Shown here one piece after another: positions 1 through 64,000 of a stretch of DNA of 64,000 nucleotides. Below the pieces are notes generated by a model. The model searched no databases, was not told the DNA's origin, and saw nothing but the letters and a program-made list of their open reading frames with translations. Each line of letters opens with the position of its first letter. Within the stretch, counting starts at the first letter, position 1. The translations under genes were made by a program, and so were the position numbers. The stretch lies in contig NZ_LT670846.1 in assembly GCF_900142435.1 (NCBI RefSeq), forward strand, positions 124,001-188,000. Direction: 5' to 3'. The DNA is from Thermocrinis minervae (GTDB lineage: Bacteria > Aquificota > Aquificia > Aquificales > Aquificaceae).

Positions 1-1
1 G

Positions 2-340
2 GACATGTGTAAATCTGGTATTGTTTCCACCGAGATAAGACCTGTATACTATAAGAAAGCCCTTGATGTATTGGAACCCATAAAGGATAATACTACAGAC
101 ATAAGACTTTACAGAGTGCTGGGAGAAGTATTAAAAGGTTTAGGGGATTACTCAAAAGCAGTCTATTGGTTAGAAAAAGCATATGTACTAGAACCTAGTG
201 TTAAGCTTGCTTTTGAAATAGCAGAGCTATATTACGACATGAACGACTACAGAAAGGTTAAAGAAACCTTCCAGCATCTAGTGCAGGCTATACCATACTA
301 CCGAAATCATCCTATGGTTAGGGTCTGGGTGGATGAGTAA
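2..340 (+). CDS. TPR-repeat protein, 3' part only (Pel locus)
   Basis: The reading frame is open to the left edge, so this is the C-terminal part of a longer gene. An ATG at position 5 is not necessarily the start. The visible part is about 111 residues of paired helices with the TPR-like pattern (LGEVLKGLGDYSKAVYWLEKAYVLEP), a protein-protein interaction scaffold. It overlaps the start of pelF by 8 bases, so it belongs to the same operon. In Pseudomonas the TPR membrane protein PelE precedes PelF, so this may be a PelE equivalent. That is inferred from position only, because the N-terminal region that would show membrane segments is outside the window. Confidence 0.6.
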   Translation, partial: DMCKSGIVSTEIRPVYYKKALDVLEPIKDNTTDIRLYRVLGEVLKGLGDYSKAVYWLEKAYVLEPSVKLAFEIAELYYDMNDYRKVKETFQHLVQAIPYYRNHPMVRVWVDE

Positions 341-1820
341 GGTTGATGTTCTTATGCTGTGCGAAGGTACCTATCCTTACATAGGCGGTGGTGTATCTTC
401 TTGGATACATAGTCTGGTAAGCGGTCTACAGGATTTTACCTTCGGAATAATCTTCCTAGGTGCCCTAAGAGAGATGTACGGTGAAGCCAAGTACAAGATC
501 CCCCAAAACGTCAAGTTTGTAAAAGCTTACTACATGTTTGAAAAGAGTGAGCTTCCACCACCTAAGGAAGTAAAAATGCCCAAAGTATACATGCAGAAGA
601 TTAGAGAGTTGGTCTACTGGTTTAAAGGGGAGGGTGGCAAATGGTCCTTAGAAGAGATATACAAGCTTTTGGAGAATGTCCGTTTGGAACACTTCCTGTA
701 CTCCCCGCAAGCATGGGAGTTTATTGTGGATGAAGCGGTAAAGTACCCCATACCCTTTGTAGATTACTTTTGGACTTTAAGGAACATGCATATACCTATA
801 TGGATAGTACACGACATAGCAAGAAACATAGACGTGGATTTTGGCCTTCTGCATAGTCCATCTACAGGTTATGCTGGCCTTCTTGGAACTTTCCTAAAGT
901 CAAAAACAGGGAAGCCTCTTATAATACACGAACACGGCATATACGTAAGGGAAAGAAAGCTGGACATATACATGGCCGAATGGATAAGAGACTTTGAAGG
1001 CATAGGCACCACCATGTTTGAAGAAAGCTACCTGAGGAAGATGTGGGTAAACTTCTTCCTTGGTATAAACAGACTCATATACCATACAGCGGATATTATT
1101 CTGTCTCTTTTTGAGGATGCAAGGAGGATACAGATAGAATTTGGAGCACCACCAGAAAAGACTATGGTACTTCCCAACGGAGTTGATTTAAGAACTTACC
1201 AGAAAGCTTACGAGAGTAGGCCGAAAGATCCACCACCCATAGTAGCTTTGATTGGCCGCGTAGTACCCATAAAGGATGTGAGAACCTTTATAAGGGCCTG
1301 TAAGGTCTTTACTGATAAGATGCCGCAGGGAGAGTGTTGGGTGGTTGGACCAGAGGACGAAGATCCAGACTACGCTCTATCCTGCAAAGAGCTTGTAAGC
1401 TCGCTCGGACTTGAGAATAAGGTGAAGTTCCTGGGATTTCAAAAGACGGTAGAGATTCTCGCTAAAGTAGGTCTAGTGGCCTTAACATCGGTGAGCGAAG
1501 GCATGCCCTTAAGCATACTGGAAGCCTACGCTGCAGGACTGCCTGTAGTAACCACAGATGTGGGGTCATGTAGGCAGTTGGTAGAAGGTGGCCTCGACGA
1601 AGAGGATATAAAGCTCGGAAAAGCTGGAGTAGTTTGTCCTGTAGCTGATCCTTATTGCATAGGTATGGCATTTTACGAGCTTCTCTCAAACAAAGATCTT
1701 TGGTCAAAGTGTCAGGAGGTAGCACTAAAAAGGGTACAAAGGTACTACACGATAGAGAGATTTTTAGAAAATTACCGAAAGCTCTACAGGAGCTTCTTGG
1801 ATGGCCGGGATAGGGTTTGA
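333..1820 (+). CDS. pelF: PelF-like glycosyltransferase (GT4 family)
   Basis: Cytoplasmic GT-B fold glycosyltransferase of 495 residues. In characterised systems PelF uses UDP-sugars to polymerise the Pel exopolysaccharide. The N-terminus has the family signature EGTYPYIGGGVSSWI (residues about 11-25). The C-terminal half has the GT4 nucleotide-sugar loop with the E-x7-E pair at about E389 and E397 (SEGMPLSILEAYAAGLPVV). Length and both motifs match PelF. The gene overlaps the TPR gene before it by 8 bases and pelG after it by 20 bases, which suggests translational coupling. The neighbouring PelG makes the assignment firm. Confidence 0.9.
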   Translation: MSKVDVLMLCEGTYPYIGGGVSSWIHSLVSGLQDFTFGIIFLGALREMYGEAKYKIPQNVKFVKAYYMFEKSELPPPKEVKMPKVYMQKIRELVYWFKGEGGKWSLEEIYKLLENVRLEHFLYSPQAWEFIVDEAVKYPIPFVDYFWTLRNMHIPIWIVHDIARNIDVDFGLLHSPSTGYAGLLGTFLKSKTGKPLIIHEHGIYVRERKLDIYMAEWIRDFEGIGTTMFEESYLRKMWVNFFLGINRLIYHTADIILSLFEDARRIQIEFGAPPEKTMVLPNGVDLRTYQKAYESRPKDPPPIVALIGRVVPIKDVRTFIRACKVFTDKMPQGECWVVGPEDEDPDYALSCKELVSSLGLENKVKFLGFQKTVEILAKVGLVALTSVSEGMPLSILEAYAAGLPVVTTDVGSCRQLVEGGLDEEDIKLGKAGVVCPVADPYCIGMAFYELLSNKDLWSKCQEVALKRVQRYYTIERFLENYRKLYRSFLDGRDRV

Positions 1821-3171
1821 GCTAAGAAAGCTCGTAGAAAAGGGGAGATTGTCAACACTTGGCTATGCCCTTGGCTATTCTTTTATGCTCGCGTCTGGAC
1901 CTACGCTCATATCCATATCATCCATAGTCGGTGCCGGTTTCGTTTACTCAGATATGTTTGGGAGTGTTGTTAGAGTGTTCCAAGTGGTGGTCACCCACGT
2001 GGTGGCTTACAGTCTTATAATATCCGGCTGTTTCCAATTCTTCTTCACACGTTACGTGGCCGATAGACTCTTTGAAGAAAAGCCTGATAAGGTATTTCCA
2101 AATCTAAACGGTGCCTTATCTGTGGCAGCTTTGCTATCCCTTCTGTTTGGACTAGTCTACTATGCACTTTTTTTAAGAGATCTTCCTCCTATGTTCTGTC
2201 TTGAGTTTGTCGTGCTGCTTGTGCTCATGTCCATGAACTGGGTGTTGAACTCCCTGCTTACAGGTTTAAAAGGCTACAGGTATATATTCCTTTCCTATCT
2301 ATCCTCCTATGGGGCTTTCCTCTTGGCTGCTTACCCGCTGGGTAAGGTGTTAAGGCTGGAAGGTATTATACTAGCCTTTTTGCTTGGGCAGGCCATACTT
2401 TTCTTTAGCCTGTATGTTAAGGTTTTCATAGACTACCACTCTGAAGATTTCGTAGATTACGAGTTTTTATCCCCAAGTAAATCCTATTACATACTGGTGC
2501 CCATAGGTTTTCTTTACAATCTTTCCATATGGGCGGATAAGTTTACCTTTTGGTACCATCCGTTGACGGGTACGAGTGTTCTAGGTCCCTTTTATGCCTC
2601 TATAGTCTACGACATACCCATATTCCTGGCTTATATCTCCATAGCATCAGGTCTGGCAATCATGACCCTCTACTTGGAAGCTTACTTTTCTCAAAGCTAC
2701 GAGCGGTATTACTACCTGGTAGTTAAAGGAGGAACCCTTAAGCAGCTCTTCGAAAAGGCTATAGACATGGCTCAAGAGGCAAAGTTAGTCATAGTCTACA
2801 CTGCCTTCGTACAGATAATTACCGACAGTATCATCCTGATCTTTGCGGAGAAGATCTTTGGATTGCTTAAACTCTCCGTGTTGTACATTCCCCTGTTTAG
2901 GATTCAGCTTTTGGGGGTTACCTTTCAACTGCTTCTTACAGCCCTTATAGCTATACTCTTTTACTATGATAGGAGAAAAGAAGTTTTAGTTTTAACATCC
3001 TTCTATACCCTTTCGAATGTTTCAACAAGCGTAATAAGCATACAGGTAGGACCTTACTTCTATGGATATGGACTTGTAATCTCATCGGTCTTTGTTTTTA
3101 CTCTGGCCTATATGTACCTCAGGCGATTCTTTGGGAGGTTGCACTATGAGACTTTTATGCTTGTTCGTTAG
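1801..3171 (+). CDS. pelG: PelG-like polytopic inner-membrane protein
   Basis: This 456-residue protein is very hydrophobic, with roughly a dozen membrane segments. It starts with MAGIGFELRKL, the characteristic PelG N-terminus. In known Pel systems PelG belongs to the MOP/flippase-like group and is thought to move the growing polymer across the inner membrane together with PelF. Its start lies inside the end of pelF (20-base overlap) and its end overlaps the signal-peptide start of the PelA-like gene by 26 bases. No domain appears to be missing compared with proteobacterial PelG. Confidence 0.9.
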   Translation: MAGIGFELRKLVEKGRLSTLGYALGYSFMLASGPTLISISSIVGAGFVYSDMFGSVVRVFQVVVTHVVAYSLIISGCFQFFFTRYVADRLFEEKPDKVFPNLNGALSVAALLSLLFGLVYYALFLRDLPPMFCLEFVVLLVLMSMNWVLNSLLTGLKGYRYIFLSYLSSYGAFLLAAYPLGKVLRLEGIILAFLLGQAILFFSLYVKVFIDYHSEDFVDYEFLSPSKSYYILVPIGFLYNLSIWADKFTFWYHPLTGTSVLGPFYASIVYDIPIFLAYISIASGLAIMTLYLEAYFSQSYERYYYLVVKGGTLKQLFEKAIDMAQEAKLVIVYTAFVQIITDSIILIFAEKIFGLLKLSVLYIPLFRIQLLGVTFQLLLTALIAILFYYDRRKEVLVLTSFYTLSNVSTSVISIQVGPYFYGYGLVISSVFVFTLAYMYLRRFFGRLHYETFMLVR

Positions 3172-5791
3172 CCTACTTGTAATGGGGTATCTTTGGGCAA
3201 AAGAACCCAAGTTTGTAGGTGTTTACTATGCAGACGACCCACCTCCAGAGATGTTCTACATGTTTGACTGGCTAGTGCTTGATCCACATGCGTCTGCTAA
3301 TGTTCTAAAGAAAAAAAACCTCTACATAAAGCACAGAAGGGCAAAGCTCTTCGGGTACTTAAGCATCTTTGAGATATCCGCATCCAACCCACACTACAAG
3401 GAGGTAAAGCCTGATTGGATAATAGGAGAAAACCCTTACTGGAAGGAAAAAATCCTTGACCTTACCAAAGAAGAGGTAAAGGACTTCCTACTAAAGAGGG
3501 CCAAAGAAATAGTCAGCATGGGCTTTGATGGTTTCTTCTTAGATACACTAGACTCCTACAAGCTAGCCCTTCCTAAGGAAAGATGGGAAGAGCAAAGGAA
3601 AGCTCTTGTAGAGTTTATAAGGGAATTAAAAAGAGCTTTTCCGAAACAGAAGATAATACTAAACTGGGGGTTTGACGTTATCGAAGACGTAAATGACCTG
3701 ATAGATGGCTTTATGGTAGAGGGGCTCTTTAGTAAGATTGACTTTCAAAAGGGTGGCTACAGGGATACAACCGAGGAAGAAAGACAATGGCTCATAGAAA
3801 GGCTTAAGCCCATAGCCCAAAAGGTACCTGTCATCGTGGTGGATTACGTGGACCTACCAAAGGAAAGAGAAAAGGCCAAGCAGATAGCTAAAAAGATAAG
3901 GAGCTTAGGGTTTATCCCCTACGTATCTGTAAAGGAGCTTAACGTAATAGGCATAGTTGACACGGATCTTGTCAAGAGAAGAGCCCTTATGTTCTACGAA
4001 CCATCAGAGCCAAACTACTATCCAGGCTTTTCAGATCCGAGTAGGCTCGCCCAGCCTTACTTAGAGTACTGGGGCTACAGCGTAGACCTTTGGGATGTTA
4101 CCAAGGGAAAGCCAAGCTTTCCCCTTTGGGACAGGTATGCCGTTCTTGTCTTCTGGGTTAACTCCCAGCCTACATGGATGGAGGATCTTATCCTTGAAGC
4201 TATACAGGACGGGCTTAAGGTGGTTTTTATTGAAAACTTGCCGACCAGAGAGCAGCTTTTAAAAAAGTTAGATCTTGAAGTTTACCCTTCTTCTAAAGAA
4301 GGTTGGAAGCTTTTGGAAAAGGCTCCGTACGTAGGCTATGAGGTAGAGCCTTCTCCATCCTTCAACCCTGTGGTTTTTCCAAAGACAGGTAGTCCACTCT
4401 TGATTTATGCTAAAGGAAACCTAAGGTACTCACCCTTGGCCGTGACACCGTGGGGAGGCTATGCACTAGCTGGAGCGTACATAAGACAGCTATCGCAGGA
4501 AGTTTTCGTAGTAAACCCGTACGAGTTTTGGAGGGAAGTTTTAGGGGAGGAGGATGTAGCCTTTGAACCTGTCACCACAGAAAACGGGAGGAGGATACTA
4601 ACAATCCATATGGACGGCGATGCTTTTCATTCCAAGACGGAAGTACCTGGTTACACGTATTCAGCTGAAGTCCTTCTTAAGGAGCTCCTACAGAGATATC
4701 CTTTACCTCATACCATATCCCTGGTAGAGGCCGAGCTCCTTTTAAGCAAAGAAAGGCCAAAGCTTGAAGAGATAGCCAGGAAGATCTTTTCCTTACCTAA
4801 CGTAAAACCAGCATCCCATACCTTCTCTCACCCTTTTGACTGGAGAAAGATAGAAGAAAAAGCAGAAGGATACAACCTAAAGATTCCAGGCTACAAGTTT
4901 GATCTTAAAAGGGAAATCTTAGGTAGCGTTGATTATGTGGACTCCTTGGCAAAACCTAAAAAGGTACATATTTTCTTTTGGTCAGGCTCGGCAAACCCAC
5001 CGAAGGATGCCCTGGAGCTTTTGTACGAGGCTGGTCTTCTCAACCTAAACGGTGGGAATACTACTATAAGCAAAAAGAATCCTTACCTTTCAAGCATAAG
5101 CCCTTTGGGCGTAGACGTAGACGGTTACTTTCAAGTGTATGCACCTGTGATGAACGAGAACGTGTACACAAACCTGTGGACTGGACCCTTCTATGGTTAC
5201 CTGGATGTGATATCCACTTATGAACTCACCGACAAACCCTACAGGATAAAGCCTGTAGCCATCTACTATCACACCTACTCTTTTAGCAAGGTGGCTTCTT
5301 TTAAAGCTTTGGAGAGAGTATACCAAAAGGTCCTAACCTGGAAAGTTATACCCATGTACGTGGAGGACTACGCGTGGAAGGTTTTAGACTTTAGAAGTGC
5401 CGTGATCCTTAAGAGTGATGGACATTACATAGTTAGAAGTGGTGGTTTAATCAGAACCCTAAGGCTCAAAAAAGGTCTATACCCAGACTTAGAAAAGAGC
5501 GTGGGTGTTGTAGGTTTTACCATAGTAAACGGACACACATACGTCCACCTTGACCCTTCCGGAGACTACATCATAAAACTTACCGACAAACCCAAAGAAA
5601 GACCATACCTCATAGACTCTAATGGTTTTGTAGAGTACTTTGAAAAACATGCCAATGGCTTTAGATTAAAGCTCAAAAGCTACATAGAAGTAGATGCTTC
5701 AGTCTACCTACCAAAAGGCTGCAAGATGAACATGAAAAGAAGTCCCGATAATAAGGAGGCTCTGATTGATGTTGTATGCAAGGAAGAGTAA
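3146..5791 (+). CDS. pelA: PelA-like secreted polysaccharide hydrolase/deacetylase
   Basis: I chose the ATG at 3146 because GGGAGG lies 8 bases upstream and the product then begins with a signal peptide (MRLLCLFVSLLVMGYLWA); this gives about 881 residues. Residues about 20-270 look like the GH114/TM1410-type glycosidase barrel seen in PelA, with acidic residues D128 and D133 in GFDGFFLDTLD. Residues about 480-760 resemble a polysaccharide-deacetylase domain, with HMDGD (D490, D492) and SHTFSH (H558, H562) as plausible metal and catalytic residues. Known PelA cuts and deacetylates GalNAc-rich Pel in the periplasm. The assignment rests on domain order plus the pelFG neighbours; the N-acetyl substrate is inferred. 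Confidence 0.8.
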   Translation: MRLLCLFVSLLVMGYLWAKEPKFVGVYYADDPPPEMFYMFDWLVLDPHASANVLKKKNLYIKHRRAKLFGYLSIFEISASNPHYKEVKPDWIIGENPYWKEKILDLTKEEVKDFLLKRAKEIVSMGFDGFFLDTLDSYKLALPKERWEEQRKALVEFIRELKRAFPKQKIILNWGFDVIEDVNDLIDGFMVEGLFSKIDFQKGGYRDTTEEERQWLIERLKPIAQKVPVIVVDYVDLPKEREKAKQIAKKIRSLGFIPYVSVKELNVIGIVDTDLVKRRALMFYEPSEPNYYPGFSDPSRLAQPYLEYWGYSVDLWDVTKGKPSFPLWDRYAVLVFWVNSQPTWMEDLILEAIQDGLKVVFIENLPTREQLLKKLDLEVYPSSKEGWKLLEKAPYVGYEVEPSPSFNPVVFPKTGSPLLIYAKGNLRYSPLAVTPWGGYALAGAYIRQLSQEVFVVNPYEFWREVLGEEDVAFEPVTTENGRRILTIHMDGDAFHSKTEVPGYTYSAEVLLKELLQRYPLPHTISLVEAELLLSKERPKLEEIARKIFSLPNVKPASHTFSHPFDWRKIEEKAEGYNLKIPGYKFDLKREILGSVDYVDSLAKPKKVHIFFWSGSANPPKDALELLYEAGLLNLNGGNTTISKKNPYLSSISPLGVDVDGYFQVYAPVMNENVYTNLWTGPFYGYLDVISTYELTDKPYRIKPVAIYYHTYSFSKVASFKALERVYQKVLTWKVIPMYVEDYAWKVLDFRSAVILKSDGHYIVRSGGLIRTLRLKKGLYPDLEKSVGVVGFTIVNGHTYVHLDPSGDYIIKLTDKPKERPYLIDSNGFVEYFEKHANGFRLKLKSYIEVDASVYLPKGCKMNMKRSPDNKEALIDVVCKEE

Positions 5792-6686
5792 AAAGATAGA
5801 CGTAAGAAGTTTGGAAAAAGAACCACAGAGGGTGTTTATAAGTCCCTTTGAGATACTAGCTGTCCTCGTAGTCGTAGCTTTTCTACTGGTGCTCATGTTT
5901 CCCAAGAAAGATCTTGAGCAATACTTAAAGACTGCTCCAGAGGTAAACGTAGACCTTACCTTAGCCTACCTTGAAGCTTTGGCAAGAACAACCCCGAACG
6001 TAAAGGAAAGGGCATACATAGAAGGTCTAATAGTGGAAAAACTCGTATCACTTGGAAAATACGAAATTGCGGTAAAAAGGATAGAAGCTTTAGAAAAGGC
6101 GGGTATAGGAGACTGGGATCTTATTCTACTTAGGTATAAACTCACAAAACAGCTCTACTTTGCAGGCCGTGCTACCAAAGATCAAGTAGATAACTTCCTT
6201 GAAAAGCTCTTGAGTCTTGCAGATGATGACGTACAAAAGCTTAAGCTTGTCTTTTCGGAGAGCATAGCTATGGATGTACCAAAGGTAGCTTACAAGTCTT
6301 CTTACAAGCTTTATAAGCTAACAAAAGACATACAGTATGCAAAAGTAGCACTGGATTATGCACTCTACTATAGAGACAAAAAGGTCATAGAGGAGCTCTC
6401 TCCCTTTAAAGTACAGCTGGAAAAACAAGCTTTAAAAGACCTCCTTGCAAGCTTTCAAGCTGAAAAGGATAAAACCAAGAGAAAAGATCTCTTCGTGCAG
6501 ATTATAAGAGTTTATCTAGCAAACCAAGATTATGAAAACCTGGAAAAGTTTATAGATGCGCACTGGGCAGAATTCAAGGGTCAAAAGGATGTAGAAATGA
6601 TAGTGATAAGATCTCTACTCATGGCAGGTAAGCCGCAGAAAGCCGGGCAGATAGTCAAAAGTATATTCCAGGGGGAAGACAGATGA
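5769..6686 (+). CDS. Membrane-anchored TPR-like protein of the Pel locus
   Basis: About 305 residues, starting at the ATG 9 bases after GGAGG; a TTG three bases earlier is possible. A short basic N-terminus is followed by one strong membrane segment (about residues 23-44, FEILAVLVVVAFLLVLMF) and then about 255 residues of helical repeats of TPR/SEL character, predicted to be periplasmic. It overlaps the PelA-like gene by 23 bases and the PelB-like gene by 4. In Pseudomonas, PelB is a single protein with an inner-membrane anchor, TPRs and a barrel, and PelE is a membrane TPR protein. This gene could be the anchor part of a split PelB or a second PelE. I cannot decide which. Confidence 0.65.
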   Translation: MLYARKSKKIDVRSLEKEPQRVFISPFEILAVLVVVAFLLVLMFPKKDLEQYLKTAPEVNVDLTLAYLEALARTTPNVKERAYIEGLIVEKLVSLGKYEIAVKRIEALEKAGIGDWDLILLRYKLTKQLYFAGRATKDQVDNFLEKLLSLADDDVQKLKLVFSESIAMDVPKVAYKSSYKLYKLTKDIQYAKVALDYALYYRDKKVIEELSPFKVQLEKQALKDLLASFQAEKDKTKRKDLFVQIIRVYLANQDYENLEKFIDAHWAEFKGQKDVEMIVIRSLLMAGKPQKAGQIVKSIFQGEDR

Positions 6687-9373
6687 AAAAGGCCATATCT
6701 GCTCTCTTACTATCAGTTTCTATATCTCTTGGAGCTCCAAAAGAGTATTATAAAACCATGTTAGAAGCTTCCTTAGGGATAAATGATCTTAAAACTGCCC
6801 AGAGGGTCTTGGAGGATGCTTTAAGGGAGTACCCAAACGACGTGTACTTTTTAGAGTGGGCCTATAAAGTTTACCTATGGAGCTCTGATCTGGAAAAGGC
6901 TGGACTTTACGCAGAGAGATTCTACAGAGCCACGAAGAATTATGACGAAAATATTATAAAAGTCCTCAGAGTTGCAGGAAGGTACGATACCCTTTTGGAC
7001 ATCTACGAAAAGGAACTTTCTAAAGGTAACTTTGATTTCCTCCAGGAATACTACAAGGCCATCATCGACAGCTTTCAGATAGACAGAGGACTTAAATTCT
7101 TAGAAAACTTGTACAAAAACATATCTAACATAGAAGTACTCAAGATTATAGCTAAATTAGATTATGACACAAACAAGTTTGAAAGAGCAAAGGATAACAT
7201 CCTTAGGGTGTTGTCTAAAGACAATCAGTGGTTGGATGGTTATATCTTCCTTTACAAGATATTCTACGCGCAGAAGAACTACGAAGAGGCTTACAGGGTG
7301 TTAAAGACTATAAACGAAACTTTTAAAAATGTCCCAGAATATGTAAAAAGGGATCTACTAAGCATAGCTTATGGTCTTGGTAAACTAGAAGATGCTTACA
7401 AGGTGGCAAAACAACTTAGGGATGAAGGTAAGGCAGATAAGGATGTATACACGGTCATGCTTGAGTACCTCATCGACAAAAATCCTATTCAAGCCAGAGA
7501 CATAGCCATAGAAGCTTACGAAAAGACTAAACTTGACTATTTTCTAGACAATTACATACTGCTGTCTTATAGACTAGAGGACTACATGAGCATAGTCAAG
7601 ATAGTAGAACAGGAAAAACTCCAAGAGAAGCTAAAACCTTATACCCTAGATGCAGTTGCACAAGCCTACTATAGGCTAGGCTACAAAGACAAAGCTTTAA
7701 GACTTTATGAGTCATACCTGTCCAGGACTTTCGATACTAATGTACTGTCTTCTTTGTTGTACTTCTTAGCGGAAGCAAAAGATTACGAAAGGCTGAAGAA
7801 CTACACAGACAAGTACTACACTTACGCTTTAAAGACACCAGAGCTCTACCTTAGCTTCTTGAACGCCTATATTGCACTACAGGACTCTAAAAAGGGTCTT
7901 GCATTCTATCAACAACTCAAGGAAAAGAACGATCTATTTACCAAGTACCTTTACTCTTTTCTTCTTGATATAGCTGGTGAGGAGGAAAAAGCTAAGGCTC
8001 TAAGGTATCAACTGCTGAAAGAACTAGAGAAAAAACCTGAAGCTTATCAGGATACACAACTGGCTCAGGTACTACTAAGCCTTTATTCTGAGTTTAAGCC
8101 TGTTGATTACCTGAAGATCAAAGATAGGCTAAGAAAGACAGTAGGCGAAAAAGCCTATTGGGAGACATACCTTACGTACTTAGCATCCAACATGCATTAC
8201 GAAAAGTACAGCCTTTACGCTCGTAGCCACAGGGAGGCTGTAAGAGCTTGGATGGAGCTTTCAAAGGCCATAGAGGATTACGACAAGGATAAATTAGCTA
8301 AGCTGGTCGAAGAAAAAAGCCAGGAGCTACCGGTAAGGGACAGAGTCAGGGCTACACAGATGGCAGGGAACATAGGTCTGGCAAAAGAGTATGCCTTTGA
8401 AGGCCTTGAAAAGAATCCAACGGATTACCTCATGTACAAGCAGTTCAGAGACCTTTATATGAACTTTTCGGGTAATCTCACCTTTGAGACTTCTTACCAG
8501 AGTGGAAAGTACTTACAAACGGAAAGCATAAACCTAGATCTAAAGCATCCTCTAACGAACAGGCTTTACTTCCTTATATCCAGCAGTTTGAATAAGTATA
8601 CCTCACTTAGAGGTGATGTGATAAAGAAAACTCCAAGCAAGGATCTGTCAGCTAGTGTGGGGCTAAAGTACATAGGTCAAAGGACAAACTGGGAGCTCCT
8701 CTTGACACAAAGAGATGCTTTTACCAGTTACACTGGCTTTAGCCTTAAGATAGAACACTACCTAAAGGATAGACTAACGGGTATGGCTTTGGTAGAGTAT
8801 AGACAACCAGCCCAGGACAGCGTTTATACCATAGTGGGAGGTAGAAAGAACAGCATAACCCTCGGTGTTACATATTCCTTAAACACCAGAACGTACATAG
8901 ACACTACTTACTCCTACCAAAAGATAGAATCACAGGATGGCAAAAGCGTAGGAGATGCTAAGAAGCTTAATGTAGAGGGTTTTTATAAGCTGAGGGTTTC
9001 ATACCCAGACTTTACCTTTAGGGCCTACTATATGAACTACCAATACTCTGAGAAGAATAAGGATAAAGGAGTGCTTGACGAGGTATCGGCTACACCCACA
9101 AGATACCTACCTACATCTTTCTGGGAATCTGGCCTGGGCTTTCTGTTTGGTTTTGATCAGAAACACCTCTACACGGGGAGGCTAAGGCCCTTTGCAGATA
9201 TATCTATAGGTTACAACAGTCAGGGGACCGGTGTGTTTAGCGTGGGTGGAGGATTGGGCGGTCCCCTGTTTCATCAGGATAATCTATCTCTCGACCTAAG
9301 CCTCTCTAGAAGAGTAGGAAGGTTCACTGAGAATATACTTAATGCCAATATGATCTACAAACTATGGTACTGA
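6683..9373 (+). CDS. pelB: PelB-like TPR and outer-membrane beta-barrel protein
   Basis: 896 residues. An N-terminal signal peptide (MKKAISALLLSVSISLGA) leads into about 570 residues of helical TPR-type repeats. From about residue 595 the sequence changes to alternating beta-strand pattern (FETSYQSGKYL, YKLRVSYPDFTFRAYYMNY) and ends in an aromatic residue (MIYKLWY), typical of outer-membrane barrels. This matches PelB, the Pel export porin whose periplasmic TPRs bind PelA. It is shorter than Pseudomonas PelB (about 1190 residues); the difference is roughly the size of the preceding anchored TPR protein. It is the last gene of the operon and ends 9 bases from the convergent desulfurase-like gene. 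Confidence 0.8.
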   Translation: MKKAISALLLSVSISLGAPKEYYKTMLEASLGINDLKTAQRVLEDALREYPNDVYFLEWAYKVYLWSSDLEKAGLYAERFYRATKNYDENIIKVLRVAGRYDTLLDIYEKELSKGNFDFLQEYYKAIIDSFQIDRGLKFLENLYKNISNIEVLKIIAKLDYDTNKFERAKDNILRVLSKDNQWLDGYIFLYKIFYAQKNYEEAYRVLKTINETFKNVPEYVKRDLLSIAYGLGKLEDAYKVAKQLRDEGKADKDVYTVMLEYLIDKNPIQARDIAIEAYEKTKLDYFLDNYILLSYRLEDYMSIVKIVEQEKLQEKLKPYTLDAVAQAYYRLGYKDKALRLYESYLSRTFDTNVLSSLLYFLAEAKDYERLKNYTDKYYTYALKTPELYLSFLNAYIALQDSKKGLAFYQQLKEKNDLFTKYLYSFLLDIAGEEEKAKALRYQLLKELEKKPEAYQDTQLAQVLLSLYSEFKPVDYLKIKDRLRKTVGEKAYWETYLTYLASNMHYEKYSLYARSHREAVRAWMELSKAIEDYDKDKLAKLVEEKSQELPVRDRVRATQMAGNIGLAKEYAFEGLEKNPTDYLMYKQFRDLYMNFSGNLTFETSYQSGKYLQTESINLDLKHPLTNRLYFLISSSLNKYTSLRGDVIKKTPSKDLSASVGLKYIGQRTNWELLLTQRDAFTSYTGFSLKIEHYLKDRLTGMALVEYRQPAQDSVYTIVGGRKNSITLGVTYSLNTRTYIDTTYSYQKIESQDGKSVGDAKKLNVEGFYKLRVSYPDFTFRAYYMNYQYSEKNKDKGVLDEVSATPTRYLPTSFWESGLGFLFGFDQKHLYTGRLRPFADISIGYNSQGTGVFSVGGGLGGPLFHQDNLSLDLSLSRRVGRFTENILNANMIYKLWY

Positions 9374-9382
9374 CACCCTGTA

Positions 9383-10603
9383 TTATCCTCTGCTCTTTAT
9401 GTACTTCTCCCAGTTTTCAGGGCTGAAGGGCGATAGCTCTCTCAGTAGCTTTACCGTCTTTGGAAACTCCTCTATCACATAGTCTACGTCTTCTTCTGTG
9501 TTGTCCCTTCCGAAGCTAAACACGAGTGAACCGTTTGATACCTCTTTTGGTACACCTATGGCAAAAAGTACGTGGGACTGTTTGAGAGCTAAGGAAACAC
9601 ATGCTGAACCCGAAGCTGTCTCTATGCCCATGAGGTCCAACCTTAGTAACATGGCCTCACCTTCTATAAAGTGAACTATGAGAGACAGATGATGGGGTAG
9701 TCTCTGAGTGGGATGTCCTGTAAACTCTATGTAGTCAAGCTTTTCTTCAAGTGCCTTTCTTAGCTTGTCCCTGTAGTAAGATAGCCTCGTCATCCTGTCT
9801 TGGAGCTCCTTCATGGTGAGCTCAGCTGCAGCTCCAAAACCTACTATGCCTGGTACGTTCTCAGTACCTGCTCTAACACCTCTTTCTTGTGTACCACCTT
9901 CTATTAGAGGCCTTATCTTAACACCTTTCCTTGTCCAAAGGGCTCCTACACCCTTAGGTCCGTACATAAGGTGCGCAGTAAAGGATGCTGCATCCACACC
10001 CCAATCCTTTACGTCCACTGGGTAGTGTCCCAAGGTTGGGCATGCGTCCGTATGGAATATAACCTTAGGATTCTTTTCCTTGGCTGCCTTGACCAACTCC
10101 TTTATGTTCTGTATGGTACCTATCTCCCTGTTGGAGTGGCCTATGCTTACGAGCACTGTATCTTCTCTAACAGCTTCCCTAACCTGGTCTGGGTGTATAA
10201 GACCGTACTTGTCTGGCTTTAGGTAAGTCACCTCCCAACCTTTCCTTTCTAAGCTTTTGAGTGGATGCAGTATAGAGTGGTGCTCTATCTCTGTGCTGAC
10301 TATATGCCTTCCCTTCTTCTCGTATGCTTCGGCTATACCTTTTATGGCAAGGTTGTTAGCCTCTATACCACCTGAGGTAAAAATTATCTCCTCCGGGCTG
10401 TTGGCGTTTATCAGAGTGGCTATCTTCTCCCTAGCCTCGTTTATGGCCTTCTTAGCTTCCTGACCAAAGGAGTGTAGAGAGGTAGGATTTCCAAACCTTT
10501 CCCTAAAATAGGGGAGCATAGCCTGCAAGACTTCCTCAGCCACAGGAGTTGTGGCTATATGGTCCACGTAAACTACCCTTTTGCCAGCCTTCCTGAAAAA
10601 CAT
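9383..10603 (-). CDS. Cysteine desulfurase-like protein lacking the PLP lysine
   Basis: A 406-residue protein clearly of the NifS/IscS aminotransferase class V fold. It keeps HTDA (D186, PLP ring), N158, H108, the mobile-loop cysteine C335 in SGSACVS, and GTQERGVRAGTEN. The position of the PLP-binding lysine (SGHK in IscS) reads TAHL, so L212 replaces lysine. The usual phosphate-contact SGGTEAN reads SGGIEAN (I80). YLDNNATTP has become YVDHIATTP. The codon for L212 is CTT at 9968-9970 and the frame is intact around it, so a simple frame error is unlikely. It may be a catalytically altered paralogue or use another lysine such as K217. It lies 4 bases downstream of mrp on the same strand, a likely operon. 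Confidence 0.85.
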   Translation of the reverse strand: MFFRKAGKRVVYVDHIATTPVAEEVLQAMLPYFRERFGNPTSLHSFGQEAKKAINEAREKIATLINANSPEEIIFTSGGIEANNLAIKGIAEAYEKKGRHIVSTEIEHHSILHPLKSLERKGWEVTYLKPDKYGLIHPDQVREAVREDTVLVSIGHSNREIGTIQNIKELVKAAKEKNPKVIFHTDACPTLGHYPVDVKDWGVDAASFTAHLMYGPKGVGALWTRKGVKIRPLIEGGTQERGVRAGTENVPGIVGFGAAAELTMKELQDRMTRLSYYRDKLRKALEEKLDYIEFTGHPTQRLPHHLSLIVHFIEGEAMLLRLDLMGIETASGSACVSLALKQSHVLFAIGVPKEVSNGSLVFSFGRDNTEEDVDYVIEEFPKTVKLLRELSPFSPENWEKYIKSRG

Positions 10604-10607
10604 GTTT

Positions 10608-11633
10608 TTACCTCCTTGTTATGTCAGATATCAATTTTGCTATGCTTAAAAAGGCTTTTGCCACCTCGGACTCAGGGTGGCTTTCCACCACGGGTGTCCC
10701 TTTATCCGAGTCCTCGGCCACCTGTGGGTCTATGGGTATGGAACCCAAGACCTTTGTACCGTATTGGGAAGCAAACTCCATTACCTTACCTTTTCCAAAT
10801 ATGTAGTATTTGTTGCCACTTTCGGGGCACACAAAGTATGCCATGTTTTCTACAACACCCAGTATGGGTATCTGCACCTCTCTGAACATAGCCGTAGCCT
10901 TTCTAACGTCTGCAAGTGCCACATCTTGAGGTGTGGTAACTATGATGGCTCCATCCATCTGAACGTTCTGGGCTAAGGTCAGTTGCACATCTCCTGTTCC
11001 AGGAGGTAAGTCAAGGATCAGGTAATCCAACTCACCCCAGTTTACGTCAAAGAGAAACTGCGTTAATGCCTTCATGAGCATAGGTCCACGCCATATGACC
11101 GGTGTATCCTCAGAAGGCAGCAAAAAGCCTATAGAGAGTACCTTTAGGCCATACTTCTCCAAAGGGATTATTCTGTTGTTTTCGTCCACGTAAACCCTTT
11201 GGTTCTTAAGACCCAAGAGAGTAGGTACGCTAGGCCCGTACATGTCAGCATCAAGAAGACCCACCTTATAGCCAAGCTTTGCTAAGGCTACGGCTAGGTT
11301 TGCCGCCACTGTGGACTTACCAACACCACCTTTGCCACTACCAACGGCTATAAGGTTCCTAACACCTTCTACCTTTCTTCTTACAAACATGGGCTGGCTA
11401 AAGGCAGGTGGTTCTTCCCTGACCTCTACAAACCTTACCTTTATGTCCTTGACGTCTGGCATATCCTTTAGTGCCTGCCTTGTCTTCTCCTCCAGCTCCC
11501 TTTCTACACCCTTCTCCTTTATGCCATATACTATCTCAAGGGTAGAGCCTATAAGCTTTATGTCCTTCACGAACTGTGAAAGACCCGCATCTCTAAGAGT
11601 GTCCATTATCTCCTTTACAGCCATGAGATTCAT
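10608..11633 (-). CDS. mrp: Mrp/ApbC/NBP35 family Fe-S cluster carrier ATPase
   Basis: 341 residues. Residues about 1-70 form a MIP18/DUF59-like domain. After it comes a deviant Walker A P-loop ([11 protein letters not shown], about 98-108) and the NBP35/ApbC ATPase with DADMYGPSVPTLLG and LPPGTGDV. These proteins bind and transfer [4Fe-4S] clusters in the cytoplasm. The usual CxxC cluster motif reads CPESG here (C269, S272), so the second cysteine is missing; some Mrp homologues in other phyla share this. A start at the internal ATG (residue 4) is equally possible. It precedes the desulfurase-like gene by 4 bases, consistent with a shared Fe-S role. Confidence 0.9.
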   Translation of the reverse strand: MNLMAVKEIMDTLRDAGLSQFVKDIKLIGSTLEIVYGIKEKGVERELEEKTRQALKDMPDVKDIKVRFVEVREEPPAFSQPMFVRRKVEGVRNLIAVGSGKGGVGKSTVAANLAVALAKLGYKVGLLDADMYGPSVPTLLGLKNQRVYVDENNRIIPLEKYGLKVLSIGFLLPSEDTPVIWRGPMLMKALTQFLFDVNWGELDYLILDLPPGTGDVQLTLAQNVQMDGAIIVTTPQDVALADVRKATAMFREVQIPILGVVENMAYFVCPESGNKYYIFGKGKVMEFASQYGTKVLGSIPIDPQVAEDSDKGTPVVESHPESEVAKAFLSIAKLISDITRR

Positions 11634-11694
11634 TATAGGTATACAAGATCCTTTGAGTATGAGAATCCTCAGTAAAGGATTATAATTAAGACCT

Positions 11695-13026
11695 ATGCAG
11701 GAACAAGTTGTAAGCTATGCCCTTGAGAAGGTAGAAAAGGCAAGACAAACACTGAGAGCCCTTTCCTCTTTAAAAACGAGCATAAAGAACAACACGCTCC
11801 TTAGAGCTGCAGAGCTATTAGACAAAAAAAGAGATTATATAAAGGAGGAGAATAGCAAAGACATAGAGTATGCCAAAAGTCTTGGCCTGTCCTCCGCACT
11901 TATAGACAGACTGCTCTTGAACGATAAACGTATAGACGGAATGATAAAGGTGCTTGAGGATGTGGCCAAGCTTCCAGATCCTGTGGGTGAAATAGTTAGG
12001 ATGTGGACCCTTCCCAACGGCCTTAAAGTGGGTAGGATGAGGGTGCCCCTTGGAGTAGTATTCATAGTTTACGAAGCTAGACCAAACGTGACCATAGAAG
12101 CTGCATCCTTGTGTATGAAATCCTCCAATGCCATAATCCTCAGAGGTGGGAAAGAGGCCATAAACTCCAACAGGGCACTCGTAGAGGTTCTGAAAGAGGC
12201 TTGCAGGATGGAAGGCTTCCCAGAAGATGCTATACAGTTCATAGACAGACCCGAAAGGGAGATAGTCTGGGAAATACTCAAGATGGAAGGTAAAGTAGAC
12301 GTTGCCATACCCAGAGGAGGTGAGAGCCTCATAAGGGCAGTTGCAGAAAATGCAAGAGTACCTGTCATAAAACACTACAAAGGCGTTTGCAACATATACG
12401 TGGACGATGAAGCTGATCTAAAAAAGGCCTACCATATAGTCTACAACGCAAAGGTTCAAAGACCATCCGTCTGCAACGCAGTTGAAAACCTCATAATCCA
12501 CCGAAACATCCTTGAAAGCTTCTGGCCAAGGATGGCCTACATACTGGGTAAAGCAGGTGTAGAGCTAAGGTGTGACGAGGAAAGCTTAAGGATCATAAAG
12601 AACAATCCAAGGCTCTCCTTTGTAAAGGCCGTGCCAGCCACAGAAGAAGATTACTACGAGGAGTTTTTGGACCTCATACTGGCCGTTAAGGTAGTCGGCA
12701 GCCTTGAAGAAGCTATAGACTTCATAGAAAAGTACGGATCTAAACACTCGGACGCTATAATCACGGAAAACTACACTAAAGCTATGAGGTTCCTACAGGA
12801 GGTAGATTCTGCCGCTGTATACGTAAACGCATCCACACGCTTTACAGATGGCAACGAGTTTGGTCTTGGTGCCGAGATGGGTATATCTACCGACAAGATA
12901 CACGCAAGGGGCCCCATGGCCTTAGAGGAATTGACCATCACCAAGTTTGTTATCTTGGGTGAAGGACAGGTAAGAGACAACGTGGGAGTACCAGAGGATC
13001 TGCTCTCTGAGGCCCTCCAAGTTTAA
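11695..13026 (+). CDS. proA: Gamma-glutamyl phosphate reductase
   Basis: 443 residues, full length. It catalyses NADPH-dependent reduction of glutamyl-5-phosphate to glutamate semialdehyde, the second step of proline synthesis, in the cytoplasm. The aldehyde dehydrogenase fold is recognisable, with LPNGLKVGRMRVPLGVV, EARPNVTIEAASLCMKSSNAIILRGG and the catalytic-cysteine segment QRPSVCNAVENLIIH. The C-terminus has the ProA signature FGLGAEMGISTDKIHARGPM. The gene is divergent from mrp with only about 60 bases between, so both promoters must lie in that gap. A TATAAT sequence lies just upstream of the start. proB is not in the window. Confidence 0.96.
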   Translation: MQEQVVSYALEKVEKARQTLRALSSLKTSIKNNTLLRAAELLDKKRDYIKEENSKDIEYAKSLGLSSALIDRLLLNDKRIDGMIKVLEDVAKLPDPVGEIVRMWTLPNGLKVGRMRVPLGVVFIVYEARPNVTIEAASLCMKSSNAIILRGGKEAINSNRALVEVLKEACRMEGFPEDAIQFIDRPEREIVWEILKMEGKVDVAIPRGGESLIRAVAENARVPVIKHYKGVCNIYVDDEADLKKAYHIVYNAKVQRPSVCNAVENLIIHRNILESFWPRMAYILGKAGVELRCDEESLRIIKNNPRLSFVKAVPATEEDYYEEFLDLILAVKVVGSLEEAIDFIEKYGSKHSDAIITENYTKAMRFLQEVDSAAVYVNASTRFTDGNEFGLGAEMGISTDKIHARGPMALEELTITKFVILGEGQVRDNVGVPEDLLSEALQV

Positions 13027-13094
13027 TCTATTTTTCATTCATTCTTTTCCTATTATAATATCACAAACTTTATCCTTAATTAAGGAGGTGTGAC

Positions 13095-13391
13095 ATGAGG
13101 AAGGTGCTTGCTCTACTACTTGTAGGTTCCCTTGGTCTTGCTCTTGCCAACGAACAGCTGGCAAAGCAAAAGGGTTGCATGGCATGCCACGACCTAAAGG
13201 CCAAGAAGGTAGGACCGGCTTACGCTGATGTAGCCAAGAAGTACGCAGGAAGAAAGGATGCCGTAGACTATCTTGCCAACAAGATAAAGAAGGGTGGTTC
13301 TGGTGTTTGGGGTTCTGTACCCATGCCACCTCAGAACGTAACCGACGCCGAGGCCAAACAGCTCGCCCAGTGGATACTCTCCATAAAGTAA
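13095..13391 (+). CDS. Cytochrome c-552 (class I, small soluble)
   Basis: 98 residues. A signal peptide (MRKVLALLLVGSLGLALA) is followed by an 80-residue mature protein starting NEQLAKQKG. The haem-binding motif is CMACH and the distal Met ligand lies in SVPMPPQ. The mature sequence is, from memory, almost identical to H. thermophilus cytochrome c-552; I recall Gly where this one has Asn in YLANKIKK. It is a periplasmic electron carrier, probably between the bc1 complex and terminal oxidases or nitrogen-oxide reductases. A strong AAGGAGG lies 8 bases before the ATG. A GGGGCC/GGCCCC hairpin follows the gene, so it is probably monocistronic. Confidence 0.97.
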   Translation: MRKVLALLLVGSLGLALANEQLAKQKGCMACHDLKAKKVGPAYADVAKKYAGRKDAVDYLANKIKKGGSGVWGSVPMPPQNVTDAEAKQLAQWILSIK

Positions 13392-13400
13392 CTTCCATAT

Positions 13401-13418
13401 GGGGCCTTCTCAGGCCCC
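13401..13418 (+). terminator. GC-rich hairpin after cytochrome c gene
   Basis: GGGGCC and GGCCCC form a perfect 6-base stem around a 6-base loop, 9 bases after the cytochrome stop codon. It is not followed by a run of T, so it may be a weak terminator or an mRNA-end stabiliser rather than a classical intrinsic terminator. Confidence 0.45.
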
Positions 13419-13452
13419 TGGGCTTATAATTAAAAGGGAGGAGGGTATTAGC

Positions 13453-13746
13453 ATGCCAATATTTGTTATGCTTACCACTTTGACGGATGAAGGTATGAAA
13501 ACTCTAAAGCACAGGCCCGAAAGGATAAAGGAAGTAGACCAGGAAGTCATGGAAAAGTACGGCATAAAGATCCTTGCCCAGTATGCAGTCATGGGTCCTT
13601 ATGACTTTGTGAACATAATAGAAGCCCCCGACAACGACACAGTGGTCAAGATGGCCATAGAGCTAGGCTCCAGGGGAACCATAAGGACCCTAACCATGCC
13701 AGCCATAGAAGTAGACAGGCTTATAGAAGATCTTAAAAGCCTTTGA
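13453..13746 (+). CDS. GYD domain protein
   Basis: 97 residues when started at the ATG that follows GGGAGGAGGG by about 7 bases. An in-frame ATG 54 bases further upstream would lie within the hairpin region and is less likely. The product MPIFVMLTTLTDEG...AQYAVMGPYDFVNIIEAPDNDTV has the GYD-family core, including GPYDFVNIIEAP. GYD proteins are small ferredoxin-like-fold proteins of unknown function, found widely in bacteria and archaea. It is complete and directly abuts the next gene (stop at 13746, next ATG at 13747). Confidence 0.85.
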   Translation: MPIFVMLTTLTDEGMKTLKHRPERIKEVDQEVMEKYGIKILAQYAVMGPYDFVNIIEAPDNDTVVKMAIELGSRGTIRTLTMPAIEVDRLIEDLKSL

Positions 13747-14073
13747 ATGAAACAAGCGATAAGGCTCTTTCATGCAATAGTTACAAAGTACACAGACTTA
13801 GTATGGATGAAAAGCAGGGATGATTTAATAAGTAAGTGTATGAAAGCCCTGCGTGCTTACTCTGAAGACAAAGAGCCAGAGGATAAAAAGGGTATAGAGG
13901 ATTCTTTAGAGATCCTTAGAGATTTCGTGCAGAACAACAGAGAAGCTGTACCCGTTGTTCTCTCACTCCTTAGCCTTTACGTGAAATCACCCACACCTTG
14001 TAAAAGCAGGCTTATAAGCTTTTCGGAGGTTCTGCTTGAAGATAATAGAGCATCTCAGACGGGGAGAGTTTAG
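13747..14073 (+). CDS. Hypothetical helical protein
   Basis: 108 residues that I do not recognise. The sequence is mostly predicted helix and charged ([48 protein letters not shown]), with no membrane segment and no metal motif; it has two cysteines. The ATG directly follows the GYD gene stop, and its last 38 bases overlap the metF start in another frame. This points to a co-transcribed GYD, hypothetical, metF unit. The last 12 residues lie entirely in the overlap and look unstructured. Confidence 0.6.
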
Positions 14074-14920
14074 CCTCTCCTTTGAGTTTTTTCCACCCAA
14101 AACTCAGGAAGGGGAAGAAGAACTCTTTCAGACTATACTGGACCTAAGACCACTCAACCCTACTTTCGTGTCCGTTACCTACGGTGCAGGGGGTAGCACT
14201 AGAGAAAGGACTAGGAGGATAGCCCAGAGGATACACACGGAGACAGACCTCACAGTCATGGTACACCTCACATGCATAGCCCATACCAAACAAGAGCTTC
14301 TGGAGATGCTAACATCCTACAAGGAAATGGGTATACAGAACGTGCTGGCCTTGAGGGGTGATGTGCCAAAGGCGGATGACTTTAAGCCACCAGAAGGTGC
14401 ATGTAAACATGCCGATGAGCTCGTAAGCCTCATAAGGGAAAACTTTAAAGACTACTTCTGTGTGTGTGTGGCCTCTTACCCTGAGGGTCATCCCGAATCT
14501 CCAAACATGGAATGGGAGATTAAGTTCTTCAAGAAGAAGGTCCTAAAAGGTGCAGATTTTTCCATAACCCAGATGTTCTTTGACAACTCCTACTATTACG
14601 AGTTTGTAGAGCTCTGCAGGAAGGAAGGCATAAACATACCCATCATTCCAGGCATAATGCCCATAACTAACTTTAGGCAAATACAGAAGTTCGCAAGTAT
14701 GTGTGGTGCTACCATACCCCAAAGTCTGATAGATAGGATGGAGCCCGTGGCCGAAAAGCCGGAAGAGGTGGCTAAGATAGGCATAGAGTTTGCCATACGC
14801 CAGTGTGAGGACCTGATAAGGAACAAGGCCCCTGGCCTCCACTTTTATACTCTCAACAAGTCAAAAGCTACGCTGGAAGTCTATAAGGCTATAAGTGGGT
14901 TAATACCACGTCAAAGATAG
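14036..14920 (+). CDS. metF: Methylenetetrahydrofolate reductase
   Basis: 294 residues, beginning at TTG (GGAGG 6 bases upstream). This start gives the standard N-terminus [27 protein letters not shown]. The enzyme reduces 5,10-methylene-THF to 5-methyl-THF with FAD, feeding methionine synthesis and one-carbon metabolism. The TIM-barrel motifs are visible: [32 protein letters not shown] and ITQMFFDN. Length is normal. Its start is embedded in the end of the preceding hypothetical gene. The gene ends about 30 bases before the candidate structured RNA region. Confidence 0.96.
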
Positions 14921-14949
14921 ATACATTTCATACGTTACCAAACTTACCT

Positions 14950-15190
14950 CTCTACTGGCGGCTTGCTAGTGTCAAAAGGATCCAACCAAACCTAAAAGGT
15001 TCATCAGGCTCCTAAAACTGGTAGTAGTCGGCTCTTTTACCCGGCGAAGTAATTTAAGCACGGACGTGCTCGGGGTTATCCTACCGTGGGCTTCCATCAT
15101 ATGAACAGAGAACCGGCCCCCGCCGCAAGGGCAGCCTTTAAGAAGACCCTTCTGTTAAAGTAAAACTCTCTCATAAGCTGTTACTTTATT
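14950..15190. ncRNA. Candidate structured RNA of unknown class
   Basis: About 290 bases without a gene lie between convergent metF and a minus-strand gene. The middle (about 15040-15125) is much more GC-rich than the flanks, which in a thermophile is a mark of stable RNA. Several stems can be drawn: 14954-14959 with 14965-14970; 15029-15037 with 15107-15115 (one mismatch, closing about 70 bases); 15057-15061 with 15066-15070; 15141-15145 with 15149-15153; and 15157-15163 with 15181-15187. The stems work on either strand, so orientation is undecided. I do not see the conserved cores of SRP RNA, tmRNA or RNase P RNA. A 6S RNA is possible. Confidence 0.35.
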
Positions 15191-15210
15191 CTGTGAATGT
15201 TAAGATCCCG

Positions 15211-16623
15211 TTAGGGGCCTATCTGCCTTAGGAAGGCTGGTATTTCTTCCGTCCTAGTCCAGCCGCACTCCTCTAAAAGCATGTCAACGGTCTCTTCTTG
15301 CTTCCTTGTCTTTTGAGCTAGATACTTTACAAAGTCCGCCCTTCTGCCCTTGAAGGACTCTATTTCCTCCTCGGTCACCTCTGGAAACCTGGAGACTATC
15401 CTTTCTTTTACCTTCTTCCAGGCCATGCTGTTGCTGTACAGATTAAATTTTTTGTCCTTCACAGTCACGCTGACGGTTAGCTCCCTGAGGAAATCAAGCC
15501 TGGATGGGTCTATGGTGAGGATAGCCTCTGCCATGAGAGGGTCCACCGTGTAGAAGATGCCAAAGAGTTTGCCCAGTATGCGCCTCTGGGTCCTTATTAT
15601 TAGATCAAGGGTATCTTGTACCTCTGGTTCAACCTTCTCGTATATGAGCTCGTAGTAGTTTAGCTCCTCCAGTTCAAGACCACCTAGGTACCTTATGAAG
15701 TTAGCAAGATCGTGGTAGTTTAGCGTCCTGTTTTCCTCCTTTATTTCTTCTACTACAGCCTTCTCAAGAGTACCGTAGTCTAGAACCACATCCGTATGTA
15801 CTGGTGGGATTACGTGGTAGCTTTCTGACTCCCAACCTGCCTTCCTAAGGATCTGCTCGGCACCACCCTCGTCTATGTTGTACTTCTCCATCAGGTACCT
15901 TTTTAGACCCTCTCTGTCTTTTTTAAACCTGTCTAACTCCTCGTCAGGTATGTTTATCTCTACGTAGACAAACTTTTCCTTTCCGTCCTCCTTTATGAAT
16001 ATGTTCTTCCTACCTTGTATGTGTCTCTTTATAAAGGCCCAGTCTTCATCCGTCATCACGGGTTCAGGGTGCCATTCCTTTGACATCTCCTCTTCCAGTT
16101 CTAGGTAGGGGACCGTTTCGTACCATGTGGCCTTGTTGAGCTTAGACTCTATCACTTCCTCACTCTCACCTAGTTTTTTCTTTACGTACTCTACGAATTC
16201 TTTTCTCTTGAACTTGAACTTTTCTATCTCATCCATGGTGAGCTCAGGGAAGAGTATGCGAAGTTTGTACTTTATGTAGTCCCAATTTCCGAAGAGGTTT
16301 TGAGGCTCCAGGGCTTCGTATCCGTATGGATTGGTCTTCAAGAAATCAAGGTAGTAACCTAGGAAGGTCCTTACCATGGGATCTGTAGTGGCAAGGTGCT
16401 TTATGAAACCAGGGTCGTAGTACTCTATCACGTCCAAAAGTCTAGCTATGTTTACCTTTTTTACGTTGTGAAGATGGCAAAGCTGTATACTGTAGCGTTT
16501 TGGTATGTCCTTGATACGACAGTATTCGTTGAGAACATCCATCTCCTTCTTGAGTAAAGACCTAAAAAAGGCAAGCTTTTCCCTTTGGCTTAGGTTATCT
16601 TTAAACAGGAGTTTGTCTATCAT
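15211..16623 (-). CDS. Protein with three CsbD-like repeats
   Basis: 470 residues from the ATG preceded by AGGAGG at 8 bases; an in-frame GTG three codons earlier is less likely. I recognise no named family for the whole, but three segments share a pattern: about 112-167, 194-264 and 400-456. Each begins W-x2-[IV]K, continues to FPE[LV]T-x-[DE]EI or an equivalent, then F-K-x2-R-x2-[FL]-x2-[YL], and ends in a Gly/Ala-x-W. This is close to the CsbD stress-protein module, normally a single 50-70 residue unit. The rest is helical and charged, with no membrane segment or catalytic motif. It is probably a cytoplasmic scaffold or stress protein; its function is unknown. Confidence 0.7.
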   Translation of the reverse strand: MIDKLLFKDNLSQREKLAFFRSLLKKEMDVLNEYCRIKDIPKRYSIQLCHLHNVKKVNIARLLDVIEYYDPGFIKHLATTDPMVRTFLGYYLDFLKTNPYGYEALEPQNLFGNWDYIKYKLRILFPELTMDEIEKFKFKRKEFVEYVKKKLGESEEVIESKLNKATWYETVPYLELEEEMSKEWHPEPVMTDEDWAFIKRHIQGRKNIFIKEDGKEKFVYVEINIPDEELDRFKKDREGLKRYLMEKYNIDEGGAEQILRKAGWESESYHVIPPVHTDVVLDYGTLEKAVVEEIKEENRTLNYHDLANFIRYLGGLELEELNYYELIYEKVEPEVQDTLDLIIRTQRRILGKLFGIFYTVDPLMAEAILTIDPSRLDFLRELTVSVTVKDKKFNLYSNSMAWKKVKERIVSRFPEVTEEEIESFKGRRADFVKYLAQKTRKQEETVDMLLEECGWTRTEEIPAFLRQIGP

Positions 16624-16761
16624 GGCCCTCACCTCCTTGTGTTTTAATCTAATTCTAAGTCTCTCTGTATCCTATGATTGACTACACTTATACTACTATA
16701 AGTAAGACTGAGAGATCTTAGGTTTTTTAGGATGGTATAATCCTTTTAAAGGAGGTCTTAC

Positions 16762-17877
16762 ATGGATAGGCTGCTTCTTGAGAAGCTTACAGTCCAGAGG
16801 GAGAGTCCAGAGTACCTTCAGATAAGTATGGCAGCGGCCATGACCCTTGGCCTAGTCCCAGGACAGTTTTATAGGAACACCAAGCTCAGTTGCATAAATA
16901 CGCTGCTTACCTATCCATCAGGATGCCATGCTACCTGCGCCTACTGCGGGCTACAGAAAGCCAGGGAGATGGAATACTCTAAGAAGAACTTCATAAGGGT
17001 GGAATGGCCTACAGTACACATAGACGAGATAATAGAGAGGGCCAAGAAGGTGGGACACGTGGAAAGGCTTTGCATAGCCCAGATAACCCACCCTAGGGCC
17101 ATAAGGGACACAAAGGTTGTACTGGAGAAGGTTATAAGGGAGCTGGGGGATCAAATATTCGTCTCACTTCTCATAAACGCCACAGGAACCACCTACGAGG
17201 ACATAGTGGACTACAAAAAACTTGGTGCGGATACGGTTACGGTAGCCATCGACTGTGCTACACCTGAAGTCTTTGAAAAGCTTAGAGGAAGGCCTATGAA
17301 CAGCCCTCACAGATGGGAAACCTTCTGGAAAGTCCTAGAGTGGGCTGCTGAGGTTATGGGAGATGGTTATGTAGGCTGTCACTTGGTAGTCGGACTAGGC
17401 GAGACAGAACAGGAGATGATAGAAACCATACAGAAGGTCAGAGACCTTGGGGCTAGGACGCACCTGTTCTCCTTCTGGCCAGAGGAAGGATCTATGATGG
17501 AGAAGGAAAAGCCGTGTCCTGCACCCCAGTACAGGAGAGTACAGTTTGCAAGATATCTCATAGACAACAGGATAGCACGCTACGAGGACATGAAGTTCAA
17601 CGAAAAGGGTCAGGTTATAGACTTTGGTATACCCAAGGAAACCTTTGAAGAGATCTTCTGGAGTGGAAGACCCTTCATGACCTCGGGATGTAGAGGTAAG
17701 ACTACAGAGGTGGCATGCAACAGACCCTTCGGAGACAGTTCTGTGACGGACATCAAGAGCTATCCATTCAAACCCAACAGGCAGGACCTAATGAGGATAA
17801 GAAAGCAGCTCTTTGACTACGAGATGACCACCAACTATCCAGACGTACTCAACCCAAGCGTCTTTAGGTACCACTGA
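16762..17877 (+). CDS. Radical SAM enzyme, biotin/lipoyl synthase-like
   Basis: 371 residues with a [4Fe-4S] radical SAM motif C55-x3-C59-x2-C62 (CHATCAYC) and a following TIM-barrel (GLGETEQEMIETI is the family Gly-rich/strand region). The C-terminus has a further cysteine segment, TSGCRGKTTEVACNRPFGDSS, that could bind an auxiliary Fe-S cluster. The layout resembles the radical SAM group that includes the two-part lipoyl synthase LipS1/LipS2, and BioB more distantly. I cannot fix the substrate. The strong AAAGGAGG 8 bases before the ATG supports the start. It is followed without a gap by the FUN14 gene. Confidence 0.75.
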   Translation: MDRLLLEKLTVQRESPEYLQISMAAAMTLGLVPGQFYRNTKLSCINTLLTYPSGCHATCAYCGLQKAREMEYSKKNFIRVEWPTVHIDEIIERAKKVGHVERLCIAQITHPRAIRDTKVVLEKVIRELGDQIFVSLLINATGTTYEDIVDYKKLGADTVTVAIDCATPEVFEKLRGRPMNSPHRWETFWKVLEWAAEVMGDGYVGCHLVVGLGETEQEMIETIQKVRDLGARTHLFSFWPEEGSMMEKEKPCPAPQYRRVQFARYLIDNRIARYEDMKFNEKGQVIDFGIPKETFEEIFWSGRPFMTSGCRGKTTEVACNRPFGDSSVTDIKSYPFKPNRQDLMRIRKQLFDYEMTTNYPDVLNPSVFRYH

Positions 17878-18158
17878 TGGATACTGTCCTGGACCTTGGC
17901 TTTGCGGGGCTTGCTGGCTACGCCCTTGGTTATACTATCAAGAGGCTCATGCACTTCCTCTTTGTCCTCTTCGGCCTTTATGTACTCTCCCTCCTATGGC
18001 TTGAGAGTAAAGGTATTATCACAGTAGAATGGAAGAACCTCCTTCACGTATTTGGGGGGATGTTCAGCGGGTTTAACTCTTTCACCCAGTCCATCCTAAA
18101 AAAGCTGGCCTTCTCGGGAACCTTTGCTATGGGCTTTTTCCTTGGATTCAAGAGCTGA
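17877..18158 (+). CDS. FUN14 family small membrane protein
   Basis: 93 residues with glycine-rich hydrophobic helices (GFAGLAGYALGYTIKRLMHFLFVLFGLYVLSLLWLESKGIITVEW) and a C-terminal LAFSGTFAMGFFLGFK. Both ends match the FUN14 pattern found in bacteria, archaea and eukaryotes. It is probably an inner-membrane protein; the bacterial role is unknown. The ATG overlaps the stop of the radical SAM gene by one base, and its end overlaps the DUF309 gene by 35 bases, so all three are likely one transcript. Confidence 0.75.
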   Translation: MDTVLDLGFAGLAGYALGYTIKRLMHFLFVLFGLYVLSLLWLESKGIITVEWKNLLHVFGGMFSGFNSFTQSILKKLAFSGTFAMGFFLGFKS

Positions 18159-18513
18159 TCTCCTTTTAAAGGCAAAGGATCTATGGGATAGATGCCTCTT
18201 CTACGAGGCACACGAGCTTTTGGAGGACCTGTGGTGCACCTTTCCTAAGGAGGACAAGTTTACTAGAAATTGTCTCCAGGGACTCATAAGGTTGGCCATA
18301 GCCTACAACCATTATCTAAATCAAAGGAAGGATAGCGCTCTTAGAGTCTTACGGATGGTTAAAGACCAGATAGATCATTGTGGTTATTGCTTAGGTGTTG
18401 ACTTCCCATACATACTCAAACAGGTGGAATACTCTATAGAAAGGTTGGAGAGGGATCTTCCGCTGGAGACTTTTCCAGAACTTAAACTATCACATCCACA
18501 CCAAGCTCCTTGA
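18124..18513 (+). CDS. DUF309 domain protein
   Basis: 129 residues, starting at a TTG inside the FUN14 gene; a second TTG at 18142 is also possible. The core AKDLWDRCLFYEAHELLEDLWCTFP...LQGLIRLAIAYNHYLN is the DUF309 signature, with conserved EAHELLE and LQGLI segments in a small helical bundle. The family has no established function. Its last 32 bases overlap the 3' end of dnaE on the opposite strand. Confidence 0.8.
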   Translation: MLWAFSLDSRADLLLKAKDLWDRCLFYEAHELLEDLWCTFPKEDKFTRNCLQGLIRLAIAYNHYLNQRKDSALRVLRMVKDQIDHCGYCLGVDFPYILKQVEYSIERLERDLPLETFPELKLSHPHQAP

Positions 18514-21500
18514 TACTGTCTATGAGCCTTTTACTTACCCTTACTTTGTATATGGGGTTTGCCTGCATGAGTACGTAGCTTCCGTTTAGCCTTATTTCAA
18601 GTAGTACATCCACGCCATCCTCATGCGAATGCTCTGCAATTATCTCCCTGAGGCGCATTAGGTTCTCTTTCGGTATAGGTTTTCTAAAGATGAGCTTGAG
18701 AGGATAATCCTCACGCTTTATGAATTCATCTACTGTGTAAACTTCCTTGGCTACAAGGGTTACCTCTTCTGATTCTTCGTCAAAGTCTACAGAGCACTTT
18801 AGGACCACGATGTTATCCTCTTTTAACTTCTCCTGATTCTCTCCGTACACATCTGGATAAGCTATGACCTGACTCATACCCGTTTTGTCCATAAGGGTAA
18901 AGATGGCCATGTAGTCTCCCTTCAAGGTCCTTTTTTCTTTTAGATCTATGATAACTCCTGCTACTGTAACATTACCGTCCGTGAGGTCATCTACTAGCTC
19001 CAAGGGCGTTACTTTACCTTGAAGTAGTTTTTCATAACCATCTAATGGGTGTTTAGAGATGTAGAAGCCTATGACCTCTTTCTCGTACTTGAATATCTGC
19101 TCCTGGTCATCCTGGACCTTTACAGACTTTGTATCAAAGAGCCCCTTCATGGGTAATACAGTCCCTTTGGAGGAACCCGATAGCTTTTCAAGTAGGGCTG
19201 TCCTAGACTCTCCTGTAAAATCAAAGGCACCAGCCTTTACAAGAGCCTCAAGAACTCTTTTGTTCACCTTCCTAGAATCTACACTCCTTATGAAGTCTCC
19301 AATACTTGTCCATGGCCTTTTTCTTGCCTTCACTATGCTTTCAGCCGCCTCCTGACCTACACCCTTTATACGTGCAAGCCCAAACCTTATGGAGTTGTCA
19401 TCCTCTATTCTGAAGTCTACATAACTTTTGTTTATGTCCGGTGGTAGTATTCTTATACCAAAGGTCCTAGCATCTTTAAGGAGATTTAAAAACTTCTTGT
19501 CGTTCTTTTCCATGGATAGCTTTACGCAGAAGAACTCTTCAGGAAAGTGAGCCTTCATGTAAGCAGTAAAATAGGATATGTAACCGTAGGCTACTGAGTG
19601 AGACTTGTTGAAAGAGTAGCTGGCAAACTTCTCTATGTCCTCCCAGAGCTTTACTATCTTATCCTCAGGATAACCCCTCTCTACAGCGCCCTTTATAAAC
19701 TTACCTCTCATCTCTTGCATGAGGTCAGCTTTCTTCTTACCTATGGCCTTCCTTAGGGTGTCTGCCTCGCCTGGAGTGAAACCTGCCAGTATCTGGGACA
19801 TCTTCATGACCTGCTCCTGGTAGACTATAATTCCGTAGGTTTCCTTAAGCACGGGTTCAAGCTCAGGAAACATGTAATCTATGGGTTCCTTTCCATGCTT
19901 TCTGTTTATGTAGCTGTCCATAAGTCCGCTTTTTAGAGGCCCTGGTCTGTATAGGGCAAGCACGGCCACTATGTCATCAAAGTTGTCAGGCTCTAACCTT
20001 CTTAGAAGATTCTTCATGCCCGAGCTTTCAAGCTGGAAAACTCCTGTGGTATTTCCTTCCTTTAGAAGCTGATAAACTTTTGGATCATCTAAGGGCAGCT
20101 TTAGGTAATCTATAGATACGTTCTTCCTTTCTTGGACCAGATCGCGCATGAGCTTTAACTCTGTAAGGGTCTTTAAGCCCAAAAAGTCCATCTTTACAAG
20201 GCCTATCTCCTCCAGCTTGACCATATCAAACTGTGTAGCTAAGGCTCCATCTCTATCGTAGTAGAGCGGCAAGAGTTCTTCTAGGGGTACCGGAGATATG
20301 ACCACGCCTGCAGCGTGAAGGGATGTGTGCCTTGTAAGACCCTCAAGCTTTAGAGCTATCTGCACGAGGGTGTCTATCTGTTTGTTCTCCTTGCATAGCT
20401 TTCTGAACTTTTCTACTGCATCCACTATATCTGTTCTATGTTGTCCGTACTTCTTCAGAAGCTCCTCTATAGGGGTTGAGTACATCTCCTCTAAGGACAG
20501 CCACGTTCCTTGTACATCCCCTTGTGGTATGAGTTTGGCAAGTTTGTCTGCGTCCGAGTAAGGTAGACCTAAAGCCCTGGCTGTATCCCTTAGTGTTTGC
20601 TTAGCTTTCATCACGTTGTAGGTGATTATTTGAGCTACGTTTTCTTTTCCATACTTTTCCCTGACGTAGTCTATTACCTTGTCCCTGTTTTCCATGCAGA
20701 AGTCTACGTCTATGTCAGGCATGGATATCCTCTCTGGGTTTAGGAATCTTTCAAAGAGGAGTCCATGCTTTATGGGGTCTACGTCTGTTATACCAAGAGC
20801 AAAGGCAAGCAAGGAACCGGCGGCGGAACCTCTGCCAGGGCCTACGGGTATCCCGTTACTCTTTGCCCAGTTTATAAAGTCCTGAACTATAAGGAAGTAT
20901 CCAGCAAAGCCCATACTGCTTACCACAGAAAGCTCGTACTCAAGTCTGTCCCAGTACTCTTTGGTATTCTTGGCCAAGCCTTGCTCTATCCTCTGTCTTA
21001 GTCCTTTGTATGCCAAGTCTTTTAGAAACTCCTCCATGCTTTTGTCCTTTGTGTCTACCTTGGGCAGGAGGTATCCTCTGTTTTCCAAGAGGGTAAAGGT
21101 ATCCTGGACTTTCTGGGCTACTTCAAGGGTATTCATAAGTGCCTTTTCCCAACCATCAAACTTACCTTTGAATCTTTCCCATACCTCCTGAGGGCTTGCG
21201 AAATGAAGACCGTCTACGGTACACTTGAGGCCAGACTGCTGAATTTCCATAAGCGTTTTCTTCATCTGTATGGCCATAAGGACCTGGTGAGCTACTTTGT
21301 CCTCTGGGTTAAGATAATGAGAGTCTACAGTAGCCACGAGTTTAACATCCAGTTTCTTAGCAAGTTGTATCAATGTTCTGTTAGCTCTCTCCTGCTCTGG
21401 AAGGGAGTTTTCCTGAAGCTCTAGATAAAGGTCATCACCAAACAGGTCCTTAAACTTCTTTACCCACTCCTCTGCCTTTTTCTCTTCACCTATGCTGGCG

Positions 21501-21955
21501 TAATAGGTGGGTACACCCTTTAGACATGCGGTTATGGCTATGAGTCCTTCGCAATACTTCTCAAGAAGCTCGTAGTCTATGCGCGGCTTGTAATAAAAAC
21601 CTTCCTTGTAAGCAAGTGTGGAAAGTTTAAAAAGGTTCTTTAGGCCCGTATCGTCCTTAGCTATGAGTATCAGATGATGGTTTAATCTGTCCGTTATGTT
21701 ATCTTCAGAGGCCTTGCCCTTTCTGTCAAAGCGTGACCCTGTTGTAAAGTAGGCTTCCATGCCTATCAGAGGCTTTATACCCACCTCTTTCATACTCTTG
21801 TAAAAGTCAAGTATCCCGAAGAGGTTTCCGTGGTCAGTTATGGCTACAGCCTTGTAACCAAACTCTACAGCCTTCTTTTGAAGGTCTTTTACCTTGATAG
21901 CTCCATCGAGTAGGGAGTACTGGGTGTGCAGGTGAAGATGTACAAAGTCACCCAT
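18482..21955 (-). CDS. dnaE: DNA polymerase III alpha subunit
   Basis: 1157 residues, full length. It is the catalytic subunit of the chromosomal replicase. The N-terminal PHP domain starts FVHLHLHTQYSLLDGAIK. The polymerase core contains PGRGSAAGSLLAFALGITDVDPI and the catalytic-Asp segment PDIDVDF. Helix-hairpin-helix and OB-fold regions follow towards the C-terminus (SKHPLDGYEKLL, VTVAGVIIDLKEKRTLKGDYMAIFTLMD). I see no intein, although dnaE is a frequent intein site. No clear Shine-Dalgarno precedes the ATG, but the start agrees with the family N-terminus. Confidence 0.97.
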   Translation of the reverse strand: MGDFVHLHLHTQYSLLDGAIKVKDLQKKAVEFGYKAVAITDHGNLFGILDFYKSMKEVGIKPLIGMEAYFTTGSRFDRKGKASEDNITDRLNHHLILIAKDDTGLKNLFKLSTLAYKEGFYYKPRIDYELLEKYCEGLIAITACLKGVPTYYASIGEEKKAEEWVKKFKDLFGDDLYLELQENSLPEQERANRTLIQLAKKLDVKLVATVDSHYLNPEDKVAHQVLMAIQMKKTLMEIQQSGLKCTVDGLHFASPQEVWERFKGKFDGWEKALMNTLEVAQKVQDTFTLLENRGYLLPKVDTKDKSMEEFLKDLAYKGLRQRIEQGLAKNTKEYWDRLEYELSVVSSMGFAGYFLIVQDFINWAKSNGIPVGPGRGSAAGSLLAFALGITDVDPIKHGLLFERFLNPERISMPDIDVDFCMENRDKVIDYVREKYGKENVAQIITYNVMKAKQTLRDTARALGLPYSDADKLAKLIPQGDVQGTWLSLEEMYSTPIEELLKKYGQHRTDIVDAVEKFRKLCKENKQIDTLVQIALKLEGLTRHTSLHAAGVVISPVPLEELLPLYYDRDGALATQFDMVKLEEIGLVKMDFLGLKTLTELKLMRDLVQERKNVSIDYLKLPLDDPKVYQLLKEGNTTGVFQLESSGMKNLLRRLEPDNFDDIVAVLALYRPGPLKSGLMDSYINRKHGKEPIDYMFPELEPVLKETYGIIVYQEQVMKMSQILAGFTPGEADTLRKAIGKKKADLMQEMRGKFIKGAVERGYPEDKIVKLWEDIEKFASYSFNKSHSVAYGYISYFTAYMKAHFPEEFFCVKLSMEKNDKKFLNLLKDARTFGIRILPPDINKSYVDFRIEDDNSIRFGLARIKGVGQEAAESIVKARKRPWTSIGDFIRSVDSRKVNKRVLEALVKAGAFDFTGESRTALLEKLSGSSKGTVLPMKGLFDTKSVKVQDDQEQIFKYEKEVIGFYISKHPLDGYEKLLQGKVTPLELVDDLTDGNVTVAGVIIDLKEKRTLKGDYMAIFTLMDKTGMSQVIAYPDVYGENQEKLKEDNIVVLKCSVDFDEESEEVTLVAKEVYTVDEFIKREDYPLKLIFRKPIPKENLMRLREIIAEHSHEDGVDVLLEIRLNGSYVLMQANPIYKVRVSKRLIDSIKELGVDVIV

Positions 21956-22344
21956 AGATGGTTATTTTATCAGAGATTGTTTACCTTCAGTTTGACATTC
22001 TAACTTTCTACAGTTTTATTCTTTTCCCGTAATCTCCTTCAAAAATACCTAAAAAATGTTTCTATTAGAGGTATGTATGTAGTTTTTTACTCCCTATCCC
22101 TTAGGTAAACAAAAAGCAATCCATTTTTTCACTATTTTGCATACCCCTTTGTGGTCTCTGTCCTGAGTAAAGCATGCTTCTTATCTTTGTCATGCTTATG
22201 TGAATCCTATACCTTTCTGAGTGTCCACATTTTTTCTGTAGCCATGCTTTCACACTTTCTACAAAAAACACCTCACTTTACAGCAGGAGATCTTTTTCTT
22301 CACGCGATAAAAAGCGTTTCATGTAAGACCCATTACAGAGAGTC
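21956..22344. other. 389-base AT-rich intergenic region
   Basis: No gene is supported here. It must carry the dnaE promoter (minus strand), though I find no good -35/-10 pair. The heptamer CATGCTT occurs three times (22173, 22191, 22243) in plus orientation. A 68-codon open frame on the plus strand at 22151-22357 runs into the gene on the other strand, lacks a Shine-Dalgarno and looks fortuitous. Confidence 0.5.
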
Positions 22345-23637
22345 CTACCCTTCGTAAGCCATGGCTAGAACCTCTATTGGATGCACCGGTCTTTTACCTG
22401 TTCCCAGCATTATCTGGTTGCTGGCCAAGGGACAATCTGATACAAACAGATCAGCACCGGAGGAGTTAAGCTCTTCAAAGAGCTTAGAGCCTACCTTGTA
22501 AGCCATGTCAAAGGTTCCCTTTCTCACTCCGAAGGTACCATCATGTCCGGAACACCTTTCTATAAGCTTTACCCTTGTGTTAGGAATAAGGCGCATGAGG
22601 GCAGCAGCTCTGTAACCCACGTTCAAAGACTTAAGATGGCATGGAATGTGGTAGGCTATGGTGCCCATAGACTTCTTGAAGTTTGTGTTAAACCTCCCTT
22701 GCTGATGGAGTTTCCAAAGGTACTCGTGAACGTCGTAAATCTTTTCTGAGACGGCTTTAACGTCTGGGTCATCTGGCAGTAAGAGAGGATACTCGTACTT
22801 TATCTGAAGGGCGCATGTAGGAACTGGTACCACTATGTCATAACCAGCCTCTACGAACTTTTTGAGAGACTTCACATTGTACTTCGCCTTCTCAATGGCC
22901 GAGTCTATGTCTCCTATATCAAAGAAAGGTATGCCGCAGCACTGCTGCTCTGGAAGGTCTACCCATATGTCGTTCATCTCAAACACTTTAAGGAGTGCCT
23001 TGCCTTTCTCAGGATAATTGTAGTTAAAAAGGCACGTGTAGAAGAGTGCCACCTTTCCATTCTGACCTTTGACTGGCTTCTTGTTCTCCCTGAAGATCTC
23101 TACAAAGCTTTTTGAGTTCATGGGTGGAAGTATAGCTCTCCTGTCAACACCCATAAAGTTCTCAAGGACTACTCTAAAGGTGGGAGTGTTGTTGAGTTTG
23201 TTTACTATGGGTGCGAAAGGTTTAGAAAGTTTACCCACAAGGTCTGTATTTAGCATAATCTTGTCTGTTATCTTTGCTCCCTTGGTTTTGAACTTCCACA
23301 CTTTGTACCTCAGAGATAGATGTGGGAAATCTATCCTCCACTCATGGGGAGGAGTGTAGGGACACTTAAAGTAGCACTGCTTGCAGTGGAAACAAAGTTC
23401 TAAAGGCTTGGCCAACTCTTCCTTGGAGAGTTTGTTTACATCATCGTCATGACGATCTACAGCCTCAAAGAGAGCTGGGAAAGATGGACAGTATGTCACG
23501 CACATCCTGCAGTCTTTGCACTTAGAGTATACCCTTTTGGCCTCTTCCCAAATAGCCTCTTCGTTAAGGAAGTTTGGGTCCTTGATGTTAAACTCAAAGT
23601 CCTTAACACCACCGATGGCAAACTCTGACATTTCCAC
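22345..23637 (-). CDS. Fe-S oxidoreductase, GlpC/HdrD-like
   Basis: 430 residues. Two [4Fe-4S] ferredoxin motifs near the N-terminus (CKDCRMCVTYCP and CFHCKQCYFKCP) are followed by two CCG-type cysteine-rich domains. The first contains QQCCGIPFFDIGD; the second contains IPCHLK, ERCSGHDGTFGVRKG and a later cysteine. This order matches GlpC and heterodisulfide reductase HdrD-type electron-transfer subunits. The partner is unknown because the gene stands alone; I see no flavin dehydrogenase next to it. A promoter with -10 TATAAT and -35 TTGTTT and a nearby inverted repeat suggest regulated expression. AGGAGG upstream supports the start. Confidence 0.85.
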   Translation of the reverse strand: MEMSEFAIGGVKDFEFNIKDPNFLNEEAIWEEAKRVYSKCKDCRMCVTYCPSFPALFEAVDRHDDDVNKLSKEELAKPLELCFHCKQCYFKCPYTPPHEWRIDFPHLSLRYKVWKFKTKGAKITDKIMLNTDLVGKLSKPFAPIVNKLNNTPTFRVVLENFMGVDRRAILPPMNSKSFVEIFRENKKPVKGQNGKVALFYTCLFNYNYPEKGKALLKVFEMNDIWVDLPEQQCCGIPFFDIGDIDSAIEKAKYNVKSLKKFVEAGYDIVVPVPTCALQIKYEYPLLLPDDPDVKAVSEKIYDVHEYLWKLHQQGRFNTNFKKSMGTIAYHIPCHLKSLNVGYRAAALMRLIPNTRVKLIERCSGHDGTFGVRKGTFDMAYKVGSKLFEELNSSGADLFVSDCPLASNQIMLGTGKRPVHPIEVLAMAYEG

Positions 23638-23659
23638 AACCTCCTTTTATATAGCATCT

Positions 23660-23688
23660 ATTATATGCAAATTATTTTCAAAAAACAA
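23660..23688 (-). promoter_or_regulatory. Promoter of the GlpC/HdrD-like gene
   Basis: On the minus strand, TTGTTT (23683-23688) and TATAAT (23660-23665) are separated by 17 bases, and the gene's ATG lies about 22 bases further on. Confidence 0.5.
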
Positions 23689-23697
23689 GGGGTATCT

Positions 23698-23754
23698 CTA
23701 CCAAAACCTCTTCTTTAAAACCTCTCTGTCTAATGCTATTTACAGTTTTGGTAG
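23698..23754. repeat. Perfect 10-base inverted repeat in divergent region
   Basis: CTACCAAAAC (23698-23707) and GTTTTGGTAG (23745-23754) are exact inverted copies with a 37-base spacer. The left arm sits just upstream of the -35 of the minus-strand Fe-S gene and the right arm about 40 bases upstream of the arsA-like start. The position between divergent genes suggests an operator bound by a looping or dimeric regulator, which is inference. Confidence 0.4.
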
Positions 23755-23793
23755 CTCCTTTTCACAGATACTTCACATGCTAAATTTTATTCC

Positions 23794-24975
23794 ATGCGTA
23801 TCATACTTTTTTCAGGAAAGGGTGGCGTAGGAAAGACTACCATATCGGCGGCTACTGCCTACAAGCTCTCCGAGTTGGGCTATAGGACCATAGTAGTTTC
23901 CTTAGATCCAGCACACAGCCTAGGGGATGCCTTTGATATACCAGAGGATGAGAAGATAAAGGCCAAAGGCCTTCCCATAAGGATAAAGGATAACCTCTAC
24001 ATACAGGAGATAGACATACAGGAGGAGATAGACAGATACTGGGGTGATGTTTACAGGTTCTTGGAAATCCTCTTTAACACCAGCGGTCTTGGTGAGCTTC
24101 TTTCAGAAGAACTCGCCATACTCCCAGGCATGGAGGAAGTCACAAGCCTGCTCTATGTGAACAAGTACTATAGGGAGAAGGAGTTTGATGCCTTGGTGCT
24201 TGACCTTCCGCCCACGGGAGAGTCTCTAAGGTTTGTATCCATGCCCACAGTTTTAAAGTGGTACATGAAGAAGATATTCAACGTGGAGAGGACCATATTC
24301 AAAGTAGCCCGTCCAGTGGCAAGAAGGCTCACAGACGTACCACTACCAGACGACGAGTACTTTAAGGCCATAGAGAACTTCTACGAGAAGCTAAAGGGTG
24401 TGGACGAGCTTATAATAGACCCCGAAATAACTTCTGTCAGGCTCGTGCTTAACCCAGAGAAGATGGTGATCAAGGAAACCCAGAGAGCTTACCTGTACTT
24501 TAACCTCTTTGGTGTGAACGTGGATGCCATAGTGGTCAACAAGGTATTACCTCCTGAATTGGAGCCTTGCGAGTACGCAAGCAGGTGGGTTTTAACCCAG
24601 AAAAAATACCTTGAGACCATCCACAGCTACTTTGCCCCAACCCCCATATTTGAAGTACCCATGCTCGAGGATGAGGTAGTAGGAGAAGAGAAGTTAAAGG
24701 TTCTCTCCACACTCATATACAAAGATCAGGACCCGATAAAAGTCCTCTACAAGGAAAGACCTTATGAGTTCATACAGCAGGATGGCAAGTATGTTATAAA
24801 GCTGCATGCACCCTTTATAACCAAAGAGGGACTATCCCTTATAAAGGGAGAAGGCGAGATAGTGGTACGCTGGAGGAACTTCAAAAGCCACATACTCCTG
24901 CCTAGGAAGTTAAGAAACTACGAACCAAAGGGAGCAAGGATAGAAGACAAGTACCTCTACATAACTCTAGAGTAG
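23794..24975 (+). CDS. ArsA/GET3-type ATPase
   Basis: 393 residues. The deviant P-loop GKGGVGKTT lies at about residues 8-16, followed by [10 protein letters not shown] (switch I) and [11 protein letters not shown] (switch II); one ATPase unit is present. The last about 65 residues ([28 protein letters not shown]...) look like the HSP20-like beta-sandwich that ends many bacterial ArsA-family proteins. No arsenical pump or ars regulator is nearby, so an arsenic role is unsupported; membrane-protein targeting or a redox role is equally possible. The gene is 13 bases upstream of folE and probably co-transcribed. Confidence 0.85.
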
Positions 24976-24988
24976 GTATAATGTTCAC

Positions 24989-25549
24989 ATGGCCATAGAT
25001 AAAGAGAAGATAAAGCAAGCTATAAGACTTTTCCTTGAAGGTATAGGAGAGGATCCAGATAGAGAGGGCCTCAAAGAAACACCTGACAGGATAGCCCGTA
25101 TGTGGGAAGAATTTGACCGTCAGAGGGAGTTCAACTTTAAGCTCTTTGAAGAGTTTGGAGACTACAACGAGATGGTTATCGTTAAGGACATAAGGTTTTA
25201 CAGCTTATGCGAGCACCACCTCCTTCCCTTCTTCGGTAAGGTTCACATAGCATACATACCTGACAAGGTAGTGTGTGGACTTTCTAAGTTGGTGAGAACC
25301 GTCAAAGCCTTTTCGCTAAGGCCCCAGGTACAAGAGAGACTCACTCAGCAGATAGCGGACTTTTTACAGGAGCAGTTAAACCCAAAGGGTGTGGCTGTAG
25401 TAATAGAGGCTGAGCACCTTTGCATGTCCATGAGGGGCGTCATGACTCCAGGGCACATAACTGTAACCTCAGCCCTCAGAGGTATATTCTTAAAGGATCT
25501 AAGAACAAGGGAGGAATTCTTAAAACTTATCGGAAAGCAAGGTTTATGA
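24989..25549 (+). CDS. folE: GTP cyclohydrolase I
   Basis: 186 residues. It converts GTP to 7,8-dihydroneopterin triphosphate, the first step of folate (and queuosine precursor) synthesis. Zinc and active-site segments are present: [20 protein letters not shown] and [13 protein letters not shown]. The length is typical of the homodecameric type I enzyme. The stop overlaps the lpxI start (ATGA), indicating translational coupling. Confidence 0.97.
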
Positions 25550-26328
25550 AGATTGGACTAATAGCAGGTTGGGGTGAGCTTCCCTCCGTCTTTAGGAAGA
25601 AGGCTTCTGAGAAGGGACACGAAGTTTTTACTATAGGCGTCAGGGGTATAACAGACTCTTACTGTGACGAAAAGATCTCTCTGGGGAAGGTGGGAAGGCT
25701 CGTCCAGATCTTCCAGAAGAAAGGCATAAACAAGCTAGTAATGCTTGGAAAGTTTGAACACAAGCTAATATTCTCCCACTTTATATTCATGGATGATCTA
25801 GCCAGGGAGATTTTGAGAAACTCCAAGGACAGAAGGCCGGAGAGCCTCATAAGGGCCTTCATGGATAAGCTTGAAAGCCTAGGTTTTGAGTTCATAGACC
25901 CAAAGCCTTTTTTGGAGGACATACTAGCCCAACAGGGTCCTATGACGGATCTTTTACCGTCAGAAGAAGCTATGCAGGATGGTCTTTTTGGTTTTAGCAT
26001 AGCCAAACAGATTGCAGAGCTTGACATAGGACAGACCATAGTGGTAAAGAACAAGAGCGTAGTAAGTGTTGAAGCCATGGAAGGTACACAAGAAACCATC
26101 CTGAGAGCTGGTAAGCTTGCAGGACCAGGGTGTAGGGTTGTAAAGGTTGCTAGAAAGAACCAAGACTTTAGGATAGACGTACCTACAGTGGGACCAGACA
26201 CCCTTGAAGCCATCAAAAAGATTAGAGGTGATGCGCTCTTCTTAGAGAGTGGGAAAGTCTACATAGTAAATAAGGAACGGTTCTTGATGCTTGCCAAGAG
26301 GTACTCCATAGCCGTCTATGGCCTTTGA
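25546..26328 (+). CDS. lpxI: UDP-2,3-diacylglucosamine pyrophosphatase LpxI
   Basis: 260 residues from the ATG in the ATGA overlap with folE; an open frame continues upstream but lies inside folE. It begins [16 protein letters not shown] and carries [25 protein letters not shown] and [10 protein letters not shown], all typical of LpxI (DUF1009). LpxI hydrolyses UDP-2,3-diacylglucosamine to lipid X in lipid A synthesis and replaces LpxH in many non-enteric bacteria. It shows that the cell makes lipid A, agreeing with the MsbA-like and heptose genes nearby. Its 3' end overlaps the convergent ABC transporter gene by 13 bases. Confidence 0.9.
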
Positions 26329-27965
26329 AGAAAAGTGCTTATCACCTCTTCATAGCTCCCTTCTTTTACCAACATACCATCCTCTAAGAGTAGTACCACA
26401 TCACAGTCTTTTAGAGTGGTCAACCTGTGGGCTACCATTAGAATGGTTCTGTCTTTAAAGTAAGAGTACAGGTTTTCCATGAGCTTCTTCTCCGTGTTCA
26501 CATCTAAGGAAGAGGTGGCCTCGTCCAGCAGTACTATCTCAGGGTCCTTTAAGAATATCCGTGCCATTGCCAGTCTTTGCCTTTCACCCCCTGAAAGGTT
26601 CTTACCCCCTTCTTTGATATGATGATCAAGGGGAAGGTTAAGGAGAGAAAGTTCCAAGGCTTTCTTTAGCTCCTCTTGAGTTGCGTCTGGCTTCGCTATA
26701 AGAAGGTTATCTCTTACAGTACCTTCAAATATAAAGGGTTCCTGTGTTAAAAAGCCTATCCTTCTAAAAAAGGTATCCCTTCTAAAGTCTCTTAGCTCTA
26801 CAGAGTCGTAGAGTATGCTTCCTTTGTACTCTACAAGACCTGCCAATGCTCTAAGGAGGGTGCTTTTACCAGAACCCGTATGTCCCACTATACCTACCCT
26901 CTGCCCTTTCTTCACGTGAAAGCTAACATCTTTAAGTACCTGTCCTACGCTTAAAGAGCTCACCCTGATACCTTCAGATAGTCCCTTAAACTCCACATGA
27001 CCATCTTCCTCCTTAGGGAGGTTTAGAAGCTGTTTTATCCTGTCTATAACAGGAAGATGGGCCCTTATTTCCATGATACCTTTTTGGGTCTCCATAAGGG
27101 GCAACTGGAGCATGACCAAGGCGGTTATGTAAGAAATGAACTCACCAGTGGTAAGAGATCCTTCAACTATCCTGTGGCCACCGTACAGAAGTACTAAAGC
27201 AACCACAGCGTAGCCTAGCATGTAGTCAAACACTGAGTTTAGAGTAGTGTAAAATACCTTCTTCATAGCCCTAGTGTAGGCATTCAAGCTTATCTCCTTT
27301 AGCCATCCTAGGAACTTTTCTTCTGCTGAGAAGACTTTCACGTTTTCGTATCCATGGAAGGCGTCGTATATCTTTTGTGTGAGGTCTTCAAGGTCTTCCT
27401 GCAGTCTCTTGGTGTACTTTGCCTTTTTCTTACCAAAATACTGTATGGCCAGTGCAAGGACGGGAAGCACAGCCAGCAGAGTCAGGGTAAGAAGGTAATC
27501 CCTATACAGGAGCACTCCCACCAAGAAGATAGCAGTTAGAGGATCTCTAAAAAGCCTTGGAACATGATCCCTAAGGATAGTCTTGTAGAGCTCAAGGTCG
27601 GAGAGGATACGAGCTGTTAAATCGGCAGATCTCATACCCATCAAAAAAGACCTGCCCGAGTAAAGAACCTTATAGTAGAGAGTTTCTCTTAGCTTGAGTA
27701 CATCCTTTTCTGCGTACATGTTGGTAAAATAAGAGACCAAAAAGTTACCCACTTGGCTAAGTAGTGCCAGGAAGAGTATGAGTACCACGCTCTGGGTTAG
27801 CTTAGTCATATCCCTGTTTAGAAATCCTTTGTCCACAAGATCCTTCATAAGAAGACTGACACCCGATGTTCCAAGAGACTCAAAAAGAGAACCGAGGAGG
27901 GAAAGGGCTATAAGGAGTTTGTATAGTCTTAGTCTACTTACCAGCCATATTAGATGTTGCATCAA
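26316..27965 (-). CDS. ABC exporter, MsbA-like
   Basis: 549 residues: six membrane segments fused to an ATPase, a half-transporter working as a dimer in the inner membrane. Walker A is GHTGSGKST, the signature LSGGERQRLAMARIFL, and Walker B EIVLLDEATSSLD. It is somewhat shorter than E. coli MsbA (582) but has the same order. A role in flipping lipid A is likely given the convergent lpxI, but peptide or drug export cannot be excluded. It is the last gene of trpB-era-msbA; its start overlaps the era end by 4 bases. Confidence 0.85.
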   Translation of the reverse strand: MMQHLIWLVSRLRLYKLLIALSLLGSLFESLGTSGVSLLMKDLVDKGFLNRDMTKLTQSVVLILFLALLSQVGNFLVSYFTNMYAEKDVLKLRETLYYKVLYSGRSFLMGMRSADLTARILSDLELYKTILRDHVPRLFRDPLTAIFLVGVLLYRDYLLTLTLLAVLPVLALAIQYFGKKKAKYTKRLQEDLEDLTQKIYDAFHGYENVKVFSAEEKFLGWLKEISLNAYTRAMKKVFYTTLNSVFDYMLGYAVVALVLLYGGHRIVEGSLTTGEFISYITALVMLQLPLMETQKGIMEIRAHLPVIDRIKQLLNLPKEEDGHVEFKGLSEGIRVSSLSVGQVLKDVSFHVKKGQRVGIVGHTGSGKSTLLRALAGLVEYKGSILYDSVELRDFRRDTFFRRIGFLTQEPFIFEGTVRDNLLIAKPDATQEELKKALELSLLNLPLDHHIKEGGKNLSGGERQRLAMARIFLKDPEIVLLDEATSSLDVNTEKKLMENLYSYFKDRTILMVAHRLTTLKDCDVVLLLEDGMLVKEGSYEEVISTFLQRP

Positions 27966-28870
27966 TCGAGCCTGTAGCCAAAGCTTTTGACGAGATCCGG
28001 CCTCTTTTTCCAGTCTGGTTTTACCCTTACAAAAAGCTCAAGGTAAACCTTCCTACCCGTTATAAGTTCTAACTCCTCCCTCGCCATCTTGCCGATGGAC
28101 TTGATCATCTGGCCTTTTGATCCTATGAGTATGGGTTTATAGTTTTCTCTATCTACTATTATGTCTGCCTTTATCACCAAGACGTTGGGGTCGTGTGTAC
28201 CATCGGAGATCTCGTTGACAACTACAGCAACACCTTGAGGAATCTCTTGATGGACCTTTAGGAGTACCTTCTCCCTTATGATTTCTGCCACCAATAGCCG
28301 GAAGGGGAGGTCTGTTATCATATCTTCGGGGAATAGGGGCTCACCTTCTGGCAGGTACTGGAGTATAGTGTCTATCAGTCTGTCCAAGTTATACCCTTTT
28401 AGGGCGCTTATGGGTATTATCTCCTTTATCTCAGGATGCTTTTGGTGTATCTCCTCGGCGAGGGGCAAGAGTTCTTTTACCGGCCCCACCTGGTCTACCT
28501 TGTTTATAAGCAGGAATACGGGCTTTTTATCGGCATAGGGTTTTATGTACTTTTGGTAGACCATCTCATCGTCGTTCATCCATCCATCCTGGGCGTCTAT
28601 CATAAACAGAATAACGTCTGCATCCTGTATGGATGCTTGAGCAGTTTCTACCATAGCTTCACCTAGAGCATCCTTTGGCCTGTATATACCCGGAGTGTCT
28701 AGGAAGATTATCTGGGCTGTACCCGGTATGTTCTTTGCACCGAGGACTCTTATGCGCGTAGTTCCTGCCTTGGGTGTAACTATGGAGACCTTCCTCCCTA
28801 GTATGTTATTAAGAAGCGTAGACTTTCCTACGTTTGGTTTTCCTACTATGGCCACATAACCTACCTTCAT
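27962..28870 (-). CDS. era: GTPase Era
   Basis: 302 residues. The N-terminal GTPase has G1 [10 protein letters not shown]3 DTPGI and G4 NKVD. The C-terminal KH domain has the RNA-binding loop [15 protein letters not shown]. Era binds the 3' end of 16S rRNA and helps 30S assembly. It overlaps trpB upstream and the ABC transporter downstream by 4 bases each (ATGA style), so three functionally unrelated genes are translationally coupled. Confidence 0.97.
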
Positions 28871-30045
28871 GTTAGGTACCTCATTACATGCATCATGTCC
28901 TTGTCGCCTCTCCCAGAGAGGTTTAGAATGACTATACCACCCTTACCTATCTCCTTTGCCAGCTCTACGACCTTTGGTATAGCATGAGCTGGCTCCAATG
29001 CTGGTATTATACCCTCCAACCTGGACAAAAGCTTAAAACCTTCTAGAGCTTCTTGATCTGTTGCGTAACAGTACTGGGCCCTTCCTGTGGAGAAGAGGTA
29101 AGCATGCTCAGGACCTACACCTGGATAGTCTAAGCCTGCAGATATGGAGTGTGTGGGAAGTATCTGTCCTTCTTCATCCTGGAGAAAGTAAGACTTCATG
29201 CCATGCAGTATGCCCACGGAACCACCATTTATGGATGCTGCGTGCTTTCCGCTCTCAAGACCAAGCCCTCCGGCTTCCACACCTACGAGTCTGACCTCCT
29301 TGTCCTCTACAAAGGGGTAGAAGATACCCATAGCATTAGAACCACCACCCACGCAGGCAACTACTGCGTCTGGAAGCCTACCCTCTAGTTGAAGTATTTG
29401 TTCCTTTGCCTCTATGCCTATTACGCTTTGAAAATCCCTCACTATTGTTGGAAAGGGATGGGGACCTACTACAGAACCTATTATGTAATGGGTTGTCTCC
29501 ACGTTGGTAACCCAATCCCTCAACGCTTCGTTTATTGCGTCTTTAAGGGTTCTGCTGCCACTCTTGACCACCCTTACCTCTGCACCTAAAAGTTTCATTC
29601 TAAAGACGTTAAGCTCTTGCCTTTTTGCGTCTTCTTCACCCATGTAGACTACACACTCAAGACCAAAGAGGGCGCACGCTGTAGCTGTAGCAACGCCATG
29701 CTGCCCAGCACCTGTTTCAGCTATGACCCTTCTCTTGTTGAGTTTCTTAGTTAGAAGAGCCTGACCTATGGTGTTGTTTATCTTGTGAGCACCCGTATGC
29801 AGTAAATCTTCCCTCTTTATGTATATCTTAGCTCCACCCACATACTTGCTTAGGTTTTCAGCGTAGTAAAGAGGAGTAGGTCTACCCGCGTAGTTTTCAA
29901 GGTAATACCTAAACTCCTTCCAAAAAGTCTCATCATGCTTTATACGCTCGTAGTTTTCTTCGAGTTCCTCAAGGGCATACATCAAAGTTTCTGGTACAAA
30001 CCTTCCACCGAACTCTCCAAAGTATCCCTTCTTGTGACTCATCAA
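28867..30045 (-). CDS. trpB: Tryptophan synthase beta subunit
   Basis: 392 residues. A PLP enzyme that joins indole and serine to give tryptophan. The PLP lysine lies in [13 protein letters not shown], the phosphate-binding loop is [10 protein letters not shown], and the start [13 protein letters not shown] is the TrpB1 type that partners TrpA. trpA is not adjacent, which is common in Aquificaceae, where trp genes are scattered. It is the first gene of a run with era and an ABC transporter, and is divergent from exbB across about 63 bases. Confidence 0.97.
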
Positions 30046-30108
30046 GACAATTATAAAGCTTACTGAAGAGCTTTAATATGCATGTTAACTTAAATTAAAA
30101 TTATAACC

Positions 30109-30534
30109 ATGGAAGGTTTAAAAACGTTAGTTGACTACGGTGTTATAGGTGTCCTCATGTTAATGAGCTTCTTTTCCCTTTCAAAAGGCTTGGAAAGACT
30201 CCTCTACTACAGAAAGGTAAGACTAGAAGACTACAGAACAAAACAAGAACTTGAAGTAGATCTAACGAGGGGGCTCTTCTGGATAGCTTCGGTGGCTTCA
30301 AACGCGCCTTACGTAGGCCTTTTGGGCACAGTGCTTGGTATAATGCTCACCTTCTACACCATAGGCTCGGAAGGTCTTGTACAAACCCAGAAGATAATGG
30401 TAGGTCTTGCTCTAGCTTTGAAAGCTACCGCTTTTGGGCTTAGCGTGGCCATTCCCTCATCAGTTCTCTACAACTATCTTCTCAGAAAAGTAAAGGAAAA
30501 GCTCCTCTTATGGGAGGTGAAGAATGGAAGATAA
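30109..30534 (+). CDS. exbB: ExbB/TolQ-family proton channel subunit
   Basis: 141 residues, shorter than ExbB of E. coli (244) because the N-terminal and loop regions are reduced. Three membrane segments are visible ([62 protein letters not shown]), with the conserved [14 protein letters not shown]. Together with ExbD it uses the proton gradient to energise TonB. It overlaps exbD by 11 bases and is first in a three-gene operon. Confidence 0.88.
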
Positions 30535-30901
30535 AGAATTTGACAGTTTAAACGTAGTTCCCTTCATAGACATCATGCTAGTTCTACTTACTATAGTTTT
30601 GGTAACGGCGAGCTTTATAGCCAGTGGAGCAATTCCTGTAAGTCTTCCTACTGCAAAAGGACAGGCCCAGCTTCAACAGAAGGAGATAAGGTTAGTGATT
30701 AGGAAAGATGGCACAGTTTTTTACGAAAACACCCAAGTCAATCTAGTAGACCTTGAAAGACTGCTAAGTCCTCTTGAGAGAAACCTTCAGATTTCTGTGT
30801 TTGCAGACAGAGACGCAAGGGTGCAGAAACTGGTTGACGTGCTAGATCTTCTTAAGAGGCTTGGCTTTCAGAAAGTACACATAAGGACACAAGAATCATG
30901 A
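30524..30901 (+). CDS. exbD: ExbD/TolR-family protein
   Basis: 125 residues. One N-terminal membrane helix carries the key aspartate in [22 protein letters not shown]; a periplasmic domain follows. It is the proton-motive-force partner of the preceding ExbB. It overlaps exbB by 11 bases and the tonB-like gene by 4 bases. Confidence 0.9.
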
Positions 30902-31632
30902 ACCACAGACTGAAAGCCTACACCATATCTCTACTAATACATAGTTCAATGCTAGCTCTTTTACTGACCTTCAGGCCAAACGTTCCAGTTGTAAAAGAGA
31001 TAGATTTAGATCTATCCACGTACATACCCGAAAATCCTCAGAAGACAAACGCTGAAAGACTCAAGGAGGTGATCAAACGCCATACCCCTAACATTCACAG
31101 GCCACTGCTTGAAAATAAACCTCCTCACGAGGAGAAAGTAACCACAGTTAAGACGGCTGAAAAGGAAGCAGACCAGAAGCCACATGATGTCCAACCGATT
31201 ACTTACCCAGTAAGCCAAAAGCAGGACGTACAGCATGGACAAAAACAGGAAAGTACTTCAGAGGGTGATAAGAAATCCAACAAATCCATAGAGTTGAGCT
31301 CCAAAGATACAAAATCATCGGATCAAAGAACAGAAAAATCCACAGAAGAAGAAAGGTTTTTAAAGGAACATCTGCAGATAATAAGGGAGATACTGCAAAA
31401 GAATACAAACTATCCACCTATTGCCAGGAAGATGGGATGGGAAGGTACAGTAATACTTTCCTTTAGACTTTGCGAAGACGGAAAGGTAGAGGATATAAAA
31501 GTAGAAAAGTCAAGCGGTTTTGAGGTTTTGGACAGAAGTGCTTTAGAAGCTGTTAAGAGGTGTAGCCATATGTTTCCTAAACCGCACGCGGCGGTTAGAG
31601 TGAAGGTTCCTATTAGGTTCCTTTTAGAATAG
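30898..31632 (+). CDS. tonB: TonB-like energy transducer
   Basis: 244 residues. An N-terminal signal anchor (YTISLLIHSSMLALLLTF) is followed by a low-complexity, Lys/Glu/Ser/Gln-rich periplasmic spacer (about residues 45-150) and a C-terminal TonB domain (NYPPIARKMGWEGTVILSFRLCEDGKVEDIKVEKSSGFEVLDRSALEAVKRC). The spacer is less proline-rich than in E. coli. With ExbBD it would power outer-membrane receptors; none is in the window. The stop codon lies only about 6 bases from the 3' end of the convergent 5S rRNA gene. Confidence 0.9.
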   Translation: MNHRLKAYTISLLIHSSMLALLLTFRPNVPVVKEIDLDLSTYIPENPQKTNAERLKEVIKRHTPNIHRPLLENKPPHEEKVTTVKTAEKEADQKPHDVQPITYPVSQKQDVQHGQKQESTSEGDKKSNKSIELSSKDTKSSDQRTEKSTEEERFLKEHLQIIREILQKNTNYPPIARKMGWEGTVILSFRLCEDGKVEDIKVEKSSGFEVLDRSALEAVKRCSHMFPKPHAAVRVKVPIRFLLE

Positions 31633-31638
31633 ATTAAA

Positions 31639-31760
31639 CCCCCGGGACGACCTACTTTCCCGTGCCGTTCGCCCGGCACAGTATCATCGGCGCTGGAGGG
31701 CTTAACTGCCGGGTTCGGAATGGAAACCGGGTGTTTCCCCTCCGCTATGGTCCCGAGGGA
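31639..31760 (-). rRNA. rrf: 5S ribosomal RNA
   Basis: About 120 bases, last gene of the rRNA operon. Terminal helix strands (CCCGGGAC and GTCCCGAGGG on the plus strand) pair, and the internal pattern CCGAACCCGGCAGTTAAGCCC (read on the minus strand) is the conserved 5S core. End positions are approximate to a few bases. Confidence 0.95.
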
Positions 31761-31761
31761 A

Positions 31762-34775
<3,014 letters not shown>

Positions 34776-34789
34776 CAAAGGCAAACACA

Positions 34790-34861
34790 TGGAGATGGTG
34801 GGATTTGAACCCACGACCTCCTGCTTGCAAAGCAGGCGCTCTCCCGCTGAGCTACATCCCC
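34790..34861 (-). tRNA. tRNA-Ala (UGC)
   Basis: 72 bases on the minus strand. All arms pair: acceptor GGGGATG/CATCTCC, anticodon stem CCTGC/GCAGG with loop TTTGCAA (anticodon TGC), T arm GTGGG/CCCAC. The terminal CCA is not encoded, so it must be added by tRNA nucleotidyltransferase. It lies in the 16S-23S spacer. Confidence 0.97.
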
Positions 34862-34874
34862 TTGCCCCAGATAA

Positions 34875-34948
34875 TGGGCCTCGGTGGACTTGAACCACCG
34901 ACCTTGCCCTTATCAGGGGCACGCTCTAACCAACTGAGCTAGAGGCCC
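34875..34948 (-). tRNA. tRNA-Ile (GAU)
   Basis: 74 bases on the minus strand. Acceptor GGGCCTC/GAGGCCC, anticodon loop CTGATAA with anticodon GAT, D arm GCTCAGTTGGTTAGAGC, T loop TTCAAGT. The CCA end is not encoded. Order 16S, Ile, Ala, 23S is the classical bacterial spacer arrangement. Confidence 0.97.
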
Positions 34949-34966
34949 TCAGCGGTGCTTAGGCAC

Positions 34967-36617
<1,651 letters not shown>

Positions 36618-36632
36618 TTGCCAACTTCCTAC

Positions 36633-36653
36633 GATGGCCCCTAGTAGGCCATC
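36633..36653 (-). other. Leader hairpin of the rRNA transcript
   Basis: GATGGCC (36633-36639) and GGCCATC (36647-36653) form a perfect 7-base stem with a 7-base loop in the rRNA leader, between the promoters and the 16S processing stem. Its role is unknown; an antitermination or processing element is possible. Confidence 0.45.
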
Positions 36654-36664
36654 TAACTATTTAT

Positions 36665-36693
36665 ATTATATACCGAACTTCACTCTTTGTCAA
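36665..36693 (-). promoter_or_regulatory. rRNA promoter P4 (closest to 16S)
   Basis: On the minus strand TTGACA (36688-36693) and TATAAT (36665-36670) are spaced by 17 bases, a consensus sigma-70-type promoter about 90 bases upstream of 16S. Confidence 0.8.
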
Positions 36694-36704
36694 GCTCTTT
36701 ATAT

Positions 36705-36731
36705 TTTATACCAGACCTTCTTCTTTGTCAA
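36705..36731 (-). promoter_or_regulatory. rRNA promoter P3
   Basis: On the minus strand TTGACA (36726-36731) and TATAAA (36705-36710) are separated by 15 bases. This spacing is slightly short, so it may be weaker than the others. Confidence 0.65.
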
Positions 36732-36779
36732 CCCTTTTTCAAGGGGCTTTTGCAACCCCTCTGATACATACAACTTATT

Positions 36780-36807
36780 ATTATAGCCCAATCAAAATTT
36801 TTGTCAA
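36780..36807 (-). promoter_or_regulatory. rRNA promoter P2
   Basis: On the minus strand TTGACA (36802-36807) and TATAAT (36780-36785) have a 16-base spacer and perfect hexamers. About 15 bases after the -10 comes a hairpin with AGGGG/CCCCT arms. Confidence 0.8.
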
Positions 36808-36843
36808 GGGGTTTTCAACACCCCTCCGTACACAACTGATTAT

Positions 36844-36871
36844 ATTATAGCATGCCTGATCCATCTGTCAA
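36844..36871 (-). promoter_or_regulatory. rRNA promoter P1 (distal)
   Basis: On the minus strand TTGACA (36866-36871) and TATAAT (36844-36849) are spaced by 16 bases. The -35 ends 5 bases from the divergent recO reading frame, so the two genes share this control region. A GGGGT/ACCCC-type hairpin follows the -10, as at P2. Confidence 0.8.
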
Positions 36872-36876
36872 GTACT

Positions 36877-37473
36877 ATGAGTATAATCTCTCCTTCTATG
36901 AGCTCCAAAGCTCGTATCTTGGTACTTAAGAGGTTCTTGGCCGGTGATGAAGACCTTATAGCAAAGGTTTATGGCATATTTGGGATAGAGAGCGCGTTTG
37001 TAAGAAAGGGAGTGCTGCCAGAGAGTCCTTTCTTTGGAATCTTTGAACCTTTCAACATGATGGAACTCTGCTTTGAAGAGAAAAATGGGATAGTAATCCC
37101 ATTGGATGTTTCTGACCTTGAGCCTCTGTCTTACCTCTCCTTAGAGTCTTATCAGAGGTACCTGTGGATGTCTGCAGTAGCTTCCTTCATCCTTAAGTAT
37201 GCACAGTTCTATGATGAAAAACTATTTAGTACGTTTACCTTCTACCTCAAGAAGAGAGTAACAAACGTAAAAGCTTTTTATCTTAGATTATTCATAGACT
37301 TTATGAACGCTTTAGGTATATACAACCTCAATGTGTTTGGTGAAGAAGAGAGAAGATTACTTCATATAATAGAAAGCTCAGATGAGAAGTACCTAAGTCG
37401 GCTAAAGATAGATGAACTTCTTTACAGGAAAACCTTAAAAGCCCTTGAGGAACGTATCCAAAACAGTCTGTAA
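36877..37473 (+). CDS. recO: RecO-like DNA repair protein
   Basis: About 198 residues; a start at the in-frame ATG 36898 (MSSKARILVLKRF) would fit RecO better, because the OB-fold usually begins just before KARILVLKR. RecO anneals single strands and loads RecA with RecF/RecR. The N-terminal OB-fold region and a C-terminal helical part are present, but the zinc-finger cysteines of E. coli-like or Deinococcus RecO are absent. No Shine-Dalgarno is visible. A TATAAT at 36882-36887 would make a transcript starting near 36898 almost leaderless. The assignment rests mainly on the N-terminus and size. Confidence 0.6.
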   Translation: MSIISPSMSSKARILVLKRFLAGDEDLIAKVYGIFGIESAFVRKGVLPESPFFGIFEPFNMMELCFEEKNGIVIPLDVSDLEPLSYLSLESYQRYLWMSAVASFILKYAQFYDEKLFSTFTFYLKKRVTNVKAFYLRLFIDFMNALGIYNLNVFGEEERRLLHIIESSDEKYLSRLKIDELLYRKTLKALEERIQNSL

Positions 37474-37482
37474 GTTTAAGTC

Positions 37483-37956
37483 TTAACCTTCACAGAAGCG
37501 TGAGAGTACTGTTTGGATTATCTTACTCGTGGAGATGTCAAACTCAAAGGGAACCCTCTCTACTCTTCCACCGTAGGACATAACAAAGTCAGCACCTACT
37601 ATGTTATGGATATCCCAGTCTTCTCCTTTTACCAAAACATCTGGCCTTATGGCCCTTATAAGTTTTTCTGGTGTGTCTTCTTCGAATATGACCACATAAT
37701 CCACTGGCTTTAGGTTGTTTACCACATAAGCCCTCATGTGTTGAGGAATGATAGGTCTTTTGGGCCCCTTTATCCTTCTTATGGATTCATCTGAGTTTAT
37801 AGCTACTATGAGGATATCTCCAAAACTCTTTGCCTTTGTAAGGTAGCTAACATGGCCTGCGTGGAGTATGTCAAAGCATCCGTTGGTGAACACTACTACC
37901 TTTCCTTTTCTCTCGCTTTCTAAAATCCTAAGCAAGTCTTCAAGGTTTAGTATCAT
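37483..37956 (-). CDS. rfaE2: Heptose 1-phosphate adenylyltransferase (RfaE2/HldE C-domain type)
   Basis: 157 residues. A nucleotidyltransferase with TNGCFDILHAGHVSYL (HxGH-type active site) and the C-terminal SKIIQ-like tail (ISTSKIIQTVL). It makes ADP-heptose for the LPS inner core. The kinase domain fused to it in E. coli HldE is absent, so it is the stand-alone form. It overlaps nikR by 4 bases on the same strand, a coupling without obvious functional link. Confidence 0.9.
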   Translation of the reverse strand: MILNLEDLLRILESERKGKVVVFTNGCFDILHAGHVSYLTKAKSFGDILIVAINSDESIRRIKGPKRPIIPQHMRAYVVNNLKPVDYVVIFEEDTPEKLIRAIRPDVLVKGEDWDIHNIVGADFVMSYGGRVERVPFEFDISTSKIIQTVLSRFCEG

Positions 37957-38354
37957 GCTTCTAGGTAAGCTGCCCTTATAAGCTTTGAAAACTTTACTCC
38001 TCTAAGACTTTCCATATGATTAGCCAGTCTTTGAATTTCGTCCCCCTTTCCTCTCATAACTATCACCTCTAAACAATCGTGATGGCTGATGTGGATATGT
38101 AGGGAGCTTATGACTTTAATACGCTCCATATGTTGTATCTGTATGAGTTTGTCAGTTACCCCTTTTGTGTGATGATCGTATACGAGTACCATAACTCCGA
38201 ATACTTCGCCCTCTTCCTCCCATTTCTTTTCTACCAACTTTTCCCTTATGAGGTCCCTTATAAACTCTGACCTGGAAGAATATCCTTTCTCAGTTAGCAT
38301 ATCATCAAGTCTTTGAAGGAGTTCCTTTGGTATGGAAATGCAAAACCTTTCCAT
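37953..38354 (-). CDS. nikR: Nickel-responsive regulator NikR
   Basis: 133 residues. An N-terminal ribbon-helix-helix DNA-binding domain (MERFCISIPKELLQRLDDMLTEKGYSSRSEFIRDLIREKL) is followed by an ACT-like nickel-binding domain. The high-affinity Ni site pattern HIHISHHDCLEV supplies the His and Cys ligands. NikR represses nickel uptake or enzyme genes when Ni is abundant, sensible for an organism relying on NiFe hydrogenases. Its targets are not visible in the window. The TTATGG-type start region is only about 20 bases from divergent secA. Confidence 0.92.
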   Translation of the reverse strand: MERFCISIPKELLQRLDDMLTEKGYSSRSEFIRDLIREKLVEKKWEEEGEVFGVMVLVYDHHTKGVTDKLIQIQHMERIKVISSLHIHISHHDCLEVIVMRGKGDEIQRLANHMESLRGVKFSKLIRAAYLEA

Positions 38355-38374
38355 AAGGCTTAAAATTTTATCCT

Positions 38375-41170
38375 ATGTTAGACTGGCTATTGAGAAAACT
38401 CTTTGGAACAAAAAGCGAAAGAGAGGTAAAAAAGTTAAGAAAGTTTGTAGAGGAGATAGGAAAAAAGGAGAGAGAACTTGACGAACTCTCTAACAGGGAG
38501 CTAGTTGAGCTGTCTAGAGAGCTACACAGAAAGGTTTTAGATGATCATGAACTAAAGGAAGACATAATAAGAGGTAGGATAAGGGAAGAGGTGCTTTTGG
38601 CCTTTGCCCTGGTCCGTGAGGCTGGGAAGAGAACCCTTGGACTTAGGTTCTTTGATGTGCAGCTAATAGGTGGTCTTGTGCTACACCAAGGCAAGATAGC
38701 GGAGATGAAAACGGGAGAAGGAAAGACTTTGGTCGCCACTTCTGCTGTGTATGTAAATGCTCTCACGGACGAGGGTGTCCACGTGGTGACAGTAAACGAT
38801 TACCTTGCCAGAAGGGACGCCACATGGATGGGGCCTATCTACAAGTTCTTTGACCTTTCGGTGGGTGTTATAAACTCAGACTACTCATCCTACAGGGTAG
38901 AGTGGGCTGACGAAGAACTTGCAAGAAAGGCTATAGAAGAAGATTGGAGAGTATGGCCTAAAGGGTACTTCGAAGAGGTTTTACCATCGGATAAGATAAA
39001 CGTCTCGGCCAAAAAGGCATTCCTTACAAAGCTTGTACCATGCACAAGGAGAGAAGCTTACGAAGCACACATAACTTATGGCACCAACAACGAGTTTGGC
39101 TTTGATTACCTTAGAGACAACATGGCCTTCTCCTTGGATGAGATAGTACAGGTTAAGAACCATAACTACGCTATAGTGGACGAGGTAGACTCCATCCTCA
39201 TAGATGAGGCCAGGGTACCCTTGATAATTTCAGGACCTTCTCAGATGGATACCTCCATTTACTATCTTGCAGACAGCATTGTAAGGCAGCTCAAAAAGGA
39301 CATAGACTACATAGTAGATGAAAAAAATAGGACAGTTCTGCTTACAGAGGAGGGTATAAGGAAGGCAGAAAAGCTTGCTGGTGTTGATAACCTCTATGAT
39401 ATAAAGAACATAGAACTGTTACATGCTATAAATCAAAGCCTAAGAGCTCACAACCTCTTCAAGCGGGATGTGCACTACATAGTGAGGGACGGTGAGGTAC
39501 TCATAGTGGACGAATTTACTGGAAGGGTTCTCCCTGGAAGAAGGTGGAGTGACGGACTCCATCAAGCTATAGAGGTGAAGGAAGGTGTTCCCATACAGCA
39601 GGAGAACCAAACTCTGGCGAGCATAACCTTCCAGAACTACTTTAAGCTCTACAGGAAACTGGCGGGTATGACAGGAACCGCAGAGACCGAAGCGTTGGAG
39701 TTTAAAGAGATATACGGACTGGATGTAGTAGTAATACCTACACACAAGCCTGTAAGGAGGAAGGACCACCCTGATGTGGTGTACAAGACTAAGAAGGAAA
39801 AGTGGCAGGCAGTGGTGGACATTATAAAAGAGGAACACAAAAAAGGAAGACCCATACTGGTAGGCACTGTATCCATAGAAGATTCTGAACATCTATCCAG
39901 GCTACTCCAGAAGGAAGGTATACCTCACAACGTCCTGAACGCAAAGCACCACGAGAGGGAGGCCGAGATAATAGCTCAGGCGGGCAGAGTAGGAGCTGTG
40001 ACCATATCCACAAACATGGCAGGTAGGGGAACAGACATACTCTTGGGTGGAAACCCCGAATACCTGGCAAGGCAGATGCTAAAGGAAAGGGGTATAAACC
40101 CAGAAGAAGCAACTGAAGAACAATGGAAGGAAGCCTTAGAAGATGCGTACAAGATAACGGAAGAAGAGAAGAAAAAGGTAATAGAGCTGGGCGGTCTTCT
40201 GGTGATCGGTACAGAAAGGCATGAATCTAGAAGGATAGACAACCAGCTAAGAGGTAGGGCAGGAAGACAGGGAGACCCAGGAGAATCTAGGTTCATCCTA
40301 TCCTTAGAAGATGATCTTCTGCGTATATTTGGCGGAGACAGAGTAAAGAAGCTCATGGACTTCCTCAAGATACCAGAGGGTGAACCAATAGAAAGTAGGT
40401 TGGTCACAAAGGCCATACAGAATGCACAGAAGAGGGTAGAAGCTCAAAACTTCCAGATAAGAAAAAGGCTCCTTGAGTACGACAACGTGATGAATATTCA
40501 GAGGAACACAGTTTACTCTATGCGTAGAGATATACTGGAAGGCAAGGACCTAGAAGAATATCTAAAGGAGTTTATACATGACGTGCTTGAAGCTAAGGTC
40601 AATGAACTACTCCCTGAGGATGAACCAGAACTTTGGAATGTAAAAGCTCTAGAAGAATACCTTCTTGAGTTGACTGGACAACCCATAAACATACCTCAGG
40701 TAAGGGACAAAGAGGAGCTAGTAGAAGTTCTAACGCAGGAACTGCTAGGCATAGTGGAAGAGAAAAAGCAAGAGCTTACAGAAGAAGTCTTTAAAGAGGC
40801 CTTAAGAGTGATCATGTTGCACACTCTTGATCAACTTTGGAGAGAGCACCTACACGTCCTTGACAGGCTAAGAGAAGGTATATACCTCAGGGGGTACGCT
40901 GCAAAGGATCCTCTAGTAGAGTACAAGAAAGAGGCTTTCTACATCTTTGAAAACATGCTGTTTAACTTCAAAGAAAGAACAGTCTCTGATGTTCTCAAAG
41001 TCAAAATAGCTTCCCCAGAAGAGCTTCAAGAAGAAGAATTAAAACAACAAGAAGAACATCAGAAGGTATTGCAGAGTGCAGTGTTGAGCACTGTAGAAAG
41101 TCAACCAGAACAAAAAGGACCACGGAAGAAAACCTTAAAGGAAAGGCTTCAGGAAAAGAAGAAAAGATGA
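38375..41170 (+). CDS. secA: Preprotein translocase ATPase SecA
   Basis: 931 residues. Walker A MKTGEGKTLVAT, DEVDSILIDEARVPL (DEAD-like), the preprotein cross-linking domain, and the second motor domain with RGTDILLGG and GRAGRQGDPG. It drives export of signal-peptide proteins, such as the cytochrome and Pel proteins here, through SecYEG. The C-terminus is a charged Gln/Glu/Lys tail without the zinc-binding CxC...CH SecB-interaction motif. It ends with an ATGA overlap into mtaB. Confidence 0.97.
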   Translation: MLDWLLRKLFGTKSEREVKKLRKFVEEIGKKERELDELSNRELVELSRELHRKVLDDHELKEDIIRGRIREEVLLAFALVREAGKRTLGLRFFDVQLIGGLVLHQGKIAEMKTGEGKTLVATSAVYVNALTDEGVHVVTVNDYLARRDATWMGPIYKFFDLSVGVINSDYSSYRVEWADEELARKAIEEDWRVWPKGYFEEVLPSDKINVSAKKAFLTKLVPCTRREAYEAHITYGTNNEFGFDYLRDNMAFSLDEIVQVKNHNYAIVDEVDSILIDEARVPLIISGPSQMDTSIYYLADSIVRQLKKDIDYIVDEKNRTVLLTEEGIRKAEKLAGVDNLYDIKNIELLHAINQSLRAHNLFKRDVHYIVRDGEVLIVDEFTGRVLPGRRWSDGLHQAIEVKEGVPIQQENQTLASITFQNYFKLYRKLAGMTGTAETEALEFKEIYGLDVVVIPTHKPVRRKDHPDVVYKTKKEKWQAVVDIIKEEHKKGRPILVGTVSIEDSEHLSRLLQKEGIPHNVLNAKHHEREAEIIAQAGRVGAVTISTNMAGRGTDILLGGNPEYLARQMLKERGINPEEATEEQWKEALEDAYKITEEEKKKVIELGGLLVIGTERHESRRIDNQLRGRAGRQGDPGESRFILSLEDDLLRIFGGDRVKKLMDFLKIPEGEPIESRLVTKAIQNAQKRVEAQNFQIRKRLLEYDNVMNIQRNTVYSMRRDILEGKDLEEYLKEFIHDVLEAKVNELLPEDEPELWNVKALEEYLLELTGQPINIPQVRDKEELVEVLTQELLGIVEEKKQELTEEVFKEALRVIMLHTLDQLWREHLHVLDRLREGIYLRGYAAKDPLVEYKKEAFYIFENMLFNFKERTVSDVLKVKIASPEELQEEELKQQEEHQKVLQSAVLSTVESQPEQKGPRKKTLKERLQEKKKR

Positions 41171-42420
41171 AGGTTAAGGTAGTTAATCTCGGCTGTAGGA
41201 GTAACTTCTTTGATGGGAGTTTCATAGCCAAGCAGTTCCTAGACAAAGGATACACATTAACACAAGACATTGCTGACGTTTACATAATAAACACCTGCAC
41301 CGTTACGCAGGGGGCTGACAGATCTTCAAGACAAGCTATCTACCAGGCAAGGAGAGAAAATCCCAACGCTCTGATTGTAGTTACAGGCTGCTACGCGCAG
41401 GTAAAACCTCAAGAACTTTCTTCCTTAAAGGACGTGGACCTCGTGGTGGGTAACAGCCATAAGGATGTAATACTCCCTTTGGTGGAGGAGCATTTTCAAA
41501 GCAAAGGGAAAGGCGTATACGTCGAAAACATCTTTAGGGTAAGCCAGGTTAAAAGCTTTGACCTTGTGCTTTACTTTGAGAAGTCTAGGCCTTTTTTGAA
41601 AGTACAAGAAGGATGTAATAGGTTCTGCTCTTTTTGCATCATACCCTTCGCAAGGGGCAAGGTTAGAAGCGTACCACTTCAAAGGGTCCTAGATCAGGTG
41701 AGACTCCTAGCACAGATGGGTTATCAAGAAGTTGTACTTTCTGGTACACAGCTCACCCAGTACGGTTGGGATATAGGTACAAACCTGTACGAACTTCTGA
41801 AAGAGATTGTAAAGATAGAAGGTATAGAACTCATAAGGCTATCATCCCTATATCCATCGGAGATAGATGAAAGACTACTAGACCTTATACTTTACGAAGA
41901 GAAGATAGCACCCCACTTTCACCTGTCCTTGCAAAGCGGTAGCGATAGGATACTAGCGCTGATGGAGAGAAGATACTCTGCTAAGGACTATGCAAAACTC
42001 GTAGAGACCATGGTAAGCAAAAGACCCATTGCCAACGTAGGTACAGACGTGATAGTAGGCTTCCCTACAGAGACAGATGAGGACTTCAAAGAAACCTACA
42101 AACTACTCGAAGAGCTACCCATAGGTTACATGCACATCTTCCCCTACTCCGATAGACCCTACACGAAGGCGAGTAAGATGACAGACAAGGTACCTGAACC
42201 TGTAAAGGAACAAAGGGTAGAAGTCTTAAAGGAACTTGATAAGCAGAAGAGAAAGCAGTTTATAGCTAAAAACCAAGGTATGGAACTGAGAGCTGTAGTC
42301 CTACAGGAAGGAAAACTCCTAACAGAGAACTACATAAAGCTTAGAGCAGAAGGCTTTAAAGAGACTGGAAAGTTAGTAAGAGTAAAGCTACTTCCTGAGT
42401 TTGTCTCTTATGACCTTTAA
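41167..42420 (+). CDS. mtaB: tRNA methylthiotransferase MtaB
   Basis: 417 residues. The N-terminal UPF0004 domain has three cluster cysteines (NLGCRSN, INTCTV, TGCYAQ). The radical SAM domain has GCNRFCSFCIIPFARG. A C-terminal TRAM-like region follows. The family adds a methylthio group to t6A37 of tRNA; MtaB is distinguished from MiaB by the GCR/KxN start. The start overlaps the secA stop by 4 bases, and its last 33 bases overlap the convergent transglutaminase gene. Confidence 0.9.
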   Translation: MKVKVVNLGCRSNFFDGSFIAKQFLDKGYTLTQDIADVYIINTCTVTQGADRSSRQAIYQARRENPNALIVVTGCYAQVKPQELSSLKDVDLVVGNSHKDVILPLVEEHFQSKGKGVYVENIFRVSQVKSFDLVLYFEKSRPFLKVQEGCNRFCSFCIIPFARGKVRSVPLQRVLDQVRLLAQMGYQEVVLSGTQLTQYGWDIGTNLYELLKEIVKIEGIELIRLSSLYPSEIDERLLDLILYEEKIAPHFHLSLQSGSDRILALMERRYSAKDYAKLVETMVSKRPIANVGTDVIVGFPTETDEDFKETYKLLEELPIGYMHIFPYSDRPYTKASKMTDKVPEPVKEQRVEVLKELDKQKRKQFIAKNQGMELRAVVLQEGKLLTENYIKLRAEGFKETGKLVRVKLLPEFVSYDL

Positions 42421-44274
42421 AAGCCTGTAACCTTCACGAACCTCGTCCGGGTACACTCTATAAGGGGAATACTTCTTTCTCAGGTAAAGCTCCACTATGT
42501 ACTGAGCTTCTTTGTAGAAGCTCTCTTTTTGTATACTACGCAAAAGCTCTACAGGTAAAGCCTCTTTTAAGCCCAAGGTTTTCAAGAGTTCTCTGTAGAG
42601 GTTTTCTGGGGTTTTCCTCTTTTTCAAGTACAGGACAAGGAGGGAATACACTCCGTAGAGTGAGCCGAGAGCTACTAGAACTTTCAGAAGGTTCTTTCTA
42701 AACTTCTCACTGGATAGGCTTAGGTTCAAGCGTATGCTCTTAAAGAGCTCTATTTGTTTCTGCGCCGAAAAGCCAACTACGTTATTCTGCCAATAGGTGA
42801 CCACTGCATCCAACAAAAGAGAGAAACGGGAGATTTCCTCCACTGATGTGTAAGGTGGTGTGGTGTCTATCCTCATCCAGCCTTTGCCTTTCACGTAGGC
42901 TTCTACCCACACATGGGCCATAGAGTTGGTCACTATTATGTAGTTACCGTTTGGGTTGTACACACCGCCTTTAAAACCACCTACCACTCTAGCTGGTACA
43001 CCCATCAACCTTAGAAGTACAGCCGTAGCGCTGGCAAAGTATTCACAGTTTCCTTTCTTCTTTACAAATAGAAAGTACTCAAGAGGATCTCCAGAAGTCC
43101 CCTCCAAGTTTTGAGTGTAAGAGTAGTCTCTTTTAAAGTATTCAATCACTCTTCTAACCTTCTCCTCGTCGCTGCTGGTGTCCTTTTCCAAAAGTTGAGC
43201 CAATGACCTTATGCTCTTTGGGATGTTTGGTGGTAGATCTAAGTAATTCTCTGGTGGATTATCCTCGTATAGCTTCTCTTCTCCACTAACCACCACGTAC
43301 TTTATAGGTCTGTTTATAAGATCCTGGGTTCTGAGTACGGAACCTGTGTAGGCCCATACCTGGGTTTTTATACCTTCCAACTTCTTCACATAGTAGGGAG
43401 TGTCCAAAGCTGGCAGGTAGTTATCGAAAGTAGGTTCAAGGACTATGGTGTACTCAATACCAGTATGTGGTTTTTGCGGAAACATCCGACTGTAGCTGTT
43501 TATCCACGCATTTCCTTGATAGTGATCAAACACGAAGACTCTCCAGTAAAGATCGGAGGGGTTTTTAACCTTTAGACCGAAGACCCTGAAGGCTACCGTG
43601 TTGTCCTGCTGTATCTGACCCACCTTTCCTAGTTCCACTTGCCTGGCAAGACCAGAAACGAGGTTCTTCTTACCACCTACAGCTATGTTAAACAAGGGCG
43701 TTTGACTTCTTGGGAGAGTATAAAAGAAGACTAGACTTAAGACAAACACACCCGCGATGAAAAGACCAGAGGCTAGCGTATAAACCTTTAAAAACCTATA
43801 TTCCAGCCTAGTGTCCCCTAGATTCTTGTAGAGGTTTATGAAGAATACCCCCAGGACCGCCATAGATATAACCGTTAGGAAGAAGACAAGAAAGCTCAGG
43901 CTTATGTTGTAAAGGCTTGATATGGATAGAGCGAGTAAGGACAGGGTAAGCATCTGATACATGTCACGGGGTTTTTTATCCTCCCACGACTTTATCACCA
44001 GTAAGAGAAGTACAAGTTGGCTTATAGGTTCTACAAAGTTTTCAAAGCTTATACCAGATATGATGTAGAGAGAAAGTCCAACAGCCAAAAGGTTGAGGAA
44101 CATCCTCCTCACAGGATATACACCCCTTACGTCAAAGAACACACCCACCAAGTAGAAGAAGAGCACCACAATAATACCCAAAAAGCCCAAGAGCTTATAG
44201 AGGGAGAGGATGGAGAGTATACAGGTTGTGTGTATTACAAGAAGGGTCAAACCCTTTGAGCTTTTGAAAACCAT
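42388..44274 (-). CDS. TgpA-like membrane transglutaminase (DUF3488/transglutaminase/DUF4129)
   Basis: 628 residues. An N-terminal block of about six membrane helices (residues about 10-200), a periplasmic transglutaminase-like domain, one further membrane segment (about 530-550) and a C-terminal cytoplasmic tail. The catalytic triad is present: Cys in KKGNCEYFASATAVLLR, His in NSMAHVWVEAYV and Asp in WMRIDTTPPY. TgpA-type proteins are often next to MoxR ATPase genes; none is here. Substrates are unknown. Its first 28 bases overlap the end of the HD gene. Confidence 0.85.
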   Translation of the reverse strand: MVFKSSKGLTLLVIHTTCILSILSLYKLLGFLGIIVVLFFYLVGVFFDVRGVYPVRRMFLNLLAVGLSLYIISGISFENFVEPISQLVLLLLVIKSWEDKKPRDMYQMLTLSLLALSISSLYNISLSFLVFFLTVISMAVLGVFFINLYKNLGDTRLEYRFLKVYTLASGLFIAGVFVLSLVFFYTLPRSQTPLFNIAVGGKKNLVSGLARQVELGKVGQIQQDNTVAFRVFGLKVKNPSDLYWRVFVFDHYQGNAWINSYSRMFPQKPHTGIEYTIVLEPTFDNYLPALDTPYYVKKLEGIKTQVWAYTGSVLRTQDLINRPIKYVVVSGEEKLYEDNPPENYLDLPPNIPKSIRSLAQLLEKDTSSDEEKVRRVIEYFKRDYSYTQNLEGTSGDPLEYFLFVKKKGNCEYFASATAVLLRLMGVPARVVGGFKGGVYNPNGNYIIVTNSMAHVWVEAYVKGKGWMRIDTTPPYTSVEEISRFSLLLDAVVTYWQNNVVGFSAQKQIELFKSIRLNLSLSSEKFRKNLLKVLVALGSLYGVYSLLVLYLKKRKTPENLYRELLKTLGLKEALPVELLRSIQKESFYKEAQYIVELYLRKKYSPYRVYPDEVREGYRLLKVIRDKLRK

Positions 44275-45350
44275 CGGGTTATTTCCCTGTGTACATCCCT
44301 ATGGGCATAAACTCGGCATATGACTAAATCTTTCACGTTTGCCAGTATCTGGGAGACATCCCTCAGCCTTACCAAATCCTCCTTTCTTTCTACCCACACT
44401 TCCTCATCCATGAGCCTCTTTTTGCACACGTCAAACCTAAGGAGTTCTTCGGGGTACTTTTCAAGCAGAAACTCCTTTACCTGGGCAAATTCTTTTTCAT
44501 CGGTCGTGGTGTAGACCTCTCTGTAGTGCTCCCTACCGAATATCCTTCTGACCTTCTCGTCTTCATAGTTCTTCATACAGTAGGAAATAAACTCTGCATC
44601 TGTAGAGAAATGGAGGTCTGCATCCTTCATGCTCTTTATAAGCTCGTTTAGGTGTATGCTCAGTATTCTGACCACCTTATGGAAGTACACTTGAGCGTAC
44701 ATAAAGTACCTACCAAGGAAGAAGTTCTCTAAGGGTGTTACAGCGCTGTAGCTTACACACAGCTTACCTTCTTGATGTCTTAGATGTGACAAGATCCTAC
44801 CGTAGTCAAAAAGTCCGTAGGATGTCCCACAAAAGTAGGCATCTCTTCTGAGGTAGTCCATCCTGTCTGCACCCAAATCACCCACGACAATCTGAGATAG
44901 CTTTTTCTCCTCCTCGTTTTTGGGTTCTTTGAAGGCTATCCTACATACTAGCTCCATATCCTCAAAGCTAAAATCCTCCCTTAGCATATCTGCCATACGT
45001 TCCAGAACAAGGCTTTTCCCCAACTTCTCATGGTCCTTGTCTCCCAACAAAACTTCAGTGGTATGTGAAAAAGGTGGATGACCCACATCGTGAAGAAGAC
45101 CAGCAAGCCTCACTATCTTGTAAAGCTTTTCGTCTGTATAACCGAGTGCCTTGTAGAGTTCACCAGCAAGGTGCATAACACCTAGAGAATGCTCAAACCT
45201 CGTATGTTGAGCTGAAGGAAACACCAGGTAACAAACACCTAACTGTTTTATATGCCTGAGCCTTTGGAGATAAAAGGAGTCTATGAGTTTAAGCTCATGG
45301 GGATACGCCCTTATAAAGCCATGAATAGGATCCGAAAACTCCTTTACCAT
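44247..45350 (-). CDS. HD-domain phosphohydrolase (SAMHD1/dGTPase-like)
   Basis: 367 residues. The metal-binding HD motifs are visible: TRFEHSLGVMHLA (H), LLHDVGHPPFSH (HD) and DLGADRMDYLRRD (D). The order and DADRMDYLxRD segment are typical of the YdhJ/SAMHD1-like group that hydrolyses dNTPs or related nucleotides. The substrate is not determined. The ATG directly follows the stop of the 68-residue gene, and the 3' end overlaps the transglutaminase gene. Confidence 0.88.
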   Translation of the reverse strand: MVKEFSDPIHGFIRAYPHELKLIDSFYLQRLRHIKQLGVCYLVFPSAQHTRFEHSLGVMHLAGELYKALGYTDEKLYKIVRLAGLLHDVGHPPFSHTTEVLLGDKDHEKLGKSLVLERMADMLREDFSFEDMELVCRIAFKEPKNEEEKKLSQIVVGDLGADRMDYLRRDAYFCGTSYGLFDYGRILSHLRHQEGKLCVSYSAVTPLENFFLGRYFMYAQVYFHKVVRILSIHLNELIKSMKDADLHFSTDAEFISYCMKNYEDEKVRRIFGREHYREVYTTTDEKEFAQVKEFLLEKYPEELLRFDVCKKRLMDEEVWVERKEDLVRLRDVSQILANVKDLVICRVYAHRDVHREITRWFSKAQRV

Positions 45351-45557
45351 CTAATGCTGTGTGTTTCCCTTAGATTCCAAAGATCTTATCTCCTTGATAG
45401 CTAGGTCAAACTGGTAGAGATGTTTCATCACCTCAGCTAGATGGTCGGCAGCCTTTTTGTAAAGCTCCTTTAGCCTTACATCCTCTGTTGATTGTGCCTT
45501 TTCCACAAGTCCTCTGTGAAAAAGTAAAAGGCTGTTTCTGAGCTCTGTAAAGTCCAT
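45351..45557 (-). CDS. Small helical protein, unknown
   Basis: 68 residues, almost all amphipathic helix (LRNSLLLFHRGLVEKAQSTEDVRLKELYKKAADHLAEVMKHLYQFD), possibly a helical hairpin. I do not recognise it. AAAGGAGG lies 6 bases before the ATG, strong support for translation even though the first 82 bases overlap the end of the upstream gene in another frame. It abuts the HD gene. Confidence 0.65.
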   Translation of the reverse strand: MDFTELRNSLLLFHRGLVEKAQSTEDVRLKELYKKAADHLAEVMKHLYQFDLAIKEIRSLESKGNTQH

Positions 45558-46351
45558 TTTTTCCCTCCTTTAAGCTTCCTTATAAAGCTTACTATACTAT
45601 CTATAACTTTTCTTAGCAGACCTCTCCTTTGTGTATGCTTTACAAACTCAAGCTTTATACTGTCTTTTAGCTTCCCTTTGTACATCATATAAAGGTCTTC
45701 TTTGAGCTTTTTAAGATTTATGCCGCAGTACACTTCACCAAAATCTTTTAGGGTACCTAAAGCTTGCTGTATGTAAAGCTTCTCTCCCTTTGATGTGTTG
45801 ACCTTTATCAAAAGATCCAGAAGGTTAAAGAAAGACTTCTCAGAGGGATATCTCATAATGTATATGGATAGGAGTTCATGAAGTTCATCGTAGAGCTCCT
45901 CGTTGAAGAGGTACACACAGGTTAAAGCTGCATCCAGTATGCTTAATTTTCTGCCACCGGAAGCGATCTTGTTTATGACCATCCAATACTTTAAAACCTT
46001 TACGCTGAGTTCATCCAATCTGTTTACATACTCTTCTTTTAGGGTTATAAAACAAAGATCCTCTTCGGAGACCTTGTATATATCCTTTCCTTCGTAGACC
46101 CTGCCGTACATGTCGGATATAGCAAGGAGGTTGAGCTCTACAAGGATGTCCTTCCAGTTGGCCCTTGCTTTCTTAAAGCTTCCGCTGGCACAGGAAAGGT
46201 AGTCTGTAAGGCTTATGGACAGATTTCCTCTCCTTCTCACAAGCTGGAGATAGCACATAAGGTAGAGGAAAAGCTCCTTTTTGGAGGAGTCGTCCAGAAC
46301 CTCTAAGAATAGGCTATGTATCCGGTCCCTCTCTTTTAGCTCCTCTAGCAT
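45476..46351 (-). CDS. Hypothetical protein
   Basis: 291 residues that I do not recognise. The sequence is leucine-rich and helical throughout, without signal peptide, membrane segment or catalytic motif. The last 30 residues overlap the 68-residue gene in a different frame and look unlike the rest (WTLQSSETAFYFFTEDLWKRHNQQRM), so they may be dispensable or reflect a frame change. There is no clear Shine-Dalgarno. The start is just downstream of the acs terminator, so it needs read-through or its own weak promoter. Confidence 0.6.
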   Translation of the reverse strand: MLEELKERDRIHSLFLEVLDDSSKKELFLYLMCYLQLVRRRGNLSISLTDYLSCASGSFKKARANWKDILVELNLLAISDMYGRVYEGKDIYKVSEEDLCFITLKEEYVNRLDELSVKVLKYWMVINKIASGGRKLSILDAALTCVYLFNEELYDELHELLSIYIMRYPSEKSFFNLLDLLIKVNTSKGEKLYIQQALGTLKDFGEVYCGINLKKLKEDLYMMYKGKLKDSIKLEFVKHTQRRGLLRKVIDSIVSFIRKLKGGKKWTLQSSETAFYFFTEDLWKRHNQQRM

Positions 46352-46363
46352 AAGGAAAAATAT

Positions 46364-46388
46364 AAAACAAAAGGCCCCCGCTGGGGCC
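46364..46388 (-). terminator. Intrinsic terminator of acs
   Basis: On the minus strand a perfect 6-base stem GGCCCC/GGGGCC with a 4-base loop is followed by TTTTGTTTT. It begins 7 bases after the acs stop codon. It is the clearest classical terminator in the window. Confidence 0.85.
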
Positions 46389-46394
46389 AGAAGT

Positions 46395-48281
46395 TTAGTC
46401 TTCTAGGGTGGATATATCCCCTACAGGTAAGCCTAGCTCTCTTGCCTTTAGTACCCTTCTCATTATCTTACCGCTCCTTGTCTTGGGAAGCTTATCCACG
46501 AACTCTATCTCGTCTGGTACCGCTATGGGTCCGAGGACGTTCCTTACATGCTGCTTTATATCCTCTGCTAGTTTTTCAGAAGGTTCATAACCCTGCTTTA
46601 GTATGACGAAGGCCTTTATGCTCTCTCCTTTTATCTCGTGCGGTTTTCCTATTACGGCGGCTTCTGCTACGGCTGGATGGTCTACTAGTGCACTCTCCAC
46701 TTCCATGGTCCCTATCCTGTGTCCTGCCACGTTTAGAACGTCGTCGGCCCTTCCAAGGATCATGATGTAACCTTCCTCGTCGTAGGTGGCTAGGTCTCCC
46801 GTAAGGTAAAAGCCTGGTATGGTGTTCCAATACTTTTCGTACCTTTCGGGTTCTCCCCAGCATGTCCTAAGCATGGAAGGCCAGGGGTTCTTTATCACCA
46901 GGTTACCTACTGTGTTAGGCGGCAGCTCCTTACCACTGCTGTCTACTACGGCTGCCTCTATGGTAAAGAAGGGTTTTCCTGCTTTGCCTGGCTTTGCAGG
47001 GTAAGAGGGTACGGTGGTTATCATATGGGCTCCAGTTTCTGTTTGCCACCAGGTGTCTACGATAACACACTTTTCCCTTCCTATATGTTTGTAGTACCAG
47101 TGCCAGGCCTCTGGGTTGATGGGTTCTCCTACACTTCCGAGTATTCTGAGGGACGACAGGTCGTACTTGGCAGGCCACTGCTCTCCATACTTCATGAACA
47201 TCCTAATGGCAGTGGGGGCTGTGTAGAAGATGTTTACCCTGTACTTTTCTACGTAGCTCCACCATCTTCCTGGATCTGGGTAGTCTGGTGCTCCTTCGGT
47301 TATAAGGGACGTGGCTCCGTTGGCAAGTGGGCCGTAGACTATGTAGCTGTGACCTGTTATCCATCCTATGTCTGCCGTACACCAGTATATGTCATCTTCT
47401 TTTAGGTCAAAGACCACCTTGGTGGTGTAGTACGTACCTACCATGTACCCACCCGTGGTGTGGAGCACTCCTTTGGGCTTTCCTGTGGTTCCTGAAGTGT
47501 ACAGGATAAAGAGGGGATCTTCTGCGTCCATCTCCTCTGGTGGACACTCGGGGGAGGAGCTCTTTACAAGGGTCTCAAAGTCTATAAAGGTGTTACCATC
47601 AAGCTCTGCATCCTTATCCCTGTCCCATACTACTACCTTTTCTACAAAAGTAAGTCCATCTATGGCCTTTTTAACGGTTGTAAGTAGGTCTATCTTCTTA
47701 CCTCTCCTCTTGGTGTAGCTTGCCGTAAATACCACCTTTGCCTTTGCGTCTTCAATCCTTAACCTTAAGGCTCCCTCTGAGAAACCTGCAAAAACAACGC
47801 TGTGGATAGCTCCTATACGGGCACAGGCTAACATGGCGGCTATAGCTTCTATGGTATTGGGCATGTATATAGAAACCCTGTCACCTTTTTTCACACCGAG
47901 GGATTTAAGTCCGTTGGCTATCCTGCTTACAAGCTCAAGAAGCTCTCCGTAGGTTATCTTCTTCTCTTCATTATCTTCACCCACCCATATGTAGGCTACT
48001 TTGTTCCTCTTTCCGTTAAGCACGTGTCTGTCCAGGCAGTTGTAGCATATGTTTGTTTTTGCACCTACGAACCATTTGGCATAAGGGTAGTTCCACTCTA
48101 AGACCTTCTGCCATGGCTTGAACCAGTGTAGTTCTTGGGCTACCTTTGCCCAGAAGCCTTCCCTATCTTGGATAGACTCCTTGTAGAGACTCTCATAATC
48201 CTTTACCCAGGCACCTTCCACTATGTGTTTGGGTGGGTAATACTTCTCCTCGACTTTTAGGAGAACTTCATCCCTATCCAT
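46395..48281 (-). CDS. acs: Acetyl-CoA synthetase
   Basis: 628 residues from the ATG preceded by GGGAGG at about 8 bases ([17 protein letters not shown]). An in-frame ATG 14 codons upstream is less likely because it has no Shine-Dalgarno and gives a non-family extension. It forms acetyl-CoA from acetate, ATP and CoA via acetyl-AMP. Key motifs: [10 protein letters not shown] (AMP-binding), TWWQTETG, and [11 protein letters not shown], whose lysine is normally regulated by acetylation. It is divergent from yjcH-actP, forming an acetate uptake and activation module. Confidence 0.96.
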
Positions 48282-48443
48282 TTTTAAACCTCCCGAACAG
48301 AGTTTGAAAATTATTATAGTCATTTACCAACGATTTTGACGAAAATTCAAAAAGGTGTGATTTTAATCATAGCTTTTTGTGTTTAATACCTATCCGATTT
48401 CATTTTGTTAAGGCTATAAGAATATGAAAAAACTCGTATTGTC

Positions 48444-48471
48444 TTGACAAAAAACAAAAATTTTGTAAGAT
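48444..48471 (+). promoter_or_regulatory. Promoter of yjcH-actP
   Basis: TTGACA (48444-48449) and TAAGAT (48466-48471) are spaced by 16 bases, with an A-rich spacer. The yjcH ATG follows 30 bases after the -10. The 5' leader ends CTGTCGGGAGGTT, almost the same as the acs leader CTGTTCGGGAGGTT. Confidence 0.7.
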
Positions 48472-48501
48472 ATCTCACAAATATCCTGTCGGGAGGTTAC
48501 C

Positions 48502-48792
48502 ATGAAGGAAATTTTACAATCCAAGGAGTTTGAGCAGCTGGTATCAGCAAAGAATACTGTGGCCTTTACACTTACGGCATTGGAGCTTATAGTCTACTTT
48601 GGTTTTATACTTTTGCTCGCTTTTAACAAGCAGATTTTTTCGATAAAGATAGGAGAAAGCATGCCCTTGGGAATACCCTTAGGCATAGGGGTAATCGTCA
48701 TTTCTTGGATACTTACAGGAGTATACGTATACTGGTCTAACAAGGTCTACGATCAGAAGGTTCAGGAGATAAAGAAAAAGCTAGGGAGGTAA
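48502..48792 (+). CDS. yjcH: DUF485 family membrane protein (YjcH-like)
   Basis: 96 residues with two membrane helices (LTALELIVYFGFILLLAF and LGIGVIVISWILTGVYVYW) and charged ends. YjcH/DUF485 proteins are regularly encoded just before actP and thought to assist it. GGGAGG is 6 bases before the ATG, and actP follows after 6 bases. Confidence 0.88.
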   Translation: MKEILQSKEFEQLVSAKNTVAFTLTALELIVYFGFILLLAFNKQIFSIKIGESMPLGIPLGIGVIVISWILTGVYVYWSNKVYDQKVQEIKKKLGR

Positions 48793-48798
48793 AGAACC

Positions 48799-50340
48799 AT
48801 GCAGAAGACATCCCTTGGTCAACCCAACGCAGTAGCCATTTTTTTCTTCTTTCTCTTTGTGATAGTAACCCTTGCTATAACCTACTGGGCGGCTAAGAGA
48901 ACTAAAACCGCCACGGAGTTCTATGCTGCAGGTAGGAGTGTATCGGGCTTTCAAAACGGCCTTGCCTTGGCCGGTGACTACATGAGCGCCGCCTCTTTTC
49001 TGGGTATTGCGGGTCTTGTGGCCCTCAAAGGATACGACGGGCTTATATACTCCATAGGTTTCCTCGTAGGTTGGCCCATAGTCATGTTCCTTGTGGCAGA
49101 ACAGCTCAGAAATTTGGGAAAGTACACCTTTGCGGATGTAGTGTCCTACAGGTTGTCTCAAAAGCCTATAAGGATAGCAGCTTCTTTGGGTGCTTTGTCT
49201 ACCGTCATCCTGTACTTGATAGCCCAGATGGTGGGCTCAGGAAGCCTTATAAAGCTTATGTTTGGAATACCCTATGAGTACGCTGTAGTGATAGTGGGTA
49301 CCATAATGATAGCTTACGTGCTCTTCGGCGGCATGCTTGCTACAACGTGGGTACAGATAATAAAGGCCGCTCTACTCCTAGGTGGAGCTACACTCTTAGT
49401 TATCCTATCTCTGGCACATTACAACTTTGACTTAACTGGGATCTTCAACGATGCCGTAAAGAAGTATGGTGAAAAGGTTCTACTTCCCGGTGGTTTGGTA
49501 GCCAACCCATGGGACGCTCTGTCTTTGGGTATGGCCCTCATGTTCGGTACGGCTGGACTCCCCCACATACTCATGAGGTTTTACACGGTTCCAGACGCAA
49601 AGGAGGCCAGGAAGTCTGTCTTTTACGCCACGGGCTTTATAGGTTACTTCTACATACTTACCTTTGTAATAGGCTTTGCGGCTGCAGTCATAGTGGGTAG
49701 AGAAACCATAACCAGCATAGACAAGGGTGGAAACATGGCAGCGCTCCTACTCTCAGAAGCAATAGGTGGTACAGTTTTCTTGGGATTTATAGCTGCTGTT
49801 GCTTTTGCTACCATACTGGCCGTTGTGGCAGGTCTTACCCTCGCAGGAGCTTCCACGCTCTCCCACGACCTGTACGCAAACGTTGTAAGGGGCGGACACT
49901 CTTCCGAAGGGGAGGAAGTAAAGGTTGCTAAGATAGCTACCCTGGTGCTTGGTGTGATAGCCATACTCTTAGGAATAGCCTTTAAGGGTCAGAATGTGGC
50001 CTTCATGGTAGGTCTCGCCTTTGCCATAGCTGCAAGTGCCAACTTCCCAGCTCTTGTTATGTCCATATTCTGGAAGAAGTTCACCACAGCTGGAGCTGTA
50101 GGAAGCATACTGACTGGAACCATAGCCTCCGTAGTCTTGATAATACTTAGTCCCACCGTGTGGGTAGACCTACTCAAAAACCCTACCCCCATATTCCCAT
50201 GGAAGAACCCAGCCCTCATATCCATGCCTTTGGCCTTCCTGGTAGGCATAATCCTATCTCTCCTAAAGCCTGAGAAGAGTGCTGAAGATAAATGGGAAGA
50301 GGAAAAGGTAAGGTCTTACCTGGGCATAGGAGCGGACTGA
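48799..50340 (+). CDS. actP: Cation/acetate symporter
   Basis: 513 residues, a sodium:solute symporter family protein with about 13 membrane segments. It has [56 protein letters not shown], the ActP core, and [22 protein letters not shown]. It takes up acetate and similar short acids with a cation. Its setting between yjcH and the cNMP/CBS gene, opposite acs, supports acetate as substrate. The Shine-Dalgarno GGGAGG lies inside the yjcH end. Confidence 0.93.
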
Positions 50341-50348
50341 TCCTCCTA

Positions 50349-50364
50349 CCCGCCTGCCGGCGGG
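50349..50364 (+). terminator. GC hairpin between actP and the DUF294 gene
   Basis: CCCGCC/GGCGGG forms a perfect 6-base stem with a 4-base loop, 9 bases after the actP stop. No T tract follows. It may be a partial terminator or an mRNA-stability element lowering expression of the next two genes relative to actP. Confidence 0.4.
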
Positions 50365-50374
50365 CTCCTTTAGC

Positions 50375-52213
50375 ATGCAAGACGCAGAAGTTTTCCTCTC
50401 TCAGATAGAACCCTTCAAAAACCTACCACAGGAAGAGATAAGACGTGTGGTCTACAACCTTTGTGTTAGGTACTACAGAGCTTCGGAGGAGATTTTTAGA
50501 AAAGGAAGTACTCCTACAGAGCACCTCCTCATACTCAGGAAGGGGGCCTTAGTAGTAGAAGAGAATGATCAAATTCTACAGCTACTGCATGAGGGAGACG
50601 TTTTTGTCCTTCCTTCAAAACCTTTAGACTTTTCAGTCAAAGCGAAAGAAGATTCTGTAGTATTCTTTCTACAGAAGGGCATATTCTTGAATCTTTTACA
50701 AAAATACAGTTCCTTCGTGGAGTACTTCACGGAGGAGGTATCAAAAAAGATACAGAGAGCTTTACCTAAGGTAGATCCTTCCATAGACAAACTCTTCAGC
50801 ATAAGAGTTACAGACCTTAACTACGAAAAGCCCATCCTTGTAGACAAGGATACAGATATAGGTCAGGTTTTAAAGTTTGTAGCTCAGTCTGAGCTTGGTA
50901 GCGTGATCGTTGACCTAAAGGGGCAGTATGGAATAATAACAGACAGGGATCTTATAAAGTTGCTGGCAAAGGAGCCAGAAGCCAAAAGGTTGACGGCTAA
51001 AGATGTATGCTCTACACCTCTCATAGGTGTTAATAAGGAAGCGTCTTTATTCCAAGCCATACTGCTCATGGCCAAACACGGTATAAGGAGGGTAGCCATC
51101 TACGACAATGACAAACCCATAGGCCTTCTTGATGACAGAAGCATAATAACCTACCAGACTAAGAACATCATATCCCTCACCCAGCAGATAGACAAAGCCA
51201 AAACTTTGGAAGACTTAAGGTATGCCTATACTCTGGCTAGAGAAAGTTATGTGGACTTCATAATGCGTGGGATAGACCCTCAGATGCTTGGCCTTTACAT
51301 ATCCGAGATAAACGACAGGATAATGAAAAGAACTGTCCTGATCACAATCCAGGAGATGGAAGTTGAACCCTTAGTACCCTACAGCATAATGGTCCTAGGA
51401 AGTGAAGGTAGGAGAGAGCAAAACTTAGGTACAGACCAAGACAATGCACTAGTTTACTTAGAAGAACCTCTGCTCGATGTGGACATCAAAAGGTATTTTG
51501 AGGAGTTTTCCCGACTGTACATAAAGAACCTTCTAAGTGTAGGCTTTCCCGAATGTCCAGGCAAGGTCATGCTCTCCTACCCAGACTGGCGGAAAAACTT
51601 CAACGAATGGACCAAGGCCATAACCTCTTGGATAGAAAAACCAGAAGAGAAGAACATGATAAACCTGAGCATACTCCTAGACGCTAGGAGTGTGTTTGGT
51701 GATCAGATAATAGTAGAAAGGTTAAAGAACACCATCTTTCAAAGGGTGGAGGAGTTTCCTCGTGTTTTGTCCTTCCTCTCCTTAAGTGCCGTAAAGTTTA
51801 AACCTCCCCTAGGCTTCTTAGGAAGCCTGGTTGTAGAAAAGTCAGGAGATCACAGGGGAGAATTAGACCTCAAGAAGGGTGGCATATTCCCCATAATGCA
51901 CGGAGTTAGAGTCCTATCCCTGGAGTACAAGGTAGAGGATCTAAACACCTTTGACAGGATAAACCGCCTGCAGGAAAAGGGAGTACTTAGCAAGGATATG
52001 GCTAGAGACCTTACAGAAAGTTACAGGTTTTTGCTCTCCCTAAGGTTTAGATCTCAGGCCCGCAAGGTGCTTATGGGAAAAAACCCGGACAACTACGTAA
52101 ACCCCGATGAGCTTTCAAAAGTGGAAAAGAGCCTTCTGAAAGAGATCTTTAGAACAGTGGAACGCTTTCAAGACTTTATAAGAGAACACTACAAGCTTGC
52201 GTACTATCAATGA
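50375..52213 (+). CDS. cNMP-binding/CBS/DUF294 nucleotidyltransferase-like regulator
   Basis: 612 residues with three parts. Residues about 1-125 form a cyclic-nucleotide-binding-like beta roll. About 140-255 are two CBS domains (VGVITDRDLI-type motifs, here YGIITDRDLIKLL and IGLLDDRSII). About 290-612 are DUF294 and its C-terminal domain, with the nucleotidyltransferase-type GSEGRREQNLGTDQDNALVY. The family resembles GlnD and is widely found next to actP and a DnaQ-like exonuclease. The activity is unproven; adenylate or cyclic nucleotide sensing is likely. There is no obvious Shine-Dalgarno after the hairpin upstream. It overlaps the exonuclease gene by 4 bases. Confidence 0.85.
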   Translation: MQDAEVFLSQIEPFKNLPQEEIRRVVYNLCVRYYRASEEIFRKGSTPTEHLLILRKGALVVEENDQILQLLHEGDVFVLPSKPLDFSVKAKEDSVVFFLQKGIFLNLLQKYSSFVEYFTEEVSKKIQRALPKVDPSIDKLFSIRVTDLNYEKPILVDKDTDIGQVLKFVAQSELGSVIVDLKGQYGIITDRDLIKLLAKEPEAKRLTAKDVCSTPLIGVNKEASLFQAILLMAKHGIRRVAIYDNDKPIGLLDDRSIITYQTKNIISLTQQIDKAKTLEDLRYAYTLARESYVDFIMRGIDPQMLGLYISEINDRIMKRTVLITIQEMEVEPLVPYSIMVLGSEGRREQNLGTDQDNALVYLEEPLLDVDIKRYFEEFSRLYIKNLLSVGFPECPGKVMLSYPDWRKNFNEWTKAITSWIEKPEEKNMINLSILLDARSVFGDQIIVERLKNTIFQRVEEFPRVLSFLSLSAVKFKPPLGFLGSLVVEKSGDHRGELDLKKGGIFPIMHGVRVLSLEYKVEDLNTFDRINRLQEKGVLSKDMARDLTESYRFLLSLRFRSQARKVLMGKNPDNYVNPDELSKVEKSLLKEIFRTVERFQDFIREHYKLAYYQ

Positions 52214-52833
52214 TAAGGTTTATATACAAAAAGCTCAAACCAGACATCTTCTACCAGTTTAACTGGGATGTAGACCTAAACACTCCTGTTGAGGATGCAT
52301 GTTTTGTAGTGTTTGATACGGAAACGACAGGACTTGACATAAAAAAGGATGTTCCCATAAGCATAGGTGCCTTCAAGATAGAAAAGCTTCGTATAGAAAT
52401 GTGGAAAAGCTTTAGCAGGGTCATTAAGACGGATAGGATCTTTGAAGAATCCATAAAGGTTCATGGCATAACACCCATGGATCTCTCAAACGCTGAAGAG
52501 CCAGTAAAGGTATGCAGAGAGTTTTTAGAGTATTCAAAGGGATGCGTGTTGGCAGGTTTCTTCTTAACTTTGGATGTGAGTATGGTAAGAAAGCTCGTAG
52601 TAAAGGAATGTAAGGGAGTGTTTTTACCATACGGTATAGACCTATTGGACCTTCTGGAGGAGAGGTTCGTAGGTAAGGATCTTATGCAGGTACTCAAGGC
52701 ACACGGGATAAGTCCGCTCGGCCGTCTGCACAACGCCCTTGAGGATGCCTACCTTACAGCCTTGCTGTTCCTTATATACCTAAAAAGGTATGCACGAAAG
52801 AAGCTCAAGGACCTGCCCATAAAAGTCTTTTAG
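52210..52833 (+). CDS. DnaQ-like 3'-5' exonuclease
   Basis: 207 residues of the DEDDh exonuclease fold: VFDTETTGLD (Asp/Glu of ExoI), an Asp-bearing FLTLDVSMVRKL (ExoII) and HNALEDAYLTALL (ExoIIIepsilon, His and Asp). It could be a proofreading-like or RNA/DNA trimming nuclease. It is always a companion of the DUF294 gene in acetate clusters of many bacteria, so it may not be the replicase epsilon subunit. The start overlaps the upstream stop (ATGA). Confidence 0.85.
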   Translation: MIRFIYKKLKPDIFYQFNWDVDLNTPVEDACFVVFDTETTGLDIKKDVPISIGAFKIEKLRIEMWKSFSRVIKTDRIFEESIKVHGITPMDLSNAEEPVKVCREFLEYSKGCVLAGFFLTLDVSMVRKLVVKECKGVFLPYGIDLLDLLEERFVGKDLMQVLKAHGISPLGRLHNALEDAYLTALLFLIYLKRYARKKLKDLPIKVF

Positions 52834-52878
52834 GAATATAATTATATAATGAAATTTTTATAAAGGAGGTGGCTAGAA

Positions 52879-53085
52879 ATGACTATGGATAGAATGCTGA
52901 GGCTTACTTCTGGAGTGGTACTTCTTATAGTGCTGCTAGTTGGTATAATGCCTTCGGATGTACATTGGTTTTGGAAAGCCTTTTTGGCTTTCATGTCCAT
53001 AAACCAGATACAGTCAGCCTTCACCAACTGGTGTCCAGTAGTAACCCTTTACAGGAAGCTCGGCATAAAGGAGTGCACCTGCTAA
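52879..53085 (+). CDS. DUF2892 (YgaP-type) small membrane protein
   Basis: 68 residues with two short hydrophobic segments (LTSGVVLLIVLLVGIMP and FWKAFLAFMSINQIQSAF). The end NWCPVVTLYRKLGIKECTC has the cysteine-rich tail typical of the DUF2892 family related to the YgaP membrane part. AAAGGAGGTGG precedes the ATG by 7 bases, supporting expression despite the small size. A role in sulfur transfer is possible for the family but unproven. Confidence 0.8.
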   Translation: MTMDRMLRLTSGVVLLIVLLVGIMPSDVHWFWKAFLAFMSINQIQSAFTNWCPVVTLYRKLGIKECTC

Positions 53086-53110
53086 AGGAGAGTTTATATT
53101 AATAAAAGGG

Positions 53111-53959
53111 ATGGAAATAATAATAGCTGAGCATGCCGGGTTTTGTTTTGGTGTAAAAAGAGCCATAAGACTCGCAGAAGAGTCAGCCAAAGAAGCAGAG
53201 GGAAACGTATACACAGAGGGTCCCCTTATACATAACCCACAGGAGGTCAGAAGGCTAGAGGCCCTTGGTGTAAAGGTACTAAATGGCAACACTCTAAAAG
53301 GTGGAGATACCATAATCATCAGATCTCATGGAATACCACCAAAGAGAGAAAGGGAGCTTTTGAGCAAGGGTATAAAGATAGTAGACGCCACCTGTCCCTA
53401 CGTGAAAGCTGTACATGAGGCAGTTCAAAAGCTCTCTAAAGAAGGTTACTTTGTAGTCATCGTGGGAGAGAAGAACCACCCAGAGGTCATAGGCACCTTG
53501 GGGTACTTGGAAGAAGTGGGCGGAGTCGGGACGGTAGTAGAGTCTAAGGAAGACCTTAAGGATGTTCTAGGTAAGGAAAAAGTAGGAGTGGTGGCACAGA
53601 CTACGCAGAACGAACAGTTCTTTAAGGAAGTGGTAGGGGAGATAGCCCTTTGGTGCAAGGAACTTAAGGTTATAAACACCATATGTAACGCAACCTCCGA
53701 GAGGCAAGAAGATGTATACAAACTGGCAGGCAACGTGGATGTGATGATCATAGTAGGTGGAAAGAACAGCGGCAACACTAGAAGGCTTTATGAGATATCT
53801 AAAGCTCTAAACCCAAAGAGCTATCACGTAGAGACGGCGGAAGAGCTACAAAAAGAGTGGTTTGAGGGAGTCAAAAGGGTAGGTATAACTGCGGGCGCAT
53901 CAACACCCGACTGGATCATACAAGAGGTCTACCAGAGGATAAAGCACCTATGTTCTTAG
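53111..53959 (+). CDS. ispH: 4-hydroxy-3-methylbut-2-enyl diphosphate reductase
   Basis: 282 residues. The last step of the MEP isoprenoid pathway, giving IPP and DMAPP. The three [4Fe-4S] ligand cysteines lie in AGFCFGVKRAI, VDATCPYVK and NTICNATSERQ. The His and Thr active-site segments (EGPLIHNP, RSHGIPP) and SGNTRRLYE are present. The 3' end overlaps the next gene by 10 bases. Confidence 0.97.
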   Translation: MEIIIAEHAGFCFGVKRAIRLAEESAKEAEGNVYTEGPLIHNPQEVRRLEALGVKVLNGNTLKGGDTIIIRSHGIPPKRERELLSKGIKIVDATCPYVKAVHEAVQKLSKEGYFVVIVGEKNHPEVIGTLGYLEEVGGVGTVVESKEDLKDVLGKEKVGVVAQTTQNEQFFKEVVGEIALWCKELKVINTICNATSERQEDVYKLAGNVDVMIIVGGKNSGNTRRLYEISKALNPKSYHVETAEELQKEWFEGVKRVGITAGASTPDWIIQEVYQRIKHLCS

Positions 53960-54447
53960 CCTTAGTTCTCTTAATACTCCTGAACCTTTCTGTAGCACAG
54001 GATCTCTACTCAGAATTTCTAGCAGAACAGCTAAAAACCTTAGATTACAAAAACAAGGCCATAGTTGTAGGCAAAGGCAAGAAGGAAATGATTACCTTCA
54101 TGAACGTGGATTGCCCACACTGTAGAAAAGAATGGAAGGAGTTAAAACCACATTTAAGGAAGCTAAAACTTTACGTGTTCCTGGTACCCTTTGAGAAGTG
54201 GCCAGGAAACACAGAAAAGACTGCTTACGTTCTGTGTTCAAAGGACAAAGTAAAGACCTTAGACATGGTACTCTCTGGAAAGTTTGACGGAAAGCAGCTT
54301 CCTAAAACTTCGTGCGAACTCCTTCAAGAGCACACAAAAGCTGCGCAACAGCTCGGCGTTAAAGGTGTACCTTACAACATAATCCTACCTGAATACAAGG
54401 TTATAGAAGGCTATTCTCACAACCTTCTGAAGGCTTTAGGCCTTTGA
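53950..54447 (+). CDS. Secreted thioredoxin-fold protein with CPHC motif
   Basis: 165 residues. A signal peptide (MFLALVLLILLNLSVAQ) is followed by a thioredoxin fold with DCPHCRKEW as the redox site and GVKGVPYNIILP as the cis-proline loop. A second cysteine pair (C near 81 and near 104) could be structural. It is likely a periplasmic disulfide isomerase or reductase of DsbC/DsbG type, perhaps serving cytochrome c maturation. It overlaps ispH upstream and the P-loop kinase gene downstream. Confidence 0.82.
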   Translation: MFLALVLLILLNLSVAQDLYSEFLAEQLKTLDYKNKAIVVGKGKKEMITFMNVDCPHCRKEWKELKPHLRKLKLYVFLVPFEKWPGNTEKTAYVLCSKDKVKTLDMVLSGKFDGKQLPKTSCELLQEHTKAAQQLGVKGVPYNIILPEYKVIEGYSHNLLKALGL

Positions 54448-54959
54448 TGAAAAGGCTCGTCATAACAGTAGGGCTCTCGGGAAGTGGTAAATCCTATATC
54501 TCAAGCCTATTAAAAGATCACTTCGGTTACGAATGGATAAGGAGCGATCTGATCAGGAAAGAGCTGGCAGGTTTAGATCCTAAACAGAAGGTAAAGGAAG
54601 GTTACCTACAGGGTATATACTCCGAAGAGTTTACTAGGCGCGTCTACGAAGAGATGCTAAGGAGAACAGAAAAGCTCCTTAAAGAAGGGAAAAAGGTAGT
54701 CGTTGATGCTACCTTCCTTAAAGACTGGCAGAGGAAGATGTTCTTGGAGAAGTTTCCAGACCTGGTTATGCTATGGGTAGTGGCGGACGAAGAAGAGATT
54801 AAGAGGAGGTTAAAAAACAGGGTAGACATCTCGGATGCCGATTGGGAGGTGTACCTAAAACAAAAAGAGAGCTTCGAAGAACCAGAAGGTGCCATAAAGA
54901 TACACACTCAGAAGAGTAAAGAGGAACTAATCCAAGAGCTTAAGCTCGTGCTATCATAA
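54447..54959 (+). CDS. P-loop kinase (AAA_33/gluconate-kinase-like)
   Basis: 170 residues from the ATG overlapping the preceding stop by one base. The P-loop VGLSGSGKSYISSLL is at residues about 8-20, followed by RSDLIRKELAG and DATFLKDWQRK, a pattern seen in small ATP-dependent kinases of the AAA_33 group. The substrate is unknown; RNA ends, nucleosides or small alcohols are used by relatives. It is followed by fabG after 4 bases. Confidence 0.8.
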   Translation: MKRLVITVGLSGSGKSYISSLLKDHFGYEWIRSDLIRKELAGLDPKQKVKEGYLQGIYSEEFTRRVYEEMLRRTEKLLKEGKKVVVDATFLKDWQRKMFLEKFPDLVMLWVVADEEEIKRRLKNRVDISDADWEVYLKQKESFEEPEGAIKIHTQKSKEELIQELKLVLS

Positions 54960-54963
54960 TGCT

Positions 54964-55713
54964 ATGCTGTGCATAGATCTGTCAGGCAAAAAGGCCCTGG
55001 TAAGTGGCTCAACCCGCGGCATAGGCAAAGCTATAGCCCTCTACCTAGCAAGGGCTGGAGCCGATGTAATAGTAACAGGTAGGGACAAAAACAGAGCTCA
55101 GGATGTAGCACAAGAGATAGAAAAAGAAACGGGAACTAAAGCCTTCGGCTTTGAATTAAAGCTGGACAACCCAGAAGCCATAAAAGAATCTTACGATGAG
55201 ATAGAAAGAGAAGTAGGCCCAGTAGATATCCTTGTCAACAACGCGGGGATCACAAAAGACAAACTCTTCTTAAGGATGTCTCTGGAAGATTGGGAAGAGG
55301 TGTTAAGGGTAAACCTTACAGGGACCTTCGTGCTTACCTCGCTTGTAGTGAAGGGTATGATAAAGAAAAGGTTCGGAAGGATAATAAACATATCCTCCGT
55401 GGTTGGGTTTACGGGCAACGTGGGTCAGGTAAACTACTCTTCTACCAAAGCAGCGCTTGTGGGCTTTACCAAGAGTTTAGCCAAAGAGCTCGCAAACAGA
55501 AACATAACCGTAAACCTTGTGGCACCAGGCTTTATAAAGACGGACATGACCCAGAACCTTCCAGAGGATCTAAAGGAATCGTACCTAAAAAACATACCCT
55601 TGGGCAGGTTCGGAGAGCCAGAAGACGTGGCCGGAGTGGTAGCCTTCCTCTGTTCTCCATACGCAGACTACATAACGGGGCAGGTAATCCACGTAAACGG
55701 TGGCATGTACTAA
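54964..55713 (+). CDS. fabG: 3-oxoacyl-ACP reductase
   Basis: 249 residues, short-chain dehydrogenase. The Rossmann motif SGSTRGIGKAIA (NADPH) and catalytic Ser (INISSVVG), Tyr (VNYSSTKAALVG) and Lys are visible. FabG reduces 3-oxoacyl-ACP in fatty-acid elongation. The C-terminal GQVIHVNGGMY is the usual FabG end. No other fab gene is adjacent. It abuts the helicase gene. Confidence 0.94.
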   Translation: MLCIDLSGKKALVSGSTRGIGKAIALYLARAGADVIVTGRDKNRAQDVAQEIEKETGTKAFGFELKLDNPEAIKESYDEIEREVGPVDILVNNAGITKDKLFLRMSLEDWEEVLRVNLTGTFVLTSLVVKGMIKKRFGRIINISSVVGFTGNVGQVNYSSTKAALVGFTKSLAKELANRNITVNLVAPGFIKTDMTQNLPEDLKESYLKNIPLGRFGEPEDVAGVVAFLCSPYADYITGQVIHVNGGMY

Positions 55714-57591
55714 ATGTACCAGCTGTACGAGTACTTAGTATCCAAAGGCTACGAGAGGAGAAGAGTACAGGAAGAGTTCTTCAACGTAGTTAGAGACCTT
55801 GAGGGAAAGGTGTACCTAGTAGAAGCTCCGACGGGCACAGGCAAAACTTACAGTTATCTTATACCCATCATAGAAGAAGGTAAGAAAGCTATAATCTCCA
55901 CAGGTACCAAGCTTCTACAAGATCAACTAAGAAGGGATCTAGAAACTCTCAGCAACTACGCTTACATAATCCTAGGCAAGAAACTCACTTATACCATACT
56001 AAAAGGGAAAAGTAACTACCTTTGTTTAGACGCTTACCACCGGATGGAACAAAAACCGATCGTTCTTGAGATTTTCCTCTCAAACCCAGAGTTTAACGGA
56101 GACCTAGAGCTAGTAGACTTAGATCCAGAAACGAAAGAGGAGCTAGGTATAGATGAAGACTACTGTAGTCCAAGCTACAGGAAGATATGCCCTTACTTTG
56201 GCGAGTGTTATTATTGGACAAGGGTGAGAAAGAGGTTACAGAGCTCTCAGATAATAGTCGTTAACCATGCCCTCCTGTCCCTCATGGAAATAGAAGATGC
56301 TTCCGAAAGACTCCTTATAGTGGACGAAGCCCACGAGCTTGACAGATATATGGTAAGTACCAACTCAATGAACATAAGCACCTACTTTCTCCTAAAGAAA
56401 GTAGTGAACAAGCTAACGCAGGATACAAGTTCAGAGTACAACAGCTTGAAGCGTAATATAAAGACCTTCTTTAATTACTTCGATCCTTATTTGGAGCAAA
56501 AAGACAACCATCCTCTTAGCAGCCTTAAAGAGTTTTACGACGCTTTTATGGAGCTTATATGTATCCCTGTAATCAATCTTTTTGCAGAAAAGAGTAAACA
56601 GCTGCTTTCTGAAGTCAGAAAAAGCTTGGAAAGTAGGGTATATATATGCCAAGAGCTAAAAGACTATCTTCTTGAGCTTGGCCTTTTTGAAGATTTATTA
56701 GAACATAAGGGAACATACTCTGGTGCTTCTGAAGAGGACAGAAAAATACTAAAAAACATAAAGGATTATGAACTACTACAAAAACGGTTAAACAAGCTGC
56801 TCAACTTTGCCGATGCTATGAAGAAAGAACCCGATGGCTTTGGCTACTCGATAAGTAAAGAGTGGAGCGGAAGGTTAAAAGACTATAACTACACACTATC
56901 CATCTTTCCCATCTTCTCCGAGTTTCCCACCAAAAAGTACAAAGGTGTCCTCTTTACTTCAGCCACTTTAGACCCTAAAGAGTTTGCTATGAGTATTGGA
57001 GTAAAAGGCAAGTTTCATAAACTTGAGCACACCTTACCCTACGATAGGGTGAACTTCCTAGTCTATATGGTGGACCCAAGGGATGAAAGATGGAAAGATT
57101 GTCTTAAGTACGCCTTCAAGTATCTGAGAAGTATTTACGATAAGGTACTTGTACTTTTAACCAACAAGGAGCATGCCCACGTATTCAAAGATGAGGAGCA
57201 TATAGGTTTTCAAGGAGAAAGAAACCTGCCTTTACTTCTCAAAGACCTTCAAGAAGGAAATATAAAAGCTTTAGTAGGTTTTGACAGTCTTTGGTTTGGT
57301 ATAGACATAAAGGGTCAGAAGGGGATATTGATGTCCAAGCTGCCTTTTGATAACCCAGATGATCCCATCATATTTCACAGGATAAGGTTCCTAGAGCGGA
57401 TGGGAGAAGACTCCTTTGAATACCAAAAAAGAAGGGCACTCATAAAGTTTAGGCAGGGTGTGGGTAGGCTTATAAGGTCAAAGGAAGACGGTGGCACTAT
57501 AATCCTATGCGACAAAAGACTGTTTAAATTCAAAGAGTTTAAAAAGGTGCTAGAAGAACTGGGAATAAACCCAGTTCGTGTATACGTTTAA
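55714..57591 (+). CDS. DinG/XPD-family Fe-S helicase
   Basis: 625 residues. Walker A is EAPTGTGKTYSY, the DEAH box is IVDEAHELD, and four cysteines for a [4Fe-4S] cluster lie between them (NYLC, EDYC, KICP and GECYYW). Later motifs include FTSATL, GFDSLWFGIDIKG and RQGVGRLIRSKEDGG. Such helicases unwind forked or R-loop substrates. The length fits DinG without a nuclease domain. Its last bases overlap the convergent nfu gene by 4. Confidence 0.88.
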   Translation: MYQLYEYLVSKGYERRRVQEEFFNVVRDLEGKVYLVEAPTGTGKTYSYLIPIIEEGKKAIISTGTKLLQDQLRRDLETLSNYAYIILGKKLTYTILKGKSNYLCLDAYHRMEQKPIVLEIFLSNPEFNGDLELVDLDPETKEELGIDEDYCSPSYRKICPYFGECYYWTRVRKRLQSSQIIVVNHALLSLMEIEDASERLLIVDEAHELDRYMVSTNSMNISTYFLLKKVVNKLTQDTSSEYNSLKRNIKTFFNYFDPYLEQKDNHPLSSLKEFYDAFMELICIPVINLFAEKSKQLLSEVRKSLESRVYICQELKDYLLELGLFEDLLEHKGTYSGASEEDRKILKNIKDYELLQKRLNKLLNFADAMKKEPDGFGYSISKEWSGRLKDYNYTLSIFPIFSEFPTKKYKGVLFTSATLDPKEFAMSIGVKGKFHKLEHTLPYDRVNFLVYMVDPRDERWKDCLKYAFKYLRSIYDKVLVLLTNKEHAHVFKDEEHIGFQGERNLPLLLKDLQEGNIKALVGFDSLWFGIDIKGQKGILMSKLPFDNPDDPIIFHRIRFLERMGEDSFEYQKRRALIKFRQGVGRLIRSKEDGGTIILCDKRLFKFKEFKKVLEELGINPVRVYV

Positions 57592-57851
57592 AAGCCAAAG
57601 GTGGTAGGAATGTCAAGGTTTACGTCCTTTACCTCCTTTATCTCTGGGAACCTATTCCTAAGAGCCCTTTCTATACCTGCCTTCAGAGTAAGAACGGACA
57701 TACCACAACCTGCACACGCCCCTATCATCCTAACCAAGACGGTACCATCCTCTGTAACGTCCACTAATTCCACGTCTCCTCCATCAAACCTAAGGGCTGG
57801 CCTTATCTCATCCAAAACAGCCTCTATTTCTTCTCTAGTAGGCATACCCAT
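57588..57851 (-). CDS. nfu: NifU C-terminal-type Fe-S scaffold
   Basis: About 87 residues from the ATG preceded by AGGAGG at 7 bases; a TTG two codons upstream is possible. The CxxC cluster motif is in GACAGCGMSVLTLKAGIE. NFU proteins hold and deliver [4Fe-4S] clusters. It forms a functional set with Mrp and the many Fe-S enzymes here. It is divergent from rimM. Confidence 0.92.
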   Translation of the reverse strand: MGMPTREEIEAVLDEIRPALRFDGGDVELVDVTEDGTVLVRMIGACAGCGMSVLTLKAGIERALRNRFPEIKEVKDVNLDIPTTFGF

Positions 57852-57890
57852 CCTCAAACCTCCTTTCCAAAGAGTTTAATATAAATTCTT

Positions 57891-58427
57891 ATGCAAGAAA
57901 AGGAAGACAAACATGATAAAGCTCACTATGTGGTGATAGGTAGGATAAGAGACACCTACGGAATCAAAGGATGGCTTAAAGTAGAACCCTACCTATCTGT
58001 AAAACATTGGAGCAAGCTAAAGGGAGTTTACCTCAAGAAGAAGGGGGGAGATTACGTACCCTTTGAACTGGAAGGTGTCAAGAAGCACCATAAAATGGTA
58101 GTGATAAAGTTTAAGGGTTGTGATAGCTTGGAATGTGCAGATAGGTTTATTGGTGCTAAGGTCTTTCTTCCCGAGGAATACTTGCCTAAAGTTTCAAAGG
58201 ACGAGTACTACTTTTTCCAGATTGAGGGGAAAGAGGTAGTAACAGAAGATGGTAAGTATCTTGGGAAGATTACAGGAGTGTTGGAACTCAGCCCTTACTT
58301 CTTGCTTGAGATAGATGAGGGTAAGCTCTACGTTCCCTTTGTCAGTGCCCTCGTTAAGTCCGTTGAGGACAAGGTATACGTAGAGAACTCTTTGGCTGAA
58401 CTTTTGGAGGAAGAGAATGATACTTGA
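57891..58427 (+). CDS. rimM: 16S rRNA-processing protein RimM
   Basis: 178 residues. The N-terminal RimM barrel starts VIGRIRDTYGIKGWLKVEPY, and a PRC-barrel follows (YYFFQIEGKEVVTEDGKYLGKITGVLE). It assists maturation of the 30S head. Usual partners rpsP, trmD and rplS are absent; a GDPD gene follows, overlapping by 11 bases. Confidence 0.94.
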   Translation: MQEKEDKHDKAHYVVIGRIRDTYGIKGWLKVEPYLSVKHWSKLKGVYLKKKGGDYVPFELEGVKKHHKMVVIKFKGCDSLECADRFIGAKVFLPEEYLPKVSKDEYYFFQIEGKEVVTEDGKYLGKITGVLELSPYFLLEIDEGKLYVPFVSALVKSVEDKVYVENSLAELLEEENDT

Positions 58428-59112
58428 TTGTTTGTCTAAGAAGCCTTTTTCTGTTGTAGGACATAGGGGTTCTTCAGAAGGCTACCAAGAGAATACCATA
58501 GCAGCCATAGAACATGCCATAAAGGTGGGTGCTGACCTTGTAGAGGTGGACGTAAGGTCTACCAAGGATGGTGTTCTTGTACTGTCACATGACAAAGACC
58601 TAAAGAGGGTATTCGGGATGGATATGCTCCTAAGGGAGGTTGATTACAAACAGGTCAAAGAAAAGCTTCCTACTCTGGAAGAAGTACTTGAAGTTGTCAA
58701 TGGAAGGGTGTGTATGCTCCTTGAGATAAAGGAAGCGGATATAGTGGATAGCTTGGTAAAGTTGATACAAAAGCTTGGAGTTCAAAGCTGGTGCGCCATA
58801 ATATCCTTTGACGATCAGACCATTAGGATGGTTAAGGAACTCCTCCCTGACGTTATCACAGGTCTGGTGTATGCAAAACCACCTGGTAGGATCTTTGATG
58901 CTAAAAAGCTGGGCTGTAAGCTGGTTGTTCCTCACTGGAAGATAGCCACAAAGAAGGCAAACGATAAGAGTCATCAACTTGGTTTAAAAGTCATAGCATG
59001 GACAGTAAACGACGAAGAGACAGCCCTAGAGTGCTATCAGAGGGGAGTGGATGCTATAGCTACAGACTTCCCTTCTATGCTTGTAAAACTTAGGGAATCC
59101 CTCCTTCAATAG
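58417..59112 (+). CDS. Glycerophosphodiester phosphodiesterase
   Basis: 231 residues. TIM-barrel GDPD with [22 protein letters not shown] (catalytic His), [22 protein letters not shown] (metal Glu/Asp and His) and MLLEIKE. It hydrolyses deacylated phospholipids such as glycerophosphoethanolamine; no signal peptide is seen, so a cytoplasmic place is likely. Its end overlaps the convergent fmt gene by 7 bases. Confidence 0.92.
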
Positions 59113-60008
59113 AGGTATTTAACCTTATAGCCTTTTATAAAATCTTTTCCCGATACTCTTTTACCCTTGGGGGTTATGAGCTCCTCCACCAAGAGGCTGT
59201 CCTCGCCGCAGGCTACTAAAAGATCTCTGTCATCTATTACCTGCCCTGGCTCTCCTTGGTAAGGCAAGACGCTAGCTTTCAGTATTTTTATCCTTTCTCC
59301 ACTCTCGAGGTAGCAGTAAGTGTTAGGATAGAGGCCCCTTATCCTATCCCTCACACTGCTGGCAGTAGCTTTCCAACAGATACGAAACTCCTCCTTCTGC
59401 ACGGGTGGCGCGTAAGTTGCCCTTTTTTCATCCTGCTCCACAGGCTTTATGGACCCTTCCACCCAAGCCATGGCCGTTTTTATAAGAAGTTCTGAACCTT
59501 TGATGGCAAGCCTTTCTGAAAGAGTTGATAGGTTGTCTTCTTCTCGTATGGGTTCCTCTTCTTGTGAGAGTATGGGGCCTGTATCCATACCCTCGTCCAT
59601 GAGTATGACCGTGTTCCCAGTCTTTTCTTCCCCTGCCATCAAGGACCTCTGGATGGGAGAAGCCCCACGGTAGAGAGGAAGTAAAGAGGCATGAAGGTTT
59701 AAACATCCGTACTTAGGAAAATCTAAGACTTCTTTCGGTAGGATCATTCCGTAAGAGACCACGAGTATTAGCTCAGGCTTCGTTTTTTCGACTATGGGAA
59801 GGAGATCCTTTTTCCTCTCTGGTTGGAAGATTTCAAGACCGAGCTCTTGTGCTACCCTTTTGGTGGGTGGGGGTGTAAGTCTTAGACCTCTACCTGCTGG
59901 CCTGTCAGGTTGACACACTAAACCTACCACCTGAAAACTCTCAAAGGCTTTCTTTAGGCTCGGTACTGCAAATTGGGATGTTCCCATAAAGAGTACCCTT
60001 AAACTCAT
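59106..60008 (-). CDS. fmt: Methionyl-tRNA formyltransferase
   Basis: 300 residues from the ATG overlapping the ribD stop (ATGA). The upstream in-frame extension lies inside ribD and is not family-like. It has [14 protein letters not shown], the formyl-THF site [11 protein letters not shown] and [17 protein letters not shown]. It formylates initiator Met-tRNA. Coupling to ribD is unusual, because fmt often sits with def. Confidence 0.95.
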
Positions 60009-61081
60009 CTTACGTACTCTAGATAGACGTCCTGGTCTATTACTTGACACCTTCTTAGTGTAAACCTTGGGGTATCCTTCACAAACTCAACACCTATGTC
60101 TCCCAAAGTTTTTCCTGAACCTATGACCATTGGTCCTATGAACACGCAGAGCCTGTCCACCAAGCCCGCTTTGATGAACTCCGTGGCCGTCTGACTGCCG
60201 CCCTCTACAAGTATGTGCATAATCTCCCTCCTGTGGAACTCTTTAAGGAGATCCCTTAAGTTGAACCGGCCACCCTCGGATGGAAACCGAAGAACCTCCA
60301 CTCCCATGTCTTCCAGAAGCTTTATCTTTTCTGTGTTATCAGAGGAAGTTACCACTAAGGTCTTGGCGCTTTTTTCCACCACCAGCTTGCTCCCCATGGG
60401 TATTTCCAAATCTGGGTCCAGCACTATCCTTAAGGGCTGTTTCTTTGCAGGTATGTGTCTTACGGTCAGTAGTGGATCATCCTTTAAGACCGTCCCTATT
60501 CCCACGAGCACGGCTGTGGCTTCATGCCTTAGCCTGTGGGCAAATTCCCTACTCTTCTGACCACTTATCCATTTGCTGTCTCCTGTCTTGGTAGCTATCT
60601 TACCATCAATGCTCTGGGCAAGCTTTAGGGTAACGTAGGGTCTTTTTTCGGTGATGTACAGAAAGAAGTCTTCGTTTAGCTCTCTGGCTTCTTCTTCAAG
60701 TACACCTACGTCTACCTGTATACCGGCCTGTCTGAGTTTTGAGACTCCCTGTCCGCAAACTAGCGGGTTTGGATCCAATGTGGCTATAACCACCCTCTTT
60801 ATCCCAGCCTGGATTATGGCATCCACACAGGGTGGTGTCCTTCCCCAATGGGAACAAGGTTCAAGGGTAACGTAGAGGGTAGCCCCCCTTGCTCTATGCC
60901 CTGCCTCTTTCAGGGCTATTACTTCAGCGTGTGGGAGCCCAGCTTTTTCGTGGGCTCCCTTTCCTACCACTACCCCGTCCTTTACTATGACACAACCTAC
61001 GGTAGGGTTGGGATGTGTAAGACCCTTATACTCCCTTGCCAGGTCTAAGGCAAGGGACATAAAACGCTCGTCTACTGTCAG
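60005..61081 (-). CDS. ribD: Riboflavin deaminase/reductase RibD, probable CTG start
   Basis: Deaminase domain with the zinc motif HAEVIAL...[13 protein letters not shown], then a reductase domain ([22 protein letters not shown]). It carries out two early steps of riboflavin synthesis. The first ATG is at 61060, but the seven codons before it read L-T-V-D-E-R-F, and [12 protein letters not shown] aligns with the usual RibD N-terminus. No Shine-Dalgarno precedes that ATG, whereas GGAGG lies 7 bases before a CTG at 61081 that overlaps the upstream stop (CTGA). I therefore infer a CTG start, giving about 358 residues. Confidence 0.85.
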
Positions 61082-61458
61082 ACTCCAGCCTCCATTATCT
61101 CCTTCATGAGTTTAGAGACCTCTTCAGCCACACCCCTAAGCTCTGGCTCGTTGTACATTTCCACCATGGCAACGGGGTCTATGGTGCTTATTATCCTCTT
61201 GTTACCCTGGTCAAATATGGCTATCCTACACGGCATGGCTGTTGATATGTAGGCATTCTTGGAAAGAACTTGGCTCGCATGTCTTGGTGAGCATACCTCC
61301 ACTATCACACAGCTGTAGTTTATGGGAACGCCTTTGTTCTCTAGGATCTTAGAAACCTCATGAACTGCCATAACTCCAAAGCCCTTTTCCTTTGCCTTCT
61401 CTTCAATCTTTTGCCTTATCTCTTCCAAGCTCTTCGTACTCTCTAGGTTTATCAGCAT
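61078..61458 (-). CDS. DUF302 family protein
   Basis: 126 residues from the ATG preceded by AGGAGG at 6 bases; an upstream in-frame extension of 5 codons lacks support. The fold and NYSCVIVEVCSPRHASQVL, TAMPCRIAIFDQGNKRIISTIDP are DUF302-like. The family has no firm function, and some members occur with sulfur or redox genes. It is divergent from clpB with a shared control region, and overlaps the ribD CTG by 4 bases. Confidence 0.85.
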   Translation of the reverse strand: MLINLESTKSLEEIRQKIEEKAKEKGFGVMAVHEVSKILENKGVPINYSCVIVEVCSPRHASQVLSKNAYISTAMPCRIAIFDQGNKRIISTIDPVAMVEMYNEPELRGVAEEVSKLMKEIMEAGV

Positions 61459-61486
61459 GGCAAACCTCCTCAAGAGTTATTAGTCT

Positions 61487-61514
61487 ATTATACCATCAAC
61501 TAACTACTTGACAA
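61487..61514 (-). promoter_or_regulatory. Promoter of the DUF302-ribD-fmt unit
   Basis: On the minus strand TTGTCA (61509-61514) and TATAAT (61487-61492) are 16 bases apart. The -35 shares bases with the clpB -35 on the other strand. Confidence 0.65.
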
Positions 61515-61535
61515 AAGCTCACTAAAGATTATTAT
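61508..61535 (+). promoter_or_regulatory. Promoter of clpB
   Basis: TTGACA (61508-61513) and TATTAT (61530-61535) are 16 bases apart; a TATAAA three bases further is an alternative -10. No CIRCE-like repeat or sigma-32-type box is apparent. Confidence 0.55.
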
Positions 61536-61565
61536 AAAGATTCATATCAAGTTTGGGGGTGAGAG

Positions 61566-64000
61566 ATGTTCAGCGAGAACCTTCTTTCAGCTAGAAGCTT
61601 GGAGTACCTAAACCTGGCTAAGGAACTGGCAAAAGCGCAGGGGGAGAGTAAGGTAGACACTGACCATCTTCTTCTGGTACTTCTCAAGGATGAAAACTCT
61701 CCTCTTTCCAAATACTTGGAGAAGAGGGGAATAGACAGTAGGAGTGTTTACAAGAATGTTCAAAACTACCTCCAAAGACTAAAGAGTCAGATAGACAAGG
61801 CCTCCGAAGAGGAGAGCAAGTACCTCATAGACCTGAGAAGCAAGATAATGCAGGTAAAATCGGACATAGGCAGCGTCCAGACAGAACTGAAGAACCTAAG
61901 GAGGAAGAAAGAAGAAATAAGCAGGGAGCTGGAAAGAGCCCGTAGGTACGGAGATTTTTGGAGTCTGACTGAGCTCCAGATGGAGCTATCCACGGTAGAG
62001 AGCCTTATAAGGCAGTACGAAAGGCAGATAGAGAGCGTAGAGAGGTCTCTAAGGAATGTCTTCTCTCCGGAAGACGTAAAGGCTTTCTTGGAAAACAAGT
62101 TAAGCATAGATGGACTTGTTAAGAAGGCTCTTGAAAAGTCTAGCCTTGTCGAACAGGCAAAGGAGTTGGGCATATCGCCCGACAGGATAATGGACAAGGT
62201 TGCAAAGAGAGTCTTCGGGAAAGAGCCTCCTTTTGATTACGCCGAGTACCTAGTAAAGGTAGTAGAAAGGGCTCAGGATAAGGCTCTCTCTGAAGGAAGC
62301 GCAACGGTGGAGCCTTATCACATAGTCTCCGCCCTCATTGAATCAAAAGAAACTATAGCTGGTAGGATTTTAGAAGAGTTACAAGGAGGTGAAAAGATGA
62401 AGGATGTAACGCAGGAGCTTAAGGAAGAGGAAAAGTCTGCCCTGGAAAGGTTTGGTGTGAACCTCACCCAGCTTGCCAGGGAAGGGAAGCTAGACCCTGT
62501 CATTGGCAGGGAGAAGGAAATAAACCAAGTGATAGAGGTGTTACTAAGAAGGACCAAGAACAACCCAGTGCTCGTTGGAGATCCTGGAGTTGGAAAGACT
62601 GCCATAGTGGAAGGTCTTGCACAAAGGATAGTGAACAAGGAGGTACCAGTAGAGCTTCAGGACAAGGAGATAGTTTCCGTAGACATAGGATCCCTACTGG
62701 CAGGTTCTAAGTACAGAGGTGAATTTGAAGAAAGGCTAAAAAGCCTACTTGAAGAGGTAAAGCAGAAAGGTAACATAATCCTCTTCATAGATGAAGTTCA
62801 CACGGTGGTGGGTGCTGGCAAAGCTGAAGGCGCCGTGGATGCAGGAAACATGCTAAAACCAGCCTTGGCCAGAGGTGAGATAAGGCTCATAGGAGCCACC
62901 ACAGTGGACGAGTACAGAAAGTACATAGAGAAGGATCCTGCCTTAGAGAGAAGGTTCCAGCCCATATACGTGGATGAACCTACAGTTGAAGAAACCATAG
63001 AGATACTGAAAGGGCTAAGAAATAAGCTAGAAAACCACCACAAGGTAAAGATCTCTGATGAAGCCATAGAGGCTGCTGTAAAGCTTACCAAAAGGTACGT
63101 TACCTTCAGGAAGCTACCCGACAAAGCCATAGATGCCCTTGACCAGGCAAGCGCTCGTAAAAAACTCTCCGCCGTATCCTTACCACCTGAAGTGCAGGAA
63201 ATAGATAGGAAGATAAAGTCCCTTGAGGAAGAGATACAAAAAGCCTACCTTGCAGGTGACTACGAAAAGGAAGCCCAGTTGAAGATAAAGAAAGTTCAGC
63301 TGGAGAAGGAAAAGCAGGCCTTACTTGAAAAGATTGGTAGTGCAGACTACAGGATACAGGAGCTAAAGAAAAGGATTAGTGAATTGGACCAAGAGATAAT
63401 ACGCGCCGCAGAACTCGGAGATTATGAAAGAGAAGCGCAGTTGAAGATAGAAAAGGTAAAGCTTGAAAAGGAACTCAAAGAGCTTGAGAACAAGAAAGCG
63501 AAGGAACTTGTGGTAACTTGGGACGATGTAGCTATGGTAGTATCCGAATGGACAGGCATACCTGTAAGCAAGCTAAAGGAAGAAGAGAAGGAAAGGCTCT
63601 TACACCTTGAAGAGGAACTACACAGAAGAGTTATAGATCAAGAACACGCTGTTGTAGCTGTAGCAGAAGCAATAAGGAGGGCAAGGGCTGGTCTTAAGGA
63701 TCCTAAGAGACCCATAGCTAGCTTTATGTTCTTAGGTCCTACAGGAGTGGGTAAGACAGAGCTTTCAAAAGCTCTTGCCGAAGTACTCTTCGGGGATGAG
63801 GATGCACTCATAAGGCTTGACATGTCCGAGTTCAAAGAAGAGCACAGTGTCTCCAAGCTAATAGGTGCACCGCCAGGTTACGTGGGATACGAAGAAGGTG
63901 GAAAGCTTACAGAAGCCGTAAGGAGAAAGCCTTACTCTGTAATACTTCTTGACGAGATAGAAAAGGCTCACCCCAGGGTGTTTGATCTGTTCCTACAGGT
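61566..64000 (+). CDS. clpB: Disaggregase ClpB, 5' part (runs off the end)
   Basis: 811 residues are visible; the C-terminus is beyond the window. NBD1 has Walker [10 protein letters not shown] (about 337) and [13 protein letters not shown]. The long coiled-coil middle domain of ClpB lies between NBD1 and [18 protein letters not shown] (about 648). NBD2 has GPTGVGKTE (about 723) and [13 protein letters not shown]. ClpB works with DnaK to rescue aggregated proteins. The N-terminal region before NBD1 is about 130 residues longer than in E. coli, because a charged coiled coil (about 62-165) separates the two Clp_N repeats. The start GTGAGAG-ATG has GGGGGTGA as Shine-Dalgarno. Confidence 0.93.

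Follow-up and report, generated by a model that had tools for sequence, protein, structure and literature searches.

Group I cysteine desulfurases bind PLP through an active-site lysine, which in E. coli IscS is the internal-aldimine lysine Lys206 (PMC2854127). Some members of the family have lost this residue. The IscS of Archaeoglobus fulgidus, in which the residue at the Schiff-base position is Asp, has been described as being without desulfurase activity, yet a Cys of this protein ligates the [2Fe-2S] cluster that IscU carries (PMC7585200). Structures of this protein are available (PDB 4eb5, 4eb7 and 4hvk), as well as that of a D-to-K variant (4r5f). Methanosarcina acetivorans IscS1, which is considered here from its published description, is also Lys-less and its gene adjoins iscU (PMC7585200). 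A two-protein ISC core without the chaperone set, as in the case studied here, is found in the minimal ISC system MisS/MisU, which we compare by description only.

Here we describe a Lys-less homologue from the hot-spring bacterium Thermocrinis minervae, which we call iscS*. Its gene lies in a window of 64,000 nucleotides, by which we mean the whole stretch of DNA that was analyzed. The protein has the IscS fold and the loop Cys in common with A. fulgidus IscS, and both have lost the Schiff-base Lys, the substrate Arg and the cofactor Gln. They differ in that the archaeal protein has exchanged Lys for Asp, whereas the bacterial proteins carry Leu or Tyr; furthermore, A. fulgidus IscS keeps the phosphate Thr and the functional Asn, both of which are lost in iscS*. 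The partner of the A. fulgidus protein is IscU, and iscS* is paired with IscU genomically by co-occurrence in the same families and by a shared gene string. Unlike iscS*, MisS is a cysteine desulfurase according to its description. M. acetivorans, unlike the genome studied here, also carries Lys-bearing IscS copies.

Active-site substitutions and their conservation

The gene iscS* (9383..10603, minus strand) is an open reading frame of 406 aa, identified as a group I cysteine desulfurase homologue by matches to Pfam PF00266 and to NCBIfam. The best NCBIfam match is NifS (TIGR03402), with a score of 481 bits that is below the cut-off of 531; the IscS equivalog is matched with 391 bits, again below its cut-off of 643. 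The protein is 39% identical (158/404) to E. coli IscS (1p3w, 3lvm), with which it has the group I fold and the loop Cys in common; the residues K206, N155, Q183, T76 and R354 of the E. coli enzyme are all replaced.

The alignment places codon 212 (CTT, 9968..9970, minus strand as for all codons below) at the position of E. coli Lys206. The protein reads FTAHLMYGPK around this codon, so that the Leu in place of the PLP lysine, reported in the initial annotation of this DNA, is real. The same annotation was correct in reading the PLP-phosphate Thr as Ile, which is Ile80 (10364..10366; E. coli T76), and in listing as retained Cys335 (9599..9601; the loop cysteine, E. coli C328), His108 and Asp186. 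Thr209, which is Ser in E. coli, His211 and K217 are kept as well. In contrast, its statement that Asn158 remains is misleading: this residue aligns with E. coli N154, while the functional Asn (E. coli N155, beside E156) is Arg159 (10127..10129). It also missed further losses, namely Pro189 (10037..10039) at the position of the PLP-contacting Gln (E. coli Q183), Val361 (9521..9523) at the position of E. coli R354, and Ile16 (10556..10558), where canonical enzymes have Ala and the Hydrogenothermaceae proteins Leu. In this family R354 is the Arg that binds the substrate carboxylate. In sum, the Schiff-base Lys, the PLP-phosphate Thr, the cofactor Gln, the functional Asn and the substrate Arg of active group I enzymes are absent from iscS*. 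K217 was considered as a substitute lysine and rejected; this residue is simply the Lys of the YGPKG motif, which active enzymes have as well. An AlphaFold2 model of iscS*, computed from nine sequences, had a mean pLDDT of 60.7 and was too poor for use.

The alignment of homologues, which had been proposed as a check, showed that the Leu at the Schiff-base position is conserved in 54/54 distinct Aquificaceae orthologues, where it is encoded by CTC, CTT, CTG or TTG. All distinct Hydrogenothermaceae orthologues (30/30) have Tyr at this position. Cys335 is invariant in the entire set of 84 distinct orthologues, across which the rewriting of the pocket at six positions (16, 80, 159, 189, 212 and 361) is also fixed. 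The nearest named relatives of the window protein come from Thermocrinis and Hydrogenobacter MAGs and are ~90-92% identical. In comparison with the nearest orthologues dN is ~0.06 and dS is 2-3.5, the latter near saturation; iscS* is under strong purifying selection.

A structure of an orthologue has been deposited as 'cysteine desulfurase' (PDB 9wfy). Its sequence is identical to one of our orthologues (L035, genome G001) and 88% identical to the window protein; we take it to be, very probably, the protein of Aquifex aeolicus VF5. In six further entries residues are restored in a stepwise manner. The series begins with R159N and L212K (9wfe), to which V361R (9wfb), P189Q (9wf8), I80T (9wew) and I16A (9wer) are added in turn; the last entry (9wep) contains in addition G155M, A188V and T209S. 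The first six positions restored in this series are the six that stand out in the present alignment. Given these entries, the Lys-less variant has already been noticed by others; a literature search by PDB code and topic returned no paper on entries 9wep-9wfy.

The occurrence of Leu in 54 independent orthologues, via several codons, answers the doubt whether re-sequencing could reveal a Lys. Together with the purifying selection and the solved Leu orthologue 9wfy, it rules out that iscS* is a sequencing error or a decaying pseudogene, an explanation that we regard as refuted. The substitutions are a conserved change.

Lys-less relatives also occur outside the Aquificota (L164, L165 and L156 for the Arg and Gln cases). 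Arg is found at the Lys site (SLTAHRFYGPKG) in a Nitrospirae MAG and in a further bacterial MAG, in both cases beside iscU and with no mrp nearby; Gln (SLSASQFYGPKG) is found in an Actinomycetes MAG. In a tree, which was built without the active-site columns and without long degenerate paralogues, these bacterial relatives join the Aquificota with a support of 99/95, and A. fulgidus branches outside. The loss of the Lys takes two changes on this tree; one shared clade with A. fulgidus is not rejected (p-AU 0.124).

Desulfurase content and gene strings in the Aquificota

The window genome comprises 1,367,821 bases and is scored 100% complete. It contains five matches to PF00266: iscS* and four ordinary enzymes, which read as a serine-glyoxylate-type aminotransferase, an aspartate aminotransferase and two glycine decarboxylase subunits. 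Hence the hunt for a second, canonical iscS or sufS gene with PF00266 returned no Lys-bearing desulfurase in this complete genome, and SufB/D were not found in it either. None of the genes in 64 Aquificaceae genomes scores above the SufS cut-off, and a Lys-bearing desulfurase was not seen in 9/11 Aquificaceae genomes that are assembled as one or two contigs. Five Lys-bearing Aquificaceae copies were examined. All of them are surrounded by genes that read as a formate dehydrogenase cluster, and none is with iscU; because all five adjoin such genes, they are probably dedicated to formate dehydrogenase.

The Lys-bearing desulfurases of L063, L064, L065, L066 and L068 are located in a conserved cluster with fdhB-, fdhC- and fdhE-like genes and a gene for a small Tat-like protein. 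This arrangement suggests that they serve the maturation of formate dehydrogenase. A second and more degenerate desulfurase-like paralogue, with FDGPSLLGPQG or similar at the Lys site, is present in L067 (3239-4432), L069, L070, L071 and L056. In 5/5 Aquificaceae loci it is flanked by an aldehyde:ferredoxin oxidoreductase-like gene and a nifV-like gene, and it may be an inactive NifS connected with nitrogen fixation or with a tungsten enzyme.

IscU (PF01592), which keeps its three Cys and the N-terminal Tyr, is found in 60/64 Aquificaceae and in 38/41 Hydrogenothermaceae genomes. It is found in 0/31 genomes of other Aquificota families, and the Lys-less IscS is likewise absent from those. In the named set of Hydrogenothermaceae loci iscU lies downstream of iscS*, either directly or within ~2 kb, in 15/25 cases; some of the remaining 10 are cut by contig ends. 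Many Hydrogenothermaceae have the gene string mrp-iscS*-iscU-(ThiI-like)-tusA-DUF1858-nfu. The Aquificaceae have this string split in two, and iscU is not adjacent to iscS*. The order of the genes after iscU is identical in both families: a ThiI-like PP-loop protein with an NFACT-R_2 domain, TusA, a DUF1858 protein and an Nfu-domain protein. In the window genome this second part, starting with iscU, occupies C1:402975-405201 (L166:5976-8202), and the starts and stops of its genes overlap. The 25 loci that were examined, from both families, all have tusA (with the CPxP Cys) two genes behind iscU and the ThiI-like gene between them. The window genome has five TusA-type matches and a rhodanese.

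The ThiI-like PP-loop protein has five invariant Cys (C40, C100xxC103, C208 and C209) and matches no exact family model. In the methanogen ThiI a set of three Cys, a CxxC plus one, binds an Fe-S cluster, and sulfide can be used in vitro (PMC5372739). The Cys pattern of the PP-loop protein recalls this set, which makes it a lead and not a test.

The most constant neighbor of iscS* is mrp (10608..11633, minus strand), which encodes a P-loop NTPase of the NUBPL/ApbC type according to its ORF, its domain match and its conserved position. It lies 4 bases upstream of iscS* and is directly upstream in nearly every Aquificota locus. The initial annotation had called its CxxC motif incomplete, and indeed it reads CPES here; the second Cys is missing in 40/40 of the Aquificota sequence variants listed. 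As judged from these sequences, the cluster-bridging Cys pair of Mrp is incomplete across the same organisms. On the other side of iscS*, running towards it on the plus strand (3092-9373), are genes for an 899-aa glycoside hydrolase/deacetylase-like protein, a 306-aa protein and an 896-aa repeat-plus-barrel protein, which by their sequences resemble a Pel-type exopolysaccharide set.

Possible roles of the Lys-less IscS

We consider it probable that iscS* is a catalytically dead, PLP-free IscS, which is kept as a partner of IscU and helps to form clusters with sulfur that does not come from cysteine. This reading is favored because the pocket is rewritten while Cys335 is invariant, because the gene is under purifying selection, and because the genome has neither a Lys-bearing desulfurase nor SufB/D. 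It is further favored by the co-occurrence with IscU at the level of families, by the mrp-iscS*-iscU string and by the A. fulgidus precedent, and also because the examined Lys-bearing copies of the Aquificaceae lie in formate-dehydrogenase-type clusters away from iscU. Judging from the aligned sites, a protein that lacks the Schiff-base Lys, the substrate Arg, the phosphate Thr and the Gln and Asn that contact the cofactor should bind neither cofactor nor cysteine; it retains its fold and the loop Cys335. IscU would then dock near the C-terminus of iscS*, and Cys335 could act as a ligand or as a transient sulfur anchor for a [2Fe-2S] cluster on the three Cys of IscU, as in the A. fulgidus IscS-IscU structure. 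The sulfur would be delivered as sulfide or by a persulfide carrier, for example a TusA persulfide, and not by cysteine. Two observations can be held against a partnership with IscU: the face on which IscU docks in E. coli is no better kept than the rest of the protein (9/24 versus 158/404), a comparison of little diagnostic value, and iscU and iscS* are apart in the Aquificaceae.

The explanations offered in the initial annotation are thus supported in part. A role as an Fe-S scaffold or sulfur relay through Cys335 is the best-supported of them, in view of the iscU co-occurrence, the gene string shared by many Hydrogenothermaceae and the A. fulgidus case. An inactive partner of another desulfurase does not fit a genome that has no other desulfurase. 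It is also very improbable that iscS* is still a PLP-dependent desulfurase, which binds PLP non-covalently or via K217. The retention of H108, D186, T209, H211 and K217 would agree with such an activity; however, other residues have become fixed in place of the Lys, the phosphate Thr, the substrate Arg, the Gln and the Asn, six pocket positions have changed together, K217 is a lysine that active enzymes have anyway, and the A. fulgidus IscS with the same Lys loss is described as inactive (PMC7585200). Somewhat less remote, although still unlikely, is the idea that the main partner of iscS* is not IscU but Mrp or another client; iscS* might, for instance, be a docking platform, and Cys335 might be used otherwise. 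The constant position of mrp directly upstream and the loss of one Cys from the CxxC of Mrp itself are in line with this idea. Against it stand the phylum-wide co-occurrence of iscS* and IscU and the two Lys-less relatives outside the Aquificota that lie beside iscU with no mrp nearby.

A more serious alternative, although one that we consider rather unlikely, is an inverted persulfide relay. Here TusA, which the chemistry of sulfur oxidation or of a rhodanese would charge, would dock on the dead IscS and pass sulfane sulfur to Cys335; from there the sulfur would go to IscU and, perhaps, the ThiI-like protein. The IscS would then be a receiver hub and not a producer. The constant place of tusA and of the ThiI-like gene behind iscU in both families is consistent with such a relay, as are the five TusA-type matches and the rhodanese of the window genome, and IscS is known to bind TusA (PMC2854127). 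On the other hand, in E. coli the sulfur goes from IscS to TusA and not in the reverse direction, and TusA may feed the ThiI-like protein directly. Of the 7 E. coli residues of the TusA face, iscS* has only 2; this face is also not kept in the Lys-bearing IscS of Desulfotruncus. The relay shares most of its evidence with the PLP-free IscU partner that we prefer, and the difference between the two is the source of the sulfur on Cys335. As a tentative extension, the entire string mrp-iscS*-iscU-(ThiI-like)-tusA-DUF1858-nfu may be a cysteine-independent sulfur system. In it Cys335 would be loaded with TusA persulfide or with sulfide, and the dead IscS would serve both IscU, for Fe-S clusters, and a ThiI-like thiolase of the Fe-S type. 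If this were true, IscS would receive sulfane sulfur instead of producing it, and would do so in two bacterial families.

Meaning for Fe-S cluster assembly in the Aquificota

The principle is not new, as it has been published for one archaeal protein and structures of an orthologue have been deposited. Within the literature searched the extent appears to be new: the variant spans two bacterial families, its substitutions are other and more numerous ones, and one genome has this probably dead protein as its sole IscS/SufS/NifS relative of the kind. A single archaeon has supplied most of the published evidence that an inactive IscS can act as the partner of a scaffold. In the window genome a Lys-less IscS takes the place of every cysteine desulfurase, with no SUF scaffold as a fallback. 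The annotation 'cysteine desulfurase' in Aquificota is thus no basis for inferring that sulfur is derived from cysteine. Because two families keep the Lys-less IscS under strong selection, and because it is the sole desulfurase homologue here in a genome without SUF, the question whether an ISC system can operate without cysteine sulfur becomes directly testable in the culturable genera Aquifex, Hydrogenobacter and Thermocrinis.
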